A stretch of DNA of 64,000 bases from Terriglobia bacterium (lineage in GTDB: Bacteria > Acidobacteriota > Terriglobia > Terriglobales > Acidobacteriaceae): NCBI GenBank assembly GCA_032252755.1, contig JAVUPY010000042.1, positions 1 through 64,000 on the forward strand, in the 5' to 3' direction. Under the pieces are notes generated by a model. It was not told the DNA's origin. It did no database searches and was given only the letters and a program-made list of their open reading frames with translations. The first letter of the stretch is position 1, and each line of letters opens with the position of its first letter. This document shows, piece by piece, positions 1-64,000 of this stretch. The translations under genes and the position numbers were made by a program.

Positions 1-249
1 GTTTGGGAAACGGCTGTCTTTTACCATTTCATTCACACCGTCATGCTGTTTGTGCTGGCGGAGCGGAAGCCGCTGGCTGTGGGACCGTGGTGGTGTTTCC
101 TGGCGGGCATCGTCATTTTCTCCGGCTCGCTTTATCTGCTGGCCGCGACCAACGTGCGCTGGCTCGGTGCGGTTACGCCAATCGGTGGAGCCAGTTTTCT
201 GGCCGGCTGGCTTTGGCTGGCGATTACTGCCGCCCACGGGAAGGATTAG
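1..249 (+). CDS. DUF423 family membrane protein, 3' end
   Basis: The frame is open from the first base and ends at 249, giving the last 82 residues. Hydrophobic helices alternate with short loops, and the segment around [17 protein letters not shown] matches what I know of the C-terminal half of DUF423/YgdD proteins: a penultimate helix, a conserved TPIGG loop and a final helix. These are small integral membrane proteins with no established biochemical function. The start lies outside the window, so nothing can be said about the promoter. It is followed closely by a tRNA on the other strand, so the two genes converge. Confidence 0.75.
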
Positions 250-266
250 AAAATGAATTTGCAGAA

Positions 267-341
267 TGGTGCGCGGTGCAGGTTTTGAACCTGCGACCCC
301 CAGTGTGTGATACTGGTGCTCTACCGCTGAGCTAACCGCGC
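267..341 (-). tRNA. tRNA-Val (CAC anticodon), CCA encoded
   Basis: Read on the minus strand the cloverleaf is complete. The acceptor stem is GCGCGGT/ACCGCGC, the D arm is GCTC...GAGC, the anticodon stem is CCAGT/ACTGG with loop ATCACAC, and the T arm is GCAGG-TTCAAAA-CCTGC. The anticodon CAC reads GUG valine codons. Discriminator A and the CCA tail are encoded (267-270). It lies just downstream of nadB on the same strand. Confidence 0.95.
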
Positions 342-374
342 AACCCTAACAGCGTATCCGGCATCCGCATTTTT

Positions 375-1943
375 TCAAGATTTTCTTAGGACTGTGTCCC
401 GCTGCCTCCAGTCGGGATTCGTCCCCGGATAATCCAGATTGTAATGCAGACCGCGGCTTTCGGGCCGCAACTGCGCGCACCGCACAATCAACTCCGCCGC
501 GGTGGCAATATTGCGCAACTCCAGCAAATCGCTGGTCACAATGAAATTCCAGTAATATTCACGGATTTCCTCCTGCAGATTCGCGATGCGCTTGGCCGCG
601 CGTTCCAGCCGTTTGTTCGTGCGCACAATGCCCACGTAGTCCCACATCAATCGCCGGATTTCGTCCCAGTTGTGAGACACCACAACCAATTCGTCCGGGT
701 TATGTGCCTTGCCGGATTGCCACAGCGGAATTTGGGAAGTGACGGGTGACGGGTAACGGGCGGCGAGCGCTTTGGCCGACGCGCGATGAGCGCAAACCAG
801 CGCTTCCAAAAGCGAATTGCTCGCCAGCCGGTTTGCGCCGTGCAACCCGGTGCAGGCTGCTTCACCCACGGCGTAAAGCCCGGCAATGTCCGTCTCGCCG
901 TCCACGTTCGTTACCACACCGCCGCATTGGTAGTGCGCGGCGGGCACGACGGGAATCGGTTCCTTGGTGATGTCAATGCCGTACCGCAGGCACGTCTGGT
1001 AAATGTTCGGAAACCGCTCGATGATGAATTTTGCCGGCTGGTGGGTGATGTCCAGCAGCACATGGTCCGCGCCGGTTTTTTTCATCTCGCTGTCAATCGC
1101 CCGGGCCACGATGTCGCGCGGGGCGAGCGATTTCATCGGATGCGCGTCGTTCATGAATTCCATGCCGTCCAGATTTTTCAGAATCCCGCCTTCGCCGCGA
1201 ACTGCTTCACTGATGAGAAACGACTTCGCCTTCGGATGATACAGGCACGTCGGATGAAACTGCACGAACTCCATGTCGCTGATCTCGGCGCCCGCGCGCC
1301 ACGCCATCGCCACGCCATCACCGGTCGCGACCGTAGGATTCGTCGTGTCGGAATAAACCTGGCCAAGTCCGCCGGTCGCCAGCAGCACACCACGCGCACG
1401 GATTTCGCGATGCTCGCCCGATTCCTCCAGCAGGGAAACGCCGCAAACGCGACCATTCTCAACCAGCAGTTCGCTTGTGAAACCGAATTCGCGGAATGTG
1501 ATGTTCTTGATCGTTGAAGCACGCGCGTAAAGAGCCCGTCCAATTTCGCGGCCGGTAGAATCTCCATGCGCGTGCAGCACACGATTTCGGCTATGCGCTC
1601 CCTCGCGTGTGAACGCGAGTTTCGTGCCCTGCCGATCGAACTCAGTTCCCCACTTGATCAGTTCTTCGATACGTACCGGACCTTCTTCGACGAGCACGTG
1701 CGCAGCGTCAGGATTGACCAGTCCGTCTCCGGCATTGATGGTGTCCTGGAAGTGAAGCTGGATCTCGTCTTCGTCGCTGAGCGCCGCGGCGATTCCGCCC
1801 TGAGCGTATTGCGTGTTCGACTCGCTCAGTTCGCGCTTGGCAAGGCAGAGAACACGCCCGGAAGCGGCCAGTTCGATTGCGGCACGAAGACCTGCTACGC
1901 CAGCTCCTGCAATGATGTAGTCGAATTCGGCGGCTGTCTTCAT
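375..1943 (-). CDS. nadB: L-aspartate oxidase (NadB)
   Basis: A protein of about 522 residues that oxidises L-aspartate to iminoaspartate with FAD, the first step of NAD synthesis. The N terminus has the dinucleotide-binding fold (AGAGVAGLRAA, about residues 12-22). The fumarate-reductase/succinate-dehydrogenase flavoprotein signatures follow: QYAQGGIAAA, FHPTCLY, EAVRGEGG and AAHYQCGGV. A helical C-terminal domain completes the family's usual length. The frame is open a further 42 codons upstream, but the ATG at 1943 places the flavin fold at the expected distance from the N terminus, so I chose it. No nadA or nadC is next to it. It is divergent from aroB, and the two share 1944-2052 as promoter space. 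Confidence 0.93.
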   Translation of the reverse strand: MKTAAEFDYIIAGAGVAGLRAAIELAASGRVLCLAKRELSESNTQYAQGGIAAALSDEDEIQLHFQDTINAGDGLVNPDAAHVLVEEGPVRIEELIKWGTEFDRQGTKLAFTREGAHSRNRVLHAHGDSTGREIGRALYARASTIKNITFREFGFTSELLVENGRVCGVSLLEESGEHREIRARGVLLATGGLGQVYSDTTNPTVATGDGVAMAWRAGAEISDMEFVQFHPTCLYHPKAKSFLISEAVRGEGGILKNLDGMEFMNDAHPMKSLAPRDIVARAIDSEMKKTGADHVLLDITHQPAKFIIERFPNIYQTCLRYGIDITKEPIPVVPAAHYQCGGVVTNVDGETDIAGLYAVGEAACTGLHGANRLASNSLLEALVCAHRASAKALAARYPSPVTSQIPLWQSGKAHNPDELVVVSHNWDEIRRLMWDYVGIVRTNKRLERAAKRIANLQEEIREYYWNFIVTSDLLELRNIATAAELIVRCAQLRPESRGLHYNLDYPGTNPDWRQRDTVLRKS

Positions 1944-2052
1944 GGTGAAAGAAAATACTAGCACGCGGAGAATGCGGTGAATACGGACGCAGTATAGTCG
2001 AGCTGCCGGAGCCTCGATAATGCGGAGCCCTGCCTTCAGGTAAGATAGACGT

Positions 2053-3150
2053 TTGATCCGCGTAAGCATACAAACCGCCTCGCAGCCTTACGACGCCCTC
2101 ATTGAGAGCGGCGTTCTGCGATCCTCCGGCGTCTACATCCACGAGCTGATGCCGAAGGTGCAGCGTTATTACATTGTTACCGTTCCCAAGCTGCGCAAGC
2201 TCTACGGAAAATACATCTCCGATAGCTTCAAGAGCGCGAAGCTGGAACATCATTTCGTCGAGCTGCCCGATGGCGAGCGCCGCAAGAACCTAGCCACCAT
2301 CGAAGCCGCTGGGAGTCGCATGGTGAAACTCGGCGCCGATCGCAATTCTGTGATCGTCGCGCTCGGCGGCGGCGTTGTGGGCGACATGGCAGGATTCCTC
2401 GCCTCCATCTACATGCGCGGTATTTCTTTCGTGCAGGTGCCCACTACATTCCTCGCGCAAGTCGATGCCTCGGTCGGCGGCAAAACCGGCGTGAACCTTG
2501 AGGAAGGGAAGAACCTTCTTGGCACGTTCCTGCAGCCTCGAATGGTGATCATCGATCCCGGCGTTCTGCGGAGCCTGCCCGAACGGGAATTTCGGTCGGG
2601 CTTGTTTGAGGCACTCAAGGCCGGGATCATCCAGGACGCTCGCATCTTCGAATTCATGGAACAGAATCGCGACAAAATTCTCGGGCGCGATGCCGCCGCT
2701 CTGGAGTGGTTGATAGCGGAGAGCGTGCGCGTAAAGGCCGCCGTCGTTTCTGCCGATGAGCAGGAGCATGGCCTTCGCCGCATTCTGAATCTTGGCCACA
2801 CTATCGGCCACGCGCTCGAAGCTGAAACCGAGTACAAGCACTTCTTCCACGGCGAAGCCGTCGCCTGGGGCATGGTTGCCGCCGCGATGATCGCTGTCGG
2901 TTTACAGCTAACTGATCCACGCACAGCGCAGCGCATCATCAGCGCAGTTTTGTCTTACGCGCCGCTGCCTAAAGTCGATGTGCGCCCCAAGGCCATTCTC
3001 AAGCGCCTCACCAGCGACAAAAAAACAGTCGACGGCAAGGTGCACTTCATACTTCCACGCGAGATCGGCAAGGTCGAAGTCACAAAAGACGTCCCCGAGC
3101 GCGCGGTGCTGCAAGCTGTCGAAGAATTGCGATACCTTTCACAAGCATGA
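2053..3150 (+). CDS. aroB: 3-dehydroquinate synthase (AroB)
   Basis: Converts DAHP to 3-dehydroquinate, the second step of the shikimate pathway; cytosolic, NAD- and metal-dependent. The 365-residue product has the NAD-binding stretch GGGVVGDMAGF, the active-site run PTTFLAQVDASVGGKTGVN, and the metal-binding histidine regions NLGHTIGHALE and HGEAVAWGM. Translation seems to start at a TTG (2053), since the first residues MIRVSIQTASQPYDALI align with the family N terminus. The stop overlaps the start of the ubiE-type methyltransferase by four bases, so the two are translationally coupled even though their pathways only share chorismate. Confidence 0.95.
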   Translation: MIRVSIQTASQPYDALIESGVLRSSGVYIHELMPKVQRYYIVTVPKLRKLYGKYISDSFKSAKLEHHFVELPDGERRKNLATIEAAGSRMVKLGADRNSVIVALGGGVVGDMAGFLASIYMRGISFVQVPTTFLAQVDASVGGKTGVNLEEGKNLLGTFLQPRMVIIDPGVLRSLPEREFRSGLFEALKAGIIQDARIFEFMEQNRDKILGRDAAALEWLIAESVRVKAAVVSADEQEHGLRRILNLGHTIGHALEAETEYKHFFHGEAVAWGMVAAAMIAVGLQLTDPRTAQRIISAVLSYAPLPKVDVRPKAILKRLTSDKKTVDGKVHFILPREIGKVEVTKDVPERAVLQAVEELRYLSQA

Positions 3151-3905
3151 TGCCGATGACCGAACCCGCCAAGACCATCGGAGCGCGACCCGCCGGTACA
3201 GACGACCAGCAGTCGGCCGCCAACGCTGTCCGCGAGATGTTCAACACCATCTCGCCCCGCTACGACCTGCTAAACCATGTGCTCTCTATGAATGTCGACC
3301 GCCTGTGGTGGTGGCGCACCGCTCGTCGCTTCCGCCACATCCTTCGCCGCAATGAGGCCGAGGTGCTCGATCTCTGCTGCGGCACCGGCGACATGACCTT
3401 CGCGCTTTATCGCCAGACGAAAGGAAGCAGGGCCGCGATCACCGGAGCCGACTTTGCTCGCGAAATGCTTCGTCGCGCCGAAAGCAAGGGGAAGAGAACC
3501 CCAATCCGCTGGGTCGAAGCCGACGCCCTGCACATGCCCTTCTCCGACCATACGTTCGATCTCGTGACATCGGCCTTTGGTTTCCGCAATCTCGCCGACT
3601 ACGATGCTGGTCTGCGCGAGATCGTGCGGGTCCTGCGTCCCAATGGTGAGATCGGCATCCTCGACTTCGGCGAGCCAACGGGCACGGTCGGGAAGGTCTA
3701 CCGTTTTTACTTCAAGCAGGTGCTTCCGCGTGTTGGAACGATGATCTCCGGTGTACGAGGCCCATATGCTTACCTTCCGGCCTCCGTGGAAAAGTTCCCG
3801 GAGCCAACGGAGATGCTACAACGCATGCGCGCCGCGGGTTTGCGCCAAGCCGCCTATACTCCATATACCTTCGGAATCGCCGGACTCTATTGGGGCAAGA
3901 AGTAA
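3147..3905 (+). CDS. ubiE: UbiE/MenG quinone methyltransferase
   Basis: A class I SAM-dependent C-methyltransferase that carries out the last ring methylation of menaquinone (demethylmenaquinone to menaquinone) and, where present, of ubiquinone. The 252 residues carry the family marks in order: VREMFNTISPRYDLLNHVLS near the N terminus, SAM motif I LDLCCGTGDM, and the UbiE signature FGFRNLADY with an LRPNGEIGILDFGEP block. The start ATG overlaps the aroB stop, with a second ATG two codons later. A chorismate-supplying enzyme next to a quinone methylase fits a chorismate-to-menaquinone theme, but this is inference. Confidence 0.92.
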   Translation: MMPMTEPAKTIGARPAGTDDQQSAANAVREMFNTISPRYDLLNHVLSMNVDRLWWWRTARRFRHILRRNEAEVLDLCCGTGDMTFALYRQTKGSRAAITGADFAREMLRRAESKGKRTPIRWVEADALHMPFSDHTFDLVTSAFGFRNLADYDAGLREIVRVLRPNGEIGILDFGEPTGTVGKVYRFYFKQVLPRVGTMISGVRGPYAYLPASVEKFPEPTEMLQRMRAAGLRQAAYTPYTFGIAGLYWGKK

Positions 3906-4021
3906 GATCCGCGTCCACCTGCGGAATTCGCGTCCCCTCAGCTTTATCTGTTACAACAAATAATTTGCGACTCGTTGCTTAGCCGCACATCCAACCTCTC
4001 GTCATACGGAGGGACAAGTAC

Positions 4022-4579
4022 ATGTCTGAAACCGTCAATATCCTCGGAATTGCCGGGAGTTTGCGCAAAGAGTCATACAACAAGATGGCCTTGAAAGCCG
4101 CCCAGAAACTCGCGCCCGAAGGAACCGAAATCGAAATCTTCGATATCACCGGAATCCCGCCGTTCAACCAGGATGAAGAACGCAACCCTGCACCAAAAGT
4201 CTCGGAGTTCAAGCAGCGCATCCATGCTGCTGATGCCATCCTCTTCGCCACCCCGGAATACAACTATTCAGTTCCCGGTGTTCTGAAGAACGCAATCGAC
4301 TCGGCCTCTCGCCCTTACGGCGAGAATGCATGGAACGGCAAGCCAGTGGCCGTAATGGGCGCCTCGGTTGGCGCTCTCGGAACAGCGCGAGCGCAGTATC
4401 ATCTCCGCCAGATGTTCGTCTTCCTCAATATGTACGCGGTAAATCAGCCTGAAGTGATGATCGCGAACGCGTCGCAGAAGTTCGACAAGGAGGGCAACTT
4501 GTCCGATGATGTTGCAGCCAAGCTCATCAAGCAATTGTTGACGAACCTGAGAGATTGGACGAGAAAGCTGAAAGACTAG
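4022..4579 (+). CDS. NAD(P)H-dependent FMN reductase (flavodoxin-like)
   Basis: A 185-residue flavodoxin-fold oxidoreductase of the NADPH-dependent FMN reductase family (ChrR/YieF/azoreductase-like). Evidence is the phosphate-binding loop GIAGSLRKESYN near the N terminus, the conserved FATPEYNYSVPGVLKNAIDSASRP and the GALGTARAQYHLRQ block. Members reduce quinones, chromate or azo dyes; the physiological substrate cannot be read from sequence. A good ribosome site (GGAGGGAC) sits 7 bases before the ATG. The 116 bases upstream hold no clear riboswitch. Confidence 0.88.
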   Translation: MSETVNILGIAGSLRKESYNKMALKAAQKLAPEGTEIEIFDITGIPPFNQDEERNPAPKVSEFKQRIHAADAILFATPEYNYSVPGVLKNAIDSASRPYGENAWNGKPVAVMGASVGALGTARAQYHLRQMFVFLNMYAVNQPEVMIANASQKFDKEGNLSDDVAAKLIKQLLTNLRDWTRKLKD

Positions 4580-4596
4580 GAACAGGGCTTCAGGTA

Positions 4597-5697
4597 TCAG
4601 ACGCCGGTGGCGACCGTTGGTTGTTCTGATGCCTGACGATTATCCTCCGTCGTCCGAAAGCTGTCCGCAAGAGCGTCACGCACGGTGTACTGGATCACTT
4701 TCGCGTAGTCGGCTCCCAGCATCTCCTGCAATCGCGTGGTGTCCATCGTGTATGAGCCGATCATATACGGCAGTGCCTCCGGCGGAATGGAAGAGATTTC
4801 CCACTCCCACAGCTTCCGGAGCAGGAATTCGCACGCCGGCTTGGGGAGCCGAATGATCTTTGCGTGTGCCACCCTGGCGCACTCTGGAATCGTTACCGAA
4901 CCGCAGCGCCCCGCCACATTCAATATGTGCAGGCGGTTTCCCTCGGGGCTACGCCGCAGCAGCCAGGCCAGCAGGCGCGCCATGTCGTCCACGTGAACGA
5001 ATTGCAGCTTGTTATTGAGATATCGATCCCCAAAGGGGAGCATCAGCGGCAGCCGCGTCCCTTTCGCACGCATCTTTTCCGCGCGCTTGCTCTTTCCCAG
5101 CGGAGTCCCGCGCAGCGCTCCGACCATGTAATTCTGCATGCTCGCTCCCGTAAAAATATGCGGCCGGAGCATGTACGTGGTGGTGAAGTGCCCGAGGCTT
5201 TCGTAGCGGCTCTGCACCACGCGATCGGCTTCCATCTTGTGAATTGCGTATGGAAGCGTATGCGCGCCCAGCGCATGGTCCTCTTTTACCGGACCAGGCG
5301 TTTCCGGTCCATAAGCCGAAACGCTGCTGGGGAAGATGAAGCGGGTGACGGCGGCTCCATAGCGGTTGGCGACGGCGATGGCCTCGGTCACCCGCGTAGT
5401 TCCGGCGACATTGATCTGCCACATGCGATCGACGTCCAGAACTCCGGTTCGAACAGGGTCGAGGACGAAAGCGAGATGCACAACGGCGCAGGCGCTGCTG
5501 TCATTAATAAGGGAAATGAGCTTGCGCACGCAGCTTTCGCTGCCGAAATCCATGGACTCGAACCGCGCCAGCGAGGCGTTTTCAGGAGGCCGAAGATCGA
5601 CGCCGACCACCTTGAAATCGTCGAGCAGCGGCAACAGGCGCTGACCAAGATTTCCAGACACTCCGGTGATGATGATGGACTGACGATCGTCTGCCAT
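4597..5697 (-). CDS. NAD-dependent epimerase/dehydratase (extended SDR)
   Basis: An extended short-chain dehydrogenase of 366 residues. The N terminus carries the Rossmann motif ITGVSGNLGQRLLPLL, followed by DLRPPE, a catalytic-type S...YAIHKMEADR (YxxxK), and a substrate-specific C-terminal region. The frame is open 37 codons further upstream, but the ATG at 5697 puts the Rossmann strand at the usual place. The substrate is unknown; nucleotide-sugar or steroid-like substrates are equally possible. It converges with the FMN reductase and is divergent from the CDF transporter. Confidence 0.82.
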   Translation of the reverse strand: MADDRQSIIITGVSGNLGQRLLPLLDDFKVVGVDLRPPENASLARFESMDFGSESCVRKLISLINDSSACAVVHLAFVLDPVRTGVLDVDRMWQINVAGTTRVTEAIAVANRYGAAVTRFIFPSSVSAYGPETPGPVKEDHALGAHTLPYAIHKMEADRVVQSRYESLGHFTTTYMLRPHIFTGASMQNYMVGALRGTPLGKSKRAEKMRAKGTRLPLMLPFGDRYLNNKLQFVHVDDMARLLAWLLRRSPEGNRLHILNVAGRCGSVTIPECARVAHAKIIRLPKPACEFLLRKLWEWEISSIPPEALPYMIGSYTMDTTRLQEMLGADYAKVIQYTVRDALADSFRTTEDNRQASEQPTVATGV

Positions 5698-5780
5698 CGA
5701 ACCGCGTTGGGACCTCCGCCTGGTTCGGGTAGCTAAGAGAAGAGCAGGCGAAACGAATCGTAGCACAAAGAGGTGCGAGC

Positions 5781-5873
5781 GACGAGGTACGAGGTGCGAG
5801 ATCAGCAACTGCGAGGAATCTTAAGTGCATGTTCGTTACTGCCGCTTGTACTCGTACCTGGATCCTCGTACCT
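5781..5873. repeat. Interrupted inverted tract of (A)CGAGGTACGAG units
   Basis: In the 221-base divergent gap between the epimerase and the CDF transporter, GACGAGGTACGAGGTGCGAG (5781-5800) is faced by the opposite-strand units CTCGTACC at 5851-5858 and CTCGTACC at 5865-5872. The units could pair to form a long imperfect cruciform, or be repeated protein-binding sites for the divergent promoters. Confidence 0.5.
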
Positions 5874-5918
5874 GTTTTCCGGGTTGGCGCAATGCCCGTC
5901 TCAAGGTAATCTCAAGGC

Positions 5919-7340
5919 GTGGATGCAAGCTTCAATGCCGAGGCGATGCGAGCCGAAAAGCGCGGTGTGGCGGCGCGGTCTGTCTACGCGGCCCTGCTGA
6001 TAACCGGGCTCAAGTTTATCGTCGGCTTCACCACTGGATCCCTCGGCATCCTCTCGGAAGCTCTGCATTCCTCGCTTGACCTGATCGCTGCTGTGGTCAC
6101 GCTGCTCTCCGTTCGCGTGAGTGACAAGCCTGCAGATGCTGATCACCAGTATGGTCACGGGAAGGTCGAGAATTTCTCGGCCTTCATCGAAACGGGCCTG
6201 CTGCTGCTCACGTGCATCTGGATCGTCTGGGAAGCCTTCAAGCGTTTGTTCTTCCACTCGGTCGAGATCGAGCCCAGCGTCTGGGCGTTCGTCGTGATGT
6301 TCATCTCCATTGGCGTGGATGCGTGGCGCTCCAGGGCACTCAAGCGGGTGGCGGACCGGTACGATAGCCAGGCGCTCCAGGCGGATGCCCTGCATTTCTC
6401 CACCGATATCTGGTCGAGTTCCGTGGTTATCCTCGGTCTCGCGGTGGTCTGGGGTGGGCGCGAATACAACCTGCCATGGCTACAGAAGGCCGATCCGGTG
6501 GCGGCGCTCTTCGTGGCCTGCGTGGTCGTTTACGTCAGCTGGCGACTGGCGCGACAGACCATTGATGCGCTTCTCGACGCCGCGCCCGCCGGTGTGCGTA
6601 ACAACATCATCAATGCCGTCGAGGCGGTTCCGGGCGTACTCGAGGTCGACCGGGTGCGCATTCGGCGGGCAGGGAACCGTTACTTCGCCGATCTCTCGGT
6701 CGGACTGGCGCGCACGGCGACGTTCCAGCGTTCCGAACAGATCGTCGCCGAAGTGACGCAGAAGATCCGTTCGATCCTCAAGGACGTCGATGTGCTTGTG
6801 AACGCCGTTCCACGCGCGCTGCACACGGAGAACATCTTCGACCGCATTCGCGCCGCGGCGCTCAAGCACAACCTGATGGTGCACGATGTCAGCGTGCAGG
6901 ACCTCGGTGGGCAGCTTCACGTGGAGCAGCACGTGGAACTTGACGAGAAACTCTCACTGCTGGAAGCGCACGATCACGTGACGGCGCTGGAGGCCGACAT
7001 TCGCGAGTCCGTGCCGGAAATCTCGTCGATCCTCACGCATATCGAGAGCGAACCGGCGACGATCGAGACCAGCGACGAGATCGTGCAGGACCGCACGCTG
7101 GAACGCTCGCTCAAGGACATCGTCGCGGGTTTTCCGGACGTTGTCGATGTCCACGAGATCATCCTGAAGCGGGTGCGCGAGCATCTGTTCCTCTCCTGCC
7201 ATGTCACTATGCAGGACGAGTTGCCGCTCTCTCGCGTCCACGACATCCAAACCGCGCTCGAAATCCGGTTCAAACAGGCCGCGCCGCAACTGTTCCGCGT
7301 GCTCATCCATCCTGAGCCGCAGACGGATAACCGCAGGTAG
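5919..7340 (+). CDS. Cation diffusion facilitator transporter with extended C-terminus
   Basis: A proton-coupled exporter of divalent metals (Zn, Fe, Mn or Co). Six hydrophobic segments fill roughly residues 20-215, and the two metal-site motifs of the family are present: HSSLDLIA (TM2) and HFSTDIWSS (TM5), both HxxxD. At 473 residues it is much longer than the usual 300. After the first cytoplasmic dimerisation domain (about 210-295) come two more segments with the same hydrophobic and acidic pattern (about 300-380 and 385-465, ending ILTHIESEP and VLIHPEPQ). The start used is GTG 5919; ATG 5946 is an alternative with a nearby GAGG. Confidence 0.88.
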   Translation: MDASFNAEAMRAEKRGVAARSVYAALLITGLKFIVGFTTGSLGILSEALHSSLDLIAAVVTLLSVRVSDKPADADHQYGHGKVENFSAFIETGLLLLTCIWIVWEAFKRLFFHSVEIEPSVWAFVVMFISIGVDAWRSRALKRVADRYDSQALQADALHFSTDIWSSSVVILGLAVVWGGREYNLPWLQKADPVAALFVACVVVYVSWRLARQTIDALLDAAPAGVRNNIINAVEAVPGVLEVDRVRIRRAGNRYFADLSVGLARTATFQRSEQIVAEVTQKIRSILKDVDVLVNAVPRALHTENIFDRIRAAALKHNLMVHDVSVQDLGGQLHVEQHVELDEKLSLLEAHDHVTALEADIRESVPEISSILTHIESEPATIETSDEIVQDRTLERSLKDIVAGFPDVVDVHEIILKRVREHLFLSCHVTMQDELPLSRVHDIQTALEIRFKQAAPQLFRVLIHPEPQTDNRR

Positions 7341-7625
7341 AGTCGAGGTGGCTCTCGCAGATTCCTGGAGGGCTGATTCGCGCAAGCGGTGTCTGCAACC
7401 TGGCAAACCCTTGTTCCTTTAACCACCCCCTATTCTTGCGGTGTCCTCTTTTCAGCCACTTACGGAAATTTTCACGGTAGGGCGCTGATGGGAAAGAACT
7501 TAAATCTGAAAATAGGAGTTCTCCCTTTGGGTTCAAGAATTTGGGAAGGGAAAGTGTGCGGTTGAGAACGGCTACTTGAGCTGCTCAGCTCCTCAGCAAT
7601 GCGAAAGTAAAAGCAAAGTCAAAAT

Positions 7626-7666
7626 CCCCACCCTGTCGCCAACTGCGGGCGACAAGGGCAGGGCAC
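7626..7666. repeat. Intergenic hairpin of the CCCAC...GGGCAC family
   Basis: CCCACCCTGTCGCC faces GGCGACAAGGGCAGGGCAC across a short loop. Inner stem GTCGCC/GGCGAC is perfect, with CCCT/AGGG below it. The flanks CCCAC and GGGCAC are shared with at least seven other hairpins in this window. Confidence 0.6.
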
Positions 7667-7728
7667 GGAAAAAACATCAATGAACGGAAGATCGGGAGGA
7701 CCGAAAAACGGAACCCGACCAAGACAAA

Positions 7729-7750
7729 CGGCCGCCCGGTGGGACGGCCG
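7729..7750. terminator. CGGCCG hairpin, possible terminator
   Basis: CGGCCG at 7729-7734 pairs with CGGCCG at 7745-7750 around CCCGGTGGGA, which can add three more pairs. A pyrimidine-rich stretch (CTGGTCTCTCTATTTTC) follows. It is far from the end of the CDF gene, so its role is uncertain. Confidence 0.4.
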
Positions 7751-7810
7751 CTGGTCTCTCTATTTTCAGAATAGCAGGTTGGGTATGGCTACTGTGACAT
7801 CGGGGCGAGA

Positions 7811-7818
7811 TTTATATT
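7811..7818. repeat. Target-site duplication, left copy (TTTATATT)
   Basis: Eight bases identical to 11037-11044, directly outside the left inverted repeat. An AT-rich target in otherwise GC-rich surroundings. Confidence 0.85.
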
Positions 7819-7844
7819 CGAAATTATCCCCTTGACAAACCCAA
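7819..7844. repeat. Left terminal inverted repeat of the IS1595-type transposon
   Basis: Differs from the reverse complement of 11011-11036 only at its third and thirteenth bases. The shared inner part reads TTGACAAACCCAA and contains a consensus -35 box. Confidence 0.88.
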
Positions 7845-7860
7845 ATTCATGAGGTAAAGT
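7832..7860 (+). promoter_or_regulatory. Transposase promoter, -35 box inside the inverted repeat
   Basis: TTGACA (7832-7837), a 17-base spacer, then TAAAGT (7855-7860). The predicted start of transcription is a few bases before the transposase start codons, so the transcript leader is very short. Confidence 0.65.
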
Positions 7861-7885
7861 ACTTCGTGTAATGAGGTACTTTGCA

Positions 7886-8866
7886 ATGAGACAGAGAGCG
7901 GAAAAGACGATTGCGGCGCACTTCTTCGACGCAGAAGCGGCAAGACAATTCCTCGAAGCGAAGCGTTGGCCCGATGGTCCGGTTTGCCCGCACTGCGGCG
8001 AGATCAATAACGCCTATCGGTTGCAGCCTCGCGACTCAAAAAAGGACAAGCATGTTCGCCCCGGAGTTTGGAAGTGCGCGGGATGCCGTGAGCAGTTCAC
8101 GGTCACAGTTGGAACGGTTTTCGAGGATTCACACGTACCGCTGAATAAATGGTTGTTGGCGATTCATCTGCTCTGCTCTAGCAAGAAGGGAATGAGCGCA
8201 CATCAATTGTATCGAATGATGGGCACCTTCTACGGCAACAAGGGTTCATACAAAACGGCATGGTTCCTGTTTCACAGGCTGCGTTTTGCTATGACTCAGC
8301 ACCCATTGGTGGACAAACTCAAGGGCATCGTCGAAGTTGATGAGACCTGGGTTGGTCCGAAAGAGAGAGGAAAAGGCAATCCCGGTATGCCCACTCCCGA
8401 ACGCAGCAAGAAGCGTCCGGTTGTGGCCCTGATGGAACGCAGCGAAATGGGCAGCCGTGTTCGTTCATTTCCCGTGGAGCGTGTAACGCTGGATAACATC
8501 AAACCGATTATGAAGGCGCACGTCGAAGTTGGAACCACGATCCAGACGGACGAGGCTTCCATCTATCACTGGATGCGGGATGAGTTCCCGAATCACGATG
8601 TTGTGAACCACGCAAAGAAGGAATATTCGCGGCGCGAAGGCGACAAACTCGTCACCAGCAATACGGTTGAAGGATACTTCGGATTGTTGAAGCGTGGTTT
8701 GTATGGCACGTATCACCACGTGGGACGCGCATATCTTCAGCAGTACCTCAACGAATTCGACTTCCGGTACAACAATCGCGATATGTCGGACGTTGAGCGC
8801 ACATTGTCGGCAATCAAGGCGACAGAAGGAAAGCGCCTAATGCTGAAAGAACCAAGCAATGGGTAG
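7886..8866 (+). CDS. IS1595-family (ISXO2-like) DDE transposase
   Basis: Catalyses cut-and-paste or copy-out movement of the element. The N terminus holds a zinc-ribbon domain with two Cys pairs (CPHCG and, about 30 residues on, CAGC) that reads a terminal repeat. The catalytic DDE-type core follows: VEVDETWVG supplies the first Asp, QTDEASIYHW the second, and SNTVEGYFGLLKRGLYGTYHH is the C-terminal family signature in which the third acidic residue (E) or the Asn/His set lies. At 326 residues it is full length and uninterrupted. ATG 7886 has a GAGG 8 bases upstream; ATG 7871 is in frame and also possible. Confidence 0.92.
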   Translation: MRQRAEKTIAAHFFDAEAARQFLEAKRWPDGPVCPHCGEINNAYRLQPRDSKKDKHVRPGVWKCAGCREQFTVTVGTVFEDSHVPLNKWLLAIHLLCSSKKGMSAHQLYRMMGTFYGNKGSYKTAWFLFHRLRFAMTQHPLVDKLKGIVEVDETWVGPKERGKGNPGMPTPERSKKRPVVALMERSEMGSRVRSFPVERVTLDNIKPIMKAHVEVGTTIQTDEASIYHWMRDEFPNHDVVNHAKKEYSRREGDKLVTSNTVEGYFGLLKRGLYGTYHHVGRAYLQQYLNEFDFRYNNRDMSDVERTLSAIKATEGKRLMLKEPSNG

Positions 8867-8884
8867 ACGTTGGAGGCAAGCGCC

Positions 8885-9010
8885 ATGCCCGAAAATCTAC
8901 TCATAAACAGCAGCAACGAAAACGAATTGCAGAGTTCTCGGATCGGGACGTATGATTTGCAGTTCCCATGCGACCAGACGGACCGACCGAGGCTCAGGCC
9001 GAATATCTAG
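8885..9010 (+). CDS. Small ORF, transposon passenger (41 aa)
   Basis: ATG at 8885 has a well-placed ribosome site (TTGGAGG, nine bases upstream) and lies 18 bases after the transposase stop. The 41 residues begin MPENLLINSSNENELQSS and end RPRLRPNI. It overlaps the start of the next reading frame by 43 bases, which suggests coupled translation. I do not recognise a function. Confidence 0.45.
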   Translation: MPENLLINSSNENELQSSRIGTYDLQFPCDQTDRPRLRPNI

Positions 9011-9435
9011 TCAGCGAACGGAAGTACATAAAGACAATTCCGCCCATAGTAGGAAGTTCGCGGGAGTTTCAGATGAGAGCCGATGTCTACAGCGTGTCTA
9101 CGGGTCGCCCCTGCGGTCTCGTGATAATGGCAACGGCCAAGAAGTCACCGAGTGGAATTCCCCGCCCCTACCCAAGTTCAGCATTGGAATTGCGCGGAAG
9201 ATTTCGTATCCGTGGGCTCAATTATGCAATCAGACATGACTGTCCGACTGGGCCGATAGTTCGCGGTTGGCATGAGCATATCTGGACAGACGAGTTCGAA
9301 GATCATGTGATTCGACACGCCCGTCCAAAGGTGAAGGACACCTCCATCGGCGGACTATTCGAATGGGGACTGAAGAAATGGAAAATATCAGTCGGGGAAC
9401 CAAAAGCAAGGAGGAAGCGTCGTGGCGAAAGATAA
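8968..9435 (+). CDS. Passenger protein with HEHIWT motif (possibly DUF6978-like)
   Basis: A 155-residue soluble protein. It starts PTEAQAEYLVSERKYI, continues with beta-rich sequence (FRIRGLNYAIRHDCP), and carries WHEHIWTDEFEDH, where two His and one Asp could bind metal or act as catalysts, before a very basic tail (KARRKRRGER). From memory this layout resembles proteins labelled DUF6978, which often sit next to DUF1828 proteins, and the next gene is DUF1828-like. Function is not established; a toxin-antitoxin-like or nuclease-related pair is only a hypothesis. Its end overlaps the next gene by 14 bases. The start codon lacks a strong ribosome site. Confidence 0.7.
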   Translation: MRPDGPTEAQAEYLVSERKYIKTIPPIVGSSREFQMRADVYSVSTGRPCGLVIMATAKKSPSGIPRPYPSSALELRGRFRIRGLNYAIRHDCPTGPIVRGWHEHIWTDEFEDHVIRHARPKVKDTSIGGLFEWGLKKWKISVGEPKARRKRRGER

Positions 9436-10222
9436 CCGTGTTCTCAAGGCCTACCTCCGCGCCTATAAGAAATTGGTTGAGACAGAACTGATAGAGGAAA
9501 AGTCTGGACCTAGGCACAGTATTGCCTTGTCCATTCCCCTTCATATCGCGGCAAATCATCGAGTCGAAGTTACGGTAACGGAGTTTGCTCCCGGAAAGTT
9601 CATTCTCTCGGATATGGCAAGAACCCTGTCCGATCTCTCCGAATCAGGAAAGAAGATCACCTCCGATTTCAGGAAAAGGGCAGAAGAGATTGCGAAATAT
9701 TTTGGCGCTGGCTTCCGCATGGATCACTTGATTATGGAATGCAACGAGGCCGACCTGGGAACCACTATTCAGAGATTTGCAGAGACATGCAAGACGATTG
9801 GGGATGCGCACCTTCTACATCGCGACCATGTTGTCCATGCGCGTCAAGTAGTGGACGAGGTAAAAAAGATATTCACGGCTCGCAAAATTACATTCAAAGA
9901 AGATTGCGCGGTAAAGGGAGCTATCGAAAAGCACTCTTTTGATGTCTATGTTGCGCCTAACGGGAATCCCGGCATCGCAGTCAAGGTGGTTGCTGGCCAC
10001 AACACCCATGCGCTGGCCAAGGTGTGGGCATTTAATTGTTGGGATGTACGCGCGGTCAATTCAGAATCGCGCCTTAAATTAGGACTCGTGCTTGACGAGG
10101 AAGATAGTGAGCCGTGGAGCAGAAGCAGTCAGAGCATACTGAAGAAGGGCGCCGACATCGTGACGACTTCTAATAAGCTAGACGGCTTGGAACATGGCCT
10201 CATGATGGAGCAGATCATATGA
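9422..10222 (+). CDS. DUF1828-like passenger protein
   Basis: A 266-residue soluble protein starting at GTG 9422, with AGGAAG six bases upstream. Residues about 25-75 (SIALSIPLHIAANHRVEVTV then ILSDMARTLSDL) match the pattern of DUF1828, a strand-rich domain with a conserved Ser/Thr-Asp turn. The C-terminal part (FDVYVAPNGNPGIAVKVVAG, then WAFNCWDVRAV) looks like the nuclease-like second domain that often accompanies DUF1828, but I cannot name catalytic residues with confidence. It overlaps the HEHIWT gene by 14 bases and the following small basic ORF by 4 bases, so the three form one translationally coupled unit. Confidence 0.75.
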   Translation: MAKDNRVLKAYLRAYKKLVETELIEEKSGPRHSIALSIPLHIAANHRVEVTVTEFAPGKFILSDMARTLSDLSESGKKITSDFRKRAEEIAKYFGAGFRMDHLIMECNEADLGTTIQRFAETCKTIGDAHLLHRDHVVHARQVVDEVKKIFTARKITFKEDCAVKGAIEKHSFDVYVAPNGNPGIAVKVVAGHNTHALAKVWAFNCWDVRAVNSESRLKLGLVLDEEDSEPWSRSSQSILKKGADIVTTSNKLDGLEHGLMMEQII

Positions 10223-10335
10223 AGCGCGAAAAACTTAAAATTCCCCTACGCTTCGATGACGCAATATCGGACCTGTTGAAAGTGAAACCTCCAAAGAAGA
10301 AGCGAACTAGTAGGCCCGTCAAGAAGAAGAAATAG
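10219..10335 (+). CDS. Small basic passenger protein (38 aa)
   Basis: ATG 10219 overlaps the DUF1828-like stop (ATGA). The product runs from MKREKLKIPLRFDDAISDLL to a tail of Lys and Arg (PPKKKR...KKKK). The first half looks like an amphipathic helix and the tail could bind nucleic acid or act as a partner-binding peptide. Its 3' end overlaps the 3' end of the convergent Ntn-like gene by 17 bases. No known function, but coupling to the upstream gene argues that it is real. Confidence 0.6.
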   Translation: MKREKLKIPLRFDDAISDLLKVKPPKKKRTSRPVKKKK

Positions 10336-10972
10336 GAATGCAGTTTCCGAAGATTACTCTTTCGTTTTCCTCATAATCATCGAAGCGATATACGGTAGAA
10401 ATCCCAAACCCGTCTTTCGTGAGATGGAATGTCTGTATCTCTCCTCCGATATATAACCTCTCTTCTTTCGGCTTGACGGCTTGGGCAGCCCGCTGTGCCG
10501 TCATGATTTTTGGCAAGTCGGCTGGGAGGTTGTACTCGGCTGGAACCTCACACTCCGGTTTGTATCGGAGCCCGTAAGGTGTAAGTCGTTCCGATTCGAA
10601 GTTAGAAGCCGATCTATAGGCATAGGCGTGAATCTTTCCTGTCAGTTTCGAAAATCCGTAGTGGTACACGGTAGTGGTAAACCCGTCAGGGATGGAGAAT
10701 TCATGCTTATACCCCTGCCACAACGGACGGAGACAACTGGGTGCGTGGTAGTCAACATTGTCGATGTCGTGAGCGATCAATCTATCGCTCATCTGGACAA
10801 ACCACCTGCCGAGAAATCCACCCGCGCCCACACCAGCAAGAATGAGTTTGAGGTGGGGGACAACGAACGCCTTGGATGTGAACATGAGCGGCGTTCCGTC
10901 GGTATTTACAGCCAGTGTATCGGTAGCGATATATGCTTGATTCTCATCAATATAGAAGACTAGAGAAGACAT
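10319..10972 (-). CDS. Ntn-hydrolase-like passenger protein
   Basis: A 217-residue protein read from the right end of the transposon inward. The N terminus MSSLVFYIDENQAYIATDTLA followed by KAFVVPHLKLILAGVGAGG resembles the opening beta hairpin of proteasome-type Ntn hydrolases such as HslV, where TxxD-containing strands and a glycine-rich turn alternate. An exposed N-terminal Thr or Ser nucleophile is not at residue 2 in the classical form (Ser2-Ser3 would need Met removal), so activity is uncertain. It has its own promoter arising from the right inverted repeat and converges with the DUF1828 unit. Confidence 0.65.
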   Translation of the reverse strand: MSSLVFYIDENQAYIATDTLAVNTDGTPLMFTSKAFVVPHLKLILAGVGAGGFLGRWFVQMSDRLIAHDIDNVDYHAPSCLRPLWQGYKHEFSIPDGFTTTVYHYGFSKLTGKIHAYAYRSASNFESERLTPYGLRYKPECEVPAEYNLPADLPKIMTAQRAAQAVKPKEERLYIGGEIQTFHLTKDGFGISTVYRFDDYEENERVIFGNCIPISSS

Positions 10973-10991
10973 TGCATTTCGCCGTTTCTTC

Positions 10992-11021
10992 TCCCATCAT
11001 ATCCAGCTACTTGGGTTTGTC
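10992..11021 (-). promoter_or_regulatory. Inward promoter at the right inverted repeat
   Basis: On the minus strand TTGACA (complement of 11016-11021) is followed after 16 bases by TATGAT, directing transcription into the Ntn-like gene. It mirrors the promoter at the left end: both repeats supply the -35 box. Confidence 0.6.
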
Positions 11022-11036
11022 AAAGGGATAATTACG
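11011..11036. repeat. Right terminal inverted repeat of the IS1595-type transposon
   Basis: Pairs with 7819-7844 at 24 of 26 positions and is followed directly by the target duplication. Confidence 0.88.
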
Positions 11037-11044
11037 TTTATATT
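11037..11044. repeat. Target-site duplication, right copy (TTTATATT)
   Basis: Identical to 7811-7818. Confidence 0.85.
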
Positions 11045-11227
11045 TCGATTGGAATGAGGAGATTGCGGCGAAAATGACAATATTTGGCTCTTGACAAGAA
11101 TTTTCTCAAAGCGAGAATGGGCTTGGCTAATGATGTGCACTGAATCATAAGTTGAATTAATGCGTGATAAGTCCTGTTCCCGACAACAATCGTGGAACTC
11201 ATTGGTTGTTGGGCGTAGATTTCTACT

Positions 11228-12049
11228 GTGAACCCAACTCCGACTCGCATCGTTCTTCTCTTCGTTCTTGTGGCTCCGTTATTCATGTCGGCGGTGTACG
11301 CGCAAACAGCAGTACCAACGGTCACAGTGGCCGAAACGCCTCTATACCCACCCTTGCCACGATCCGCCCATATCGCCGGAACCGTGACACTGCGAGTTGT
11401 CACTGATGGGGAGAAAGTAGCCGATGTTAGTGTCGTTGATGGGCAGCCGATGTTAGCTAGGGCAGCACAGGAGAATGTGAAAACGTGGCGATTCATAAAG
11501 CACGAGCCCACCACATTCCTCACCAAGTTCAACTTCGACCTCTCGCCGGAGTGTGACACAAAGAACGAAAACGGTACGGTCACGCTGAGTCTGCCGCTGG
11601 AAGTGACTATCACCGTTCCGCGCAGATCGTCGGAGTGTGACCCCTATTTTGGACTCGACCTTTCTGAGCCGCTCAGGGTGTTCCTAACAGGCTGTGAAGT
11701 CGATGGAGTAATGCAGCCCTGCAAAAATATATCCATCGAACTCGATGCTGGTGAGTTGAAAGCAAAACCGCAGATTATCAAAGAGGGTGACAAAACTGTC
11801 TTCGTTGTCCCGAAGGAATTTCGGAATGCGAAGACCTTCGGTGTCACGGTGCAGACTCCGAAAGGTGGTTTTTCGCTGGCTGAACTTCACGGCAGCTTTC
11901 TCAAGGGCAAGTGGCGAATCGTTATCGACCATAAGCCTTTTCAAGAGGAAAACCGATACATGACCAAGGGGCGAGATTGCATCGGGTTTATACACTTTCA
12001 ATGGTCGGAACCTGAGCGCATAGCGTCCGCGCCGTGCAAGGACAAATAG
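11228..12049 (+). CDS. Secreted TonB-C-terminal-domain-like protein
   Basis: A 273-residue exported protein. Residues 1-26 form a signal peptide (hydrophobic run ending SAVYAQ). Residues about 30-100 follow the TonB C-terminal pattern: PLYPPLPRSAHIAGTVTLRVVTDGEKVADVSVVDGQP...A-EN-KTWRF. Cys pairs (about residues 107, 138, 154 and 162) suggest disulfides in the periplasm. There is no transmembrane anchor beyond the signal, so it is not a classical TonB; single-domain TonB-C proteins of unknown job are common in acidobacteria. It uses a GTG start with a weak ribosome site. Confidence 0.72.
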   Translation: MNPTPTRIVLLFVLVAPLFMSAVYAQTAVPTVTVAETPLYPPLPRSAHIAGTVTLRVVTDGEKVADVSVVDGQPMLARAAQENVKTWRFIKHEPTTFLTKFNFDLSPECDTKNENGTVTLSLPLEVTITVPRRSSECDPYFGLDLSEPLRVFLTGCEVDGVMQPCKNISIELDAGELKAKPQIIKEGDKTVFVVPKEFRNAKTFGVTVQTPKGGFSLAELHGSFLKGKWRIVIDHKPFQEENRYMTKGRDCIGFIHFQWSEPERIASAPCKDK

Positions 12050-12164
12050 TTGGCGGTATATCGGCATACCATAAACAATCCGGGGTAGCTGGATAGATTA
12101 CGATATGGCCTGTTCTTGCTTGCTATCGCGAGACTCTCAAGACCTTGAGGACAGGTCCCAGTAC

Positions 12165-12893
12165 CTACTCAACTTTCAAGAATGAATTCACGGCTCCGGT
12201 ACGGCCCGTGTTGTTGTCGCGCACCACGATTCGGACGAGGTATTCTCCGGGCGGAAGGTCGAGCGTGTTCTTGTAGTCGATGCCGGACTGCTGAATCGTT
12301 GCGACCGCTTCCGGCGACAGGTCCTTTTTGATCCTCTGGACAACCTGGCCTGCGACTTTGCCGTCTCGTGCACGTGCTATGGCGAGGAACTCGAGGTTGA
12401 GTTTGCGCTGCTCGAGGTCGACCACATTCGCCGCCGGGGCGACCTGCAGGTCGAGAGCGTTCGACACCTTGTCACCCTTCTTCCGCGTAGTTGTCCGCTC
12501 TCCTTTGAAAGGAATGCCTGCTTCTGGAAGCAGCGATTGAGCCGCCGTGTTGATATCCAGTTCGCGGGTCTTTTCGGGCTCGGGCAGAGGGAACAGGAAG
12601 CCATTGCGCGAGCGAGTGTTAGCTCCTTCGACCTTAACCTGGAGTTAGTGCCAGCCCTCTTTCGTACCTTTGTCTACGTAGAAGCCGACCATGTAGTAGT
12701 CGCGAGAATCGTCGAGAGCTTCCTTGAAGCAATCGGCAAGGTCCGCGCGGTTGTAGCAGGGTTTTCCGCCGGTGGTTTTCTTCTCGTGCTTCTTGGCTTC
12801 GATCGCTTGGGGCTGGCTAATGCAGAAGACCGGCAGTTTGTGGGGCTCGGCTCTGTTCCACGCTGGTGCCGATTTGCTGATTATCTTGCCCAT
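12165..12893 (-). pseudogene. VWFA-related acidobacterial protein, 3' remnant with nonsense codon
   Basis: The frame reads as the C-terminal part of the VWFA-related acidobacterial family: KTTGGKPCYNRADLADCF, then LDDSRDYYMVGFYVDKGTKEGWH, then LQVKVEGANTRSRNGF, and a domain ending PPGEYLVRIVVRDNNTG. A TAA stop (12645-12647) sits between GWH and LQVKV, where relatives have a sense codon. The N-terminal VWFA fold is missing, and an in-frame stop lies just upstream. Reading the opposite frame upstream gives weakly similar text, so a frameshift may also be present. The family is secreted; the gene is dead or makes a fragment. Confidence 0.75.
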
Positions 12894-13168
12894 CTTCAGT
12901 AATCTTGGTGCCGTCTAATCCAACTGCTGTTACCAGCAGATTCAGCAAAACCCAAATAGATTTTCATTTTGTGATGATAAATCCGCTTACCGCCTATCGA
13001 GCAGGACTACTCCACAGAAGCCAAAGGAAGGCTTGAGCCACCGCCAGTTGCGCTGTCAATCCCTTCAGAACTAGAGCAGAGGGGAGTGTCGGCCAACTGT
13101 TAAATGGTGACTGGCCCGATTTGATGAAGTAGAGTTTCGATACCCAATCATTCACAACATAACGGAGA

Positions 13169-13642
13169 GTGAGCGTGCGCAACCTGACAGCTGTTGCATC
13201 ATTCGTGCTGGTCTTCGCTTCCTTGGCGGTCGCCCAAAGCAGTCTCGAAACGAAGTGGCACTGCGCGAAACCTGTCGACCAGCAATATGAGATCGGTGAT
13301 ACGCCTGGTCACAGCTACGGCGTTGCCCAAGGCAACTGCAACGTGGTTTCCGGCAAGACTGGCGAAAAAACGGGGGTATTCACTGAAATTCAAGAAATGT
13401 GGAACGGCTCCTTTCAGACTCATGGCCGCATGATCGTAACCATGGCCGACGGGGAGAAAATTTACTACACGTACAAAGCAACGGGGAGTCTCGCGAAAAA
13501 GACAGCAGCGGAAAAGTGGAAGATGACAGGCGGCACCGGGAAACACAAAAGTAATAAGGGTTCGGGCACCTGCTCGGGGACGTTCAATGACGACGGAACT
13601 TCCGACTGGGTCTGCTCCGGGAAATTTTCAACCGGTGCCTAG
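13169..13642 (+). CDS. Secreted hypothetical protein
   Basis: 157 residues with a clean signal peptide (residues 1-22, ending SLAVAQ). The mature part is strand-rich, polar and glycine-rich, with four cysteines (WHCAKP, GNCNVV, GTCSGT, WVCSGKF), consistent with a small disulfide-bonded beta barrel. Strong ribosome site ACGGAGAG just before GTG 13169; a second GTG lies two codons on. No family recognised. It is not in an operon. Confidence 0.7.
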   Translation: MSVRNLTAVASFVLVFASLAVAQSSLETKWHCAKPVDQQYEIGDTPGHSYGVAQGNCNVVSGKTGEKTGVFTEIQEMWNGSFQTHGRMIVTMADGEKIYYTYKATGSLAKKTAAEKWKMTGGTGKHKSNKGSGTCSGTFNDDGTSDWVCSGKFSTGA

Positions 13643-13842
13643 TGGGCTTGAACAGATCCCAGTCACGATCGGATCGGGCAATGCGATAGTAAACGGGTAG
13701 TGGAGCCTTTGGCACCGAGGTGCCATATATTCCGAGTCAAACCTGACGTTGTACTCCGCTAAGTCCTTGAAATTCAGCGTGAGCAGTAGCATACAAGGCA
13801 AGCCACCAACAGGTCGCATCTTACTAGTTCGGAGGTGACAAT

Positions 13843-13995
13843 ATGCTTTGGACCATCTTCGTAATTCTGCTGATTGCGTGGCTTCTGGGCCTGGTCGGCG
13901 TTTACACGATTGGCTCTTTCGTCTGGATTCTCCTCGTGGCGGCCCTGGCTGTTCTGGCCATCCAGATCATCACGGGACGTCGTACAACGGTCTGA
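13843..13995 (+). CDS. Lmo0937-family small membrane protein (50 aa)
   Basis: Two hydrophobic helices separated by a GVYTIGSF turn (residues about 17-25), ending in RRTTV. Length, the MLWTIFVILLIAWLLG opening and the turn match the DUF5670/Lmo0937 family, widespread short membrane proteins that are often stress-induced in other bacteria. GGAGGTGACA just upstream of the ATG is a strong ribosome site. It stands alone between two transcription units. Confidence 0.85.
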   Translation: MLWTIFVILLIAWLLGLVGVYTIGSFVWILLVAALAVLAIQIITGRRTTV

Positions 13996-14107
13996 CCGTC
14001 GGGCGTGGAGTAGTTTTGCTGGGCGCGCCCTTTCTGGGTTCCCGTAGCGCCCAGCACGCACCCCGACGTACGGCCGCATCGAAGCCGCCCAGCGGCGCTC
14101 TGTTCCC

Positions 14108-16387
14108 CTACCAACTTCTCGCCACTGCGGCAATGATCCTGCCGAGAGCCTCCACATCTCGAACATCGACGACTTCGCCTGGGGAGTGAGCGTAACGCAA
14201 TGGCCATCCGAGCGCGACGTCGGTACTGCCGTACATCAGAAATGCCGCACCGTCATTTCCGCCGCCGGTAACGCCATATTGCGCAGGTATGTTGTTTGCG
14301 CGGGCAATCGAGACGACCTTCTCGGCGAGGTTGCGAGGCACAATGTTCGAGTTATCGACAGCTCGAACGACGAAGCCTCGTCCGACGCGGGCATCGGCAA
14401 ATCGCTTCGACTCCAACGGCGAATCGGCGCTAACGAACGTATCTACGGCGAACACGTACGTCGGGGTCTCGTTCTTTGCCGCGAAGTCTTTAGCAGCGGC
14501 CGCGGCGCCGAAGAGGCCAAGTTCCTCGCGCGTGGACCAGATGAAAGTAATGTCGCGATTGCCTAAGTTTGGTGGTGCGGTGGCCCCGAGAGCCCACACG
14601 GCGTTGATCAGCGCCGTGCAGCCCACGCGATCATCCATGGCTCGTCCACTGGCTTTTCTCGCGAGCAACTTGCGGTACTTCTTCGGGACGGTGATGAAAT
14701 CTCCGGGCTTGATGCCGAGCTTAGCCACTTCGTCCGGGTTCTTCGCGCCGACATCCATCCGGACGGTGAAGCCACGCCCGCGCGGGAACTGGAACCCCGG
14801 CTTATCCCAGCCCTCCGGCAATTCCAGCACGCCGGGATGCATTCCGTTGGAGGAGTGAACGAGCGCGGGGTGTCCGAGGAAGTAACTCCAGATGCCACCG
14901 CCCTCGTCCTTCAGTTCGAGGCGGCCATCGGGCAGTACGGATTTCACCTCGTAGCCGATCTCGTCCATGTGCGCGACAATCGCGATCCTCCCGGAAGGTT
15001 TCGGCGAGGACGATCCAAGGTGCAGAACGAGGTTTCCGCCATCGTCCATCACGGGCTTCGCCCACGGCGGTAACAAGGCTTCCACCGTGGAGCGCATGTT
15101 CCCCTCGTGCTCGCTCGCGGCATAGGTCTCGATCAGCCGGTGCAAAACTTCGTCGGTCGACGGAGCTGTCCGCGGCTTCTGAGGGGCAGGCGGTTCCGGA
15201 AGTGTGGTGGCCGCTTTGAGATGAGGGGCAGGGGTCGAGCCGAGGTACACCTCAAGGAGCGAGGCAAGGGAAGCGACATCGCCGGATTGCAGCACTTCGG
15301 CGGGCGTCGAGGGCCAGTCCGTTGCAACGGCGAGATGCACCGTTCGCTCCGGCAGCTTCGGTTGCAGGATGTAGCCGCCGCGCGGGAGCAGCGGAGCGGA
15401 GAAATCCGTAGTGACCTTGAGGTTGTGCTCGCTTCCAAGCTTTTCCAATTCCTCCCCGAATGCGCCGGCATTCTCGGGCTTGTCACTTGCGACCAGCACT
15501 CCGTCTCCGGGGTGATGCTGAAAGGATGGCGCGTTTTCACTTTGTGGCCCGAAGGCGGGCGCACGCATGCAACGGCCCACGTATATGACTTCGTCGGGAT
15601 GAAGCTCATAAAGCTCGCGCTGGAGACCTCGCGCGCCGAGCCACTGCTGGGTGACAAATGCAAACGTCGTCGTCCCCTGAAGTTTTGAGCGATCGAGGCT
15701 TCGCAGAACGTCGACCAGGGCAGCCGCTCCGAAACGATCTCCGATGGCGGGGGCCGTCCACTCTCCATCGGCCATTTCGTAGAACTGGCGGTCGATGGCA
15801 ATCGGGCTCAGAACATCTGCACCGCTGGCGCGGACTTCCGCTTCATTATTCGCCCCGAGATCGATGTACATGTTGTCGAGGTCAGCGGCCGAAGGAGGGT
15901 GCTGGCGCTGCGGCATCAGGTGAATCGAAAGTCCCGCTACCACTCCATTCAGCCACGAGTGCTGATTCGTGCCAATCATGACGGGCTGCGCCGAGTAGAG
16001 TTCGTTGAATAGCGGCAGATTTCCCGCTTGCGGCAAGCGCTGCACGGTCACGTAACCTTCCGGAGTAATACCGCTGGCTACGAAGCCGGGCTCATCGATC
16101 GCGGTAACGATCAGCCGTCGCGGAGAACCCTTGCCGACCGTAACGATGACATTGCTCGCCATATCCGTGTGTGGGGAAAACGCCTTCAGCTTTGTCGCGA
16201 TTGCGCCAGCCAGTTGCTGCTCGTATCCGGGAACAGCCGGGATCTGGACGAACTCGCGCAGGTCATCGGTAAGATTGCCGGGAACCGAAGCCGCTTGCGC
16301 CATTACGAGTAGTGGCGTGAACAAGATTGCTGCTGCCATGAGAATTCGAACTCGTTTTGCTGTGGCGATAGCCTTGGTAAATGTCAT
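14108..16387 (-). CDS. Tandem M42-type peptidase, first half degenerate
   Basis: A 759-residue exported protein whose signal peptide (residues 1-32, ending LLVMAQAA) follows an ATG with AGGAG in front; the frame is open 44 codons further up, but that start is unlikely. Two copies of the M42 aminopeptidase fold are joined by a Pro-rich linker near residue 400. The second copy has all ligands: AHMDEIGY (His, Asp), GRAMDDRVGC (Asp), STREELGLFG (Glu-Glu), FAVDTFVS (Asp) and RYAHSPGE (His). In the first copy the equivalents are TAIDEPGF (His lost), IGDRFGAA, and VTQQWLGARG (Glu-Glu to Gln-Gln), so it is probably a non-catalytic structural or substrate-binding half. Confidence 0.85.
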   Translation of the reverse strand: MTFTKAIATAKRVRILMAAAILFTPLLVMAQAASVPGNLTDDLREFVQIPAVPGYEQQLAGAIATKLKAFSPHTDMASNVIVTVGKGSPRRLIVTAIDEPGFVASGITPEGYVTVQRLPQAGNLPLFNELYSAQPVMIGTNQHSWLNGVVAGLSIHLMPQRQHPPSAADLDNMYIDLGANNEAEVRASGADVLSPIAIDRQFYEMADGEWTAPAIGDRFGAAALVDVLRSLDRSKLQGTTTFAFVTQQWLGARGLQRELYELHPDEVIYVGRCMRAPAFGPQSENAPSFQHHPGDGVLVASDKPENAGAFGEELEKLGSEHNLKVTTDFSAPLLPRGGYILQPKLPERTVHLAVATDWPSTPAEVLQSGDVASLASLLEVYLGSTPAPHLKAATTLPEPPAPQKPRTAPSTDEVLHRLIETYAASEHEGNMRSTVEALLPPWAKPVMDDGGNLVLHLGSSSPKPSGRIAIVAHMDEIGYEVKSVLPDGRLELKDEGGGIWSYFLGHPALVHSSNGMHPGVLELPEGWDKPGFQFPRGRGFTVRMDVGAKNPDEVAKLGIKPGDFITVPKKYRKLLARKASGRAMDDRVGCTALINAVWALGATAPPNLGNRDITFIWSTREELGLFGAAAAAKDFAAKNETPTYVFAVDTFVSADSPLESKRFADARVGRGFVVRAVDNSNIVPRNLAEKVVSIARANNIPAQYGVTGGGNDGAAFLMYGSTDVALGWPLRYAHSPGEVVDVRDVEALGRIIAAVARSW

Positions 16388-16679
16388 CACGACTCCTGGA
16401 GAGTTGATCTGCCGAAACGACTCCACCCGCCGGTACCGAATGGCACACACGTTGGCCATGACTTCAATTGTTTTCCCCACACTTGCACTGGCGAGAGTTG
16501 CAGGGGAATACGATAACACTCAGGCACGCCGTTTGTGCGTAATGCTCGATTCCAGTATCACGATTTCGTGACGTGACCTTGGTTTGCGGCGTGATTCGGA
16601 TCACATCCGGCAGCAGAACGGTGTGACAGAATCCCCGACACCTTGGGGCCACAATCGAGATTTCTGGAACGGGGGCTGT

Positions 16680-16787
16680 ATGAGCAACATCGGGTGGGCA
16701 ATTGTGCTGGGGCTCGTGGCGCTGGGTGCCGTTTACCTGACTTTGAAGTGGGGACTCGCGAGGCTGAGCAAACGCGGGCGTGTGTAG
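16680..16787 (+). CDS. Small single-helix membrane protein (35 aa)
   Basis: ATG 16680 follows GGGGGC and encodes MSNIGWAIVLGLVALGAVY, then a basic end (LARLSKRGRV). One transmembrane helix with a positive tail predicts an N-out, C-in topology. The reading frame is open further upstream, but those residues are polar and unlike a protein start. Unknown function. Confidence 0.5.
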   Translation: MSNIGWAIVLGLVALGAVYLTLKWGLARLSKRGRV

Positions 16788-16840
16788 TGCCGGCTGCAGA
16801 AGACTGCTGAAATTAAAATTGCTGTCCGGCAGGACACGTC

Positions 16841-17827
16841 TTATGGGCGCGACGCGTGAATCAATGTCACCCCCGTTGCCAACGAGATGGCAGTGTCGAT
16901 AGTGCGCCGCGCAGCTGATTTGGCAGTGCTCGAGGGGACGAAGACGATGTCATCGGCCTGCAGCGGAATATCCTTCGCCTTGGCGCTCATGATTTTTGAC
17001 AGCGCAACCGGAATCTCGACACGTCCTTTATCGGTTTTGCGGATAATGCGCGTCTTGTCAAGTTTGGCATCGTGACTTGTGCCGTGGGCCATGGCGATCA
17101 CTTGCAGAACGGTTAATGGTTCTGCGCCGTCGAGCATGAATCCGCTCGGGTTTACGACCTCTCCTACGACGTACACGACGTCGGCCTTCGAAATGATCAC
17201 GGTGTCGCCGGGGTTAACCAGGACGTTTTCCCTGGCCGATTTCGACGGATCCCTTGTGATTCGGACGACCTCAGAGGCCCTCGACGAATCCTTCGGCGCG
17301 ATCGTGATCTTGTTGCCGGCGTTGGGAGTCAAACCGCCGGCTGCCGCGAGCACATCATAGAGCCGACGCGGGCCCGCCACCGGATAAATTCCGGGCCGCA
17401 CAACTTCCCCCAGCAGGGAGATGCCATTCGCATATTCGGCTACAGAAACGGTTACGTGGGGATTGCGGAGAAATCCTCCGGAGACGAGGAGGTCTTCGAG
17501 CTTCTTCTGCGCCTGCTCGGTTGTGAGCCCGGCAAGCGGAACGTTGCCCAGCAGCGGCAGATAAACGTTCCCCGAACCGTCGATTCGGGTCCGCTGTGTC
17601 ATCTCCTGCACGCCATAGACCGAGTAATCGATCAGGTCGCCTGGGGAGAGTGGACCCATGATCGGTCCGGGAATAGTGCCTGATGTGCCGGCGGTACCGG
17701 GCGTTTGTGTCGTGGCCGAGGACGTGGTGGAGGTTGCGTCAGCAGTCGCTGGTTCTTGTGCGAGCGCAAACACGCCGAGCACTATCGGCAGAAGGAGAAG
17801 ACCGATCCGAAATTGCGCCAACTTCAT
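16841..17827 (-). CDS. Polysaccharide export protein (Wza/SLBB type)
   Basis: A periplasmic or outer-membrane component that carries capsule or exopolysaccharide out of the cell. After a signal peptide (residues 1-24, ending FALAQ) and a Ser/Thr-rich linker comes the Poly_export domain (SPGDLIDYSVYGVQEMT, RIDGSGNVYLPLLGNVPLAGLT), then two SLBB-type ubiquitin-like folds (ISLLGEVVRPGIYPV and VYVVGEVVNPSGFML). No lipobox Cys is seen, so anchoring differs from E. coli Wza. ATG 17827 follows GGAG. It is divergent from rfbC; the shared gap contains a strong palindrome at 18015-18031. Confidence 0.88.
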   Translation of the reverse strand: MKLAQFRIGLLLLPIVLGVFALAQEPATADATSTTSSATTQTPGTAGTSGTIPGPIMGPLSPGDLIDYSVYGVQEMTQRTRIDGSGNVYLPLLGNVPLAGLTTEQAQKKLEDLLVSGGFLRNPHVTVSVAEYANGISLLGEVVRPGIYPVAGPRRLYDVLAAAGGLTPNAGNKITIAPKDSSRASEVVRITRDPSKSARENVLVNPGDTVIISKADVVYVVGEVVNPSGFMLDGAEPLTVLQVIAMAHGTSHDAKLDKTRIIRKTDKGRVEIPVALSKIMSAKAKDIPLQADDIVFVPSSTAKSAARRTIDTAISLATGVTLIHASRP

Positions 17828-18014
17828 TCTCCGCTCGGTGCAAACCAGCGTTAACTTTCCGATTACTGACGAGAGTCTAGCATAACCAAAACGAACGGAA
17901 ACGCTGCTGAGTTGAAGTGGAATACGCACACTAACGGGCGAAGTTATTGAAGAGATAGAGGCATCAAGTCTCGGGACCTACGTTTGCCGCGAGCCGACTG
18001 CCTGTCAGGTGCGA

Positions 18015-18031
18015 ATTCCCATTTTGGGAAT
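18015..18031. promoter_or_regulatory. Palindrome ATTCCCA-TTT-TGGGAAT, probable operator
   Basis: A perfect 7-base dyad about a 3-base centre. It lies 70 bases before rfbC and 188 bases before the start of the SLBB gene. A nearly identical dyad occurs in front of the WecA/MraY-like gene (19755-19773). No other copy is evident in the window, which points to a shared regulator of this locus. Confidence 0.55.
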
Positions 18032-18101
18032 ACCGTTTACGTCCGATTTTTATGTCTCGCCTCCCCCGGTTCGGCCCGGATAACATTGGTGATCAGGACC
18101 A

Positions 18102-18686
18102 ATGCAAATTGTCGAAGAATTTCCGTCGGGAGTGCTCCTGCTGCAACTGGAGGTCTTCCGCGATGACCGAGGCTATTTCTTCGAGAGTTACAACCAGGCA
18201 AAGTTCGACAGGCTTGTTCCGAATGTTCGTTTCGTGCAGGATAATCAATCCCGTTCGCGAGGCAATGTTCTGCGCGGTTTGCATTACCAGATCCGCCAAC
18301 CCCAGGGAAAACTGGTTCGCGTGCTGCAGGGCGAAATCTTCGATGTCGCAGTCGATCTCCGACGCGTGTCCCCATCGTTCGGCAGCTGGAACGGGGTTCG
18401 GCTGGCGAGCGAACAGGCCCAGATGATCTGGATCCCCCCCGGATTCGCACACGGATTCCTCGCGTTGTCGGACTCCGCGGAGGTCCAGTACAAGGCAACT
18501 GACTACTACGCCGCTCCCCACGAGCGCACCATCCTGTGGAACGACCCGGATCTTGCGATCGGGTGGCCGATCGAGGGCAGCCCCGTGCTTTCTGCTAAAG
18601 ATGAACGTGGCATCCGCCTTCGGGATGCCGAAGTCTACCACTGGTTAACCCCGCCCCCGACGACCATTTCCGCTGTTCTCCGGTGA
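18102..18686 (+). CDS. rfbC: dTDP-4-dehydrorhamnose 3,5-epimerase (RfbC)
   Basis: Epimerises dTDP-4-keto-6-deoxyglucose on the way to dTDP-rhamnose for surface polysaccharide. The cupin fold shows the expected marks: FRDDRGYFFESYN near residue 20, the catalytic base in VLRGLHYQ, the Lys in KLVRVLQGEIFDVAVDLR, and IPPGFAHGFLALSD. Length (194 residues) is slightly above the usual 180. rfbA, rfbB and rfbD are not in the window, so the remaining rhamnose genes must lie elsewhere. It may form a transcription unit with the downstream decarboxylase-like gene, 80 bases on. Confidence 0.9.
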   Translation: MQIVEEFPSGVLLLQLEVFRDDRGYFFESYNQAKFDRLVPNVRFVQDNQSRSRGNVLRGLHYQIRQPQGKLVRVLQGEIFDVAVDLRRVSPSFGSWNGVRLASEQAQMIWIPPGFAHGFLALSDSAEVQYKATDYYAAPHERTILWNDPDLAIGWPIEGSPVLSAKDERGIRLRDAEVYHWLTPPPTTISAVLR

Positions 18687-18766
18687 GCACTGCCGCGCGC
18701 ATTCCAAACACCCTTGCCCCCGATACCCGCATCAGAGTAGTTGGCTGACTATTTTCTGAGGTCTTC

Positions 18767-19717
18767 ATGCGAGCACTGGTAACCGGTGGTGCTGGATTTT
18801 TAGGCTCCCATCTTTGCGATGCCCTCCTCGCGGATGGGGCCTCCGTCATTGCTGTCGACAACCTTCTGACCGGGCGCGTGTACAACCTTGAGCACCTCGC
18901 CAACGAACCGCGATTCACTCTCGAACAGCACGATATCTGCAAGCCCTTCGACTTTGGAAAAATTGATTACGTTTTTCACTTCGCCTCGCTGGCCAGTCCG
19001 GTCGATTACATGCGCCACGGGCTTGAGACGCTCGCTGTGGGGGCCGCCGGCACATTCAACTCGCTGGATCTCACGCGGAAATACAACGCCAGGTTTCTTC
19101 TCTCGTCGACTTCGGAGTGTTACGGCAATCCCACGGTGCATCCGCAGCCTGAAAGCTACTGGGGCAACGTCAATCCAATCGGCCCGCGGTCGGTGTACGA
19201 CGAGTCGAAAAGATTCGCCGAGGCCGTAACCATGGCCTATCACCGTTATCACAAGGTGGATACGCGAATCGTCCGCATCTTCAACACCTACGGCCCGCGC
19301 CTGCAATTGAACGACGGCCGAGTGATTTCGAACTTCATGAAACAGGCGCTGCGCGGCGACGACCTGACTGTCTACGGCGACGGCAGGCAGACACGCAGCT
19401 TCTGCTACGTCTCCGACGAAATCGAAGGTATCCTGCGCCTGGCGCGCTCGTGCGAGCACCTGCCGGTCAACATCGGAAACCCGGGCGAGTTCACCATGCT
19501 GGAATGCGCCGAAGTCGTGCTGCGGGTAACAGGTTCGACGAGCAAAGTACGTTTCGAACCGCTGCCGGAGGACGATCCCGTCCAGAGACGTCCGGATATC
19601 TCGAAAGCGAAAGCTTTGCTGGGATGGAGTCCGACGATTGATCTCGAGACGGGACTGAAGCTGTCGCTTCCGTATTTTCGGGAGAGGCTGGAGAGAGAGA
19701 AATTTTCCGTCGTGTAG
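18767..19717 (+). CDS. UDP-glucuronate decarboxylase-like nucleotide-sugar SDR
   Basis: A 316-residue extended SDR. Rossmann motif [18 protein letters not shown], then [23 protein letters not shown], and the catalytic [12 protein letters not shown] (YxxxK), as in UDP-xylose synthases. [18 protein letters not shown] and [14 protein letters not shown] follow in the same order as in those enzymes. The reaction would be UDP-glucuronate to UDP-xylose with CO2 loss; dTDP-glucose 4,6-dehydratase is less likely because the ENPxxP-type marks differ. It sits between rfbC and the WecA-like transferase in the polysaccharide locus. Confidence 0.85.
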
Positions 19718-19735
19718 TCAAGTAAAATCCGTCGT

Positions 19736-19773
19736 CCATTCCCAAAATGGAACTGTTTCCCAATTTGGGAAAC
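19736..19773. promoter_or_regulatory. Palindrome pair before the WecA/MraY-like gene
   Basis: GTTTCCCAATTTGGGAAAC (19755-19773) is a perfect 8-base dyad with a 3-base centre. Immediately before it TCCATTCCCAAAATGGA (19736-19751) is a second, weaker site built from the same TTCCCA half. The core TTCCCA-N3-TGGGAA is the one at 18015-18031. Confidence 0.55.
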
Positions 19774-19876
19774 AAGGCCTTTCAGGTTGACTCCGATCAT
19801 TGTGCCATCGCGCATGAGGTGAAAACATCGCACCTTGGGCCGCACTTGCGTTTCGGTGCGGAGGAGGAGCGAGTCG

Positions 19877-21370
19877 GTGTTTTGGGTTTTTGCCAGCGTG
19901 GCCAGTGCGGCGCTGGCCATCTCGCTGGCCCTGACGTGGGTTGTCAGGCGGTTGGCGCGATCTCGGGGTTGGATGGCGGGGCCGGAATCGGAACGGCACG
20001 TTCACCAAATCCCTCTTCCTCGGCTGGGTGGCGTGGCTATTTTCGTCAGCGTTGCTGTGACTGCGGGTATTCTCATCCGCTCCGGGTGGAGTTCGAAGTT
20101 CTACAACATCGCGCTCATTCCCGCCGCATGGATGTTTGGGGTCGGCCTGGTTGATGATTTGCGCGGCGTGCGCGCATCCTGGAAACTTCTGAGCCAGGTG
20201 ATCGGCGCGGTAATTTTGTTCGCACTCGGTATCCGCATTCCCTTCGGTGCTGGCGATGCAGGTTTGATCTTATCCTTCTTCGCAACTCTCGTCTGGACTG
20301 TCACGGTCACGAACGCGATCAACCTGGTAGACGGCCTCGACGGCCTGGCATCGGGTTCCGCGACCTGTACCATTGTGGCAATGCTGGTGGCGGCGCTGCG
20401 GTTTGGAGAGCACGACACCGCGATCGTGGCCGCCGCGCTGGCTGGTGCGGTACTTGGGTTCCTTCGCTTCAATCTTCCGCCCGCCACAATCTTTCTCGGC
20501 GATTCCGGCAGTCTCACCCTCGGAATTCTCATCAGTGCGATTTCTATTCGCCTGCTGCAAGCTTCCTGGCTCGGCTGGATCGTCTGCCTGCTGGCCCTGG
20601 CCCATCCGCTGGCCGAGGTCTTCATTTCAAGCACTCGCCGCGTTTTGACGGCGAATCCTGTCTTTAGGCCTGATCGCCGCCACATGCATCATCGATTACT
20701 GGACCGGGATCTCTCTCACGGCCAGAGCGCCTCGGCGCTGGTGGCGATTGCATTTGCGTTCTCCTGCCTGGCGATGCTCGTCGTCATGGGGCCTTTGTGG
20801 TCGCCAGTCGCGGTTGTACTCGCACTCATCACGGGTGGACACGTGATTCGAGCATTTCGTTATGACGAATTCCCGCTCTTCGCACGAGTCATTTGCAAGA
20901 TTCTCGAACATCGCTACACGGCCGAAGCGCACGTGGAGTTACGGGAAATAGCAGCTGCGCTTGAGAAGAATCCGCCGGAGTCGATGGGAGAACTGCGACG
21001 GGTAATTTCAGAACTGTTTACGGGTTTCGGCTTTGCGGAGGTCTCTCTCGCCGTCCCTGAACTCGACCATCTTGAGCGCGTCGTTATGCCGCGAAGAGGA
21101 GTGGCGTTGGAGTTCCCATTGACTACCCGGTTGGAGCGAATCGGTACGCTGCGAATGCAGTGGGAGCATTCCGGCGGTATCCCAATTGATTTTGGGTTAT
21201 TGGCTGCCGAGTTCCTGCCGGTTCTGACGCGGAGCGTTCAGTGGCACGTAGAAGCGAATCGGGAAAACAGTCTTTCGGCTAACTTCGCTGTCCAGAGAGT
21301 CCAGCGTCCCCGGCTTGTACCCACACTGCAGAATATCGATACGGCCGAAGTGACCCTGCTGCAGGACTAA
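19877..21370 (+). CDS. WecA/MraY-like undecaprenyl-phosphate sugar-1-P transferase with extra domain
   Basis: An integral membrane enzyme that transfers a HexNAc-1-phosphate (or similar) from UDP-sugar to undecaprenyl phosphate, starting a lipid-linked glycan. Roughly ten helices include the catalytic loops: RLGGVAIF, GLVDDLRG, NAINLVDGLDGLASG, FLGDSGSLTLG and RRHMHHRLLD. GTG 19877 has AGGAGG nine bases upstream, and the first helix starts right after it; an upstream TTG is less likely. After the membrane part a cytoplasmic tail of about 170 residues, starting near residue 335, has no counterpart in plain WecA; its fold is not recognised. Confidence 0.82.
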   Translation: MFWVFASVASAALAISLALTWVVRRLARSRGWMAGPESERHVHQIPLPRLGGVAIFVSVAVTAGILIRSGWSSKFYNIALIPAAWMFGVGLVDDLRGVRASWKLLSQVIGAVILFALGIRIPFGAGDAGLILSFFATLVWTVTVTNAINLVDGLDGLASGSATCTIVAMLVAALRFGEHDTAIVAAALAGAVLGFLRFNLPPATIFLGDSGSLTLGILISAISIRLLQASWLGWIVCLLALAHPLAEVFISSTRRVLTANPVFRPDRRHMHHRLLDRDLSHGQSASALVAIAFAFSCLAMLVVMGPLWSPVAVVLALITGGHVIRAFRYDEFPLFARVICKILEHRYTAEAHVELREIAAALEKNPPESMGELRRVISELFTGFGFAEVSLAVPELDHLERVVMPRRGVALEFPLTTRLERIGTLRMQWEHSGGIPIDFGLLAAEFLPVLTRSVQWHVEANRENSLSANFAVQRVQRPRLVPTLQNIDTAEVTLLQD

Positions 21371-21443
21371 TCTTCAGGTTCGAGATATGTAATTACGGCG
21401 CAGCCCCGCCGAGAATCTGCTTTCCTGGAAGGATTCGGGAGTC

Positions 21444-22433
21444 TTACTTCTCTCGCGCGACGACGAAGTCGGGAATCCACAGCAGCGCCCGCTTGAATTC
21501 GTTTTCGGGGAAGTCTCGCAGATCGTGTCGCGCCGCTTCGGCGTATCGCGCTGCCATGCAGTTGGCGAATTCCAGCGATCCATGCCGGTTCAAAATGGAG
21601 ATGATGTCTGCGTGGCTGATCCCGTTCAGTGCGCGATCGTCGAGCACCTTCTGGACTTTGCGGCGCTCTTCCGGAGACCCGTGCTCGTAAGCATGAATCA
21701 CCGCGAGCGTCGCCTTGCCTTCGCGAAGATCGCTGGCTACTGGCTTGCCCAACACTTCTTCCGAAGCGGTCAGGTCGAGAACGTCATCGACAATTTGGAA
21801 AGCCATGCCGACGTTGCGACCGTAACTGCCGAGGCGCGTGAGTTGTTCTTCCGTTGTCCCCCCAAGAATCCCGCCCAACTGCATGCAGGTTGAAAAAAGG
21901 CACGCGGTCTTCCGAAAGATCAGGTCGAGGTGTTCCTGCTGCGAGATTGCCTTGCCGAGCTTTTCGATCTGCAGCAACTCGCCCTCGACCATTTGTTGGG
22001 TAAGGTCGATGAGCACATCGAGGACGCGGAAATTGCGCTCCTGAACGGCGATTTTGAATGCCTGCATGTAGAGCCAGTCGCCGGCGAGCACGCACTTGGA
22101 GTTTCCCCATTGCGTGTTGGCGGCCGGGCGCCCGCGGCGCGTCTGGGCTTCGTCGATGATGTCGTCGTGAACCAGCGTTGCGGTGTGGATGATTTCAACT
22201 ACGGCGCCAAGTTGGGTGGCGCGCCGCCCGGTATAACCGGTCAGCTTGGAAGAGAGGAGGAGCAGGACGGGACGGATTCGTTTACCGCCACCGCCACGGA
22301 GGTATTCGCCGATCTCGGTGATCGCGACGACGTTCGAGACGGTATCCCGCCCGAACTCGCGCTCGATCGCCTCAAGATCGTCGCGCAGCAGTTCGAATAC
22401 TTCCTTCGCGTTGCTGAGGGCCTGCCCGTTCAC
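21444..22433 (-). CDS. Trans-polyprenyl diphosphate synthase
   Basis: Builds the long isoprenoid chain of quinones (octaprenyl/heptaprenyl type) by adding isopentenyl diphosphate to farnesyl or geranyl diphosphate. The two aspartate-rich metal sites are LVHDDIIDEAQTRRG and FQIVDDVLDLTASEE, and GGGKRIRPVLLLLS is the substrate-binding entry. 329 residues, normal length. The start is GTG 22433, 18 bases downstream of yajQ's stop on the same strand, so they are likely co-transcribed. It pairs functionally with the ubiE-type gene elsewhere in the window (quinone synthesis). Confidence 0.9.
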   Translation of the reverse strand: MNGQALSNAKEVFELLRDDLEAIEREFGRDTVSNVVAITEIGEYLRGGGGKRIRPVLLLLSSKLTGYTGRRATQLGAVVEIIHTATLVHDDIIDEAQTRRGRPAANTQWGNSKCVLAGDWLYMQAFKIAVQERNFRVLDVLIDLTQQMVEGELLQIEKLGKAISQQEHLDLIFRKTACLFSTCMQLGGILGGTTEEQLTRLGSYGRNVGMAFQIVDDVLDLTASEEVLGKPVASDLREGKATLAVIHAYEHGSPEERRKVQKVLDDRALNGISHADIISILNRHGSLEFANCMAARYAEAARHDLRDFPENEFKRALLWIPDFVVAREK

Positions 22434-22451
22434 TCCGGAACCTTTCCGCGC

Positions 22452-22949
22452 TCAATTCGAGCGATAGTTCGTGAACTGCATGTCGATGCCGAAATCCTTC
22501 TGTCGGAGTACGGCGATGATCTCCTGCAGCGTGTCGCGATCCTTGCCGCTCACGCGCACGGTGTCGCCCTGGATCGACGCCTGTACCTTCTTCTTCGTGT
22601 CTTTAACGACCTTGACGATCTCGCGCGCCTTTTCGGTCGGGATGCCTTGCTGCATGGCCACGCGCTGCCGAACTGTGCTTCCTGCCGCGGGTTCGATCTT
22701 GCCGTAGTCGAGCGCCTTGAGCGGAACACCGCGCTTGACGAGCTTCGTCTGCAGGACGTCGGTTACGGCCTTGAGTTTGTAATCGTCGGCGGAGGTGAGA
22801 ATGATCGCGTCCTTGCCTTCGAGTTCGATGTTCGACTTCGAATCCTTCAGGTCGTAGCGCTGGTGAATCTCCTTGAGCGCCTGCTGAATGGCGTTGGAGA
22901 CCTCCTGAAGGTCAACTTTGCTCACAATGTCAAAGGAGTTTTCGGCCAT
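22452..22949 (-). CDS. yajQ: YajQ-family nucleotide-binding protein
   Basis: A 165-residue two-domain ferredoxin-like protein. It starts [20 protein letters not shown], the family N terminus, and includes [31 protein letters not shown] and [16 protein letters not shown]. Homologues bind cyclic di-GMP or tRNA/rRNA; which applies here is unknown. ATG 22949 was chosen over 22964 because it matches relatives. A second c-di-GMP-related candidate, the PilZ protein, lies at 32147. Confidence 0.92.
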
Positions 22950-23075
22950 AAGGTCTGTAACCAATGTACCAGAGGGGCGGAAATCTTAGTAATCCCGGCA
23001 CTCGGCTGAAACTTTCGAAATTTCAGAATGACTGATCTCACCCGCTGCATCTTTTCATCAAGAGCGCAGCGAGGG

Positions 23076-23894
23076 TTATGCTTTGCTTCCACCCGCCGGT
23101 AGTCCGAAGAACAGGCAAAAGTTCTCCGCCGTCTGCGCCCCCACTTCATCCCGTGCCATCCCGCGCAGCTCCCCAAGCGCCTTCGCCGTCTCCACCACGA
23201 ACGCAGGCTCATTCCGCTTGCCCCGGTAGGGAATTGGCGCCAGGTAAGGACAATCGGTCTCAACAAAATAGCGATCCGGAAGAACCATTTTCGCAGCATC
23301 GCGAATGTTCTGCGCCTTGGGATAGGTCAGGTTTCCCGCGAACGAGAGATTGAAGCCCAGGTCAAGCGACGCCCGCGCATGCTCCAGTTCGCCAGTAAAG
23401 CAGTGCATTACGCCGCGCAACCCCGAAGATTGCCAGTGCTCGCGCAGCAGTCGAAGGCAATCGTCCCACGCGTCCTGCCCGTTCTGGGACGGACGGCAAT
23501 GAATGATGATGGGCTTCTTCGCCGCACGGGCCATCTCCATCTGCTCGACGAAGACCTTCTGCTGGACCTCTCGCGGCGAGTGCTCGTACCAGTAATCGAG
23601 CCCAATCTCGCCCCACGCCAGCAGCTTCGGATGCCGGACCAAGCGCTCCATCTCGTCATAATCCGCCTGTGTCGCCAACCTCGCCTCGTGCGGATGAATC
23701 CCGGTCGTCGCGTAAATCCAATCGAACTCGTCGGCGAACTTCACCGCGCAATCGAGCGTGCCGGTTCCCGGCCCTTCGCCGTTGCCGATTGCGAGCAACG
23801 CCGATAGTCCGGCTGCACGCGCGCGCTCGAGCATCGCTGGGCGATCCTGCTCGAACTGCTTTCCTTCGATATGTGCGTGAGAATCGATATACAT
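23076..23894 (-). CDS. tatD: TatD-family metal-dependent DNase/hydrolase
   Basis: A 272-residue TIM-barrel metalloenzyme. Metal ligands: DSHAHIEGKQF (HxH near residue 5), GEIGLDYWYEHSP (Glu), IIHCRPSQNG and MHCFTGE (His), and FVETDCPYLAP (Asp). TatD proteins hydrolyse DNA ends or D-amino-acid adducts. It follows metG on the same strand with an 80-base gap, the arrangement seen in many bacteria where metG and a tatD gene are neighbours. Confidence 0.92.
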   Translation of the reverse strand: MYIDSHAHIEGKQFEQDRPAMLERARAAGLSALLAIGNGEGPGTGTLDCAVKFADEFDWIYATTGIHPHEARLATQADYDEMERLVRHPKLLAWGEIGLDYWYEHSPREVQQKVFVEQMEMARAAKKPIIIHCRPSQNGQDAWDDCLRLLREHWQSSGLRGVMHCFTGELEHARASLDLGFNLSFAGNLTYPKAQNIRDAAKMVLPDRYFVETDCPYLAPIPYRGKRNEPAFVVETAKALGELRGMARDEVGAQTAENFCLFFGLPAGGSKA

Positions 23895-23973
23895 CGTGAG
23901 ATCGGGTTATCGTGCCATCGTCGCCATGAACCTGAAGTAAATGGCACGACGGCGTGTTGGCACGGTGGCTCGA

Positions 23974-26067
23974 CTATTTCAATTTCGCTCCGACCGGAAC
24001 GTCTTCGAGGAATCCGGCGAGCACCGGTTGGCCCTCTTCACCGACGCTGGCCGCGAGCAACATGCCATTCGATTCGAGCCCGCGCAGCTTGCGCGGCTGG
24101 AGGTTGGCGACTATGACGATCTTGCGCCCGATCAATTTCTCGGGATCGTAAGCTTTCGCGATGCCGGCGACAATCTGGCGTTGCTCGTATCCGAGATCGA
24201 TCTCAAGGCGGAGCAATTTATCGGCACCCTTCACCTTTTCGGCGAACTTCACCTGGGCGACGCGCAATTCGATCTTCGCGAAGTCGTCGATGGTGATCAT
24301 TGGCTTGACGTCGGCAGGAGATGCCGGCATGGCTGGCGCGGGAGCAGGCGCTGTGGCCGGAGCCGCGGGAGCGTTCTGTGCCGATGCTCCAACCGCGGCC
24401 TGTGTCGCTGCCTGGCCGGCTTCGGCGCCGGTTCCGGCAGGCTGTTTCTTGTCGTCGGACGCCGCGACGGTCGCGGCGCTACGTTCCATTTCCATCTGTT
24501 GCATCCTTTCAATGGTGCTCTTGTCGGCGCGCGGGAAAACAGGCTCGACCTTTCCCAACCTGGTGCCGACGTGCAACTGTCCCCAGGCGATTTTGTCGAG
24601 CTTGGCCTTTTTAATATCGCCGAGGCCCAACTGCGCCCAGATCTTCGCCGTCGAGTCCGGAATGACCGGGTGCGCGAGCGCGGTTACAATCCGTAGCGCT
24701 TCGGCGGCGGTATACAAAATTGTTCCCAGCCGAGAGCGGCTCTCGTCGTCGCTTTTCTCCGCGACCGCCCATGGCTGCGTCTCGACAATGTATTTGTCGA
24801 CGGCGCTCACCAGTCCCCACGCGGTCTCCAGGGCACGCGAGAACTGGAAGTCCTCCCACTGACGATGGAATTCCGCGATCGTCTCTCCCGCAAGCATCGC
24901 AATCGCTTCGTCCGCCTTCGTTCGCGAAGCCGCCGCTGACGGATACGGAACTTCGCTCTTGAAGTATCGCGTGATCATCGAGAGCGTGCGGCTGGCAAGA
25001 TTGCCAAGTCCGTTCGCCAGATCGCTGTTGAAGCGCTGCACGAGGGCGTCGAACGAGAACGACCCGTCCGACCCGAAGACGATTTCGCGCATCAGGAAAT
25101 ACCGCAGCGCGTCGGCGCCGAGCGTGTCGAGAATGGTCTGGCTGCGCACGATGTTGCCTCGCGATTTCGACATCTTGCTTTCTTCAAAGAGCAGCCAGCC
25201 ATGCGCAACAATCGACTTAGGTAGCGGTAGCCCTGCGGCCAGCAGAAATGCCGGCCAGTAAACGCAATGGAAGCGCACGATCTCCTTGCCGATCATGTGC
25301 ACGTCGGCAGGCCAGTAGCGATCGAACAGGGAAGTGTCGTCAGAGCCGTAGCCCAGCGCCGTAATGTAATTGCAGAGCGCGTCGAGCCATACGTAAATGA
25401 CGTGCCCGGGATCGTTGGGAACCGGAATGCCCCACTTGAATGTGGTGCGCGAGATGGAGAGATCGCGGAGGCCGCCGCGCACGAACGAGATCACTTCGTT
25501 GCGACGGGTCTCCGGACGAATGAAGTCCGGATGCTCGGTGTAGTACTGCAGCAGCGGCTCTTCCATGGCCGAGAGTTTGAAGAAATAATTTTCCTCCTGC
25601 ACGGTTTCGGTCACGCGTCCGCAATCGGGGCAAACCGTGCCCGGGCCGCCTTCGACATAGAGTTCGTCGTAAACGCAGTACTGGCCGCTGTAAGAGCCCT
25701 TGTAAATGTATCCGCGCTCCTGCAGCACGGTGAACATTTTCTGGACGCCGCGCTTGTGTTCGGCGCTGGTGGTGCGAATGAACTTGTCGTAGGTGAGACC
25801 CATGCGGTCCCACAGCGACTTGAATTCGGCCGTCACTTCGTCGGTAAACTGCTGCGGCGATTTTCCGGCGGCATTGGCCGAGCGCTCGATCTTCTGCCCG
25901 TGCTCGTCGGTCCCGGTGAGGAAGAAGGTGTCATCGCCCAACAGGCGATGCCGCCGCGCCAGCGCATCGCAAACAATCGTTGTGTATGTGTGGCCGATGT
26001 GGGGTCGCGCGTTTACGTAGTAGATCGGGGTAGTGATGTAAAACTTGTTCCCGCTTTTTTCTGTCAT
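23974..26067 (-). CDS. metG: Methionyl-tRNA synthetase with C-terminal tRNA-binding domain
   Basis: Charges tRNA-Met. Class I marks are ARPHIGHTY (HIGH), SKMSKSRGN (KMSKS) and a zinc knuckle with CPDCG. After the anticodon-binding region comes a low-complexity Ala/Pro linker (about residues 540-585) and then an EMAPII/Trbp111-type OB-fold (DDFAKIELRVAQVKFAEKVK, residues about 585-697). The ATG at 26067 is used; an in-frame TTG four codons upstream is a weaker alternative. Length is normal for the dimeric class with the fused OB-fold. Confidence 0.95.
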   Translation of the reverse strand: MTEKSGNKFYITTPIYYVNARPHIGHTYTTIVCDALARRHRLLGDDTFFLTGTDEHGQKIERSANAAGKSPQQFTDEVTAEFKSLWDRMGLTYDKFIRTTSAEHKRGVQKMFTVLQERGYIYKGSYSGQYCVYDELYVEGGPGTVCPDCGRVTETVQEENYFFKLSAMEEPLLQYYTEHPDFIRPETRRNEVISFVRGGLRDLSISRTTFKWGIPVPNDPGHVIYVWLDALCNYITALGYGSDDTSLFDRYWPADVHMIGKEIVRFHCVYWPAFLLAAGLPLPKSIVAHGWLLFEESKMSKSRGNIVRSQTILDTLGADALRYFLMREIVFGSDGSFSFDALVQRFNSDLANGLGNLASRTLSMITRYFKSEVPYPSAAASRTKADEAIAMLAGETIAEFHRQWEDFQFSRALETAWGLVSAVDKYIVETQPWAVAEKSDDESRSRLGTILYTAAEALRIVTALAHPVIPDSTAKIWAQLGLGDIKKAKLDKIAWGQLHVGTRLGKVEPVFPRADKSTIERMQQMEMERSAATVAASDDKKQPAGTGAEAGQAATQAAVGASAQNAPAAPATAPAPAPAMPASPADVKPMITIDDFAKIELRVAQVKFAEKVKGADKLLRLEIDLGYEQRQIVAGIAKAYDPEKLIGRKIVIVANLQPRKLRGLESNGMLLAASVGEEGQPVLAGFLEDVPVGAKLK

Positions 26068-26103
26068 GGTTGAATCCAAAAACTTCAGGCTACCGGTTAC
26101 CAG

Positions 26104-27444
26104 CTACCGGGTGCCTGATTCGTTCATGCCGGCCGCTTCCTTCTGCTCCAGATAAGCCCGCATCGCATCCTGCATTACCAGTTTCAATGGGACGCGATGC
26201 TCTTCCGCGAGCCTCCGGCAATCTTCAAATTCGGGTGCGGCGTTCGTCTCCTCGCCGTGCAACTGCGCCAGTTTGATGCGCACCGTTCCCCAGCGCGTTT
26301 CCACCGGAACCCACTCGCGAGGCAACGTGATCCGTTGCTCGCGTCTCGTGCGAAGGCCAATGGTGGTTGTCTCCGCGAAGATCAGATCGGCGAGATGCTG
26401 GGCGTCTTCGTTGCGTGCAAGAACGGTCAACAGCATTCCCGGACGGTTCTTCTTCATCTGTACCGGCAGGCCGAATGCGTCGAGCGCACCGTTCTGTAGC
26501 AGCTTTTCTAATACATATCCGAAGACCTGCGGCGTCATGTCGTCGATTGTCGCTTCGAGAACTGTGACGGAGTGCTCGCTCTCAGAACTCTCCACCGATC
26601 GTGCGACCGCTTCGCCAATCGTCAGCCTCAGCACGTTAGGCTGTCCCGGCAGATCGCGTGCGCCCGCACCCAAGCCCGACGCCTGGATCTTCATGGCAGG
26701 GAAGTCGCCGAAGCTTTTCACCAGGGTTTGCACAATCGCCGCGCCCGTTGGGGTAACGAGTTCTTTCTGCACGCCCGACGAGTACACCGGAACGTCGCGC
26801 AACATCTCCACCACGGCGGGCGCAGGCACGGGCAGCGTGCCGTGCCCGCAGTGCACCACGCCGCCTCCGACGTTCAGAGCGGAGCATCGCCACTCGTCGA
26901 CGCCGAGCGACTCCGCCCCTACCGCCGCGCAAACGATGTCGACGATCGCATCGACGGAACCGACTTCGTGAAAGTGAATGCTCGCGAGATCTTTGTCGTG
27001 GACTTTTGCTTCAGCCACGCCGAGGGTTTCAAACATCTTGACCGCAAGCGTCTTCGCGCTCTCCGCAATCGGTGCCGCCGAGATGATCTGCCTGATCTCT
27101 TTCAACGATCGGTGCTCATGGCGGTGCGGATGAGTCTGATCATGCGAGTGCGCGTGACCATGTGATTCGTTATCCGTGTGATGATGCACGTGCTCGTGCG
27201 AATGTCCGTGCTGTTTTTCCCAGAACTCTTCGCGCGGCAAATCCTTCTCGCCGTTCACGATGACATCGACCTTCGTTGCGGCGATCCCGTTGCGCAGGGT
27301 TCGCGTGATCTCCAATTCGGCTCCCACGTTCAGTGCTTGAACCGCCTGGCGCAGCAAACCCGGCGACACTCCGGCGTCCACCAACGCGCCGGCAAACATG
27401 TCGCCGCTGATCCCACTGAAACAATTAAGGTAAGCAATGCGCAT
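26104..27444 (-). CDS. larC: LarC, nickel pincer cofactor (SCS/Ni) synthase
   Basis: Inserts nickel into the pyridinium-3,5-bisthiocarboxylate cofactor used by lactate racemase LarA and relatives; CTP-dependent. The start MRIAYLNCFSGISGDMFAG is typical, and CxAxGVESLG/GEAVARS blocks follow. Between about residues 83 and 113 there is a His-rich stretch (HGHSHEHVHHH and HAHSHDQTHPHRHEHR) suited to metal storage or delivery. It is one uninterrupted chain, unlike species where larC is split and joined by frameshifting. No larA, larB or larE is visible in the window. It is 37 bases upstream of metG. Confidence 0.93.
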   Translation of the reverse strand: MRIAYLNCFSGISGDMFAGALVDAGVSPGLLRQAVQALNVGAELEITRTLRNGIAATKVDVIVNGEKDLPREEFWEKQHGHSHEHVHHHTDNESHGHAHSHDQTHPHRHEHRSLKEIRQIISAAPIAESAKTLAVKMFETLGVAEAKVHDKDLASIHFHEVGSVDAIVDIVCAAVGAESLGVDEWRCSALNVGGGVVHCGHGTLPVPAPAVVEMLRDVPVYSSGVQKELVTPTGAAIVQTLVKSFGDFPAMKIQASGLGAGARDLPGQPNVLRLTIGEAVARSVESSESEHSVTVLEATIDDMTPQVFGYVLEKLLQNGALDAFGLPVQMKKNRPGMLLTVLARNEDAQHLADLIFAETTTIGLRTRREQRITLPREWVPVETRWGTVRIKLAQLHGEETNAAPEFEDCRRLAEEHRVPLKLVMQDAMRAYLEQKEAAGMNESGTR

Positions 27445-27537
27445 GGGAGAACCTGGACTCACTGATCGAGACGCGCGCTACCGCCGAAACTTTCATCATA
27501 GGTGGTCGCGCCGTCAGGGTCAATCTGACGCATTTGT

Positions 27538-27543
27538 TATAAT
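27538..27543 (+). promoter_or_regulatory. -10 box before argS
   Basis: TATAAT lies about 51 bases before the GTG start of argS. No good -35 match is present at the right spacing. Confidence 0.4.
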
Positions 27544-27593
27544 CGCTTGTTTTTACAGCCTCTTACGAAGATTCCCATAGAGAACAAGCCAGC

Positions 27594-29552
27594 GTGTATC
27601 GTCTTCTTCAGCGTCGCCTAATCAGCCATATCCGCGCCTTCCTCCGCGAAAAATACCAGGTCGAACTCGCAAATATCGTGGTCGAACAGCCACCCAAGGT
27701 CGAAATGGGTGAATACGCCCTGCCGTTTTCCTTCGAGTTGGCGAAAAAACTCCGAAAGGCTCCGCGAAAAATCGCCGACGAGATCGTCGCCTCCATCCCG
27801 GCGCTCGAAGGCTTCCAACCGTTCGAGGTCGCCGGTGCCGGATACATTAATGCCAAGGTGGACCGTGCCGCACTGGCCGCAGAACTTGTCACCGGCCGCG
27901 AGCATCCGGTTCCGTTCGAGCATCCCGGCAAAATCCTGGTCGAGCACACCTCGATCAATCCGAACAAGGCCGCGCACATCGGCCACCTGCGCAACTCCAT
28001 TCTCGGCGACACATTCGTCCTTCTGCTGCGCGCCGCCGGGCGCGAGGTCGATGTCCAGAACTACATCGACAACACTGGCGTCCAGGTCGCCGACGTCGTC
28101 GTGGGATTCATTCACATCGAGAAGAAGTCGAAAGCGGAGATCGCCGCGCTCATTGCTTCCGATCCCAAATTTGATTTCTACTGTTGGGACCTCTACGCTC
28201 GCGTCTCGCAGTGGTACAAGCAGGAAGAAGCCAACGAACGCACTCGCGGCGAAGCCCTTCACGCCATCGAGAAGGGCGGCAACGAATACGCCGAGATCGC
28301 CGAACTGATCTCGACCGCCGTTCTGCGCCGCCATCTCGAGACGATGGACCGGCTCAAGATCGAGTACGACTTCCTGCCGCGCGAAAGCGAGATCCTTCAC
28401 TTGCACTTCTGGGCGAAAGCGTTCGAGCAGCTCAAAGGCAAAGGCGTCCTGTACTTCGAGACTGAAGGGAAGAACAAGGGTTGCTGGGTGATGACACGCG
28501 CCGGCCGGGAGAAGTCAACCGAAGGTCCCGACGAAGAAGCCAAGGTCATCGTGCGCTCCAACGGCACCGTCGGCTATGTCGGCAAAGACATCGCGTATCA
28601 CATGTGGAAGTTCGGCGTGCTTGGAATGGATTTTGGGTACAAGCGGTTCTTCGAATATCCGAACCACAAGCAGGCGTGGATTTCCGTCGACCCCGATCGC
28701 GGCGAGACCGATCATCCGCACTTCGGCGGCGTCGCCGAAATTTACAACGTGATCGACACCCGCCAGGCAGACCCGCAGGAGACGGTGAAAGAGGCCATTC
28801 GCCTGCTCGGGTACGAAGACCAGGCCGCGCACTACACGCACTTCTCCTACGAGATGGTCGCGCTTACGCCACGTTGCGCGATGGAACTTGGCTACGAGGT
28901 CAGTGCCGAAGATCAGGGCAAGTCTTACATCGAGGTCAGCGGACGCAAGGGGTTCGGCGTGAAGGCCGACGACCTGATGGACAAGCTGATCGAGAAGGCG
29001 CTTGCCGAGGTCGATTCGCGGCATCCTGAACTTGAAGAAGCTGAGCGCCGCAATATCGCCAAGCAGATTGCGATGGGCGCCCTGCGCTATTTCATGCTTA
29101 AGTTCACACGACCCACCGTCATCGCCTTCGATCTGAAGGACGCGCTTGCGTTTGAAGGCGAAACCGGTCCTTATGCGCAGTACGCAATTGTTCGCGCCAG
29201 CAACATCTTTCGGAAAGGAAACACTACGCCGGAAGAAGTTCTGTCGAAGGGCGCCGATTTCAAGCGCTTCTTTGAGGACGAGACTGGCACGGAGATCTGG
29301 CAGCTATGGTTGCTGGCGTCGCAGACGTCGTACGTCATCGACCAGTGCATCGCACAGGCCGAACCTGCCTATCTCGCGAAGCACGCGTTCCAGATGGCGC
29401 AGCAGTTCAACAATTTCTACCATCGGCACCACATCCTTCACGAGCCCGACGATGCCCGGAAGCACTTCCTCATGGCAACGGCAACGGTTGTTCGACGGGA
29501 ACTCATTCGCGTGCTCGCCGTGATGGGAGTGGAAGCGCCACCAGTGATGTAG
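27594..29552 (+). CDS. argS: Arginyl-tRNA synthetase
   Basis: Charges tRNA-Arg. The N-terminal Add-1 domain is followed by the HIGH-type loop NPNKAAHIGHLRNSILGD and the catalytic core; KMSKS is replaced by RKGFGVKADDLMDKL, as is usual for ArgS. The C-terminal helical anticodon domain ends the 652 residues. GTG 27594 is the start, preceded by AGAACAAGCCA. The gene is divergent from larC. Confidence 0.95.
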   Translation: MYRLLQRRLISHIRAFLREKYQVELANIVVEQPPKVEMGEYALPFSFELAKKLRKAPRKIADEIVASIPALEGFQPFEVAGAGYINAKVDRAALAAELVTGREHPVPFEHPGKILVEHTSINPNKAAHIGHLRNSILGDTFVLLLRAAGREVDVQNYIDNTGVQVADVVVGFIHIEKKSKAEIAALIASDPKFDFYCWDLYARVSQWYKQEEANERTRGEALHAIEKGGNEYAEIAELISTAVLRRHLETMDRLKIEYDFLPRESEILHLHFWAKAFEQLKGKGVLYFETEGKNKGCWVMTRAGREKSTEGPDEEAKVIVRSNGTVGYVGKDIAYHMWKFGVLGMDFGYKRFFEYPNHKQAWISVDPDRGETDHPHFGGVAEIYNVIDTRQADPQETVKEAIRLLGYEDQAAHYTHFSYEMVALTPRCAMELGYEVSAEDQGKSYIEVSGRKGFGVKADDLMDKLIEKALAEVDSRHPELEEAERRNIAKQIAMGALRYFMLKFTRPTVIAFDLKDALAFEGETGPYAQYAIVRASNIFRKGNTTPEEVLSKGADFKRFFEDETGTEIWQLWLLASQTSYVIDQCIAQAEPAYLAKHAFQMAQQFNNFYHRHHILHEPDDARKHFLMATATVVRRELIRVLAVMGVEAPPVM

Positions 29553-29577
29553 AAGCCGTCGCTGGTCAGAACTAGGA

Positions 29578-29612
29578 CCCACATCTGCGAAAAGCTTGCA
29601 GATGTAGGGCAC
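29578..29612. repeat. Intergenic hairpin CCCACATCTGC...GCAGATGTAGGGCAC
   Basis: Perfect stem ACATCTGC/GCAGATGT with a nine-base loop. One of the hairpins sharing the CCCAC and GGGCAC borders. Confidence 0.6.
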
Positions 29613-29646
29613 CGAGAGGGGCAGCGTTCCGGGAATATAAAAGCTA

Positions 29647-29675
29647 AAGGGCGAAGCGCATTGCGCCTCGCCCTT
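29647..29675. terminator. Strong hairpin between argS and pepA
   Basis: AAGGGCGAAGCGCA pairs with TGCGCCTCGCCCTT (two mismatches). No T-run on the plus strand, but the strength and the convergent position favour a terminator. Bases 29676-29921 hold nothing I can identify. Confidence 0.5.
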
Positions 29676-29921
29676 GCCCAGCTTCCTCCCCCGAGATAGC
29701 CGGGCAATCTGTTCCACAGCTCTCGAGAACAAATCGGACGCAGACTACCAGCGACTTTTCGCAATTACAGTGACAGACATCACCACGGGCTGCCAATTCA
29801 TTTGCGTACTGATGAACGCTGAAAAATTACTGATAAACGATCATCCCCTCCAGATTTGCTCGACTAGAGCCCTGTACCTAGATCCGCCCGCTTCTGCGCC
29901 TCGTCGGTTCCGGCGATTGAC

Positions 29922-31505
29922 TTAGTGCGACTTCCGCTCAGGCTCTCCTGTCGCGCTTGTGAGCCCCTGACCAAAGTTCATAGCGAACTCAACTAAGGTC
30001 CGCACCGGCAGGCCGCTCGGTCCCACGGCGATCCAAGGCTGCTTGTTCTCGATCCATGCCGTGCCGGCTATGTCGAGGTGAATCCATGGTGTGTCCTCGA
30101 CAAATTCCTTCAGAAACATCGCTGCGGTGATCGCGCCGCCCCAGCGTCCGCCGGTGTTCTTCACGTCGGCGATTTCGGACTTGATGAGCTCGGTGTAGTC
30201 GGAATCGACGGGCAACCGCCACATCTTTTCGCCAGACTTCTTGAGCGCTCCCGCGAATTCCTGGTAATAGGTTTCGTCATTGCAGAAGACGCCAGCCGCA
30301 ACCGAGCCCAGCGCGACCACAACTGCTCCGGTCAGTGTCGCGGCGTCGACGAGGTGCGTTGCGCCTAACTGCTTCGCGTAATGCAGGCCGTCGGCGAGCA
30401 CCAGGCGGCCTTCGGCGTCGGTGTTGATGACCTCTATGGATTTACCATTCATCGCGATCTGCACGTCGCCGGGCTTCTGCGCCTTTCCGCTCGGCATGTT
30501 CTCGGTAGCGCAGACGATCCCGATCACCTTTACCTTTGGCTTCAGTAGCGCGATGGCCCGCATGGTGCCGATCATGGCGGCACCGCCAGCCATGTCGTAC
30601 TTCATCTTCTCCATGTTTTCCGCGGGCTTGATGGAGATTCCGCCGGTATCGAAGGTGATGCCCTTACCGACCAGGCCGAGCACGCGATCAGAGGGTGCGC
30701 CAGCAGGATCGTATTTCATGATGATCAGGCGCGGCTCTTCGTCCGAGCCCTGGGCCACCGACCAGAAGGCGCCCATCTTCAACTCCTTGAGCTTGTCGGC
30801 GCCGTAAATTTCGCAGTTCAGGCAGACTTCATCGCACATCTTCTTTGCGCGGTCGGCGAGCATGGTCGGGGTCATGCGATTGCCGGGCTCGTTCACCAGG
30901 TCGCGTGTGAAGTTTTGGCATTCGGCGACGATCTGGCCGACTTCGACTGACCGCTGCTGCGCCTTCGAGTCCGCAGAAGATGGGACCAATACGGTCAGCG
31001 TTTCCATCTTCTGGTCCTTGCGGTCTTTTTTGTAGTAGTCGGGATCGAAGTCGGCGGCAACGGCACCTTCGGCGATAGCCTTTACTGCTTCATCCAGACC
31101 TGCGCGCTCGATCGTCAGGGCAGCGAAAGTATTTGGCTCAGCTTTGCCAGCCCAAGTCTCCGGCGCAACGAAAACGAATGACCGGATGTTCTTGCCCTTC
31201 AGGAAGCGCACTGCGGCTCCGGCCAGCTTGCGAACCTCGTAGGAGGAATAATTCTTCGTCTTGCCACCGCCGACGAAAAGCACGCGCTGGGCCTTCAGTC
31301 CTTGTGGCTTGTGCAGCAGCACGGTTTCGAACAGCTTTCCGGTGACTTCCTTCGACGCGATCAACTCGTCGGCCGCTTTGCGCACGGCAGCGTCAGACGA
31401 TTGGATTTCGGCAACAGGGTCTTTGTCGCCTTTGTCGAGCACGGGAAGAACAAGGCAATCGGTTTCAATCGCAGAAGGCGCAGTACTGGAGAGAACAATC
31501 TTCAT
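29922..31505 (-). CDS. pepA: Leucyl aminopeptidase (M17, PepA)
   Basis: A cytosolic two-metal aminopeptidase that removes N-terminal residues from peptides. The C-terminal M17 domain shows GKGITFDTGGISIKP (with the metal-binding Lys/Asp), YDMAGGAAMIGTMRA, the signature NTDAEGRLVLADGL and GVFCNDETYYQEF. The N-terminal macro-like domain (about residues 1-180) is also present. 527 residues, normal length. The ATG has AAAGGTTC 8 bases upstream. Confidence 0.93.
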   Translation of the reverse strand: MKIVLSSTAPSAIETDCLVLPVLDKGDKDPVAEIQSSDAAVRKAADELIASKEVTGKLFETVLLHKPQGLKAQRVLFVGGGKTKNYSSYEVRKLAGAAVRFLKGKNIRSFVFVAPETWAGKAEPNTFAALTIERAGLDEAVKAIAEGAVAADFDPDYYKKDRKDQKMETLTVLVPSSADSKAQQRSVEVGQIVAECQNFTRDLVNEPGNRMTPTMLADRAKKMCDEVCLNCEIYGADKLKELKMGAFWSVAQGSDEEPRLIIMKYDPAGAPSDRVLGLVGKGITFDTGGISIKPAENMEKMKYDMAGGAAMIGTMRAIALLKPKVKVIGIVCATENMPSGKAQKPGDVQIAMNGKSIEVINTDAEGRLVLADGLHYAKQLGATHLVDAATLTGAVVVALGSVAAGVFCNDETYYQEFAGALKKSGEKMWRLPVDSDYTELIKSEIADVKNTGGRWGGAITAAMFLKEFVEDTPWIHLDIAGTAWIENKQPWIAVGPSGLPVRTLVEFAMNFGQGLTSATGEPERKSH

Positions 31506-31753
31506 TGCTCAGAACCTTTCATGACATATAGACCAACCCATCAGTATAAATCGTGCGGTTCGGGGGAGTGGCTGGAGGAAGATGCCGTGAGGAATGTGCA
31601 GCGGAAGGGAAGCGACCTGTCTAGAACATGTCTCGCTGTTCGCGGCGCGGTTGGCGTCCGACGCATGCGGGATCGTTTCTTCGATCCGATTCAGCGACTC
31701 CGGGCCAACCGTGACATGAAGACAGGAAGCTTGAAATCCGGAACAGGGTGGAA

Positions 31754-31918
31754 TTATTTCTGGTCGGGTTTCGTGTCGCTGTTCATTCCTTCGCGGAAGG
31801 AGCGGATGCCTTCACCGAGCCCCTTGCCCAGTTCGGGCAGTTTCTTGGGGCCAAAGATGAACAGCGCGATGATCATGATGACCAGCAGGTGCATCGGTTG
31901 GAACAGACCTTCGAACAT
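31754..31918 (-). CDS. tatA: TatA/TatE twin-arginine translocase subunit
   Basis: A 54-residue protein: short N-terminal periplasmic piece (MFEGLFQPMH), one transmembrane helix (LLVIMIIALFIF), the hallmark FGPKKLPELGKGLG hinge and an amphipathic helix (EGIRSFREGM), then a charged tail. It builds the pore that moves folded proteins across the inner membrane. tatB and tatC are not next to it. The gene had no longer frame to reveal it; I read it directly from the minus strand. Confidence 0.9.
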   Translation of the reverse strand: MFEGLFQPMHLLVIMIIALFIFGPKKLPELGKGLGEGIRSFREGMNSDTKPDQK

Positions 31919-32146
31919 GTGTTTCTCCGAAACGTAGAACTGGGGCCGGAAACCAGGTGCGGCTCATCTTCGTAAATAACACGCCTGGGCGTCTTTCGAT
32001 GTGATGAGCTGCAGCTTCGCTTCGATGCGGCGCTTAAGTGGCGTCCGCGGGAATTTTTGAACATTCAGTTGAGCGGTTGGTCTTTGAGACTCAGTTACTT
32101 CCGCGGTTACCCCAGTACTCTTGTGACATCTCCAAAACAGGCCAAA

Positions 32147-33076
32147 ATGTCTCTAATGGCTGCGGGCAAACCAATTCCGTCCCTGGTGGGCGATTCGCTC
32201 GTCTCTACGCCTGTGGGGCAGAGGTCGACAAATCATACAAAGGAAAACGACATATCGGCGAAACAGTCTAGCCCGCCGAATGGTTTGTTGTACCGCGTGG
32301 GAATGGCCTATCCACTGCAGATTGTTGGGTACGACGAGAGCGGCCGACGTTTCTCCGAATCGACATTTACGCAGTTCATCATGCGCGACGGAATCACCCT
32401 CGTGACCACACGACGGTTGGTGCCGGGCAATGTGCTGGAGATCAGGCGATCGAACGAGAAGCTGTGTTCGGGGCAGGTGGTTGGGCAGACAGGAATAGCA
32501 AAGTCTGGGAACGTCTACGCGGTAAGAGTGCCGGGAAATCCGGTAATGCTGTGGGGAATCAATTTCCCAGAATTACCCGAAGACGCCCGGCTGGCTCTGA
32601 CCTGCGTGTTGGTTTGCAAGGGCTGCAAGACGCAAAGTGTAGTGCCGCTGACGGGGGTTGAGTACGAGATGCTTACGACCAGTGAGCGCGTTCACCGGCG
32701 TTGCGATGGTTGTGGCGAAGTTTCGGTCTGGAAGCGCGTGCCAAACCCGTCCAATGGGGAGTCGAAGGATGCGGCGGGACAGAAGACAGAAGGGAAGAAT
32801 CGGCGGCGTTATTCGCGAGTCTCGGTGAAGCTCTGGGGATACATTGTGGAGGGTGGCAACGAAGACTCAGTCCCGATTGTAGATATGTCGCGCGATGGCA
32901 TCCGTTTCCGCAGTTCGCAAAAATATGAACCGGAGCAGGTGGTTCAGGTTGCTGTAGCGTACATGGCAGGTACAGCCAATATCTTCGTTCCCGGGCGGGT
33001 CGTGTGGCGTTCAGGTGAGGGGAGCGCGCAGTACGAATATGGGCTGCGTTTCATGAGTCGCTCGCCAATTATGTAA
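32147..33076 (+). CDS. PilZ-domain protein with zinc-ribbon-like insert
   Basis: About 309 residues. The C-terminal PilZ domain has the c-di-GMP-binding pattern RRRYSRVSVKLWG (RxxxR) and VDMSRDGIRF (D/NxSxxG), followed by a VFPGRVVWRSG-type strand. In the middle, CKGC and CDGC pairs some 40 residues apart look like a zinc ribbon. The N-terminal segment (residues about 50-140) may be a second, degenerate PilZ-like barrel (MRDGITLVTTRRLVPGNVLEI). It may couple c-di-GMP to transcription or motility. ATG 32147 was chosen; an in-frame TTG lies 30 codons upstream. Confidence 0.75.
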   Translation: MSLMAAGKPIPSLVGDSLVSTPVGQRSTNHTKENDISAKQSSPPNGLLYRVGMAYPLQIVGYDESGRRFSESTFTQFIMRDGITLVTTRRLVPGNVLEIRRSNEKLCSGQVVGQTGIAKSGNVYAVRVPGNPVMLWGINFPELPEDARLALTCVLVCKGCKTQSVVPLTGVEYEMLTTSERVHRRCDGCGEVSVWKRVPNPSNGESKDAAGQKTEGKNRRRYSRVSVKLWGYIVEGGNEDSVPIVDMSRDGIRFRSSQKYEPEQVVQVAVAYMAGTANIFVPGRVVWRSGEGSAQYEYGLRFMSRSPIM

Positions 33077-33078
33077 GC

Positions 33079-33753
33079 CTATGCGCTTCGAGACAGGCCT
33101 TGCGGCGACGATGCCTGGTGCGCCAATAGCACAAGATCCCAGCGACGCCTCACGTTGAATTTCTTCATCAACTGGGAGATTTCCGACTTCAGTTCTGGCT
33201 CCGAAATTCCGAGTGTCTGCGCGATGTCGGCGTCGGACTCAGTAGACATAAGGCAATTGAGCAGCTTCGCCTGCGATTCGGTGAGTTCGGCCGAACCCAG
33301 CGCGTAGAGCATGCGGCGCGTTGATGACAACACGCTTCCGACGAATTTCGACAGCAATTGCCGGGGGACCCAGAAGCCATTCTGATGAACGGCACTGAGG
33401 GCGCGCGCGAGGTCGGCGCGGACTTCGCCGCGGCGCAGCATACCTTTAACGCCCATGGTCAGCAGCGGAAAAGCTGTGGTTTCGTCGAAGGTGTCGCCGA
33501 TCATCAGCACGCGGGCGTGCGGATCGCGCGAAAGGATGCGAACAACGATGGCTTGGGTCGCTTCCGCCGACGGTCGTACCTCTATAGCGTAAATATCCGC
33601 CAAAGGCAGATCGCCAGATTCGGCGCCAGCGTCCATGCGCTTGACCCGCAGACTGTAATTAGCCAGGTAGAGCACGCCCTGGCATTCCGAAATCGTGATC
33701 GGGTCGGAAGAAAGCAGGCAAACAGTGGGAGACGACGCAGCTTGCGCGTGCAT
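33079..33753 (-). CDS. LuxR-type regulator with atypical receiver
   Basis: A 224-residue response-regulator-like protein. The N-terminal half has alternating strands of a receiver (TVCLLSSDPI, VLMIGDTFDE, GVKGMLRRGE), but where the phospho-accepting Asp should follow the third strand the sequence reads IYAIEVRP, with a Glu instead, so phosphorylation is doubtful. The C-terminal half is a LuxR-type helix-turn-helix: LTESQAKLLNCL and SDADIAQTLGISEPELKSEIS. No sensor kinase lies near. ATG 33753 fits the receiver start; the frame is open 36 codons further up. Confidence 0.78.
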   Translation of the reverse strand: MHAQAASSPTVCLLSSDPITISECQGVLYLANYSLRVKRMDAGAESGDLPLADIYAIEVRPSAEATQAIVVRILSRDPHARVLMIGDTFDETTAFPLLTMGVKGMLRRGEVRADLARALSAVHQNGFWVPRQLLSKFVGSVLSSTRRMLYALGSAELTESQAKLLNCLMSTESDADIAQTLGISEPELKSEISQLMKKFNVRRRWDLVLLAHQASSPQGLSRSA

Positions 33754-33905
33754 AGTAGGCGAGACGTTACTCCAGATTTGGGGCCGGTGCAATTGATAGA
33801 TGAGGGACCCACATCTAATTGCGACAGAGAGGACCAGGGATGCTGGGAGTGCCCCCGTCACTAATTGGTCATCCTGTGGACGTCCGAGACGGATGGGCAG
33901 AACGG

Positions 33906-33911
33906 TATAAT
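33906..33911 (+). promoter_or_regulatory. -10 box TATAAT overlapping the glycosyltransferase start
   Basis: TATAAT overlaps ATG 33910. Transcription would begin near 33918, at the in-frame GTG 33919, so the message could be leaderless. Confidence 0.4.
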
Positions 33912-34896
33912 GTCCAGCGTGACCAAGTTTTCAATCGTAGTGCCCTTCCATAATGAGCAGGAGAGCGTAACCGAGCTTTACGACCGCCTCAAAGCCGTCA
34001 TGGAAGCGAACGGTGACTCGTTCGAACTGGTGTTTGTCGACGACGGCAGCAGCGACCAGACGTATCCGCTGCTGCAGCAGATCGCCGGTGTCGATAGTCG
34101 CGTTGTGGTAGTGAAGTTGCGGCGTAATTTCGGACAGACCTCGGCGCTGGCGGCAGGTTTTGACCACGCTAAAGGCGAGTTCGTCATTGCCATGGACGGC
34201 GACCTGCAGCACGATCCAGCCGATATACCGCTCTTCCTGGAGAAGATTGACGAAGGGTATGACATCGTCAGCGGATGGCGTAAAGATCGCGTCGACAATT
34301 TCATCCTGCGGCGCTTCCCATCACGCGTGGCCAACTGGCTGATGGCCAAGCTGAGCGGCGTAGATATCCACGACTTCGGAACGACCTACAAAGCATATCG
34401 CCGCGACCTGCTGGAGCAGGTGCCGCTCTACGGCGAGATGCATCGGTTCATCCCGGCGCTGGCGTCGGGCTACGGCGCGAGCATCTGCGAAGTGCCCATC
34501 AAGAACGTGAATCGCGACCGCGGTGCCAGCCATTACGGGATTTCGCGGACGTTCCGCGTGTTCTTCGACCTGATCACGATCCGATTCCTGCTGCGGTACC
34601 TGACACGCCCGCTGCACTTCTTTGGAAGCGTGGGAATGCTCGGCATCCTGACGGGCTCGGCAATTGCGGCATGGATGGTCGTCCTGAAGCTGTTTACACA
34701 CATCCATCTGATCGATGAGCATGGGCCGCTCGTGATCTCGGCCGCAGTGCTGATTGTTGCGGGCGTGCAGTTGCTCGCGTTGGGACTGTTGGGCGAACTC
34801 CAGGTACGGCATTTCCACGAGCCGGTCTCCGGAGTTCCTTATCGAGTTGACAAGATCCTGCGCACCGAGCAGGAGAGCGAGATTCACGAAGACTGA
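33910..34896 (+). CDS. Family 2 glycosyltransferase (DPM/ArnC/GtrB type)
   Basis: A membrane-bound enzyme that transfers a sugar from a nucleotide donor to polyprenyl phosphate. The N-terminal GT-A fold has SIVVPFHNEQESV, VFVDDGSSDQTYPLL, KLRRNFGQTSALAAGF and MDGDLQHDP (DxD), then SGWRKDR and the family GTTYKAYRRD. Two C-terminal helices (about residues 240-265 and 275-300) anchor it. ATG 33910 is used, but GTG 33919 is possible if the transcript is leaderless. Confidence 0.88.
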   Translation: MSSVTKFSIVVPFHNEQESVTELYDRLKAVMEANGDSFELVFVDDGSSDQTYPLLQQIAGVDSRVVVVKLRRNFGQTSALAAGFDHAKGEFVIAMDGDLQHDPADIPLFLEKIDEGYDIVSGWRKDRVDNFILRRFPSRVANWLMAKLSGVDIHDFGTTYKAYRRDLLEQVPLYGEMHRFIPALASGYGASICEVPIKNVNRDRGASHYGISRTFRVFFDLITIRFLLRYLTRPLHFFGSVGMLGILTGSAIAAWMVVLKLFTHIHLIDEHGPLVISAAVLIVAGVQLLALGLLGELQVRHFHEPVSGVPYRVDKILRTEQESEIHED

Positions 34897-34944
34897 TCCG
34901 AAGATCGGGAGAGCGACACGGAAGAACAAGGGCCGACAACAAAT

Positions 34945-34980
34945 AACCCCACCTGGATATAAAGGTGGGGTTCAGTTTTT
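34945..34980. terminator. Rho-independent terminator, bidirectional
   Basis: AACCCCACCT (34945-34954) pairs with AGGTGGGGTT (34963-34972), followed by CAGTTTTT. It lies between the convergent glycosyltransferase and BON genes. Confidence 0.8.
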
Positions 34981-35004
34981 CGAGTCTTCCGACCGCTTTG
35001 CTCT

Positions 35005-35577
35005 TTACTCGCTGGCCGTCTGAGCGTTGCTCTTCTTGTTGTGCTTTGCCGACTTTACGTCGAGCTCGTTTACAACCTGCGTGACGTTCGGGATCTTCGC
35101 CGCGGCCTTCTCGATTTCGGTTCGCTGGGCCATCGTGTCGACGTCACCCTTCAGCGTTAGCACGCCGTTCTTCACGTCGGCGTTGATGTGCTGGTTGCCC
35201 CAGTTATTCTTGGCTTCCAGGGCTTTCCAGTTACTCTTAATCCCGTCGTCGAGGTTCGAGTCGACTTTGCCGGCCTGGTTTTCCGCGTTGTCAGGGCGGA
35301 CGCCGATTTCGTTGGAAACAACATAGGCCGGAGCTGCCGACTGGGCGATCCGCTCGGCCTGGTTCTTCTGGTCGTCGCTCTGCACGTCGCCCTGCAGGGT
35401 CACGACTTTCTTGTCATTGTCCACGTCCACCTTGACGTCGTTCAGGCCTGCTTGCTGCAGTTGGTTCTTGACCTGATCCTTGTCAACGCCGGCGTTCTTG
35501 TTGTTACTGCTGCAAGCAACGCTCAGGCCCACAATCATCAGAACGGCTACTCCGAGCGGCAGAAACTTGGTTTTCAT
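35005..35577 (-). CDS. BON-domain lipoprotein
   Basis: 190 residues. The signal peptide ends in a lipobox (LSVACSSN, Cys about residue 22), so it is a lipoprotein. Two BON domains follow: about residues 35-100 (VKNQLQQAGLNDVKVDVDND, then VVTLQGDVQSDDQKNQAERI) and 120-185 (INADVKNGVLTLKGDVDTMAQRTEIEKAA). BON proteins such as OsmY protect the envelope under stress. It is related in theme to the Spy-like protein at 36534. ATG 35577 is chosen because it begins the signal peptide. Confidence 0.85.
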   Translation of the reverse strand: MKTKFLPLGVAVLMIVGLSVACSSNNKNAGVDKDQVKNQLQQAGLNDVKVDVDNDKKVVTLQGDVQSDDQKNQAERIAQSAAPAYVVSNEIGVRPDNAENQAGKVDSNLDDGIKSNWKALEAKNNWGNQHINADVKNGVLTLKGDVDTMAQRTEIEKAAAKIPNVTQVVNELDVKSAKHNKKSNAQTASE

Positions 35578-35761
35578 AATGGATTCTCCGTGATACAGGC
35601 TTCTTCGGTAAGGGATCGAACATCGAGCAGTGAGATGAGAGCGGCAGGGGAGGGGTGGGCCGAAGAAACGGCAAAACAATAAAGGGAAGGCGGAAAACGG
35701 ATAAGCTGGAGAGAGTGTCTGCAGGGCAGAGTTGTGCCGCTTTTACATTAGCGGTTTGCCG

Positions 35762-36457
35762 TCACTTGGCGACACCCGCTTTTACCACTGATTCCAGGAT
35801 CTTCACGCCATCAGTCATGCCCATTACTGGTTCAGAAGCTCGTTCCGGGTGGGGCATCATCCCGAGCACGTTGCGGCCTTCGTTGCAGATGCCGGCTATG
35901 TTGTCGAGTGAGCCGTTCGGGTTAGCTGCGTCGGTGATCTGGCCGTCAGGAGCGGAGTAGCGGAAGACGATGCGGTTCTGTTTTCTAAGCTGATCGAGTG
36001 TAGACTCGTCGCAGAAATAGTTACCTTCCATGTGGCCAATGGGAACGGTGAGGACCTCGCCTTTTTCGCAGAGGTGAGTGTAAGGCGTGTCGGTGGTTTC
36101 GCAGCGAATTTGTACGGGCTTGCAGATGTATTTCAGCCCGCGATTGCGCAGCAGGGCTCCGGGAAGCAGGCCAGATTCGGTGAGGATTTGAAAACCGTTG
36201 CAGATTCCCATAACAAGGCCGCCGCCGGCGGCAAACTTCCGGACGCTTTCCATGACGGGCGAAAACTTCGCGATCGCGCCGGTGCGCAGGTAGTCGCCAT
36301 AGGCGAAGCCGCCGGGAACGATGACAACGTCGACGTTCTCTAGATCGTGCGACTCGTGCCAGAGCATGGTTGCCGGCTGGCCAAAAACCTCGGAAAAGGC
36401 CCAGTAGGCATCGTGATCACAGTTCGAGCCGGGAAAAATAATCACGCCAAATTTCAT
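35762..36457 (-). CDS. purQ: FGAM synthase subunit PurQ (glutaminase)
   Basis: The glutamine amidotransferase part of the three-subunit FGAM synthase in purine synthesis; it supplies ammonia to PurL. The class I amidotransferase triad is visible: nucleophile in [10 protein letters not shown] and His in [11 protein letters not shown], and [10 protein letters not shown] matches the PurQ family. 231 residues. purS and purL are not within the window's neighbours, so the subunits are scattered or lie elsewhere. Confidence 0.94.
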
Positions 36458-36484
36458 TGGGAATCCTCGAGTTCAGTTTAGCAC

Positions 36485-36513
36485 GCAAAAAGTGCCCGCC
36501 ATTGCTGGCGGGC
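36485..36513 (-). terminator. Rho-independent terminator of the Spy-like operon
   Basis: On the minus strand GCCCGCC-AGCAAT-GGCGGGC is followed by ACTTTTTGC. It follows the Spy-like gene and lies upstream of purQ. Confidence 0.75.
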
Positions 36514-36533
36514 TGTGGGAGGCAGTGCAGAAG

Positions 36534-37145
36534 CTAGTCTTCTTGTGGTGAAGGTGGTGCCGCAGGTGGCGCTCCCGGTGCTGCTGGCGGCGGAGCTGGC
36601 TGGTCGCCTGTTGCTGGACGACCGCTGCGACGATGCCCCATTTCACCGCGCTTCTCTCTGGCTGTCCGGAAACGCTCCGCCCGCATGCTGCGCAACTCTT
36701 TCCACTGGTCGGCGGTGAGAACCTTGCGCATCGAGACATACATCATGGCATTGGTCTTCTCGAGCTTCATCCGGGCGGCCAACAATGCGTCTAGCTGTGA
36801 GCTGATCTGGGTCTCGTTCAACTGGTCGGCATCCATCAGCGGCTGTAGCTTCAACTCCTCCCGCTGAACGTCTGCGCGGAGATCAACCAGCTTCAACCGA
36901 TAATCGAGGAATGTTTTCTCAAGTTGTTGTTTTTGTTGGTCGGTTAGCTTGAGCTTTTCGGCTACTGCGGAGTTCTTCCACCAGCTTCCGCCAAAGCCGC
37001 GGAGTGGCGGCATGGGACCCATACCGTCTGGGCCGGGACCCATATGGCGAGCCATGGGGCCGGGCATCGGTCCGGGGCCGGGATCCTGGGCCAGTGCCAT
37101 CGTGGTTAAGGTCAGCACTGCAATGAGCAGCAACGTTTTCTTCAT
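36534..37145 (-). CDS. Spy/CpxP-like periplasmic protein
   Basis: 203 residues, with a signal peptide (residues 1-19, ending MALAQD), then a Pro/Gly/Met-rich stretch and a helical core with the two LTxxQ motifs of Spy/CpxP (KLTDQQKQQLEKTF and VLTADQWKELRSM). It ends in a Pro/Ala-rich tail. Such proteins act as periplasmic chaperones or metal sensors. It is the last gene of the sigma, small ORF and anti-sigma-like unit, 8 bases downstream of the preceding gene, and so is the likely stress effector of that unit. Confidence 0.82.
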   Translation of the reverse strand: MKKTLLLIAVLTLTTMALAQDPGPGPMPGPMARHMGPGPDGMGPMPPLRGFGGSWWKNSAVAEKLKLTDQQKQQLEKTFLDYRLKLVDLRADVQREELKLQPLMDADQLNETQISSQLDALLAARMKLEKTNAMMYVSMRKVLTADQWKELRSMRAERFRTAREKRGEMGHRRSGRPATGDQPAPPPAAPGAPPAAPPSPQED

Positions 37146-37153
37146 CGTGGTTC

Positions 37154-37555
37154 CTACCTTGTCTGTTTACTGGATTGAGCCTGAAGGCTCCTATCCATGT
37201 CTTGTGAAATCAGTTCCATTGGTGCGAGCGCGTCGGGCGTCGGATCGGCGAGCGTTTCGTCGATATCGGCTAGCAACTGTTGATCGGAAATGTTGTGCGT
37301 CCGGGCGGTCTGCGGCACGGGGGTCACGACCGGACTGCTTCCCGATGTGAGCATGGCGCCGGCGACGATGAGAAGCGCGGCGGTTGAGGCCAGCGCGAGT
37401 CGAAGCGATGAGAACCGATGTCTGGCGGCAACCTTGGCGCGTACATTCGCGCGTTGCGCAGCCCAGAAAACGGTGGGGCGTTCCGCCTCGGCGCGGCAGG
37501 CCTCCCGGAACTCCTTTGCCCAGCCTTCGTCTTGTCTGTCCAACTCGAAATCCAT
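37154..37555 (-). CDS. Single-helix membrane protein, anti-sigma-like
   Basis: 133 residues: an acidic N-terminal cytoplasmic domain (FELDRQDEGWAKEFREACRAE, about residues 1-50), one transmembrane helix (LRLALASTAALLIVAGAML, about 60-78), then a periplasmic segment. This topology and its place between an ECF sigma factor and a Spy-like gene are typical of anti-sigma factors, though no zinc-binding HxxxCxxC is seen. The ATG 37555 is 11 bases after the small ORF. Sequence similarity to a named family is not recognised. Confidence 0.65.
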   Translation of the reverse strand: MDFELDRQDEGWAKEFREACRAEAERPTVFWAAQRANVRAKVAARHRFSSLRLALASTAALLIVAGAMLTSGSSPVVTPVPQTARTHNISDQQLLADIDETLADPTPDALAPMELISQDMDRSLQAQSSKQTR

Positions 37556-37566
37556 AACAATTTCCT

Positions 37567-37737
37567 TCAGGGCAGCAGGAAACCGCCACCTGTACAGCAA
37601 TAGATCAGCCCTTCCAACCTGGTCATCACCAGGAACAGCAGGATCGCCATTCCGATGCTGATCCAATTGAAGTTCGCGGTACCGGAATCGTCGTGCAGCA
37701 TGTCCGTACTGATCTCCTTCACGTTCAGCGCCCGCAT
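37567..37737 (-). CDS. Small membrane ORF coupled to the ECF sigma factor (56 aa)
   Basis: The ATG (complement of 37735-37737) overlaps the sigma factor stop by one base, so translation is coupled. It encodes MRALNVKEISTDMLHDDSG, then one helix (WISIGMAILLFLVMT), and a short tail containing CC and GGG. It had escaped simple length cut-offs. Its position between a sigma factor and an anti-sigma-like protein points to a regulatory subunit. Confidence 0.6.
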   Translation of the reverse strand: MRALNVKEISTDMLHDDSGTANFNWISIGMAILLFLVMTRLEGLIYCCTGGGFLLP

Positions 37738-38339
37738 CACTTTGTTCCCCGGACGCGCATGCGGACTGCGGTTACGGCGCGCGACAAATGCACTTTGACG
37801 GTTCCGAGCTTGATATCCAGCACCTGCGCAATTTCTTCGAGGCTCATTTCCTCGGAGAAGCGCAGTACGAAAACTTCGCGCTGCTGGGGAGCTAGTTCGG
37901 CGACGGCGCTCCAGACGGCATCCAATTCTTCTTTCGCGAGGAACTGACGGTCCGGCGTCGAGCGGGAATCGCGAACTGTTTCCGCCGCGCTCTCCACGGA
38001 CTCTTCTTCGGGCCGCTGGAAGAGCCGTCTCCAGAAAGCTTGGCGCCGGTTGCGCACGTGATCGCGAACCAGGTTAATGGCGATCCGGGTCAGCCATGTC
38101 GAGACGCTCGCGTCACCGCGGAAGCTCGCACGCTTTTCGTAGGCGCGCACGAAGCAGTCCTGCGTGATGTTGGAAGCCAACTCGGAATCACGCACCAGGG
38201 CCATGACGACACGAAAGATCTTCTGCTGGTGCTCGCGCACCAGGTCGTCGAACTCTTCGTGCGCTAGACCTCTCGTGAGCGCCTGCGTCGCGATTCCGGC
38301 CGGATTCAACGTGCCGTCCAATCTGTCCTCTACCATCAA
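37737..38339 (-). CDS. ECF RNA polymerase sigma factor
   Basis: 200 residues. Sigma region 2 runs from about 35 (DLVREHQQKIFRVVMALVRD, ITQDCFVRAYEKRASFRGDASVSTWLTRIAINL), and region 4 from about 140 (LAPQQREVFVLRFSEEMSLEEIAQVLDIKLGTVKVHLSRAV). No regions 1 or 3. It probably drives the downstream unit it heads (small ORF, anti-sigma-like gene, Spy-like gene), since ECF sigma factors usually autoregulate. Two ATGs in tandem at the start. Confidence 0.92.
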   Translation of the reverse strand: MMVEDRLDGTLNPAGIATQALTRGLAHEEFDDLVREHQQKIFRVVMALVRDSELASNITQDCFVRAYEKRASFRGDASVSTWLTRIAINLVRDHVRNRRQAFWRRLFQRPEEESVESAAETVRDSRSTPDRQFLAKEELDAVWSAVAELAPQQREVFVLRFSEEMSLEEIAQVLDIKLGTVKVHLSRAVTAVRMRVRGTK

Positions 38340-38404
38340 TGGACGAATTGTAGGAGCCGGGGTTTACATGTAAGGGTTAAGTTTTGTAACCGGGCGAGAG
38401 AATG

Positions 38405-38432
38405 ATTTCACCACGAAGACACGAAGGCACGA
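38405..38432. repeat. Short tandem ACGAAG repeat
   Basis: TTTCACCACGAAGACACGAAGGCACGAAG repeats the unit (A)CACGAAG three times. The same phrase turns up as intergenic filler in many bacteria. Confidence 0.5.
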
Positions 38433-38520
38433 AGAAAAAGGGCTAATATCCGTTTCTTTCAGGCAGTCTGGTCCCGATGAAAGTTGTTCCGAACAGTGAA
38501 TAGCGACATCTAAGTAAACC

Positions 38521-39030
38521 GTGAACGCCCGGTATCATTTTGACCTTACTTTCGGGGCACTGAAGCGCTGGTTCATTGCGCAGTGCTACGACTCGCTCGC
38601 GGTTGGTGTTATGTGGCTGATCGCGCTGACGATCTTGCATGTGCCCCTGGCGCCGCTCTGGGCGGTGCTCGCGGCTGCATTGCAGTTTATCCCGCATTTC
38701 GGGCCGATTCTAAGCCTGATTGGGCCGGCGATCTCGCTGGCGATTGCGAAGCCCAGTTGGGACTCGCTGCTTTACCTCGGCATCAGCTATGCCGCCATTG
38801 TTATCGTTGACGGACTGGTTCTGCAGCCGTATCTCATGAAGCGGCAGAACCGGGTGCCCATCTGGGCCTCCATCGTGTTTCCAATAGTGCTGGGTTTCGT
38901 CATTCCATTCTGGGGAGTCCTGCTCGCACCGCCATTGCTGGCGGTAATTTATGCGTATCGCGGACGGCATCAGGAACGCGTTGTGCGGTCGGACGAGGGG
39001 ATTGTGTTGCCGCCCGAGCGACGAAGTTAG
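38521..39030 (+). pseudogene. AI-2E family transporter, C-terminal fragment
   Basis: 169 residues with the C-terminal helices of AI-2E/YdiK-like exporters: PLAPLWAVLAAALQFIPHFGPILSLIGPA and VIVDGLVLQPYLMKRQNRVPIWASIVF...FWGVLLAPPLLAVIY. The family normally has about 350 residues; the N-terminal half is absent, and a stop (TAA) immediately precedes the GTG used here. The upstream sequence does not resume the frame. The fragment is probably inactive. Confidence 0.75.
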
Positions 39031-39046
39031 TCTTGAAGTAGAAAGA

Positions 39047-39070
39047 CCAACGTCTCAGATGTGGGGCACC
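39047..39070. repeat. Intergenic hairpin with GGGGCAC border
   Basis: ACGTCT/AGATGT stem (one G-U pair) between CCA and GTGGGGCACC. A degenerate member of the CCCAC...GGGGCAC family. Confidence 0.45.
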
Positions 39071-39146
39071 ACAACGATGGGCCGCGTTTCGCGCGCCTAA
39101 GCCGGGGCTCCTCGCGCATGGTATCGAGACCGCAGGAGATCGAGGG

Positions 39147-39821
39147 ATGGAAGTGATTTCGGTCAATGTGGGAGAGCCGCGCAGGATCGTCTGGCGGGAC
39201 ATGACCGTCCTGACGGCAATATTCAAGCAACCGGTGGACGGAAGGGTTATGGTTGCGAGACGCAATCTCGCCGGCGACAGGCAGGCGGATTTAAGGGTAC
39301 ACGGCGGCGTGAAGAAGGCGGTTTACGGTTATCCTGCTGAGCACTATGAGTACTGGCGCGGCGAGTTTCCGGAGGCGGACTTAACGTGGGGGAACTTTGG
39401 TGAGAACCTGACGACTTCGGGGCTGCTGGAAGACCAGGTCTGCATCGGAGACCACCTCAGGGTCGGCAGCGCGGTACTAATGGTGACGCAACCCCGAATG
39501 CCATGCTACAAGCTGGCAGTGCGCTTCAACCGCGATGACATGGTGAAGCGATTCTGGTTGAGCCGACGACCCGGTTATTACTTCGCGGTGGTGGAAGAGG
39601 GTGAGCTAGGAGCGGGATCGAGGATCGAGTTCGTGCACCGAGACAGCGAAAGGGTGAGTGTTCGCGATGTTGTCGATCTATTTCTTGGAAGAGAACGGTC
39701 CCCGGAATTACTGGGGCGAGCTTTGCGTCTCGAAGTGCTGCCCGAGACATGGAAGGACGAGCTGCGGGAGCGAGCCGACCGGGGCACGGCTACAGCAGAG
39801 TCCTCTTTGCACGGTGAATAG
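39147..39821 (+). CDS. MOSC-domain protein (YiiM type)
   Basis: 224 residues. MOSC core: ARRNLAGDRQADLRVHGGVKKAVYGYPAEHYEYW, then FGENLTTSGLLEDQVCIGDHLRVG and a Cys in TQPRMPCYKLAVRF that could carry the persulfide or molybdopterin-related sulfur. A short helical C-terminal domain (RDVVDLFLGRERSPELLGRAL) completes the YiiM-like architecture. These proteins are linked to N-hydroxylated base reduction and molybdenum cofactor chemistry. ATG 39147 starts after GATCGAGGG. Confidence 0.88.
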   Translation: MEVISVNVGEPRRIVWRDMTVLTAIFKQPVDGRVMVARRNLAGDRQADLRVHGGVKKAVYGYPAEHYEYWRGEFPEADLTWGNFGENLTTSGLLEDQVCIGDHLRVGSAVLMVTQPRMPCYKLAVRFNRDDMVKRFWLSRRPGYYFAVVEEGELGAGSRIEFVHRDSERVSVRDVVDLFLGRERSPELLGRALRLEVLPETWKDELRERADRGTATAESSLHGE

Positions 39822-39875
39822 GTAAGTGGCTTATAAATCCGCGCCAGCAGAAATTAGTTAAAGTGGGAATTTAAG

Positions 39876-40442
39876 ATGAATAGACTGCATCGCTGGTTGT
39901 GCCGCTCGGATGGTTGGCGAAGGACCGTCCTAGAGCGCGTGCCGTGGGTCCTGGGCAATTCCGATCTCGGCAACGACGTGCTCGAGGTTGGCCCGGGGCC
40001 GGGGTTGACAACCGAACTGATTCGATTGCGGACACAGCGCCTGACCGCGCTGGAGATTGATTCAAAGCTTGCAGAATCGCTGAGGGAGCGGCTCGGCAAT
40101 ACGAACGTCAGCATCATCACCGGCGACGGGACCGCCATGCCATTTCCCGATGAGAGATTTTCGGGTGCCGTTTCTTTCACTATGCTGCACCACGTGCCAT
40201 CGGTCGAACTGCAGAACCGGCTTCTGCGAGAGGTTCGGAGGGTGCTGAAGCCGGGCGGAATTTTCGCCGGAAGTGACAGCCTGCAGAGTTTCATGATGCG
40301 GCTGATTCATATCGGAGACACGCTGGTACCGGTCCATCCGGAGACATTTGGTTCGAGACTGGAAGCTGCGGGTTTCGAAGTTTTGGCGATCGAGAAGAAC
40401 TCGCAGGCTTTCCGGTTTCAAGCACGGCGTTCATTGCAGTGA
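39876..40442 (+). CDS. Class I SAM-dependent methyltransferase
   Basis: 188 residues with motif I VLEVGPGPGLTTELI, an acidic end of strand 2 (ALEIDSK), IITGDGTAMPFPDERFSG, MLHHVPS and VLKPGGIFAGSD. The substrate is not evident from sequence; the small size and open C-terminal end (FEVLAIEKN...) suit a small molecule. It follows the MOSC gene by 54 bases and may be co-transcribed. Confidence 0.85.
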   Translation: MNRLHRWLCRSDGWRRTVLERVPWVLGNSDLGNDVLEVGPGPGLTTELIRLRTQRLTALEIDSKLAESLRERLGNTNVSIITGDGTAMPFPDERFSGAVSFTMLHHVPSVELQNRLLREVRRVLKPGGIFAGSDSLQSFMMRLIHIGDTLVPVHPETFGSRLEAAGFEVLAIEKNSQAFRFQARRSLQ

Positions 40443-40456
40443 GAAAAGCAAAAAGC

Positions 40457-40489
40457 CCCACCCTGGCAAATGAGGCCAGGATGGAGCAC
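40457..40489. repeat. Intergenic hairpin CCCACCCTGGC...GCCAGGATGGAGCAC
   Basis: Stem CCTGGC/GCCAGG with a seven-base loop; borders CCCAC and GGAGCAC. It sits between convergent genes and could also help end transcription. Confidence 0.55.
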
Positions 40490-40512
40490 TCAGATCGAGA
40501 CGTTCGCCCGCT

Positions 40513-41580
40513 TCAGTGCAGATCGATCTTGATGATCTGGCCCATGCCGATCGGCGGCGGTCCAAACCCCCATTCAGAAACATAGAGATTGCCGTCCGGG
40601 CCCATAGTCATTCCGGTGGGCAGGAAGAGGCCGCTGGCGATCTCGGTTACCGCTCCTGACGGATCGACGCGGAGGACTTTGCCGGTACCGGGAGTGGGCA
40701 TTGGATTTCCCGTGGTGTTCTCGAGAACGTACATGCGATCCCGGTTATCGAAAACGAGACCGAGGACGGTAGTGAATCCCGTGGCGACAGTTTTGATCTG
40801 TCCCGATGGGGTGATCTTAATGATCTTGGAAGAGCCTTCTTCAATCGGGAACGTGTGGAGGTTCCCGACGTAGAAGTTGCCGTGATAGGCGACGGCGGTG
40901 GGGACGATGTGTCCCTGCGTTTTGGAAATGTCGGCGATGCGGCGGATCTGGCCGCTGGTGGTGATCATGTCGAGTTCGCCGTGGTTGGGTTCGACGGCGT
41001 AGAGCGCGCCGCGAACCGCGACCATGCTGTACCAGGTTCCGTCGGGTTCGAAATCGTCGGGCTCAGGATTCGCGACCGGATGGGCCATTTGGAAAGCGCT
41101 GAGGTTTGCAACGTCGGTCCAAGTGCCGTTCGAATTGATACGGACAATGCCGTTGTGCGTGCCAGCAAGGCCGTGTGAGCAACCTGCACCCGCGATGAGC
41201 GCGTAGAGCTTACCGTTGATGAACTTGACGTCGGCGACGCCTGTAACCAGGTTGCCGAAGGCGTCGCTGGTTGCATTGGAGGGGAGACCGTCGGCGACGG
41301 TCGTCACAGCCCCGGTGTCAACATTCACTTTGGAAATTCGAGCTGTAAATCCCCCGGTGTATGGGCCGGGACCGTCTGGCGGACCGGCGGCTTGTTCGCA
41401 TTGTCCGACGGTGGAAAGATTCCCGCCGGCACCACCTTCAGCGACATACAGGTAACCGTCAGGACCAAAAGTAAGGCCGCGAGGATTGTTGAACCCGGTT
41501 GCGATGACCTGCTGTGCCATCAGCGGAAGGGAAGCGATGAGCAGCAAAAGGGTGGCGACGATCAAGCGAAGTAATCTCAT
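40513..41580 (-). CDS. ScyD/ScyE-like beta-propeller secreted protein
   Basis: 355 residues after a signal peptide (residues 1-22, ending LPLMAQ). The mature part is a repeated propeller motif GFNNPRGLTFGPDGYLYVAEGGAGGN...(GTGKVLRVDPSGAVTEIASG)...LPTGMTMGPDGNLYVSEWG, as in the ScyD/ScyE and SMP-30/gluconolactonase-like families. Four or five blades of TFGPDG(Y/N)LYV are visible. Enzymatic activity and ligand are unknown; it probably works in the periplasm or outside. ATG 41580 follows an AGACAACA leader; the frame upstream is unlike a signal peptide. Confidence 0.78.
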   Translation of the reverse strand: MRLLRLIVATLLLLIASLPLMAQQVIATGFNNPRGLTFGPDGYLYVAEGGAGGNLSTVGQCEQAAGPPDGPGPYTGGFTARISKVNVDTGAVTTVADGLPSNATSDAFGNLVTGVADVKFINGKLYALIAGAGCSHGLAGTHNGIVRINSNGTWTDVANLSAFQMAHPVANPEPDDFEPDGTWYSMVAVRGALYAVEPNHGELDMITTSGQIRRIADISKTQGHIVPTAVAYHGNFYVGNLHTFPIEEGSSKIIKITPSGQIKTVATGFTTVLGLVFDNRDRMYVLENTTGNPMPTPGTGKVLRVDPSGAVTEIASGLFLPTGMTMGPDGNLYVSEWGFGPPPIGMGQIIKIDLH

Positions 41581-41780
41581 TGTTGTCTCCCACAGGTAGG
41601 ATGGAATTCGGAGGCGGCCGGGGGTGTTAGTGCCCGCCCTTGGTGCTAGTGGCAGACACGCTACGCCTCCCAAAAGGTGGCGGTCAAGCGACGAAGGATG
41701 TAGGGGACGTACATCTTTCTACTAGCGGGTGAGATTGGGAAGCGCGTCGGATGCCGGTTCCGGCGCTTTGGCCTGCATGC

Positions 41781-41786
41781 TATAAT
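41781..41786 (+). promoter_or_regulatory. -10 box before yebC
   Basis: TATAAT with TGC directly before it (an extended -10-like context), about 80 bases before the start of yebC. A -35 match at proper spacing is weak. Confidence 0.45.
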
Positions 41787-41867
41787 TCTGTTTTGCCTGC
41801 AATGGTTTAGCGGCGCAAACCTGCTCTTTTCTGAGCGAAATCCTAAGTTCGTCTACCGAGGTCTGTT

Positions 41868-42614
41868 ATGTCTGGCCACTCAAAATGGGCCACAATCAAG
41901 CACAAAAAGGGCGCGCTGGATGCGAAGCGCGGCAAGATTTTCACCCGGCTAATTAAAGAAATCACGATGGCCGCCAAGCAGGGCGGAGACGTCGAGAAGA
42001 ACCCGCGGCTCCGCACGGCCGTCGCGGCCGCCAAGGCCGAGAACATGCCGGCGGATAACATCAAGCGTGCCATCCAGCGCGGTACGGGTGAACTCGAGGG
42101 CGCAAGCTACGAGGAGATTACGTTCGAGGGCTTCGGCCCCGGCGGCGTCGCCATCCTCGTCGAAGTCACAACCGATAATCGCAATCGTACGGTTAGCGAG
42201 ATTCGCCACGCATTCGGCAAGAACGGCGGCAACATGGGAGCCGCCGGATCGGTCGCGCACATGTTCTCGAAGAAGGGCGACATCGTCATCGCGAAAGCCG
42301 CTGCGAAGGAAGACGATTTGATGAACATCGTGCTCGAGGCCGGTGGCGAAGACCTGAGGGACGATGGCGATAACTGGGAAATCCTGACCGACGTGCATGC
42401 CTACGAAGGCGTGCTGGAAGCGGTGAAGAAAGCTGGCATCAATCCGGAAGTTGCCGAAATCGGGATGATTCCTCAGAATTACGTCAAGCTCGAAGGCCAG
42501 CAGGCCTCAACCATGCTGCGGCTGCTCGAAGCGCTGGAAGACCAGGACGACGTCCAGCACGTGTATTCGAACTTCGACTTCGACCAGGCGCAACTGGAGG
42601 AAGTCGCGGGATAA
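41868..42614 (+). CDS. yebC: YebC/PmpR family regulator
   Basis: A 248-residue protein of the conserved YebC/TACO1 family. The N terminus is the family signature [23 protein letters not shown], followed by [23 protein letters not shown] and the mid-domain [27 protein letters not shown]. Recent work connects the family to translation of proline-rich stretches as well as to gene regulation. No ruvC, ruvA or ruvB is next to it, unlike in many bacteria. It ends in a clear terminator. Confidence 0.95.
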
Positions 42615-42638
42615 CAGTCACTTGTTTCAATGAAAGCG

Positions 42639-42664
42639 AGGCCGCCTTTTGGGGCGGCCTTTTA
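42639..42664 (+). terminator. Rho-independent terminator of yebC
   Basis: AGGCCGCC-TTTTGG-GGCGGCCT followed by TTTA, 24 bases after the stop of yebC. Confidence 0.88.
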
Positions 42665-42690
42665 TTGTGTCCGAGTTCTTGAGCGAGATT

Positions 42691-43140
42691 CTAGCCAACC
42701 TGTTTCACGAGGACGTACGTGGTATAGCGGCCTGTTGCGGAGCAACCCAGTTCTATCCGGCGAAACTCAAATCCAGGTTCAGGAATTAACTCAGCAACTT
42801 CAATCTCGCCCTGGTAATCCATTCCAAACAGAGATTGCATGGCGGTATAGCGATGGTTTCCATCCTGCAGGTAGTACTGTCCTCCTTCGGTTCTGCAGAC
42901 TATCAGCGGGGGAATGGGGCGACATTGAGATATCTGTCTCATCCAGAACCGCACCCTTTCCGGATTGCGATAGCTCTCTGAAGGAACAATCTGCTCAAGT
43001 AAAACCTTGCTATAGCTGAGGACCACTCGGTCCAACCATGACTCTGGCGCACCTCGCCAGAACCAGTTCTGTGTGCCGTGCCGCTGAAACTGAATCCCCA
43101 ATGGCACAAGGCCAACAGCGGTGGACATCTGCTTAGACAT
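42691..43140 (-). CDS. ParB/Srx-fold protein (DGNHR)
   Basis: 149 residues. The motif VCRTEGGQYYLQDGNHRYTAMQSL has the ParB/sulfiredoxin-type DGNHR(Y/H) catalytic loop, preceded by IPPLIVCR in the place of the first strand. Stand-alone ParB-like proteins of this length occur as nucleases, kinases or CTP-using regulators; which one this is cannot be told. It is not a chromosome-segregation ParB because no helix-turn-helix follows. Confidence 0.72.
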   Translation of the reverse strand: MSKQMSTAVGLVPLGIQFQRHGTQNWFWRGAPESWLDRVVLSYSKVLLEQIVPSESYRNPERVRFWMRQISQCRPIPPLIVCRTEGGQYYLQDGNHRYTAMQSLFGMDYQGEIEVAELIPEPGFEFRRIELGCSATGRYTTYVLVKQVG

Positions 43141-43215
43141 TTGTTCTCCTCTTTTCCATGCACAGCTCGGGCCGTTAACGGTGTCGGTTTCGGCGATTGT
43201 GTCTGGAAAGTCCGG

Positions 43216-43473
43216 CTAGCAGAGGAGAGTGCAGGAGAGTGCGAGGCGGTCGCAACTGAGGCATGGCCCGGAGTCGTGGCTCGCGACCAGACCGAATGCG
43301 CACATTTGCTCCGGGCGGAAACTCGAAACGATTACGAATGCCAGTACGGCGAGCAGACTGAAGGCGCGTTTCGCCGTGGCTGCCGGAGAAATGGTGGCCG
43401 GGTTCACAAATATGAACAGGACGATGGTCAACACCATGAGCGCCATTGCCGTTCTTATGAGTTTGACGGTCAC
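43216..43473 (-). CDS. Small hydrophobic protein, unknown
   Basis: A GTG (complement of 43471-43473) begins 85 residues: VTVKLIRTAMALMVLTIVLF then FIFVNPATISPAATAKRAFSLLAVLAFVIVSSF and a Cys-rich tail. Two hydrophobic helices are convincing, but there is no good ribosome site. The frame is open far upstream over the opposite strand of pagL; that extension is rejected. Confidence 0.35.
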   Translation of the reverse strand: MTVKLIRTAMALMVLTIVLFIFVNPATISPAATAKRAFSLLAVLAFVIVSSFRPEQMCAFGLVASHDSGPCLSCDRLALSCTLLC

Positions 43474-43614
43474 GGATACAAGTTTTATGTGTGAGACTCT
43501 GGATTGCAAGTCGATTCCAGCGGCTGCACTCTTTCTCCTTCGGCCGAGTTGGTCCTTTTGGTTTCCGTGCAAACCTGCTAGCTTTTCATTTTTCTCCGAA
43601 AGAGGACTACTGGC

Positions 43615-44196
43615 TTGCGAAAGATCTTGTTCTGTCTCGCCTTTGTAATGTTGAGTACTGCTGCCCTTGCGCAGGACGATCCTGCCGTCAAGCATCCCAA
43701 CTGGAATCTCGGTGTGTTCGCGATTGGCGGGACCGGTCTGAGCCAGGACACGGACATTCACATGTTCGGGTTCGGCGGGCGGCTTGGGCGCGTGCTGACC
43801 AATGAGCACGGCGGCGGCGTGCTGCGTGGGAACCTGGAGTGGAACGCCGAAGTACTGCCCTTTTACCAGTTCTACTATCCGGGCGACAAGGCGACGGGCG
43901 GCATAATTAATCCCCTTGTGTTGAAGTACAATTTCACGCATGGGAAGAAGTTGATACCGTTCTTCGAGGCAGTGGGTGGCGCGATCTTCACCAATAAGAA
44001 TTTCCCGCCGGGGGATACGGCGCAGATCAACTTCAATTCCGGAGCCGGGGTCGGATTCAATCTGTTCACGCGGAATAATCGTTCGGTTGCATTTGATGTG
44101 AGAGCGCTGCATATCTCGAATGCATCGATCGGCAACCACAATCCGGGAGTGAATGCCTCGCTCCAATTTACGCTTGGGTATACATGGTGGAAATAG
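43615..44196 (+). CDS. Lipid A 3-O-deacylase, PagL-like
   Basis: An outer-membrane beta barrel that removes an acyl chain from lipid A. After a signal peptide (residues 1-19, ending STAALAQ) come amphipathic strands and, near the end, the PagL catalytic signature LHISNASIGNHNPG (His-x-Ser, then Asn-x-Gly) followed by a terminal strand ending TLGYTWWK, where an aromatic last residue favours barrel assembly. 193 residues. The start appears to be TTG 43615 with AAGAGGA upstream. It indicates a Gram-negative outer membrane with LPS. Confidence 0.8.
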   Translation: MRKILFCLAFVMLSTAALAQDDPAVKHPNWNLGVFAIGGTGLSQDTDIHMFGFGGRLGRVLTNEHGGGVLRGNLEWNAEVLPFYQFYYPGDKATGGIINPLVLKYNFTHGKKLIPFFEAVGGAIFTNKNFPPGDTAQINFNSGAGVGFNLFTRNNRSVAFDVRALHISNASIGNHNPGVNASLQFTLGYTWWK

Positions 44197-44379
44197 AACC
44201 GCAGAGAAATGCAGGTCCTTCGACTTCGCCACGAGCGCGCTAACTACGGCGCGCAAAAAGAACTATCGCGGCTCCGCTCAGGATGACGACGTTTATCGAA
44301 GAACGCGTCCTTCCGCAAAACTCCGCGGTAATTCTTTAGCTTTTGCAGTTCATACCTCACCATTTATCCTTCTTTGATC

Positions 44380-45852
44380 ATGCCTACGCTGATTGAATGC
44401 GTTCCCAATTTTTCTGAAGGCCGTGATAAGGCCAAAGTTGATGCAATTATTGAAGCAATGAAGATGGATGGCGTGTACCTTCTCGATCGCGAGATGGACG
44501 CCGACCACAACCGTTGTGTCATCACGCTGGTTGGCGATCGCGCGCCGATCATGGAAGCGGTGCTGCGCGGGATCGGGAAGGCCGCCGAGTTGATCGACTT
44601 GACGAAGCACCAGGGGGCGCACCCGCGGATGGGGGCGACCGACGTGGTGCCGTTCATTCCCATCGAGGGCGTCACGATTGAAGATTGCGTGCAGATGGCG
44701 AAGCAGGTTGGCGCCGAGATTTGGAAGAGATACCAGATTCCCGTTTATCTCTACGAAGCGGCGGCGCAGCGGCCGGAGAGGACTAACCTGGAGAACATTC
44801 GGCGCGGGCAGTTTGAGGGAATTCGCGACGAGATCGCGACGAACCCGGCGCGGATGCCGGATTTCGGCGAGCCGAGGGTACATCCCACGGCGGGCGCGAC
44901 GGTAGTCGGTGCGCGCAAATTCCTGGTCGCCTATAACGTCTATCTCAATACCAGCGATGTCGACGTCGCGAAGAAAGTAGGGAAGGCGGTTCGGTTCTCG
45001 AATGGCGGCCTGCGGTTTGTGAAGGGCATGGGCATCCCTGTTCGCGGCCTGGCGCAGGTGTCGATGAACCTGACCGACACCGACCAGACACCGATTGCGC
45101 GAGTGTTTGAGTTCGTAAAGAGAGAAGCGGCTCGTTATGGAGTGATGCCGCTGTCGAGCGAGATCGTCGGTCTGATTCCGAAGAAGGCTCTGGAGGATGC
45201 GGCCGAGTGGTTTTTGCAGGTAGAGAATTTCGATTCCTCGCTGATCCTGGAGAATCGGCTGGCGGCGGTGATGGGCGGCAAGATGGCCGTGGGCGGACTG
45301 CGCGCCGGAGTGGAACCATTCATCGAACAACTGGCTGCGCCGACGGCTGCACCGGGTGGCGGAAGCGCTTCGGCGGCCGCGGGTGCCATGGCCGCGGCAC
45401 TGGCGGCGATGGTCGCGGGTATGTCGCGAGGGAAGAAAGTTTACCTCCAGTATGAGGCGCAGCACAGCGAGGCCCTGGCGCGGTTGGCGACTCTTCGAGA
45501 GGAATTGAAGGCCGCGATTGATGCGGATAGCGAGGCTTACAAAGGAGTTGTTGCGGCGTTCAAGGCGGCGAAGGAGAATGCGGCGGCGCAGGAGCAGGTG
45601 AATGCTGCGATGCGAACCGCCACACTTGTGCCGCTTTCGGTGGCGGAGAAGTCGAAGGAAGTGGCCGGAATTATTGAGCAACTTAGGCCAATTACAAACC
45701 CCAAAATGGCGTCGGACCTGACGGTTGCGGCGGCAATGGCACGGACGGCCATCGAAGGCGCGCTGGCGAATGTCGAAATCAACCTGGAAGGCTTCGACGA
45801 TGCGGGGTTTGTCGCGCAGGTTCGGGGAAAAGTTGCGAAGATCTGGAGTTGA
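44380..45852 (+). CDS. ftcD: Glutamate formimidoyltransferase fused to cyclodeaminase (FtcD)
   Basis: A bifunctional enzyme of histidine breakdown: it moves the formimino group from N-formimino-glutamate to tetrahydrofolate and then releases ammonia. The N-terminal transferase (IECVPNFSEGRDKAKVD, HQGAHPRMGATDVVPF, FSNGGLRFVKGMG, about residues 1-300) is joined to a helical cyclodeaminase domain (APGGGSASAAAGAMAAALAAMVAGMSRGKK, about 320-490). No hut genes lie near. The ATG at 44380 is used; a TTG two codons upstream is possible. Confidence 0.92.
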   Translation: MPTLIECVPNFSEGRDKAKVDAIIEAMKMDGVYLLDREMDADHNRCVITLVGDRAPIMEAVLRGIGKAAELIDLTKHQGAHPRMGATDVVPFIPIEGVTIEDCVQMAKQVGAEIWKRYQIPVYLYEAAAQRPERTNLENIRRGQFEGIRDEIATNPARMPDFGEPRVHPTAGATVVGARKFLVAYNVYLNTSDVDVAKKVGKAVRFSNGGLRFVKGMGIPVRGLAQVSMNLTDTDQTPIARVFEFVKREAARYGVMPLSSEIVGLIPKKALEDAAEWFLQVENFDSSLILENRLAAVMGGKMAVGGLRAGVEPFIEQLAAPTAAPGGGSASAAAGAMAAALAAMVAGMSRGKKVYLQYEAQHSEALARLATLREELKAAIDADSEAYKGVVAAFKAAKENAAAQEQVNAAMRTATLVPLSVAEKSKEVAGIIEQLRPITNPKMASDLTVAAAMARTAIEGALANVEINLEGFDDAGFVAQVRGKVAKIWS

Positions 45853-45874
45853 AGCGGGCCGAGACAAAAAAAGA

Positions 45875-45908
45875 CCCACATCTGCTGACTGCGGGAAACG
45901 TGGGGCAC
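45875..45908. repeat. Intergenic hairpin CCCACATCTGC...ACGTGGGGCAC
   Basis: Outer pairs CCCAC/GTGGG, with a partly decayed inner stem. Same borders as the other members of the family, after ftcD. Confidence 0.55.
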
Positions 45909-46043
45909 GGAGTGTCGATGGGGGACACGGAAGTTGTACGAACCTCTTCAGAAACACTGTTTCTGGCCATGGGTTCTACGTCTAAAGAGAGCTGCATCTA
46001 AGGGTAGTGTCAGCTTCCCGGGAGCTCTGAATCGAGTAAAATC

Positions 46044-46991
46044 ATGTCTATGAAGCGGTTCATGTTTTTCGTCATTTTTGCGGTAGTACTCGCAGTCGCT
46101 GTGCCCAGTTTTGGGGCAGCGCTGGGCAGCAATGCCCGCACTGTTATTCCGGAGCACGTTCAGCAGATCATTTCTGTCGATTACCGCGCCCTGAAGAATT
46201 CCGAAACCGGACTGGCCCTGAAGGCCAAGGTCATGCCGGAGAACCTGAAGCAGTTCGAGACGGCGCTGAAGGGCATGAGCATTGATCCGGATAAGGATGT
46301 CGATCAGTTGGCGTTCGTGTCGTACCGGAATAGCAAGAACCAGCTTCGCGCATTTGGCCTGGCACAAGGCGACTTCCAGCCGAAGAAGTTCTATACCCGC
46401 ATGAAGCTGAAGAAGGTTCTGCCGGCGAAGTACAAGGGATCGCTGATTTATAGCACCGGCAGCGGTATGGTCATGACCTTCCTCGATGACAGCACGATGT
46501 TGTTCGGCGAACTTGGAGCGGTTCACGACGCACTCGACACACGCAACGGCGAGGCCGAGAGCCTTGCTTCGAACCCGCAGATCAGTGACATGATGGCGTC
46601 GGTCGAGAGCGGTTCCGTGTGGAGTGTTCTCGACCAGATCGGGACGCAGAACATGATGCGGTCGGCGCTGGGAGATGCTTCGAAGCTTGCTGACTACGAC
46701 ACGGTGAAGAAGCGCCTGCTAGGGTCGCGCTATACGATGGATTTCGCGAACGGCGTGAACTTCAACCTCGACGTCCTGACCTCAGACACTTTCACAGCGG
46801 CAACGATGTCGTCGCTGATCCAGGCCGGAATGCAGATCAAGAAGATGAATGCAACACCGGTTGAGAAGGCCGCCATCGACGCCATGAGCGTCGACTCCAA
46901 CAGCGGCCAGCTTCAGATCCATTTCAAGGCTGACGACCGGAAGTTCCAGTCGTTCCTGCAGTCGGATTTATTTCAGACGGTCGCGCGGTAG
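46044..46991 (+). CDS. Secreted hypothetical protein
   Basis: 315 residues with a signal peptide (MSMKRFMFFVIFAVVLAVAVPSF, residues 1-24). The mature part has no cysteines and reads as alternating strands and helices with patches such as ALKNSETGLALKAKVMPENL, FVSYRNSKNQLRAFGLAQGDF and ADDRKFQSFLQSDLF. It may be distantly related to DUF3352/BamD-type periplasmic assembly proteins, but I cannot assign it. An ATG is also present two codons later. Not in an operon. Confidence 0.72.
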   Translation: MSMKRFMFFVIFAVVLAVAVPSFGAALGSNARTVIPEHVQQIISVDYRALKNSETGLALKAKVMPENLKQFETALKGMSIDPDKDVDQLAFVSYRNSKNQLRAFGLAQGDFQPKKFYTRMKLKKVLPAKYKGSLIYSTGSGMVMTFLDDSTMLFGELGAVHDALDTRNGEAESLASNPQISDMMASVESGSVWSVLDQIGTQNMMRSALGDASKLADYDTVKKRLLGSRYTMDFANGVNFNLDVLTSDTFTAATMSSLIQAGMQIKKMNATPVEKAAIDAMSVDSNSGQLQIHFKADDRKFQSFLQSDLFQTVAR

Positions 46992-47012
46992 AAACACAGT
47001 TTTTAGTTCTCG

Positions 47013-47060
47013 GTTCCCAGTTCCAGTCGAAAGCTATATTCGACCGAAACTGGGAACTTT
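47013..47060. terminator. Long hairpin between convergent genes
   Basis: GTTCCCAGTT (47013-47022) pairs with AACTGGGAAC (47048-47057), and an inner GTCGA/TCGAC can also pair. A short T run follows (47058-47060). Confidence 0.65.
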
Positions 47061-47066
47061 CTTGCA

Positions 47067-47366
47067 TCAAAAATTCTTCATTTCTCTTCCGAGCGCTTTC
47101 AGCTCAGCTTCATTTCGGTGGAACCAGATCCACTGGCCCACTCTCTCCTTCACGACTAAGCCAGCGCTCACCAGGATTCTGAGGTGATGGGAGATGGTCG
47201 GTTGCGCTATTTTGAGGCGGTTCTCGATGTCGCTGGCGCACATTCCGTAGGGCTTATCGATGGAGCACTGTCCACGCTCAGCCAGCATACGGAGGATCTC
47301 TCGTCGATGCGGATCGGCGATGGCGCGCAACCGGATGCTTAGCTTGTCGTGAGAAATTTTGGGCAT
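47067..47366 (-). CDS. ArsR-family transcriptional regulator
   Basis: 99 residues with a winged helix-turn-helix: IRLRAIADPHRREILRMLAERGQ, IENRLKIAQPTISHHLRILVSAGLVVKERVGQWIWFHRNE. Two Cys in GQCSIDKPYGMCASDIE lie just before the recognition helix and could form a metal or redox site, as in ArsR/SmtB proteins. It probably represses a gene nearby; no obvious metal-efflux gene is adjacent, so the target is unknown. Confidence 0.88.
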   Translation of the reverse strand: MPKISHDKLSIRLRAIADPHRREILRMLAERGQCSIDKPYGMCASDIENRLKIAQPTISHHLRILVSAGLVVKERVGQWIWFHRNEAELKALGREMKNF

Positions 47367-47458
47367 CGCAACACGTTACAGGGTTCGAGGTGCATGGGGC
47401 AAGAGAGCGCGGCGTTATTGATTGCTGAGTAACGTATGGAAGCGCCTGTTGCAACGCT

Positions 47459-47815
47459 CTACTGCTTTTGCCACGTGCTATCCACGTCAATTGGGATCTG
47501 GTTCTTGATTGGAATCGTCAGCAGGGTCGGAGCTTCAATTTTGAAGTCGGTAAGAGTTGCGGGGATGGTTCCCGCAATGTGGGCTTCGTTGCCGCTGGTA
47601 GTGACGTGAAAAGGAACATCTTTATATTGCACAGTTTGTCCGGCAAACTGAATTTCCAGGTTGAGCTTTAGATTCGAGGAGTTGATCTCCGATTCGGGGA
47701 ACTGGGTTCGAACGATCACCATCGGGTACTGAGCGCCTCGGGTGACCTGTAGCATGTGGAGGTCGCGGTTGCTGTCGTGTCTTTTGAAGCGATGCTTCGC
47801 TGCGCCTGGCATCAA
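47459..47815 (-). pseudogene. YceI-domain protein lacking its N-terminus
   Basis: 118 residues. RHDSNRDLHMLQVTRGAQYPMVIVR and, after a gap, FAGQTVQYKDVPFHVTTSGNEAHIAGTI...FKIEAPTLLTIPIKNQIPIDV fit the last two-thirds of the YceI lipocalin-like fold (RD-hm...YP, then the tGtf...dF closing strands). The first part of the fold and the signal peptide are missing. The SPOR-protein gene lies immediately upstream. It may be expressed but is probably not functional. Confidence 0.55.
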
Positions 47816-47835
47816 GAAATCAAAAAAACGAAAGC

Positions 47836-47867
47836 CTAGCCCGGCAACGGAGGCCAGAATGGGGCAC
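47836..47867. repeat. Intergenic hairpin with GGGGCAC border (degenerate)
   Basis: Stem of GGC/GCC around AACGGAG, right border GAATGGGGCAC. A degenerate member of the hairpin family. Confidence 0.45.
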
Positions 47868-47882
47868 GATTCTTCGCTTCGC

Positions 47883-48461
47883 TTATTTCTTCACGATTGC
47901 ATTATAGCCATCATTAGCGAGACGGCTTTTCATCGTTTCGGCGTCTTTCAAGTCGGCGAAGGGCCCAATTTGCACGTGGAAAAGCTTGTCATTGCCACCA
48001 GGGGTGACGACGACGGGGTACTGTCTCTTGGCCAATGCCTGTTGCAGCGCCTCGGCATCTTCTTTCTTCGTAACAGCCGCGACTTGCACCACGTAGGAAC
48101 CGCCGGCAGAGACCTGCAGTTCCGGAGCGCTTTGCTTGTTGTCAGACGGCGGTTCGGGCTTATCTAATTTCGGGTCTGTGTCCTTCTGTTCAACTGCTTT
48201 GTAGAAAGACATGTCGGTTTGCGGTTTATCCGCATTGGTCAACGGGCGCACGGAACCATTGGAGGCCGACTCCGGAGTTTGCGCGACAGCCGACGCTTTC
48301 TCCGCTCCGATGAGAGAGCCTTCCGTCTTTTGCGAAGCATGGCCGACGGTGTAGCCGAGGCCAAAAAAGACGCCGCACAAAATGACGAGCAGGAAAAACA
48401 ACCCGAGCAATTTGCCGGCGCCTAATGTGAATTCTGTGTCCTGTTGCTGTTCATCCAACAT
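47883..48461 (-). CDS. SPOR-domain membrane protein
   Basis: 192 residues. One transmembrane helix (KLLGLFFLLVILCGVFFGLGYT, about residues 17-38), a Lys/Glu/Pro-rich periplasmic linker and a C-terminal SPOR domain (GGSYVVQVAAVTKKEDAEALQQAL, PVVVTPGGNDKLFHVQIGPF, LKDAETMKSRLANDGY). SPOR domains bind denuded peptidoglycan, and these proteins (FtsN, DamX-like) act in division. The start is 3 bases from the stop of the SPFH gene, so they form an operon. Confidence 0.88.
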   Translation of the reverse strand: MLDEQQQDTEFTLGAGKLLGLFFLLVILCGVFFGLGYTVGHASQKTEGSLIGAEKASAVAQTPESASNGSVRPLTNADKPQTDMSFYKAVEQKDTDPKLDKPEPPSDNKQSAPELQVSAGGSYVVQVAAVTKKEDAEALQQALAKRQYPVVVTPGGNDKLFHVQIGPFADLKDAETMKSRLANDGYNAIVKK

Positions 48462-48464
48462 GAA

Positions 48465-49256
48465 TTACGCCTTTACCTCACCGGCAGGCTCAGTACCCGC
48501 CTTGATGTTGATCAGTTTCTGCAGGCTGGAAAAGATATCCACCGGGACGGGAAAGACCACGGTCGTGTTCTTCTCCACGCCGATTTCGGTCAGCGTCTGC
48601 AGGTAGCGCAATTGGATGGAAGCCGGTTCGCTTGAAAGCAAACGAGCCGCGTCCACCAGGCGCTGAGCGGCGGAGAATTCGCCTTCCGCGTGAATGATTT
48701 TCGAGCGTTTCTCGCGTTCCGCCTCAGCCTGTTTGGCCATCGCGCGGATCATGTCTTCGTTCAGATCCAACTGCTTCACCTCGACGTTTACTACCTTAAC
48801 GCCCCAGGGATTGGTGTGCTGGTCGAGAATGGTCTGCAGACGCAGGTTGATCTTCTCGCGATGCGCGAGCAACTCGTCGAGGTCAACTTCGCCGAGCACA
48901 GACCTCAACGTCGTTTGCGCGAATTGCGAGGTCTGATACTGGTAATTCATGACTTCGAGAACCGCCCGGCGAGAATCAATGACACGCAGGAAGATGACGG
49001 CCGACACTTTCAGGGTGACGTTATCGCGGGTGATGATGTCCTGCGAGGGGACATCGAATGCGATCTGGCGGAGATCGACGCGCACAATGCGGTCAAAGGG
49101 CGCGAAGACGAGGATAACGCCGGGACCTTTCGGTTCAGGCAAGACGCGCCCGAGACGGAAGATGACGCCGCGTTCATATTCGGCCAGGATTTTGATGGAA
49201 CTCAGTATGTATATGACTACGATTACAACCGGGATAACCCAGGCAAAGCCTTCCAC
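48465..49256 (-). CDS. SPFH/stomatin-like slipin
   Basis: 263 residues. N-terminal hydrophobic anchor (WVIPVVIVVIYILSSIKIL), then the SPFH domain (YERGVIFRLGRVLPEPKGPGVILVFAPFDRIVRVDLRQIAFDVPSQDIITRDNVTL...AVIFLRV) and a coiled-coil-rich C-terminal part (EDMIRAMAKQAEAEREKRSKI). It forms membrane microdomains and commonly sits with NfeD proteins, as here (NfeD begins 92 bases upstream on the same strand). ATG 49256 with a weak ribosome site. Confidence 0.9.
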   Translation of the reverse strand: MEGFAWVIPVVIVVIYILSSIKILAEYERGVIFRLGRVLPEPKGPGVILVFAPFDRIVRVDLRQIAFDVPSQDIITRDNVTLKVSAVIFLRVIDSRRAVLEVMNYQYQTSQFAQTTLRSVLGEVDLDELLAHREKINLRLQTILDQHTNPWGVKVVNVEVKQLDLNEDMIRAMAKQAEAEREKRSKIIHAEGEFSAAQRLVDAARLLSSEPASIQLRYLQTLTEIGVEKNTTVVFPVPVDIFSSLQKLINIKAGTEPAGEVKA

Positions 49257-49347
49257 TGTAAGCCTCCATGGCGCAGCAACTTTTCAGGGTTACTGGCGCG
49301 GATTTTATCGCAGGTTGGGGCCCGAATCACGAGAACTCGGCATTACC

Positions 49348-50664
49348 TTAGTTGGCACTCGCTGGTTGAGTCTTCGGTGCCGGTGTGACCTCCAGCGTAA
49401 AGTCGTGCATGCTGTTGACGACCACGCTCTCGCCGAGCGCGACCGGTTCGCTCGAGACAGCGTTCCAAAGCTCGCCATGAACGAAGACTTTGCCCTCGGG
49501 CGACAGCGGAGTTCGCGCGACACCAACTTCACCGACCAGGCCCTGCTCTCCAGTGACGACCTTGTTTCGGTGCGCTTTAATCGCCAGAGTCATCAGGAAG
49601 ATCGTTATCGCCCCGAGCGGCACGCTGACGCCCAGCGCTGCCCACCACTGAACGCGCATCTCGGGTATAGGGCCATCGACGAGAAGAAGCCCGCCGAGAG
49701 TCAGAGCGATCACACCACCGATCCCGAGAACCCCGTGGGTCATGAACTTGGCTTCGAGGGCAAACATGACGAAAGCGGCAAGGATCAGGACGAAGGACGC
49801 ATAGCGGACAGGCAGGAGGTTCAGGGCGAAAACAGCGAGAATAATCGCGATCAGGCCGACTACGCCGGGAATGACGGCGCCGGGATGGTTGAACTCCGCG
49901 TAAAGCGCCAGCGCTCCCAGCGCGAGTACCAGGAAGGCGATATTGGGATCCATGAGCCAGCCGAGGATTTCTTCACGCAATGTTTCCTTGTAGTCGACCA
50001 GCTGAACGTTGTTGAGGTGCAGGGTCTGCTTAGTCCCATCGAAACGAGTGATCGTGCGCCCGTCGAGCTGTTTCCAGAGGTCGGCAGGATCTTTGGCGAC
50101 AACATCGATGAGGTGATTCTGAAGCGCTTCCTGGTCGGTCCAGGATTTAGATTCGCGGACGGCACTCTCGGCAAGGTCGACGTTGCGGCCGCGCTTGGAG
50201 ACGAAGGAGCGCATGAAGGCCGCGCTGTCGTTCTCGACCTTCTTCTTCATTATGTCATCCATCTTTTCGCCGAGCAGAACGGGGTGGGCTGCCCCGGTGT
50301 TGGTCCCGGGGGACATGGCTGCGATGTCCGCGGCTTCGAGGATGTAGAACCCAGCCGAGGCCGCGCGCGAACCGGTCGGGGTCACGTATACGATCACCGG
50401 GACCTTGGCGGCCAGCATCTTGGAGATGATTCCGCGGGTGGAGTCAACAAGGCCGCCGGGAGTACTCAGTTCAATTAAAACGGCTTCGGCATGGATCTGG
50501 TCGGCATGAGCAATGGCGCGATCCACGAACTCTTCGGTGATCGGGTTGATGGTGTCATCCAGTTTCACCATCACGACCTGCTGCGTCTGAGCAGCGGCGA
50601 GGATTCCGCTAAAAGCGAGAATCGCAATTGCGATTCGAATGAGATATCGGTGCAGGGAAGTCAT
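49348..50664 (-). CDS. NfeD-family protein with ClpP-like serine protease domain
   Basis: 438 residues, full-length NfeD1b type. The signal/anchor at the N terminus is followed by an SppA/ClpP-like protease domain (LIELSTPGGLVDSTRGIISKML, then SRAASAGFYILEAADIAAMSPGTNTGAAHPV, where the Ser in SAGF is the nucleophile and a Lys in KMDDIMKKKV the base). Four transmembrane helices and a C-terminal OB-fold (VGEVGVARTPLSPEGKVFVHGELW) follow. It partners the SPFH protein. ATG 50664 has GGAGGGAA upstream, so the longer frame is rejected. Confidence 0.92.
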   Translation of the reverse strand: MTSLHRYLIRIAIAILAFSGILAAAQTQQVVMVKLDDTINPITEEFVDRAIAHADQIHAEAVLIELSTPGGLVDSTRGIISKMLAAKVPVIVYVTPTGSRAASAGFYILEAADIAAMSPGTNTGAAHPVLLGEKMDDIMKKKVENDSAAFMRSFVSKRGRNVDLAESAVRESKSWTDQEALQNHLIDVVAKDPADLWKQLDGRTITRFDGTKQTLHLNNVQLVDYKETLREEILGWLMDPNIAFLVLALGALALYAEFNHPGAVIPGVVGLIAIILAVFALNLLPVRYASFVLILAAFVMFALEAKFMTHGVLGIGGVIALTLGGLLLVDGPIPEMRVQWWAALGVSVPLGAITIFLMTLAIKAHRNKVVTGEQGLVGEVGVARTPLSPEGKVFVHGELWNAVSSEPVALGESVVVNSMHDFTLEVTPAPKTQPASAN

Positions 50665-50682
50665 GTTCCCTCCAGTACTACC

Positions 50683-50721
50683 CCCACCGTCTCGCCAAAG
50701 AGGGCGAGACGGGCAGGGCAC
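50683..50721. repeat. Intergenic hairpin CCCACCGTCTCGCC...GGCGAGACGGGCAGGGCAC
   Basis: Strong stem CGTCTCGCC/GGCGAGACG with a six-base loop, with the CCCAC and GGGCAC borders of the family. It lies between the TPR and NfeD genes. Confidence 0.65.
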
Positions 50722-50726
50722 AATGG

Positions 50727-52340
50727 CTACGGCATCGTCTGCTTATTAACGACGTCGCGCTTCAGCGCCATGGCCGCGGGATTCTTCGGTTCCAGCGCCA
50801 GTGCATGGTCGGCGCTCTTTTCCGCGACATCAAGATGATTTTCGCGCAAATCGAGCCTGCCTAGCACAATATACGCATCAGCATTGGGCGAGAGTTGCAA
50901 AGAAGTTTCGGCCTCGCGCCGTGCAGTCGCCGTATCTCCTTTGTTTTCCGCGATTCTGGCCAACCCGGTGTGCGCGGCGGGATTGGTGGGATCGCGCATC
51001 ACGGCTTCACGAAACTCGCGGCCAGCATCCTCCAACAGGCCCTTCTCGAGCATCTCGCGGCCGCGGTCGACATGGAATTGCGCGTGCGTCTTGGGATCGG
51101 TATTCGCCAGGTTGCGTTCCATGGCGTTTTCGATTTCCAGCGCGAGTTGCCGGTATGAACTCTCGTCGTAGTTTTCTTTCAGGCGCTCCATGGGCAAAGG
51201 CGCGGCGCTCGTAGAGACCGGGGTCGTGCCAGAGTTGATCCTGGTTAGCAGCTCGCGGCTCTCAATATCGTCGGGTTTGTGCGAAAGTCCCTCGCGCAAC
51301 TGGCGGGCCGCGCCTGCGGAGTCGCCTGACTTGTAGAGTGCGAGCGCCAGGTTGAAGCGATAGTCGCTATCGTTCGGATCGGCCTGAACGGCCTTCTGGA
51401 AATATTCGATCGCGTTCTTGCGCCCGCGCTGTGCCACAACGACCCCGAGGTTGTTCTCGACTTCGGTGAGCGGCAGGCGAGACTCGAGAAAGCGAAAAGC
51501 AGCCTCAGCCTTGTCATAATCGCCGCTGTAGTACTCAGACAACCCAAGAAGGAAATTGGCGTCTCCGGCCAGTGGGTCTGTTCGAGGGATACGGGCCAGC
51601 CAGGCGGCGGCGGAGTCGTACTCGCGATCGTCGTAGTAGCTGCGCCCAAGCGCAAACATGGCCTCGGTGTACCGCGGGTTTAGCCGGACGGCCTCGCGCA
51701 GACGCTTGATCTTTTCGGTGCGGTCGGTTGCGACCACGCCGCGAATGTAGCTCTCGAAAGCGTCCAGGCGAACTGCCGGAGCATCTTGCGTAAATTCTTC
51801 ACGCGTACTTGGAGTATCGGGAGAGATGATCTTCAAGACATCCCAGGCAAGGCCGGTCTCAACTTCGATCAGGCTCGTCAGCGGACCACGGTCAGGCCCA
51901 GTACTCACCAACCGCAAATGCTTCATATCCAGCACATCAGCCGAGCACTTAAACGCTTGCCCATCGTAGTTGTACGTGCCCATCACGACATAGTCGGCGC
52001 CAATTTGTTCGGAGAGTCGATAAAGCGTCGCGCGAGAGGGATGCACCGAGGCAGGGATTCCGGCGCGGTCGAAAGCGTAGTTACGGTCGTCGCGGCTGAT
52101 GACGTTCAGCCGGGTCGCCGCCAATCGTTCCCCGAGAACCTCCGGGAAGGCTTCGCTGATCCACTCCAGCCCTGGAGCCTTCGAATGATTCTCAAAGGGT
52201 ACGATGAGCACCGTTTTCAAGCCGCCAGCGGTGCCCGTTTGCGAGAGGCCGGACTGCGAAGAAAATACGACCAGCAGGCCCAAGAAAATGAGTACGGTTA
52301 GCCGTTTCAAGATACTCGCATTATAGCTGTGTCTCCGCAT
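50727..52340 (-). CDS. TPR-repeat periplasmic protein with a FlgO/CsgG-like head
   Basis: 537 residues. The signal peptide ends LVVFSSQSGLSQ (about residue 33). The first part (VLIVPFENHSKAPGLEWISEAFPEVLGERL...GADYVVMGTYNYDG) resembles CsgG/FlgO-like domains that bind membranes or DNA-independent partners; after it come many TPR helices (AVRLNPRYTEAMFALGRSYY, FLLGLSEYYSGDYDKAEAAF, NPAAHTGLARIAENKGD). It probably assembles a surface or periplasmic complex. ATG 52340 begins the signal region; earlier codons are unlike one. Confidence 0.8.
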   Translation of the reverse strand: MRRHSYNASILKRLTVLIFLGLLVVFSSQSGLSQTGTAGGLKTVLIVPFENHSKAPGLEWISEAFPEVLGERLAATRLNVISRDDRNYAFDRAGIPASVHPSRATLYRLSEQIGADYVVMGTYNYDGQAFKCSADVLDMKHLRLVSTGPDRGPLTSLIEVETGLAWDVLKIISPDTPSTREEFTQDAPAVRLDAFESYIRGVVATDRTEKIKRLREAVRLNPRYTEAMFALGRSYYDDREYDSAAAWLARIPRTDPLAGDANFLLGLSEYYSGDYDKAEAAFRFLESRLPLTEVENNLGVVVAQRGRKNAIEYFQKAVQADPNDSDYRFNLALALYKSGDSAGAARQLREGLSHKPDDIESRELLTRINSGTTPVSTSAAPLPMERLKENYDESSYRQLALEIENAMERNLANTDPKTHAQFHVDRGREMLEKGLLEDAGREFREAVMRDPTNPAAHTGLARIAENKGDTATARREAETSLQLSPNADAYIVLGRLDLRENHLDVAEKSADHALALEPKNPAAMALKRDVVNKQTMP

Positions 52341-52486
52341 TGCCCGGAATTTCTGTAGCACAGTCGTGCATCCTCTTTGGAAATCGAGAGTGGGAGAGCC
52401 TTTGAGGGAAACCTTCGTTGACCGCAAAGGCTCCAACGACTATTCCGCAACCCCCACCGGATGGTTGCAGGAGAACAGGAGAGCCT

Positions 52487-52816
52487 ATGAGGAAGTTCGC
52501 TTATCTAGCAGCCATAGCACTGCTGACTACCGGAATGGCAGTGGCGCAGTCCACCTCGACAACGGATCAGAACAGCAATAGTTCCACCACGACGCAGCAG
52601 CCTGCTACCAATCCCGACAGCAACGCGGCGACACAGTCGAATACGGGCGCAACCGACCAGACGGGCGCCGCTGCAAATACTGGAACCCAGACCAAGGCTC
52701 ATCATGGAAAGAAGCTGCCTCAGACCGCTTCTCCTCTTCCGTTGTTGATTGTCCTGGGCGCCGGGATGCTGGGCTTGGGCGGAGTGGAAAAGCTTCGCAG
52801 ATACCAGAGGACCTAA
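52487..52816 (+). CDS. Secreted Ser/Thr/Gln-rich protein with LPXTG-like tail
   Basis: 109 residues. Signal peptide (MRKFAYLAAIALLTTGMAVAQ), a low-complexity Ser/Thr/Asn/Gln stretch (residues about 22-68), and then KKLPQTASPLPLLIVLGAGML...RRYQRT: an LPxTA motif, a hydrophobic helix and a basic tail, the layout of a sortase anchor signal. Acidobacterial annotations show such LPXTG-like tails, although the cells are Gram-negative and no sortase is in this window. AGGAGAACAGGAGAG before ATG 52487 gives a strong ribosome site. Confidence 0.72.
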   Translation: MRKFAYLAAIALLTTGMAVAQSTSTTDQNSNSSTTTQQPATNPDSNAATQSNTGATDQTGAAANTGTQTKAHHGKKLPQTASPLPLLIVLGAGMLGLGGVEKLRRYQRT

Positions 52817-52835
52817 ACCACAATCCAGATACATC

Positions 52836-52862
52836 AAGGGGCCTCCGCAGAGGAAGCCCCTT
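52836..52862 (+). terminator. Hairpin after the LPXTG-like gene
   Basis: AAGGGGCCTC-CGCA-GAGGAAGCCCCTT (one bulged base), 20 bases after the stop at 52816. Confidence 0.6.
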
Positions 52863-52911
52863 AGTGTCGATCCAAATTTCTAATCAGCAAGTCGCTTCAG
52901 CAACGTCGCCT

Positions 52912-53280
52912 TCATCCCGCCAGCGCTGCGGTCCGAACCATGGGTTCGCCGACCGGTTTAGTCTTCATCGCAATCAACTCAAGAATCTCCGCGACGGTAC
53001 CTTCACGGATATCGAAGACCGTAGCTAGTCCGGTAACGCATAAGACTCCGCGGACAGCGTCGTTCGGGTTCAGAAGAGTCAGGTAAACACCAGACGCCTG
53101 CAGCGAGACCAGCATGCCGATCCCGGCCGCATCGATCGCCGTAACATCGCTGAGGTCGACAATGGCCTCGCTGCCGCCGAGGGCTGCGCAGAGGAGACGC
53201 GTTTCTTCACCGCGAACGATTCTGCCCTCACATTTCAGGATTGCCGCGTTACCCACATGGTTGACGGATATTTTGAGCAC
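52912..53280 (-). CDS. STAS-domain (anti-sigma antagonist-like) protein
   Basis: 122 residues folded as STAS: VNHVGNAAILKCEGRIVRGEE, AIVDLSDVTAIDAAGIGMLVSL, YLTLLNPNDAVRGVLCVTGLATVFDI. In SpoIIAA the phosphorylated serine falls in DSSG; here it is DAAG, so the usual phosphorylation site is absent. GTG 53280 has AAAGGAGA 8 bases upstream and is preferred over the ATG 11 codons before it. No anti-sigma partner is adjacent. Confidence 0.78.
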   Translation of the reverse strand: MLKISVNHVGNAAILKCEGRIVRGEETRLLCAALGGSEAIVDLSDVTAIDAAGIGMLVSLQASGVYLTLLNPNDAVRGVLCVTGLATVFDIREGTVAEILELIAMKTKPVGEPMVRTAALAG

Positions 53281-53303
53281 GATGGTCTCCTTTGGATTCG
53301 CAT

Positions 53304-53338
53304 GGTGCCTCACATCTGCCGTAGTTGGCAGATGTGGG
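53304..53338. repeat. Intergenic hairpin, minus orientation, CCCACATCTGCC...GGCAGATGTGAGGCAC
   Basis: Perfect stem CACATCTGCC/GGCAGATGTG around a six-base loop. Same family as 29578-29612 but in the opposite orientation. Confidence 0.65.
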
Positions 53339-53411
53339 TTCTGGGTTCAGTTCGTGGGCGATTACAGGATAAACATCATAGGCGAAGATTAGGCGAAAGC
53401 GCAATAGCCAC

Positions 53412-53756
53412 TCAAGATTTCTTTTCCTCAGGCTCCGGACCACCGAACCCGCAACGTCCTCGCATCGCCGCCTTGAATCTCTCGCGCTCCTCCGGCGTCA
53501 TCGATTCCCAGCGCTCGAACATGCGGCGCTTCCAACTCCAGTCGGAGTGCGAGTGAGACCCCGGGCGGAAACTGCAGAACAATATCTTGCTCAAGACAAG
53601 GACGCCCAGCGCCTGCCAGAAGGTGATGGTGTGCCATCCGAACAGGGGCGGCGTGAGCCAGTTCCACAGTCGCATGACGATGTAGGTCAGCAGCGCGAGC
53701 GCAACCGCGACGAACAGCACGATCTTCAATACTCGCAAAAATTTGTTGTTTCTCAT
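53412..53756 (-). CDS. Membrane protein in ECF sigma unit
   Basis: 114 residues: a helix near the N terminus (VLKIVLFVAVALALLTYIVM), a second (HTITFWQALGVLVLSKILF), then a charged His/Arg/Glu-rich tail (RRMFERWESMTPEERERFKAAM). It starts 12 bases after the stop of the ECF sigma factor, so it is co-transcribed and may serve as its membrane partner. No conserved motif found. Confidence 0.7.
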   Translation of the reverse strand: MRNNKFLRVLKIVLFVAVALALLTYIVMRLWNWLTPPLFGWHTITFWQALGVLVLSKILFCSFRPGSHSHSDWSWKRRMFERWESMTPEERERFKAAMRGRCGFGGPEPEEKKS

Positions 53757-53768
53757 TTCATCGTTCCT

Positions 53769-54353
53769 TCATTGCAATCCAAATTCCTTGTAGATGGCGC
53801 GCAGACGCTCGCGCAGATGCAGCACGGCATAACGCTTTCGCGAAAGCAGAGTGTTCAACGGCACGCCGGTTTCGGCGGCAATCTCCTTGAAGCTCTGGCC
53901 CATCATTTCGTGCGCGATGAATACGTCGCGCTGCTCCGCCGGCAACTCGTCGAGCGCCGCGTCCAATTCTTCGAGCAGGACGCCGCGGGCGTAGGCCGCC
54001 TCGGGACCTGCCTCGGGAGAGGGAAGTAAGTCCTCGAGCCGCAGCAGTTCGCCCTCTTCGTTCTCGACCACCGGCGTCCCGGCCTGCTCGCGTTTCCTTT
54101 TGCGAAACAGGTCGATGGTGCGGTTGCGCGCCACGCGGAAGAGCCAGGCCGCAACCTGCTCGACCGGCTTCATCATGCGGTAGGCCTCAACCAGCTCGTA
54201 GAAGACGTCCTGCAGGACATCCTCGGCGTCGGCCGGGTCGGAGACGTACCTCCGGATGAAGTTGCGCAACCGCGCGCTCTCCTGCTCTACCGCCTTCGAG
54301 ATTCGCTCGTCTTGATCCGGCATCAGCGACGATTGTGTCAGCGCATCGTCCAT
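53769..54353 (-). CDS. ECF RNA polymerase sigma factor
   Basis: 194 residues with sigma region 2 (LRNFIRRYVSDPADAEDVLQDVFYELVEAYRMMKPVEQVAAWLFRVARNRTIDLFRKRKRE) and region 4 (LDELPAEQRDVFIAHEMMGQSFKEIAAETGVPLNTLLSRKRYAVLHLRERL). No regions 1 or 3. It is distinct from the factor at 37737 and is co-transcribed with the following membrane gene. Confidence 0.9.
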   Translation of the reverse strand: MDDALTQSSLMPDQDERISKAVEQESARLRNFIRRYVSDPADAEDVLQDVFYELVEAYRMMKPVEQVAAWLFRVARNRTIDLFRKRKREQAGTPVVENEEGELLRLEDLLPSPEAGPEAAYARGVLLEELDAALDELPAEQRDVFIAHEMMGQSFKEIAAETGVPLNTLLSRKRYAVLHLRERLRAIYKEFGLQ

Positions 54354-54404
54354 CTATGAGTATGACGGACGAGGGTGGGGAATATTGTAGGGGGAGCGGG
54401 TGGT

Positions 54405-54434
54405 CGGTCCTTTCCTTCTTTTGGAAAGGGCCGG
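54405..54434. repeat. REP palindrome 1 (CGGTCCTTTCC-N7-GGAAAGGGCCGG)
   Basis: A 30-base palindrome upstream of the RAYT remnant. The long arms pair almost perfectly. Direct orientation relative to 54462-54492. Confidence 0.75.
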
Positions 54435-54461
54435 AATACGGTGAGTCTACACAATGGGTGC

Positions 54462-54492
54462 CCGGTCCTTTCCCGTTTTTGGAAAGGGCCGG
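54462..54492. repeat. REP palindrome 2
   Basis: CCGGTCCTTTCCC-N5-GGAAAGGGCCGG, directly repeated relative to 54405 and preceded by GGGTGC and followed by a GACCACG block that recurs at 55060. Confidence 0.75.
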
Positions 54493-54549
54493 TGGACCAC
54501 GAACCTTTCCTCTTCCAGGTCACAGATCGCAGTTCGTATTATTCTCGCG

Positions 54550-55046
54550 ATGAATCGCCATCTTAAGCGTTACTACGGGTACGGACACCTCCACTTCATC
54601 ACCTTCAGTTGTTATCGTCGCCAGCCGCTGCTGGCTCAGGCTTCGGTTCGTGACCAGTTTCTCAAAATCCTTGAAGAGGTTCGCTGCCGATATCGCTTTG
54701 TCGTCGTCGGTTATGTGGTTATGCCGGAGCACGTTCATCTTTTGATCAATGAACCCGAACTGGGCACGCCGTCGCTGGCGATCCAGGTGCTGAAACAGCG
54801 CAGTTCGCGGGCGATACCGCATGACGGGCCGCGGTCTGGCAATTGCGCTTTTACGATTTCAATGTGTGGAGCTCGCCCAAGCACGTGGAGAAACTTAAGT
54901 ACATCCATCGTAATCCCGTGACCCGCGGATTAGTGGCCGCACCGGAAGACTGGCGGTGGAGCAGTTATCGCTGGTATGCGTTCCAGGAACAGGGAGTAGT
55001 CGCGGTGAACGAAGGATGGCGGATTATACGTTCGGCCGAGGCGTAG
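54550..55046 (+). pseudogene. RAYT (REP-associated tyrosine transposase, Y1_Tnp), frameshifted
   Basis: A Tyr-HUH transposase domain: YGHLHFITFSCYRRQPLL, VVGYVVMPEHVHLLINEPELG (HxH) in the first frame, then after a shift near 54820 the second frame continues RFYDFNVWSSPKHVEKLKYIHRNPVTRGL and DWRWSSYRWY, which supplies the catalytic region. The two parts join across about 10 bases and one frame. A single indel would restore the gene; in its present form it is probably inactive. Flanking REP palindromes are those it would have mobilised. Confidence 0.75.
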
Positions 55047-55059
55047 GCGACGTGGTCAA

Positions 55060-55090
55060 CCGGCCCTTTCCGAAGACCGGAAAGGACCGG
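55060..55090. repeat. REP palindrome 3, inverted
   Basis: CCGGCCCTTTCC-N7-GGAAAGGACCGG, the reverse complement of the REP at 54462 with the same outer block (GGGTGC and CGTGGTC). The RAYT lies between inverted REPs. Confidence 0.75.
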
Positions 55091-55144
55091 GCACCCGACG
55101 CCTGTGCTCCAGCAAGGTTCGGCCACCCGCCTCAATCCTGCCCG

Positions 55145-55546
55145 CTACTCGATCGCATACTCAAACTCATACGAGTGCTTCCCGTCCGGCCCAATAATGA
55201 TGTTGAGCTTCCCGGTGAGTCCGGTGAGCTCGTCGGTGCCGGAGTCGGGGACGACCGTGATGGACATGGTGGGGACGCCGCGCGTCATCGTGGCGGAGTG
55301 TTGCAGCACGAAACTGCCGCGACGGCCGTTGAGCGTGCCGGTGACGCGTTCCAGCGCAACGTATCCGCCGGAGCCCTTGGCGTCCGGACGCGAGGCCAGC
55401 ATTTCGCCCTTGCTGGTGGCCTCGAGATCGCCGTGGAACTGCTTGTCCAGGGACATGCGCGTGAGCCCGGCGGCTTCGGCAACTTCGTTGTCGGGCTTCT
55501 GCGGAATCACTTTTACGTCGAACGATCCAGTCACGCGTTGCGGCAT
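55145..55546 (-). CDS. DUF3224 family protein
   Basis: 133 residues from MPQRVTGSFDVKVIPQKP, a small beta barrel: RMSLDKQFHGDLEATSKGEML, YVALERVTGTLNGRRGSFVLQHSATMTRG, ITVVPDSGTDELTGLTGKLNIII, HSYEFEYAIE. This is the DUF3224/allene-oxide-cyclase-like fold, common in acidobacteria; enzymatic activity is unproven. The upstream frame (17 codons) is not used. Ribosome site AAGGAGA is 7 bases before ATG. Confidence 0.85.
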   Translation of the reverse strand: MPQRVTGSFDVKVIPQKPDNEVAEAAGLTRMSLDKQFHGDLEATSKGEMLASRPDAKGSGGYVALERVTGTLNGRRGSFVLQHSATMTRGVPTMSITVVPDSGTDELTGLTGKLNIIIGPDGKHSYEFEYAIE

Positions 55547-55661
55547 CTTCTGATTCTCCTTTGTTGAAGCTGCTGGTTCAAATTCGGAAATAAACAACCG
55601 AGTTGTTCAGTCCTCAATCCCAAAATCGTAAATCGTCATTCCGCGTGACGTCCCCCACAGT

Positions 55662-55669
55662 GAACTCCG
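55662..55669. repeat. Target-site duplication, left copy (GAACTCCG)
   Basis: Eight bases identical to 57926-57933. Confidence 0.88.
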
Positions 55670-55688
55670 GGTAGTGGGTCAGTTTGAA
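55670..55688. repeat. Left inverted repeat of the mobile insertion cassette (GGTAGTGGGTCAGTTTGAA)
   Basis: Perfect 19-base complement of 57907-57925. Directly preceded by the target duplication. Confidence 0.9.
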
Positions 55689-55735
55689 ATCTGAAGGGGC
55701 TCGCGCCCGTTCTCAAATCATGGCATCATCTCTAC

Positions 55736-55984
55736 ATGCCTAAACGCTCAAGCAAAGATCACGACTTCGCGACGATTGCCCGCAGTGTCGTGGAAAAGGC
55801 AATCGGAGAAACGCTGACTGGCGAACCGTTGCCTAATCCAGACGAGGGTAAGAATCCTGCTGCTGTGGCACTCGGTAAGCTCGGCGGCGCAAAAGGCGGT
55901 CGAGCGCGAGCAGAAAATCTCAGCAAGAAGGAGCGCTCCAGAATTGCGAGGCAGGCGGCTCTGGCAAGATGGAAGCGCAAGTAA
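55736..55984 (+). CDS. Small cassette protein with GGKGGRARA motif
   Basis: 82 residues. Acidic N-terminal half (DHDFATIARSVVEKAIG) and a basic end (ALGKLGGAKGGRARAENLSKKERSRIARQAALARWKR). The LGGxKGGxARAxxL-KERxxIARxAAxARW pattern recurs in small proteins that accompany mobile regions and is reminiscent of nucleic-acid-binding or antitoxin-like proteins; function is not known. It sits first inside the cassette. Confidence 0.65.
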   Translation: MPKRSSKDHDFATIARSVVEKAIGETLTGEPLPNPDEGKNPAAVALGKLGGAKGGRARAENLSKKERSRIARQAALARWKRK

Positions 55985-56065
55985 GTAATTTAGTTTCAAT
56001 CATATACCTATCACAAGAATAAAATCTGTCATATTTCGCACCACTTCTTGCAATAAGGTGTTAAG

Positions 56066-56728
56066 ATGGATTTCACCATGATCAACCATCCTCACCTTGC
56101 AAATTCAATCCTCACCGAGGCGGAAGCCAAGGCTTTACTGAAACCATATTTCCCCACGATAAAGAAGTGCATCGACGATGCGTGGGATGAGTGGCTCGCA
56201 CTGGACAAGCGACACAGATTTGACAAGCGTGCCCGTGCTGCGTTTCTCCACTCAATGATTACACATAATGCTCTGGCGGCGTTCGCCAAGCATGAAGACG
56301 CGAAGACGGTTCCCGGCAATGGAACTTTCTGGCTCTACATTGGCGATCACATCAAGAGCAGGTTCAAGAAGCTCGATAGGAACAGACGGTATCGGAACTA
56401 TCCGACCAATACACAGTTGAAGCTAGAGATTCAAGGAAACATTCCCGGTGTTTTACCTGGCACATACCTGACGCTCGGTTATTTGCTGGACCCGCTTGAA
56501 CAAAAAGTAGCGCATCACCTCGTAACGCTTCAGATTCGTAAGAAGATTCTCTACGCAATCGACATTGATGCGGAGTTAGCATCGGCGACGGTTCCGGTAG
56601 TCCAAATCCCTGCTCCGGTGAAAACCGTGACAGAAGCACAAACCGAGAAACGGCGCGTTCGTCCACGTGGAGAACGGCGAGAAACAGAAGTAAAAGCGAA
56701 GAGCAAGGGAACGTTCGCAGGCGAATAG
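56066..56728 (+). CDS. Unknown cassette protein, partner of the ImmA-like gene
   Basis: 220 residues. No family recognised. It has a helical N-terminal region (ILTEAEAKALLKPYFPTIKKCIDDAWDEWLALDKRHRFDKRARAAFLHSMITHNALAAFAK), a central strand-rich part (TFWLYIGDHIKSRFKKLDRNRRYRNYP, then VLPGTYLTLGYLLDPLEQKVAHHLVTLQ), and a basic, Glu/Arg/Lys-rich tail. It starts after AGGTGTTAAG and ends 9 bases before the HTH-ImmA gene, so the two are co-transcribed. A toxin or regulator role is possible but unsupported by any motif. Confidence 0.65.
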   Translation: MDFTMINHPHLANSILTEAEAKALLKPYFPTIKKCIDDAWDEWLALDKRHRFDKRARAAFLHSMITHNALAAFAKHEDAKTVPGNGTFWLYIGDHIKSRFKKLDRNRRYRNYPTNTQLKLEIQGNIPGVLPGTYLTLGYLLDPLEQKVAHHLVTLQIRKKILYAIDIDAELASATVPVVQIPAPVKTVTEAQTEKRRVRPRGERRETEVKAKSKGTFAGE

Positions 56729-56737
56729 AGGGATTAC

Positions 56738-57784
56738 ATGGGCTCATTCAATCGAGAGATGTTGATTTTAGCTCGCGAATCGCGTGGCTACAGCCAATCG
56801 GAACTGGCTGGAGAAATTGGCATCAATCAAGCGACACTCTCAAAAATTGAGAACGGATTGCGCGAACCGACCGATGAACAGATCCGTCGGTTCGCAGCGT
56901 TCTTGGGATTTCGAAAGGAATTCTTTTTCCTACCAGAGCGCATAAAGAGGTTTGGAAGCGGATGCACATACCTGCGAGCGCGCAAACGCACTCCAGAAAT
57001 GCGGTTACGTCAGTTGCTCGGAATTATCAATGTACGCCGTATCCAGTTGACCGGACTGCTCGCAGGCGTAGAACTGACGCCAGAGAATGAATTCCCACGT
57101 TTCGATATTGATGAACATGGGCCGCCAGAAAACATAGCCAGAAATGTTCGTGCAATATGGATGCTGCCTCCGGGTCCGATTCAAAATCTTACCCGTGCAA
57201 TAGAAGACGCGGGTGGACTGATTCTCCGTTGTAACTTCCACACCAAGGATGTGGACGCGATCAGCCAATTCTTACCCGGTGGCACTCCGCTGTTTCTGGT
57301 TAACGATGCAATCCCTGCGGATCGACTACGTTGGACCATTGCACATGAACTCGGTCACCTAACGATGCATTACATTCCTAATTCGAACATGGAAAAAGAG
57401 GCCGATCAGTTTGCGGCTGAATTCTTAATGCCAGCGGACGAGATTAGGCCAGACTTGACGGAGGTTTCGCTGGCTAAACTGGCGACATTAAAACCCTACT
57501 GGAAAGTCTCAATGAATGCCTTGCTTAAACGGGCTGGCGATTTGGACCTCATAACCCCCCGGAAGCGGCAATTTCTTTGGACTCAGATGGGAAAGTCTGG
57601 ATACCGCACCAATGAACCAATATCGCTGCCACCCGAAGAACCATCCCTGTTGGACGAAATGATAGCGACCTATAGCAAGGACCTCGGCTACAACATTGCC
57701 GAACTAAGCTCAATTGTCCATGAAGCGGAAGATAAAGTAAGAGACGTGTACCTCCCTAAACGGTTCAAACTACGGGCAGTTTAA
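56738..57784 (+). CDS. XRE helix-turn-helix protein with ImmA/IrrE metallopeptidase domain
   Basis: 348 residues. The N-terminal XRE domain (about residues 1-65) reads LILARESRGYSQSELAGEIGINQATLSKIENGLREPTDEQIRRFA. A linker leads to the ImmA/IrrE domain (about 150-260) with the zinc motif WTIAHELGHLTMH (HExxH) and a downstream EKEADQFAAEFLMP that supplies the third ligand. Such fused proteins cleave or are controlled by repressors in mobile elements, phages and toxin-antitoxin modules. The partner is probably the upstream gene. Confidence 0.9.
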   Translation: MGSFNREMLILARESRGYSQSELAGEIGINQATLSKIENGLREPTDEQIRRFAAFLGFRKEFFFLPERIKRFGSGCTYLRARKRTPEMRLRQLLGIINVRRIQLTGLLAGVELTPENEFPRFDIDEHGPPENIARNVRAIWMLPPGPIQNLTRAIEDAGGLILRCNFHTKDVDAISQFLPGGTPLFLVNDAIPADRLRWTIAHELGHLTMHYIPNSNMEKEADQFAAEFLMPADEIRPDLTEVSLAKLATLKPYWKVSMNALLKRAGDLDLITPRKRQFLWTQMGKSGYRTNEPISLPPEEPSLLDEMIATYSKDLGYNIAELSSIVHEAEDKVRDVYLPKRFKLRAV

Positions 57785-57841
57785 GCAGATTTCCCTTGAC
57801 AGACCGTGATTCTCAACCTTCTTGCTAAACCCATTCGTTAG

Positions 57842-57916
57842 CCGGGTGAAACGCCGGCTCTGATTCCAGAGCCACAAGCCAAGAAGCGCGGCCCTTACAA
57901 GAAAAATTCAAACTGA
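57842..57916 (+). pseudogene. Transposase C-terminal remnant at the cassette's right end
   Basis: A frame of 24 codons (PGETPALIPEPQAKKRGPYKK...) ends TGA inside the right inverted repeat. TPA followed by a short gap and KKRGPYKK at the C terminus is a phrase I know from IS transposase tails, but I have no alignment. Stop codons just upstream show that the body of the gene is gone. Confidence 0.5.
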
Positions 57917-57925
57917 CCCACTACC
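57907..57925. repeat. Right inverted repeat of the mobile insertion cassette
   Basis: TTCAAACTGACCCACTACC, perfect complement of 55670-55688. Confidence 0.9.
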
Positions 57926-57933
57926 GAACTCCG
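57926..57933. repeat. Target-site duplication, right copy (GAACTCCG)
   Basis: Identical to 55662-55669. Bases 57934-58107 beyond it hold no identifiable gene. Confidence 0.88.
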
Positions 57934-58107
57934 GCCTTTCACCTCGATCTCGGAACGGTCCGCTGTCAACCCTCTATTTTCAGATTTAAGCCATGCAGAA
58001 TCATAGATTTACCGTCGAAATTTCCGTAAGTGCATGAAAACAATAGCTCGCCAAAATGGGGGTGGGGTAAATCCATATCTTTCAAAGCATTAGCCTGTGA
58101 GCCTGGT

Positions 58108-59523
58108 TCATCTCCTCTGGACCCGCGACAGCGCAACCCTTGCCGCATGGTACCCGCACATGCCATGGACACCGCCCCCCGGCGGCGTAGAAGAAGAGCA
58201 TAAAAAGATGCTCGGATCAGACGTGGAATAAGTTTTTCCGGTTGGGCGGAAGATGAATTGGGGGACATTAATCGCGCCACCCCCAATATCGCCGCCCACA
58301 AGATTGGCGTCCATTTTTTCGAGATCTGCTGGAGCGAAGACGCGGCGCGCGAGGACGCAGTCGCGGAACCCGGGAGCGAAGCGCTCGATCTGCGCTTCCA
58401 TTCGCGACAGCATGTCAAACGTCGAGCCGTTGGGAACGTGACAGTAAGTCCACGCGATTTGCTTGCCCTCGGGCGCACGCGATGGATCGAAGAGCGTTGG
58501 TTGCGCGAGGATCATGAACGGCTTGTCGGCGTGCCAGCCGTGGCGCATCGCATGTTCCGACGACGCAATCTCCTCAAACGTTCCGCCGAGGTGAATCGTT
58601 GCGGCGCGCGAACACTCCTTCGCAGTCCACGGAATCGGCTGGCTCAGCGCATAGTCCACCTTGAAGACGCCCGGTCCGTAATGCCATCGCTCCAGGCGCT
58701 GCCTGAAGTCGTCGGTCAGGCGAGTGCCTGCGATCTGGATGAGCTGACGCGGTGTGATGTCGCAGAGGTTCAAGTCGTATTGCGGAAGATCCGACAGGCG
58801 ATCGACACGGGAATTCGTCTTGAGGCTTCCGCCGAGATCAGCGAGATGCGCGCAAAGAGCGTCGGTGATGGATTGCGCGCCGCCGCGCGGAATTGGCCAG
58901 CCGATAGCGTGTGCGATGGCTCCAAGGATGATCCCGAAGGCCGAACTGAGCGGTTCGTCGAGACTGAGGACGGAGTGAGCGGCGAGTCCGGCGAAGAGCG
59001 CCTTGGCGCGCTCGGTTCGGAACAGGCGATTCGCGATCTTGCGCGCGGACGGGAAGCCACGCAGGCCGAGGCGCGCCATCAGCAATGGATGACTCGGCAA
59101 GAGCGGAACCGGTCCGAGTAGCTCGGGCGCGAGTTGCGCCCAGTGCTTCGCGATAGGCTCGAAGAGCTTGCGCCAGGCGCGGCCGTCTTCGCCGAGTCCC
59201 GAGGCGGTCGCGTCGATGTCACCTTCGAGGAGAATCGCGGTGCCGTCGTCGAGCGGATGTGCGAGCGGGGAAGGGGAGTGAATCCATTCGAGGCCGTACT
59301 TCGCGAGCGGAAGCCGCGAGAAGAATGGCGAGCCTGCAGCCATGGGGTGAACGGCGGATCCGAAATCGTGGATGAAGCCGGGCAGCGTGAGTTCCATGCT
59401 GCGGCAGGCGCCGCCGGGTTGGGACTCGGCCTCGTAAACATCGACCGAGCAGCCGTTGCGCGCCAGGACGATGGCGGCGGCAAGTCCGTTGGGACCGGAT
59501 CCGATTACACAGGTTTTCTTCAT
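58108..59523 (-). CDS. Phytoene-desaturase-like FAD/NAD(P)-binding oxidoreductase
   Basis: 471 residues. The dinucleotide motif CVIGSGPNGLAAAIVLARNGCSVDVYEAESQPGGACRS at the N terminus, then PGFIHDFGSAVHPMAAGSPFF and, near the end, a second nucleotide-contacting phrase (CSSSTPPGGGVHGMCGYHAARVAL). This is the phytoene dehydrogenase/carotenoid isomerase superfamily. No carotenoid genes lie nearby, so the substrate is open. It overlaps the stop of the next gene on the same strand (ATGA) and forms an operon with it. Confidence 0.85.
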   Translation of the reverse strand: MKKTCVIGSGPNGLAAAIVLARNGCSVDVYEAESQPGGACRSMELTLPGFIHDFGSAVHPMAAGSPFFSRLPLAKYGLEWIHSPSPLAHPLDDGTAILLEGDIDATASGLGEDGRAWRKLFEPIAKHWAQLAPELLGPVPLLPSHPLLMARLGLRGFPSARKIANRLFRTERAKALFAGLAAHSVLSLDEPLSSAFGIILGAIAHAIGWPIPRGGAQSITDALCAHLADLGGSLKTNSRVDRLSDLPQYDLNLCDITPRQLIQIAGTRLTDDFRQRLERWHYGPGVFKVDYALSQPIPWTAKECSRAATIHLGGTFEEIASSEHAMRHGWHADKPFMILAQPTLFDPSRAPEGKQIAWTYCHVPNGSTFDMLSRMEAQIERFAPGFRDCVLARRVFAPADLEKMDANLVGGDIGGGAINVPQFIFRPTGKTYSTSDPSIFLCSSSTPPGGGVHGMCGYHAARVALSRVQRR

Positions 59524-61121
59524 TGTTTTGGTACCGTGATCGTCGGCCACGCGAGGACGACAAGTTTGCCCGATTCGTCGAGTGTCAGCGTCGGTGCATA
59601 AGTTCCGAGATATTCGCGACGCCACCAGTTGCCCGTCGCGCGCTTGTCCGCCATCGAGGTGAACCAATACTGCCAAAGTACAGCGCGAATCTGCTTCGGC
59701 GGAGACGCCGCGAACGGATTTCCGGCGAACAACGAGAGCACCTGCGGGTCATTGTTGAGTAGACGCTCTTCCGCGCTCACGACGAACATATTATCGCGAT
59801 ACGTGCCGAGCGAAGCGAACCACAGGTTCCAATCGAATCGCGGCTGGTAAGGCGCGTAGAGCTTGGGAGCTTCGTTGAGTTTCTGCGGCTTGTATTTGAA
59901 GGGATAGGGCGTCCAGTTCTGGCCGTCGTTCGATCCCTGGAATTCGATTTCGTAGCGGCCGCGCGTCATGGTCGCGAATAGGCCGTATTGGTTGGCGATG
60001 CGAAAGGGTTCCTGAGCCGCAACGGGCGATTTTGGAAACGGCGCCGTGGGCCAGACGATCCAAATGAGTTGGACGGTAGTGACATAGAAGATGCAGATGA
60101 GGATGACGGAGGATAAGGCAAGTTTCAGTGCCGCGACGTGTCGACGCAAACGTGACGGCAGATCATCTTCGATGGGTATTTCTTCAACTGCGGCTTTTGA
60201 AGATGCGGCGGAAGCGGTACCGATCGAGAATCTACGGCTCAATTGCGGTGCGAGCAGGCGATCGTCAAGCAGGAGGAATCCCAGGACGAGCACGAGATAG
60301 TTGAGGAACGTGTAGTTCGCGGTCAGGATTATGGGCAACTGCCATAGCGTGACGATGTAGAAGCAGATGATGCGGAACCGCCGCGGGAGGAAGAGCATCC
60401 ACACGACGCCGAGTTCAAGGACCAGGGTGCCAAGCGCGGTGGACCAGTGAAACCAGTGCGGCAAGTGCTGCGCATACCAGCCGATCCAGGTCGGCAGAGG
60501 GCCGTTCTGGTAGTACTCGTCCATGGCGGTGAGGTGACGCCATTGCGGATCACCGCTGGCGAGTTTCACGAGGCCGGACTCGAAGTAGATGCGGAACCAT
60601 TCCCACTGAAGAAGGAAGAGGCTGGCGCGCGACGGAGGGGAGTGCTGGCCCCAGCGGGGACGGAATCCCGGCGGTGCAAAGAAGAACGAAATGAATCCGG
60701 CTTCAAGCAGCATGCCGTCGGATTGATAGCTGGAGAAGTCCTGTGCGGCAGCGATGAATGATAAGTAACAGATGAAGCAGACGACCAGCATCCCGCGAGG
60801 CCAGAAATTGAACGCCAGGGCGAGCGAGGCGATGAGGCCGATCCAGCAAATCGCCAGCAGCATGTGTGGACCGCTTGAAATCCACAGCAAGGTGGGCGCG
60901 AACCAGTAGCGCACGCCGGAGAAGTTCGATTGCGCGACGGCTTCGAGATAAACCTGCGCAGGAAGGATTCCGTTGGGACCGATGAGGCCTCGGATTTGGA
61001 AAAGGAGTGGATAAAACGCGGAGAAGTAGATGAGGCCGAGTGCCCGGAGAAAAATCCAGCGCGGAATCAGGCGGTCCGTGAGGCCGGACTTCGAATCGAA
61101 CGCCCAGTGAAGAAACCTCAC
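59520..61121 (-). CDS. Lipase maturation factor family membrane protein
   Basis: 533 residues with about ten hydrophobic segments. WEWFRIYFESGLVKLASGDPQWRHLTAMDEYY followed by PLPTWIGWYAQHLPHWFH is the family core of LMF1/LMF2-type proteins, which in animals mature lipases in the ER. The bacterial role is not established. A long soluble C-terminal domain (about residues 360-533) follows, starting after TAPFPKSPVAAQEPF. The end overlaps the oxidoreductase start by four bases, so the two are coupled. Confidence 0.86.
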   Translation of the reverse strand: MRFLHWAFDSKSGLTDRLIPRWIFLRALGLIYFSAFYPLLFQIRGLIGPNGILPAQVYLEAVAQSNFSGVRYWFAPTLLWISSGPHMLLAICWIGLIASLALAFNFWPRGMLVVCFICYLSFIAAAQDFSSYQSDGMLLEAGFISFFFAPPGFRPRWGQHSPPSRASLFLLQWEWFRIYFESGLVKLASGDPQWRHLTAMDEYYQNGPLPTWIGWYAQHLPHWFHWSTALGTLVLELGVVWMLFLPRRFRIICFYIVTLWQLPIILTANYTFLNYLVLVLGFLLLDDRLLAPQLSRRFSIGTASAASSKAAVEEIPIEDDLPSRLRRHVAALKLALSSVILICIFYVTTVQLIWIVWPTAPFPKSPVAAQEPFRIANQYGLFATMTRGRYEIEFQGSNDGQNWTPYPFKYKPQKLNEAPKLYAPYQPRFDWNLWFASLGTYRDNMFVVSAEERLLNNDPQVLSLFAGNPFAASPPKQIRAVLWQYWFTSMADKRATGNWWRREYLGTYAPTLTLDESGKLVVLAWPTITVPKQ

Positions 61122-61236
61122 GCCACCCCCTCGAGGTTAGCGATTATAGCGAAGGTTTGTAAGTGGACTTGTTCTCGCAAAATTCATGTAGCTTATATTG
61201 GGTGCGTTTTATCTAAGCACAGCAGGAGGCATTTTC

Positions 61237-62133
61237 ATGTACGTAGTCACTGGTGCTACTGGAAATACCGGCAGAGTCATTGTGAATGGTTTGTTAGCTC
61301 GCGGAGAGAAGGTGCGAGCGATTGCGCGCAACGCGGATCACCTCAAACAAGAGACTGCCAAGGGAGCCGATGCATTCGTTGCACAATTGGGTGATTCGGA
61401 CGCGATCGCGAGAGCTTTCACGGGCGCCAAGGCGGCATACCTGATGATTCCGCCGGACATTCGAAACCAGGACTACCGCGCTTACCAGGAGGAACTAGTC
61501 GCGTCGCTTGGAAACGCTGTCGAGACATCAAATCTGAAGTACGTAGTCGTTCTCAGCAGCGTTGGCGCGGATAAATCGGACAAGGTGGGGCCGGTTGTAG
61601 CACTGCACAATCTCGAGCAGCGGTTGAATCGCATCCCAGGATTGAATGCATTGTATCTGCGTGCGGGCTATTTTATGGGGAACACGCTGCCACAAGCGGC
61701 GCTGATACGGATGTTCGGGATGACGGCGGGCCCGCTGCGTGGGGATCTGTCGCTTCCAATGATCGCGACGCGGGATATTGGCGAGTACGCGGCGAAGGCA
61801 CTGCTGGAACTGAACTTCCAGGGAAAGCAGACCCGGGAACTGCTTGGGCCGCGCGACCTGACTATGAACGAGGTGGCGTCGATCATCGGAAAGGCGATAG
61901 GGAATCCTGAACTCAGATACGGGCAATTGCCGGAAGACCAGGTGCGCGGCGGAATGATGTCGATGGGGATGTCGGCGAGCATCGTGAACCTTTTGCTGGA
62001 GATGTCGGCGGCATTGAACTCGGGTTATATGCGGGCGCTGGAACCACGATCCGCGGAGAATACGACGCCAACATCGTACGATACTTTTGTAGCTGAAGAG
62101 TTCGTGCCGAACTATCAGAAAGCGGCGGCGTAA
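61237..62133 (+). CDS. NmrA-like NAD(P)-binding protein
   Basis: 298 residues. Starts MYVVTGATGNTGRVIVNGLLARGEKVRAIARNADHL, the NmrA/atypical-SDR Rossmann start, with no YxxxK triad. Blocks VVLSSVGADKSDKVGPVVALHNLEQRLNRI and LNALYLRAGYFMGN resemble NmrA and QOR2-type quinone or redox sensors. The ribosome site AGGAGG is 9 bases before ATG 61237, so the longer frame is rejected. The gene ends in a good terminator. Confidence 0.86.
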   Translation: MYVVTGATGNTGRVIVNGLLARGEKVRAIARNADHLKQETAKGADAFVAQLGDSDAIARAFTGAKAAYLMIPPDIRNQDYRAYQEELVASLGNAVETSNLKYVVVLSSVGADKSDKVGPVVALHNLEQRLNRIPGLNALYLRAGYFMGNTLPQAALIRMFGMTAGPLRGDLSLPMIATRDIGEYAAKALLELNFQGKQTRELLGPRDLTMNEVASIIGKAIGNPELRYGQLPEDQVRGGMMSMGMSASIVNLLLEMSAALNSGYMRALEPRSAENTTPTSYDTFVAEEFVPNYQKAAA

Positions 62134-62167
62134 GCAAAGAACCGAAAAACCGAGTGAACTGAAGGAA

Positions 62168-62198
62168 AAAGGCGTGGCTTTTCAGCCACGCCTTTCTT
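62168..62198. terminator. Rho-independent terminator, bidirectional
   Basis: AAAGGCGTGGC-TTTTCA-GCCACGCCTTT followed by CTT, with T-runs on either strand. Between the NmrA gene and the selenoprotein. Confidence 0.8.
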
Positions 62199-62250
62199 GG
62201 ATCTCGAAGACCCTTTACTCACCGGCCGACAACGGCCTGCTGACGCTCCC

Positions 62251-62769
62251 TTACTCCCTCGCGTTCTTTATTGCCTCCAGCACCTCTTCCACGGGCGAGC
62301 GATCGGTTTGCGACGTTCCGACATAAATGTAGCGAATTACTCCGTCGCGACTGACGACGAATGTTGCGGGACGCGCGATGTTGATTGCGTCTGTGCCAAG
62401 GCGGTGATACACGCCGTACAACTTGGTTACCGTGCGTTCTTCATCGAGCAGGAAGGGGAAGGGCACGGGATGCTTGCGGAGGAATTCTTCCGGCTTGAAC
62501 ATGTGGCCGCGTTTCTCCGCCGCGATGAAGACGAGGTCTGCTCCGATCTCTTCGATCTGTTTTTCATATGGCCCTAACTGGGCCATGCGCTTGACGCAGT
62601 TGGGTCACCAGGTGCCGCGGAGGAATTCCAGGATAACCGGGCCACGCGCGATGAGATCCTGCAGCTTCATCTCGATGGGAGTGCCGATGGAATTGAACTC
62701 GTTTGCTGCCCACAGAGAGAAACTGGGGGCAGCGTCTCCGATCTTCAGGGTGTCACTGTTGTGCGGCAT
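62251..62769 (-). CDS. Selenocysteine-containing peroxiredoxin/thioredoxin-fold protein
   Basis: 172 residues when the in-frame UGA (complement of 62605-62607) is read as selenocysteine 55. The frame starts MPHNSDTLKIGDAAPSFSLW, continues IARGPVILEFLRGTW-U-PNCVKRMAQLGPYEK and then FIAAEKRGHMF, DEERTVTKLYGVYH, ARPATFVVSRDGVIRYIYVG. In homologues the RGTWCPNC position is a catalytic Cys of a thioredoxin-type CxxC; here it would be UxxC. A SECIS-like hairpin starts 18 bases after the UGA (62568-62586). A start at 62586 would give an N-terminally truncated protein without the active site. It is divergent from enolase. Confidence 0.85.
62568..62586 (-). promoter_or_regulatory. Bacterial SECIS-like hairpin
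   Basis: AUGGCCC-AGUUA-GGGCCAU: a 7-base stem with a five-base loop whose second base is G. The loop begins 25 bases after the UGA. Stem, loop and distance fit the published model for bacterial SECIS elements (small stem, G among the first two loop bases, 16-37 bases from the UGA). Confidence 0.75.
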
Positions 62770-62809
62770 CAGCAAAAGGGTAGTGCGGGTGCGGAACGGA
62801 CGGGAATAA

Positions 62810-64000
<1,191 letters not shown>

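Follow-up and report, generated by a model that had tools for sequence, protein, structure and literature searches.

A UGA codon probably read as selenocysteine in a peroxiredoxin-like gene of a Terriglobia bacterium

Close to one end of a 64,000-nucleotide stretch of DNA from a Terriglobia bacterium (contig JAVUPY010000042.1, positions 1 to 64,000; hereafter the window), an in-frame TGA raises the question of whether this codon terminates a gene or is read as selenocysteine (Sec). When the triplet is taken as a residue, a frame of 172 codons plus stop extends on the reverse strand from an ATG at 62769 to 62251, and this frame is interrupted only once, at codon 55 (62607–62605, reverse strand), after 54 open codons, as the initial annotation of the region had described. 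Under the standard code the gene shrinks to an open reading frame of 111 amino acids from the ATG at 62586 (62251–62586, reverse strand), which is devoid of the active site. The same annotation had anticipated this truncation and had regarded the full-length gene as unannotated: standard calling does start at 62586, and all NCBIfam models score below their cut-offs for the window protein. As discussed below, the UGA is very probably decoded as Sec, and the locus would thus represent a genuine bacterial selenoprotein gene.

The read-through product harbours a Redoxin domain (PF08534, 77 bits against a cut-off of 26.6) and an AhpC-TSA domain (PF00578, 74 bits against a cut-off of 26). Both matches span the two sides of the TGA, which substantiates the earlier proposal that the codons upstream of it encode a normal AhpC/TSA-type amino terminus. 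Full-length relatives share 50–66% identity with this 172-residue product. The motif surrounding codon 55 is RGTW-U-PNC, and the second half of its UxxC redox motif is Cys58, encoded by a TGC codon (62596–62598, reverse strand) and invariant in alignment A1. It is the sole Cys of the window protein: Sec55 and Cys58 (UPNC) are the only Sec or Cys residues in the product. Across alignment A1 the broader signature FLRGTW-U-PxC is invariant, as is APxF further upstream.

The TGA is a constant feature of the relatives. Homologues (E ≤ 1e-15) are present in 42 of the 298 genomes of the order, and every match covering codon 55 contains an in-frame TGA; phylum-level matches at E ≤ 1e-25 show one TGA in all. 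A position-by-position alignment of the loci alignable at residue 55 places TGA at this codon in 54 loci. Among the loci of window type that cover the codon, the window included, TGA is found in 50 of 50, although in one of them (L082) the sequence immediately before the codon is garbled; these TGA-bearing loci extend to approximately 35% identity and include one Candidatus Methylomirabilota metagenome-assembled genome. A paralogous type, RGHW/RGNW-U-PFC, is represented by four loci (L083–L086) in three genomes of the order, shares about 30% identity with the window protein and has TGA at the same position. Residue 55 is otherwise Cys in two loci and Thr in five, all of which encode distant TlpA-like and Bcp-like proteins. 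Most matches on contigs of the source genome itself (L024–L026, L028, L029) were rejected as orthologues, being Bcp-like with Thr at this position. The initial annotation had proposed looking for Cys at position 55 in homologues: it does occur, but among distant homologues only, namely an Aureibacter protein with RGSWCPYC and the TlpA-like L091 and L094 of the same genome, and not in loci of window type. No close Cys orthologue was seen in the homologue searches of order and phylum. Such an orthologue would probably not have escaped them, because the query had Cys in place of residue 55.

Downstream of the UGA the transcript can adopt a stem-loop, AUGGCCC-AGUUA-GGGCCAU (62568–62586, reverse strand), which overlaps the ATG chosen by gene-finders. 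The hairpin begins 18 nucleotides after the UGA, with 25 nucleotides between the UGA and the apical loop, and consists of a 7-bp stem and a 5-nucleotide loop in which G is second and is followed by U; its energy is −11.8 kcal/mol. Bacterial SECIS elements are expected to have a loop of 3–9 nucleotides, a stem of 4–16 bp, G in one of the first two loop positions, a distance of 16–37 nucleotides from the UGA and a minimum free energy of −7.5 kcal/mol or lower (PMC13188914). The window hairpin lies within every one of these limits, in agreement with the resemblance to the bacterial SECIS model noted in the initial annotation. Taken alone it is modest evidence: 29 of the 1816 TGAs in the window are accompanied by an equally or more stable hairpin within the same limits, and its fold z is −2.74. 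A search of the window with Rfam at gathering scores returned one tRNA as the sole match and no SECIS family.

It is conservation across relatives that lifts the hairpin beyond chance. In a set of 42 sequences, which are related and whose counts are not independent events, 97.6% of the cells of the 5-bp core stem are paired, although one stem pair shows a C-A mismatch in 5 of the 42. Two of the five core pairs display compensatory changes (G-C/G-U/A-U at one and U-A/C-G/G-C at the other). None of 500 shuffles attains the observed pairing, the number of cells changed on both sides or the covariation score. In slid controls pairing does not exceed 47%. The number of double-changed pairs, two, is within the range of the shuffles (162 of 500). 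Synonymous codon choice within the hairpin is also held above background, with GAG in 39 of 39 cases (background 55%), GCY for Ala in 34 of 35 (41%) and CAG in 42 of 42 (71%). These patterns argue for a constraint at the RNA level on top of that exerted on the protein.

The source genome (5.39 Mb, 99.98% complete, a draft of 96 contigs) encodes the apparatus that Sec decoding requires. The initial annotation had proposed a search for selA, selB, selD and tRNA-Sec, and all four are present, which excludes the objection that the machinery is missing: selA scores 563 bits, selB 381 bits, selD 375 bits and tRNA-Sec 65.8 bits (gathering score 47), the latter with anticodon TCA as assigned by ARAGORN. 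A second match above the tRNA-Sec cut-off (C51:433) was discarded as a tRNA-Ser(TGA), and a second SelB candidate (C81:416) reads as EF-Tu. SelD of this genome is itself of the selenoprotein type, with a single in-frame TGA in GUASKL (L018:1501-2421; C11:56299-57219).

Gene and machinery travel together. Across the order selA is found in 136 of the 298 genomes and in 41 of the 42 that have a homologue of the window gene; the remaining genome, G145, yields no selA match, which may be due to an assembly gap, and contains selB at 380 bits. The gene thus occurs in only one of the 162 selA-negative genomes of the order, an association with Fisher p = 6e-15, uncorrected for kinship. Among more distant genomes of the phylum that carry the gene, selA is present in 10 of 10.

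Three other accounts of the TGA have to be weighed. The codon could be a true stop, in which case the functional gene would be the 111-residue frame, intact and opened by its own ATG at 62586, and the upstream part would be decayed or a separate peptide. This is highly improbable: in such a protein the predicted fold would be short of its first three strands and the UxxC active site would be absent, the upstream APxF and FLRGTW residues are invariant in relatives, the ATG at 62586 sits within the conserved hairpin, and the gene is found almost exclusively alongside selA. Equally slight is the chance that the UGA is translated as Trp or Cys, either by near-cognate tRNA readthrough, which is known for UGA in general, or through codon reassignment. 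TGA terminates 9 of the 30 long open reading frames called mechanically in the window, so it is not reassigned; the genome contains tRNA-Sec, SelA, SelB and SelD; and in CxxC homologues, such as that with RGSWCPYC, the position is occupied by Cys and not by Trp. The least credible account, a Cys codon misread as TGA or mutated to it in a pseudogene, has in its favour that a single base separates TGA from TGC or TGT and that the assembly is a 96-contig draft, but we consider it refuted: 49 further loci, in independent genomes and assemblies, have TGA at this codon, and the remaining frame is intact and under protein-level constraint.

Decoding as Sec, the inference drawn in the initial annotation, is therefore supported by the machinery in the genome, by the retention of TGA in homologues and by the covarying stem-loop. 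As dozens of relatives keep the in-frame UGA and the genome possesses the Sec machinery, the active site would be lost from a default gene model. The present reading corrects a gene that ordinary annotation would shorten here and probably in dozens of relatives as well.

Further selenoprotein candidates are encoded in the same genome. A second candidate is a peroxiredoxin with PADWTPTU, the canonical PxxxTxxU form of Sec-containing peroxiredoxins (L093:1501-1905; C70:24979-25383). Another likely selenoprotein, judging from its sequence, is a peroxiredoxin of the Bcp type whose TPGC motif has TGA in place of the Cys codon (KANTPG-U-TIEACG; L092:1501-1911; C11:17308-17718).

The surroundings of the window gene were compared across 41 loci, and no functional clue emerged from the neighbouring genes. 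An enolase gene (62879–64000) is divergent from the selenoprotein gene, an arrangement shared by 23 of the 41; an NmrA-like neighbour is confined, among the loci examined, to the window's own. Many relatives (most of L032–L059 and L074–L080) display a TATTGTyC box and, after approximately 17 nucleotides, a TAMAGT box that ends just 7–10 nucleotides before the start codon, a spacing that suggests a leaderless mRNA. At the corresponding place in the window (62770–62815) the version is weak, with TACCCT located 7 nucleotides before the ATG.

What might the protein do? An AlphaFold2 model (pLDDT 91) and a structure search predict a peroxiredoxin fold: the best PDB matches are all peroxiredoxins, with Bcp4 (3hjp) at Z 23.6 and rmsd 1.8 over 156 residues. 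The peroxiredoxin motif PxxxT/SxxC is not kept, as Arg51 and Sec55 occupy the Pro and Thr positions and Cys58 aligns with the peroxidatic Cys. The initial assignment of the UGA to the first catalytic Cys is accordingly correct for a CxxC-type motif, of which Sec55 is the first residue, but not for true peroxiredoxins, whose peroxidatic Cys corresponds to Cys58. Pro134, invariant in alignment A1, aligns with the Pro of PxTFV in the thioredoxin-family protein 3kcm, which corresponds to the cis-Pro position in oxidoreductases of the thioredoxin type. The model thus portrays a predicted peroxiredoxin-fold protein equipped with a thioredoxin-like Sec/Cys pair. Because a thioredoxin-like UxxC replaces PxxxTxxC and no other Cys is available, fold and motif point to a peroxiredoxin-like thiol/selenol oxidoreductase or peroxidase. 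In the mechanism envisaged, Sec would be made on tRNA-Sec(UCA) by SelD and SelA and brought to the ribosome by SelB acting on the stem-loop just downstream of the UGA. Sec55 would then attack a disulfide or hydroperoxide, subsequently form a selenenylsulfide with Cys58, and be regenerated by thioredoxin or a comparable reductant.

It is possible, albeit doubtful at present, that the RGTW-U-PNC proteins form a Sec-only peroxiredoxin-like subfamily, scattered in one phylum, present in at least one other and devoid of a close Cys orthologue. If this were true, the reaction would require Sec and not just allow it, and annotations in public databases would truncate the gene systematically. To the UxxC peroxiredoxin-like selenoproteins the proteins add a well-supported and apparently Sec-only subfamily that allows Sec and Cys to be compared at one fixed active site.

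The kind of protein is already known. Selenoproteins of the UxxC peroxiredoxin-like (PF00578) and Redoxin (PF08534) types are catalogued as high-confidence predictions, the entries being a Redoxin family protein with UxxC (representatives HEU0032618.1 / MBA3499694.1) and a peroxiredoxin-like thiol:disulfide oxidoreductase with UxxC or UxxU (PMC13188914; PMC9312934). Set beside these families by domain and motif, the window protein shares the Pfam domains and the UxxC with one Sec; it passes the PF08534 cut-off and has UxxC, the features expected of the Redoxin family selenoprotein, to whose catalogued subfamily it may belong. The window gene is a further example of the known kind. Its own subfamily is marked by the RGTW-U-PNC motif; no description of this motif by name was found in the literature searched, and its bearers are perhaps a new subfamily of the known kind. 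ResA and SelL-related NCBIfam models weakly match 29 of 29 alignment members, and for the SelL-related redox protein model NF040769 the window protein reaches 47 bits, below the cut-off of 120. The CxxC peroxiredoxin-like protein of Aureibacter (WP_309940617.1) is homologous over nearly its full length (hhalign 99.6%, E 5e-24) at approximately 31% identity, but bears Cys where the window protein bears Sec. In comparison, the PrxQ/Bcp and AhpE peroxiredoxins exhibit the same fold (Z 22–23.6, rmsd 1.8) at approximately 20–25% identity, whereas their PxxxTxxC motif is not kept in the window protein.
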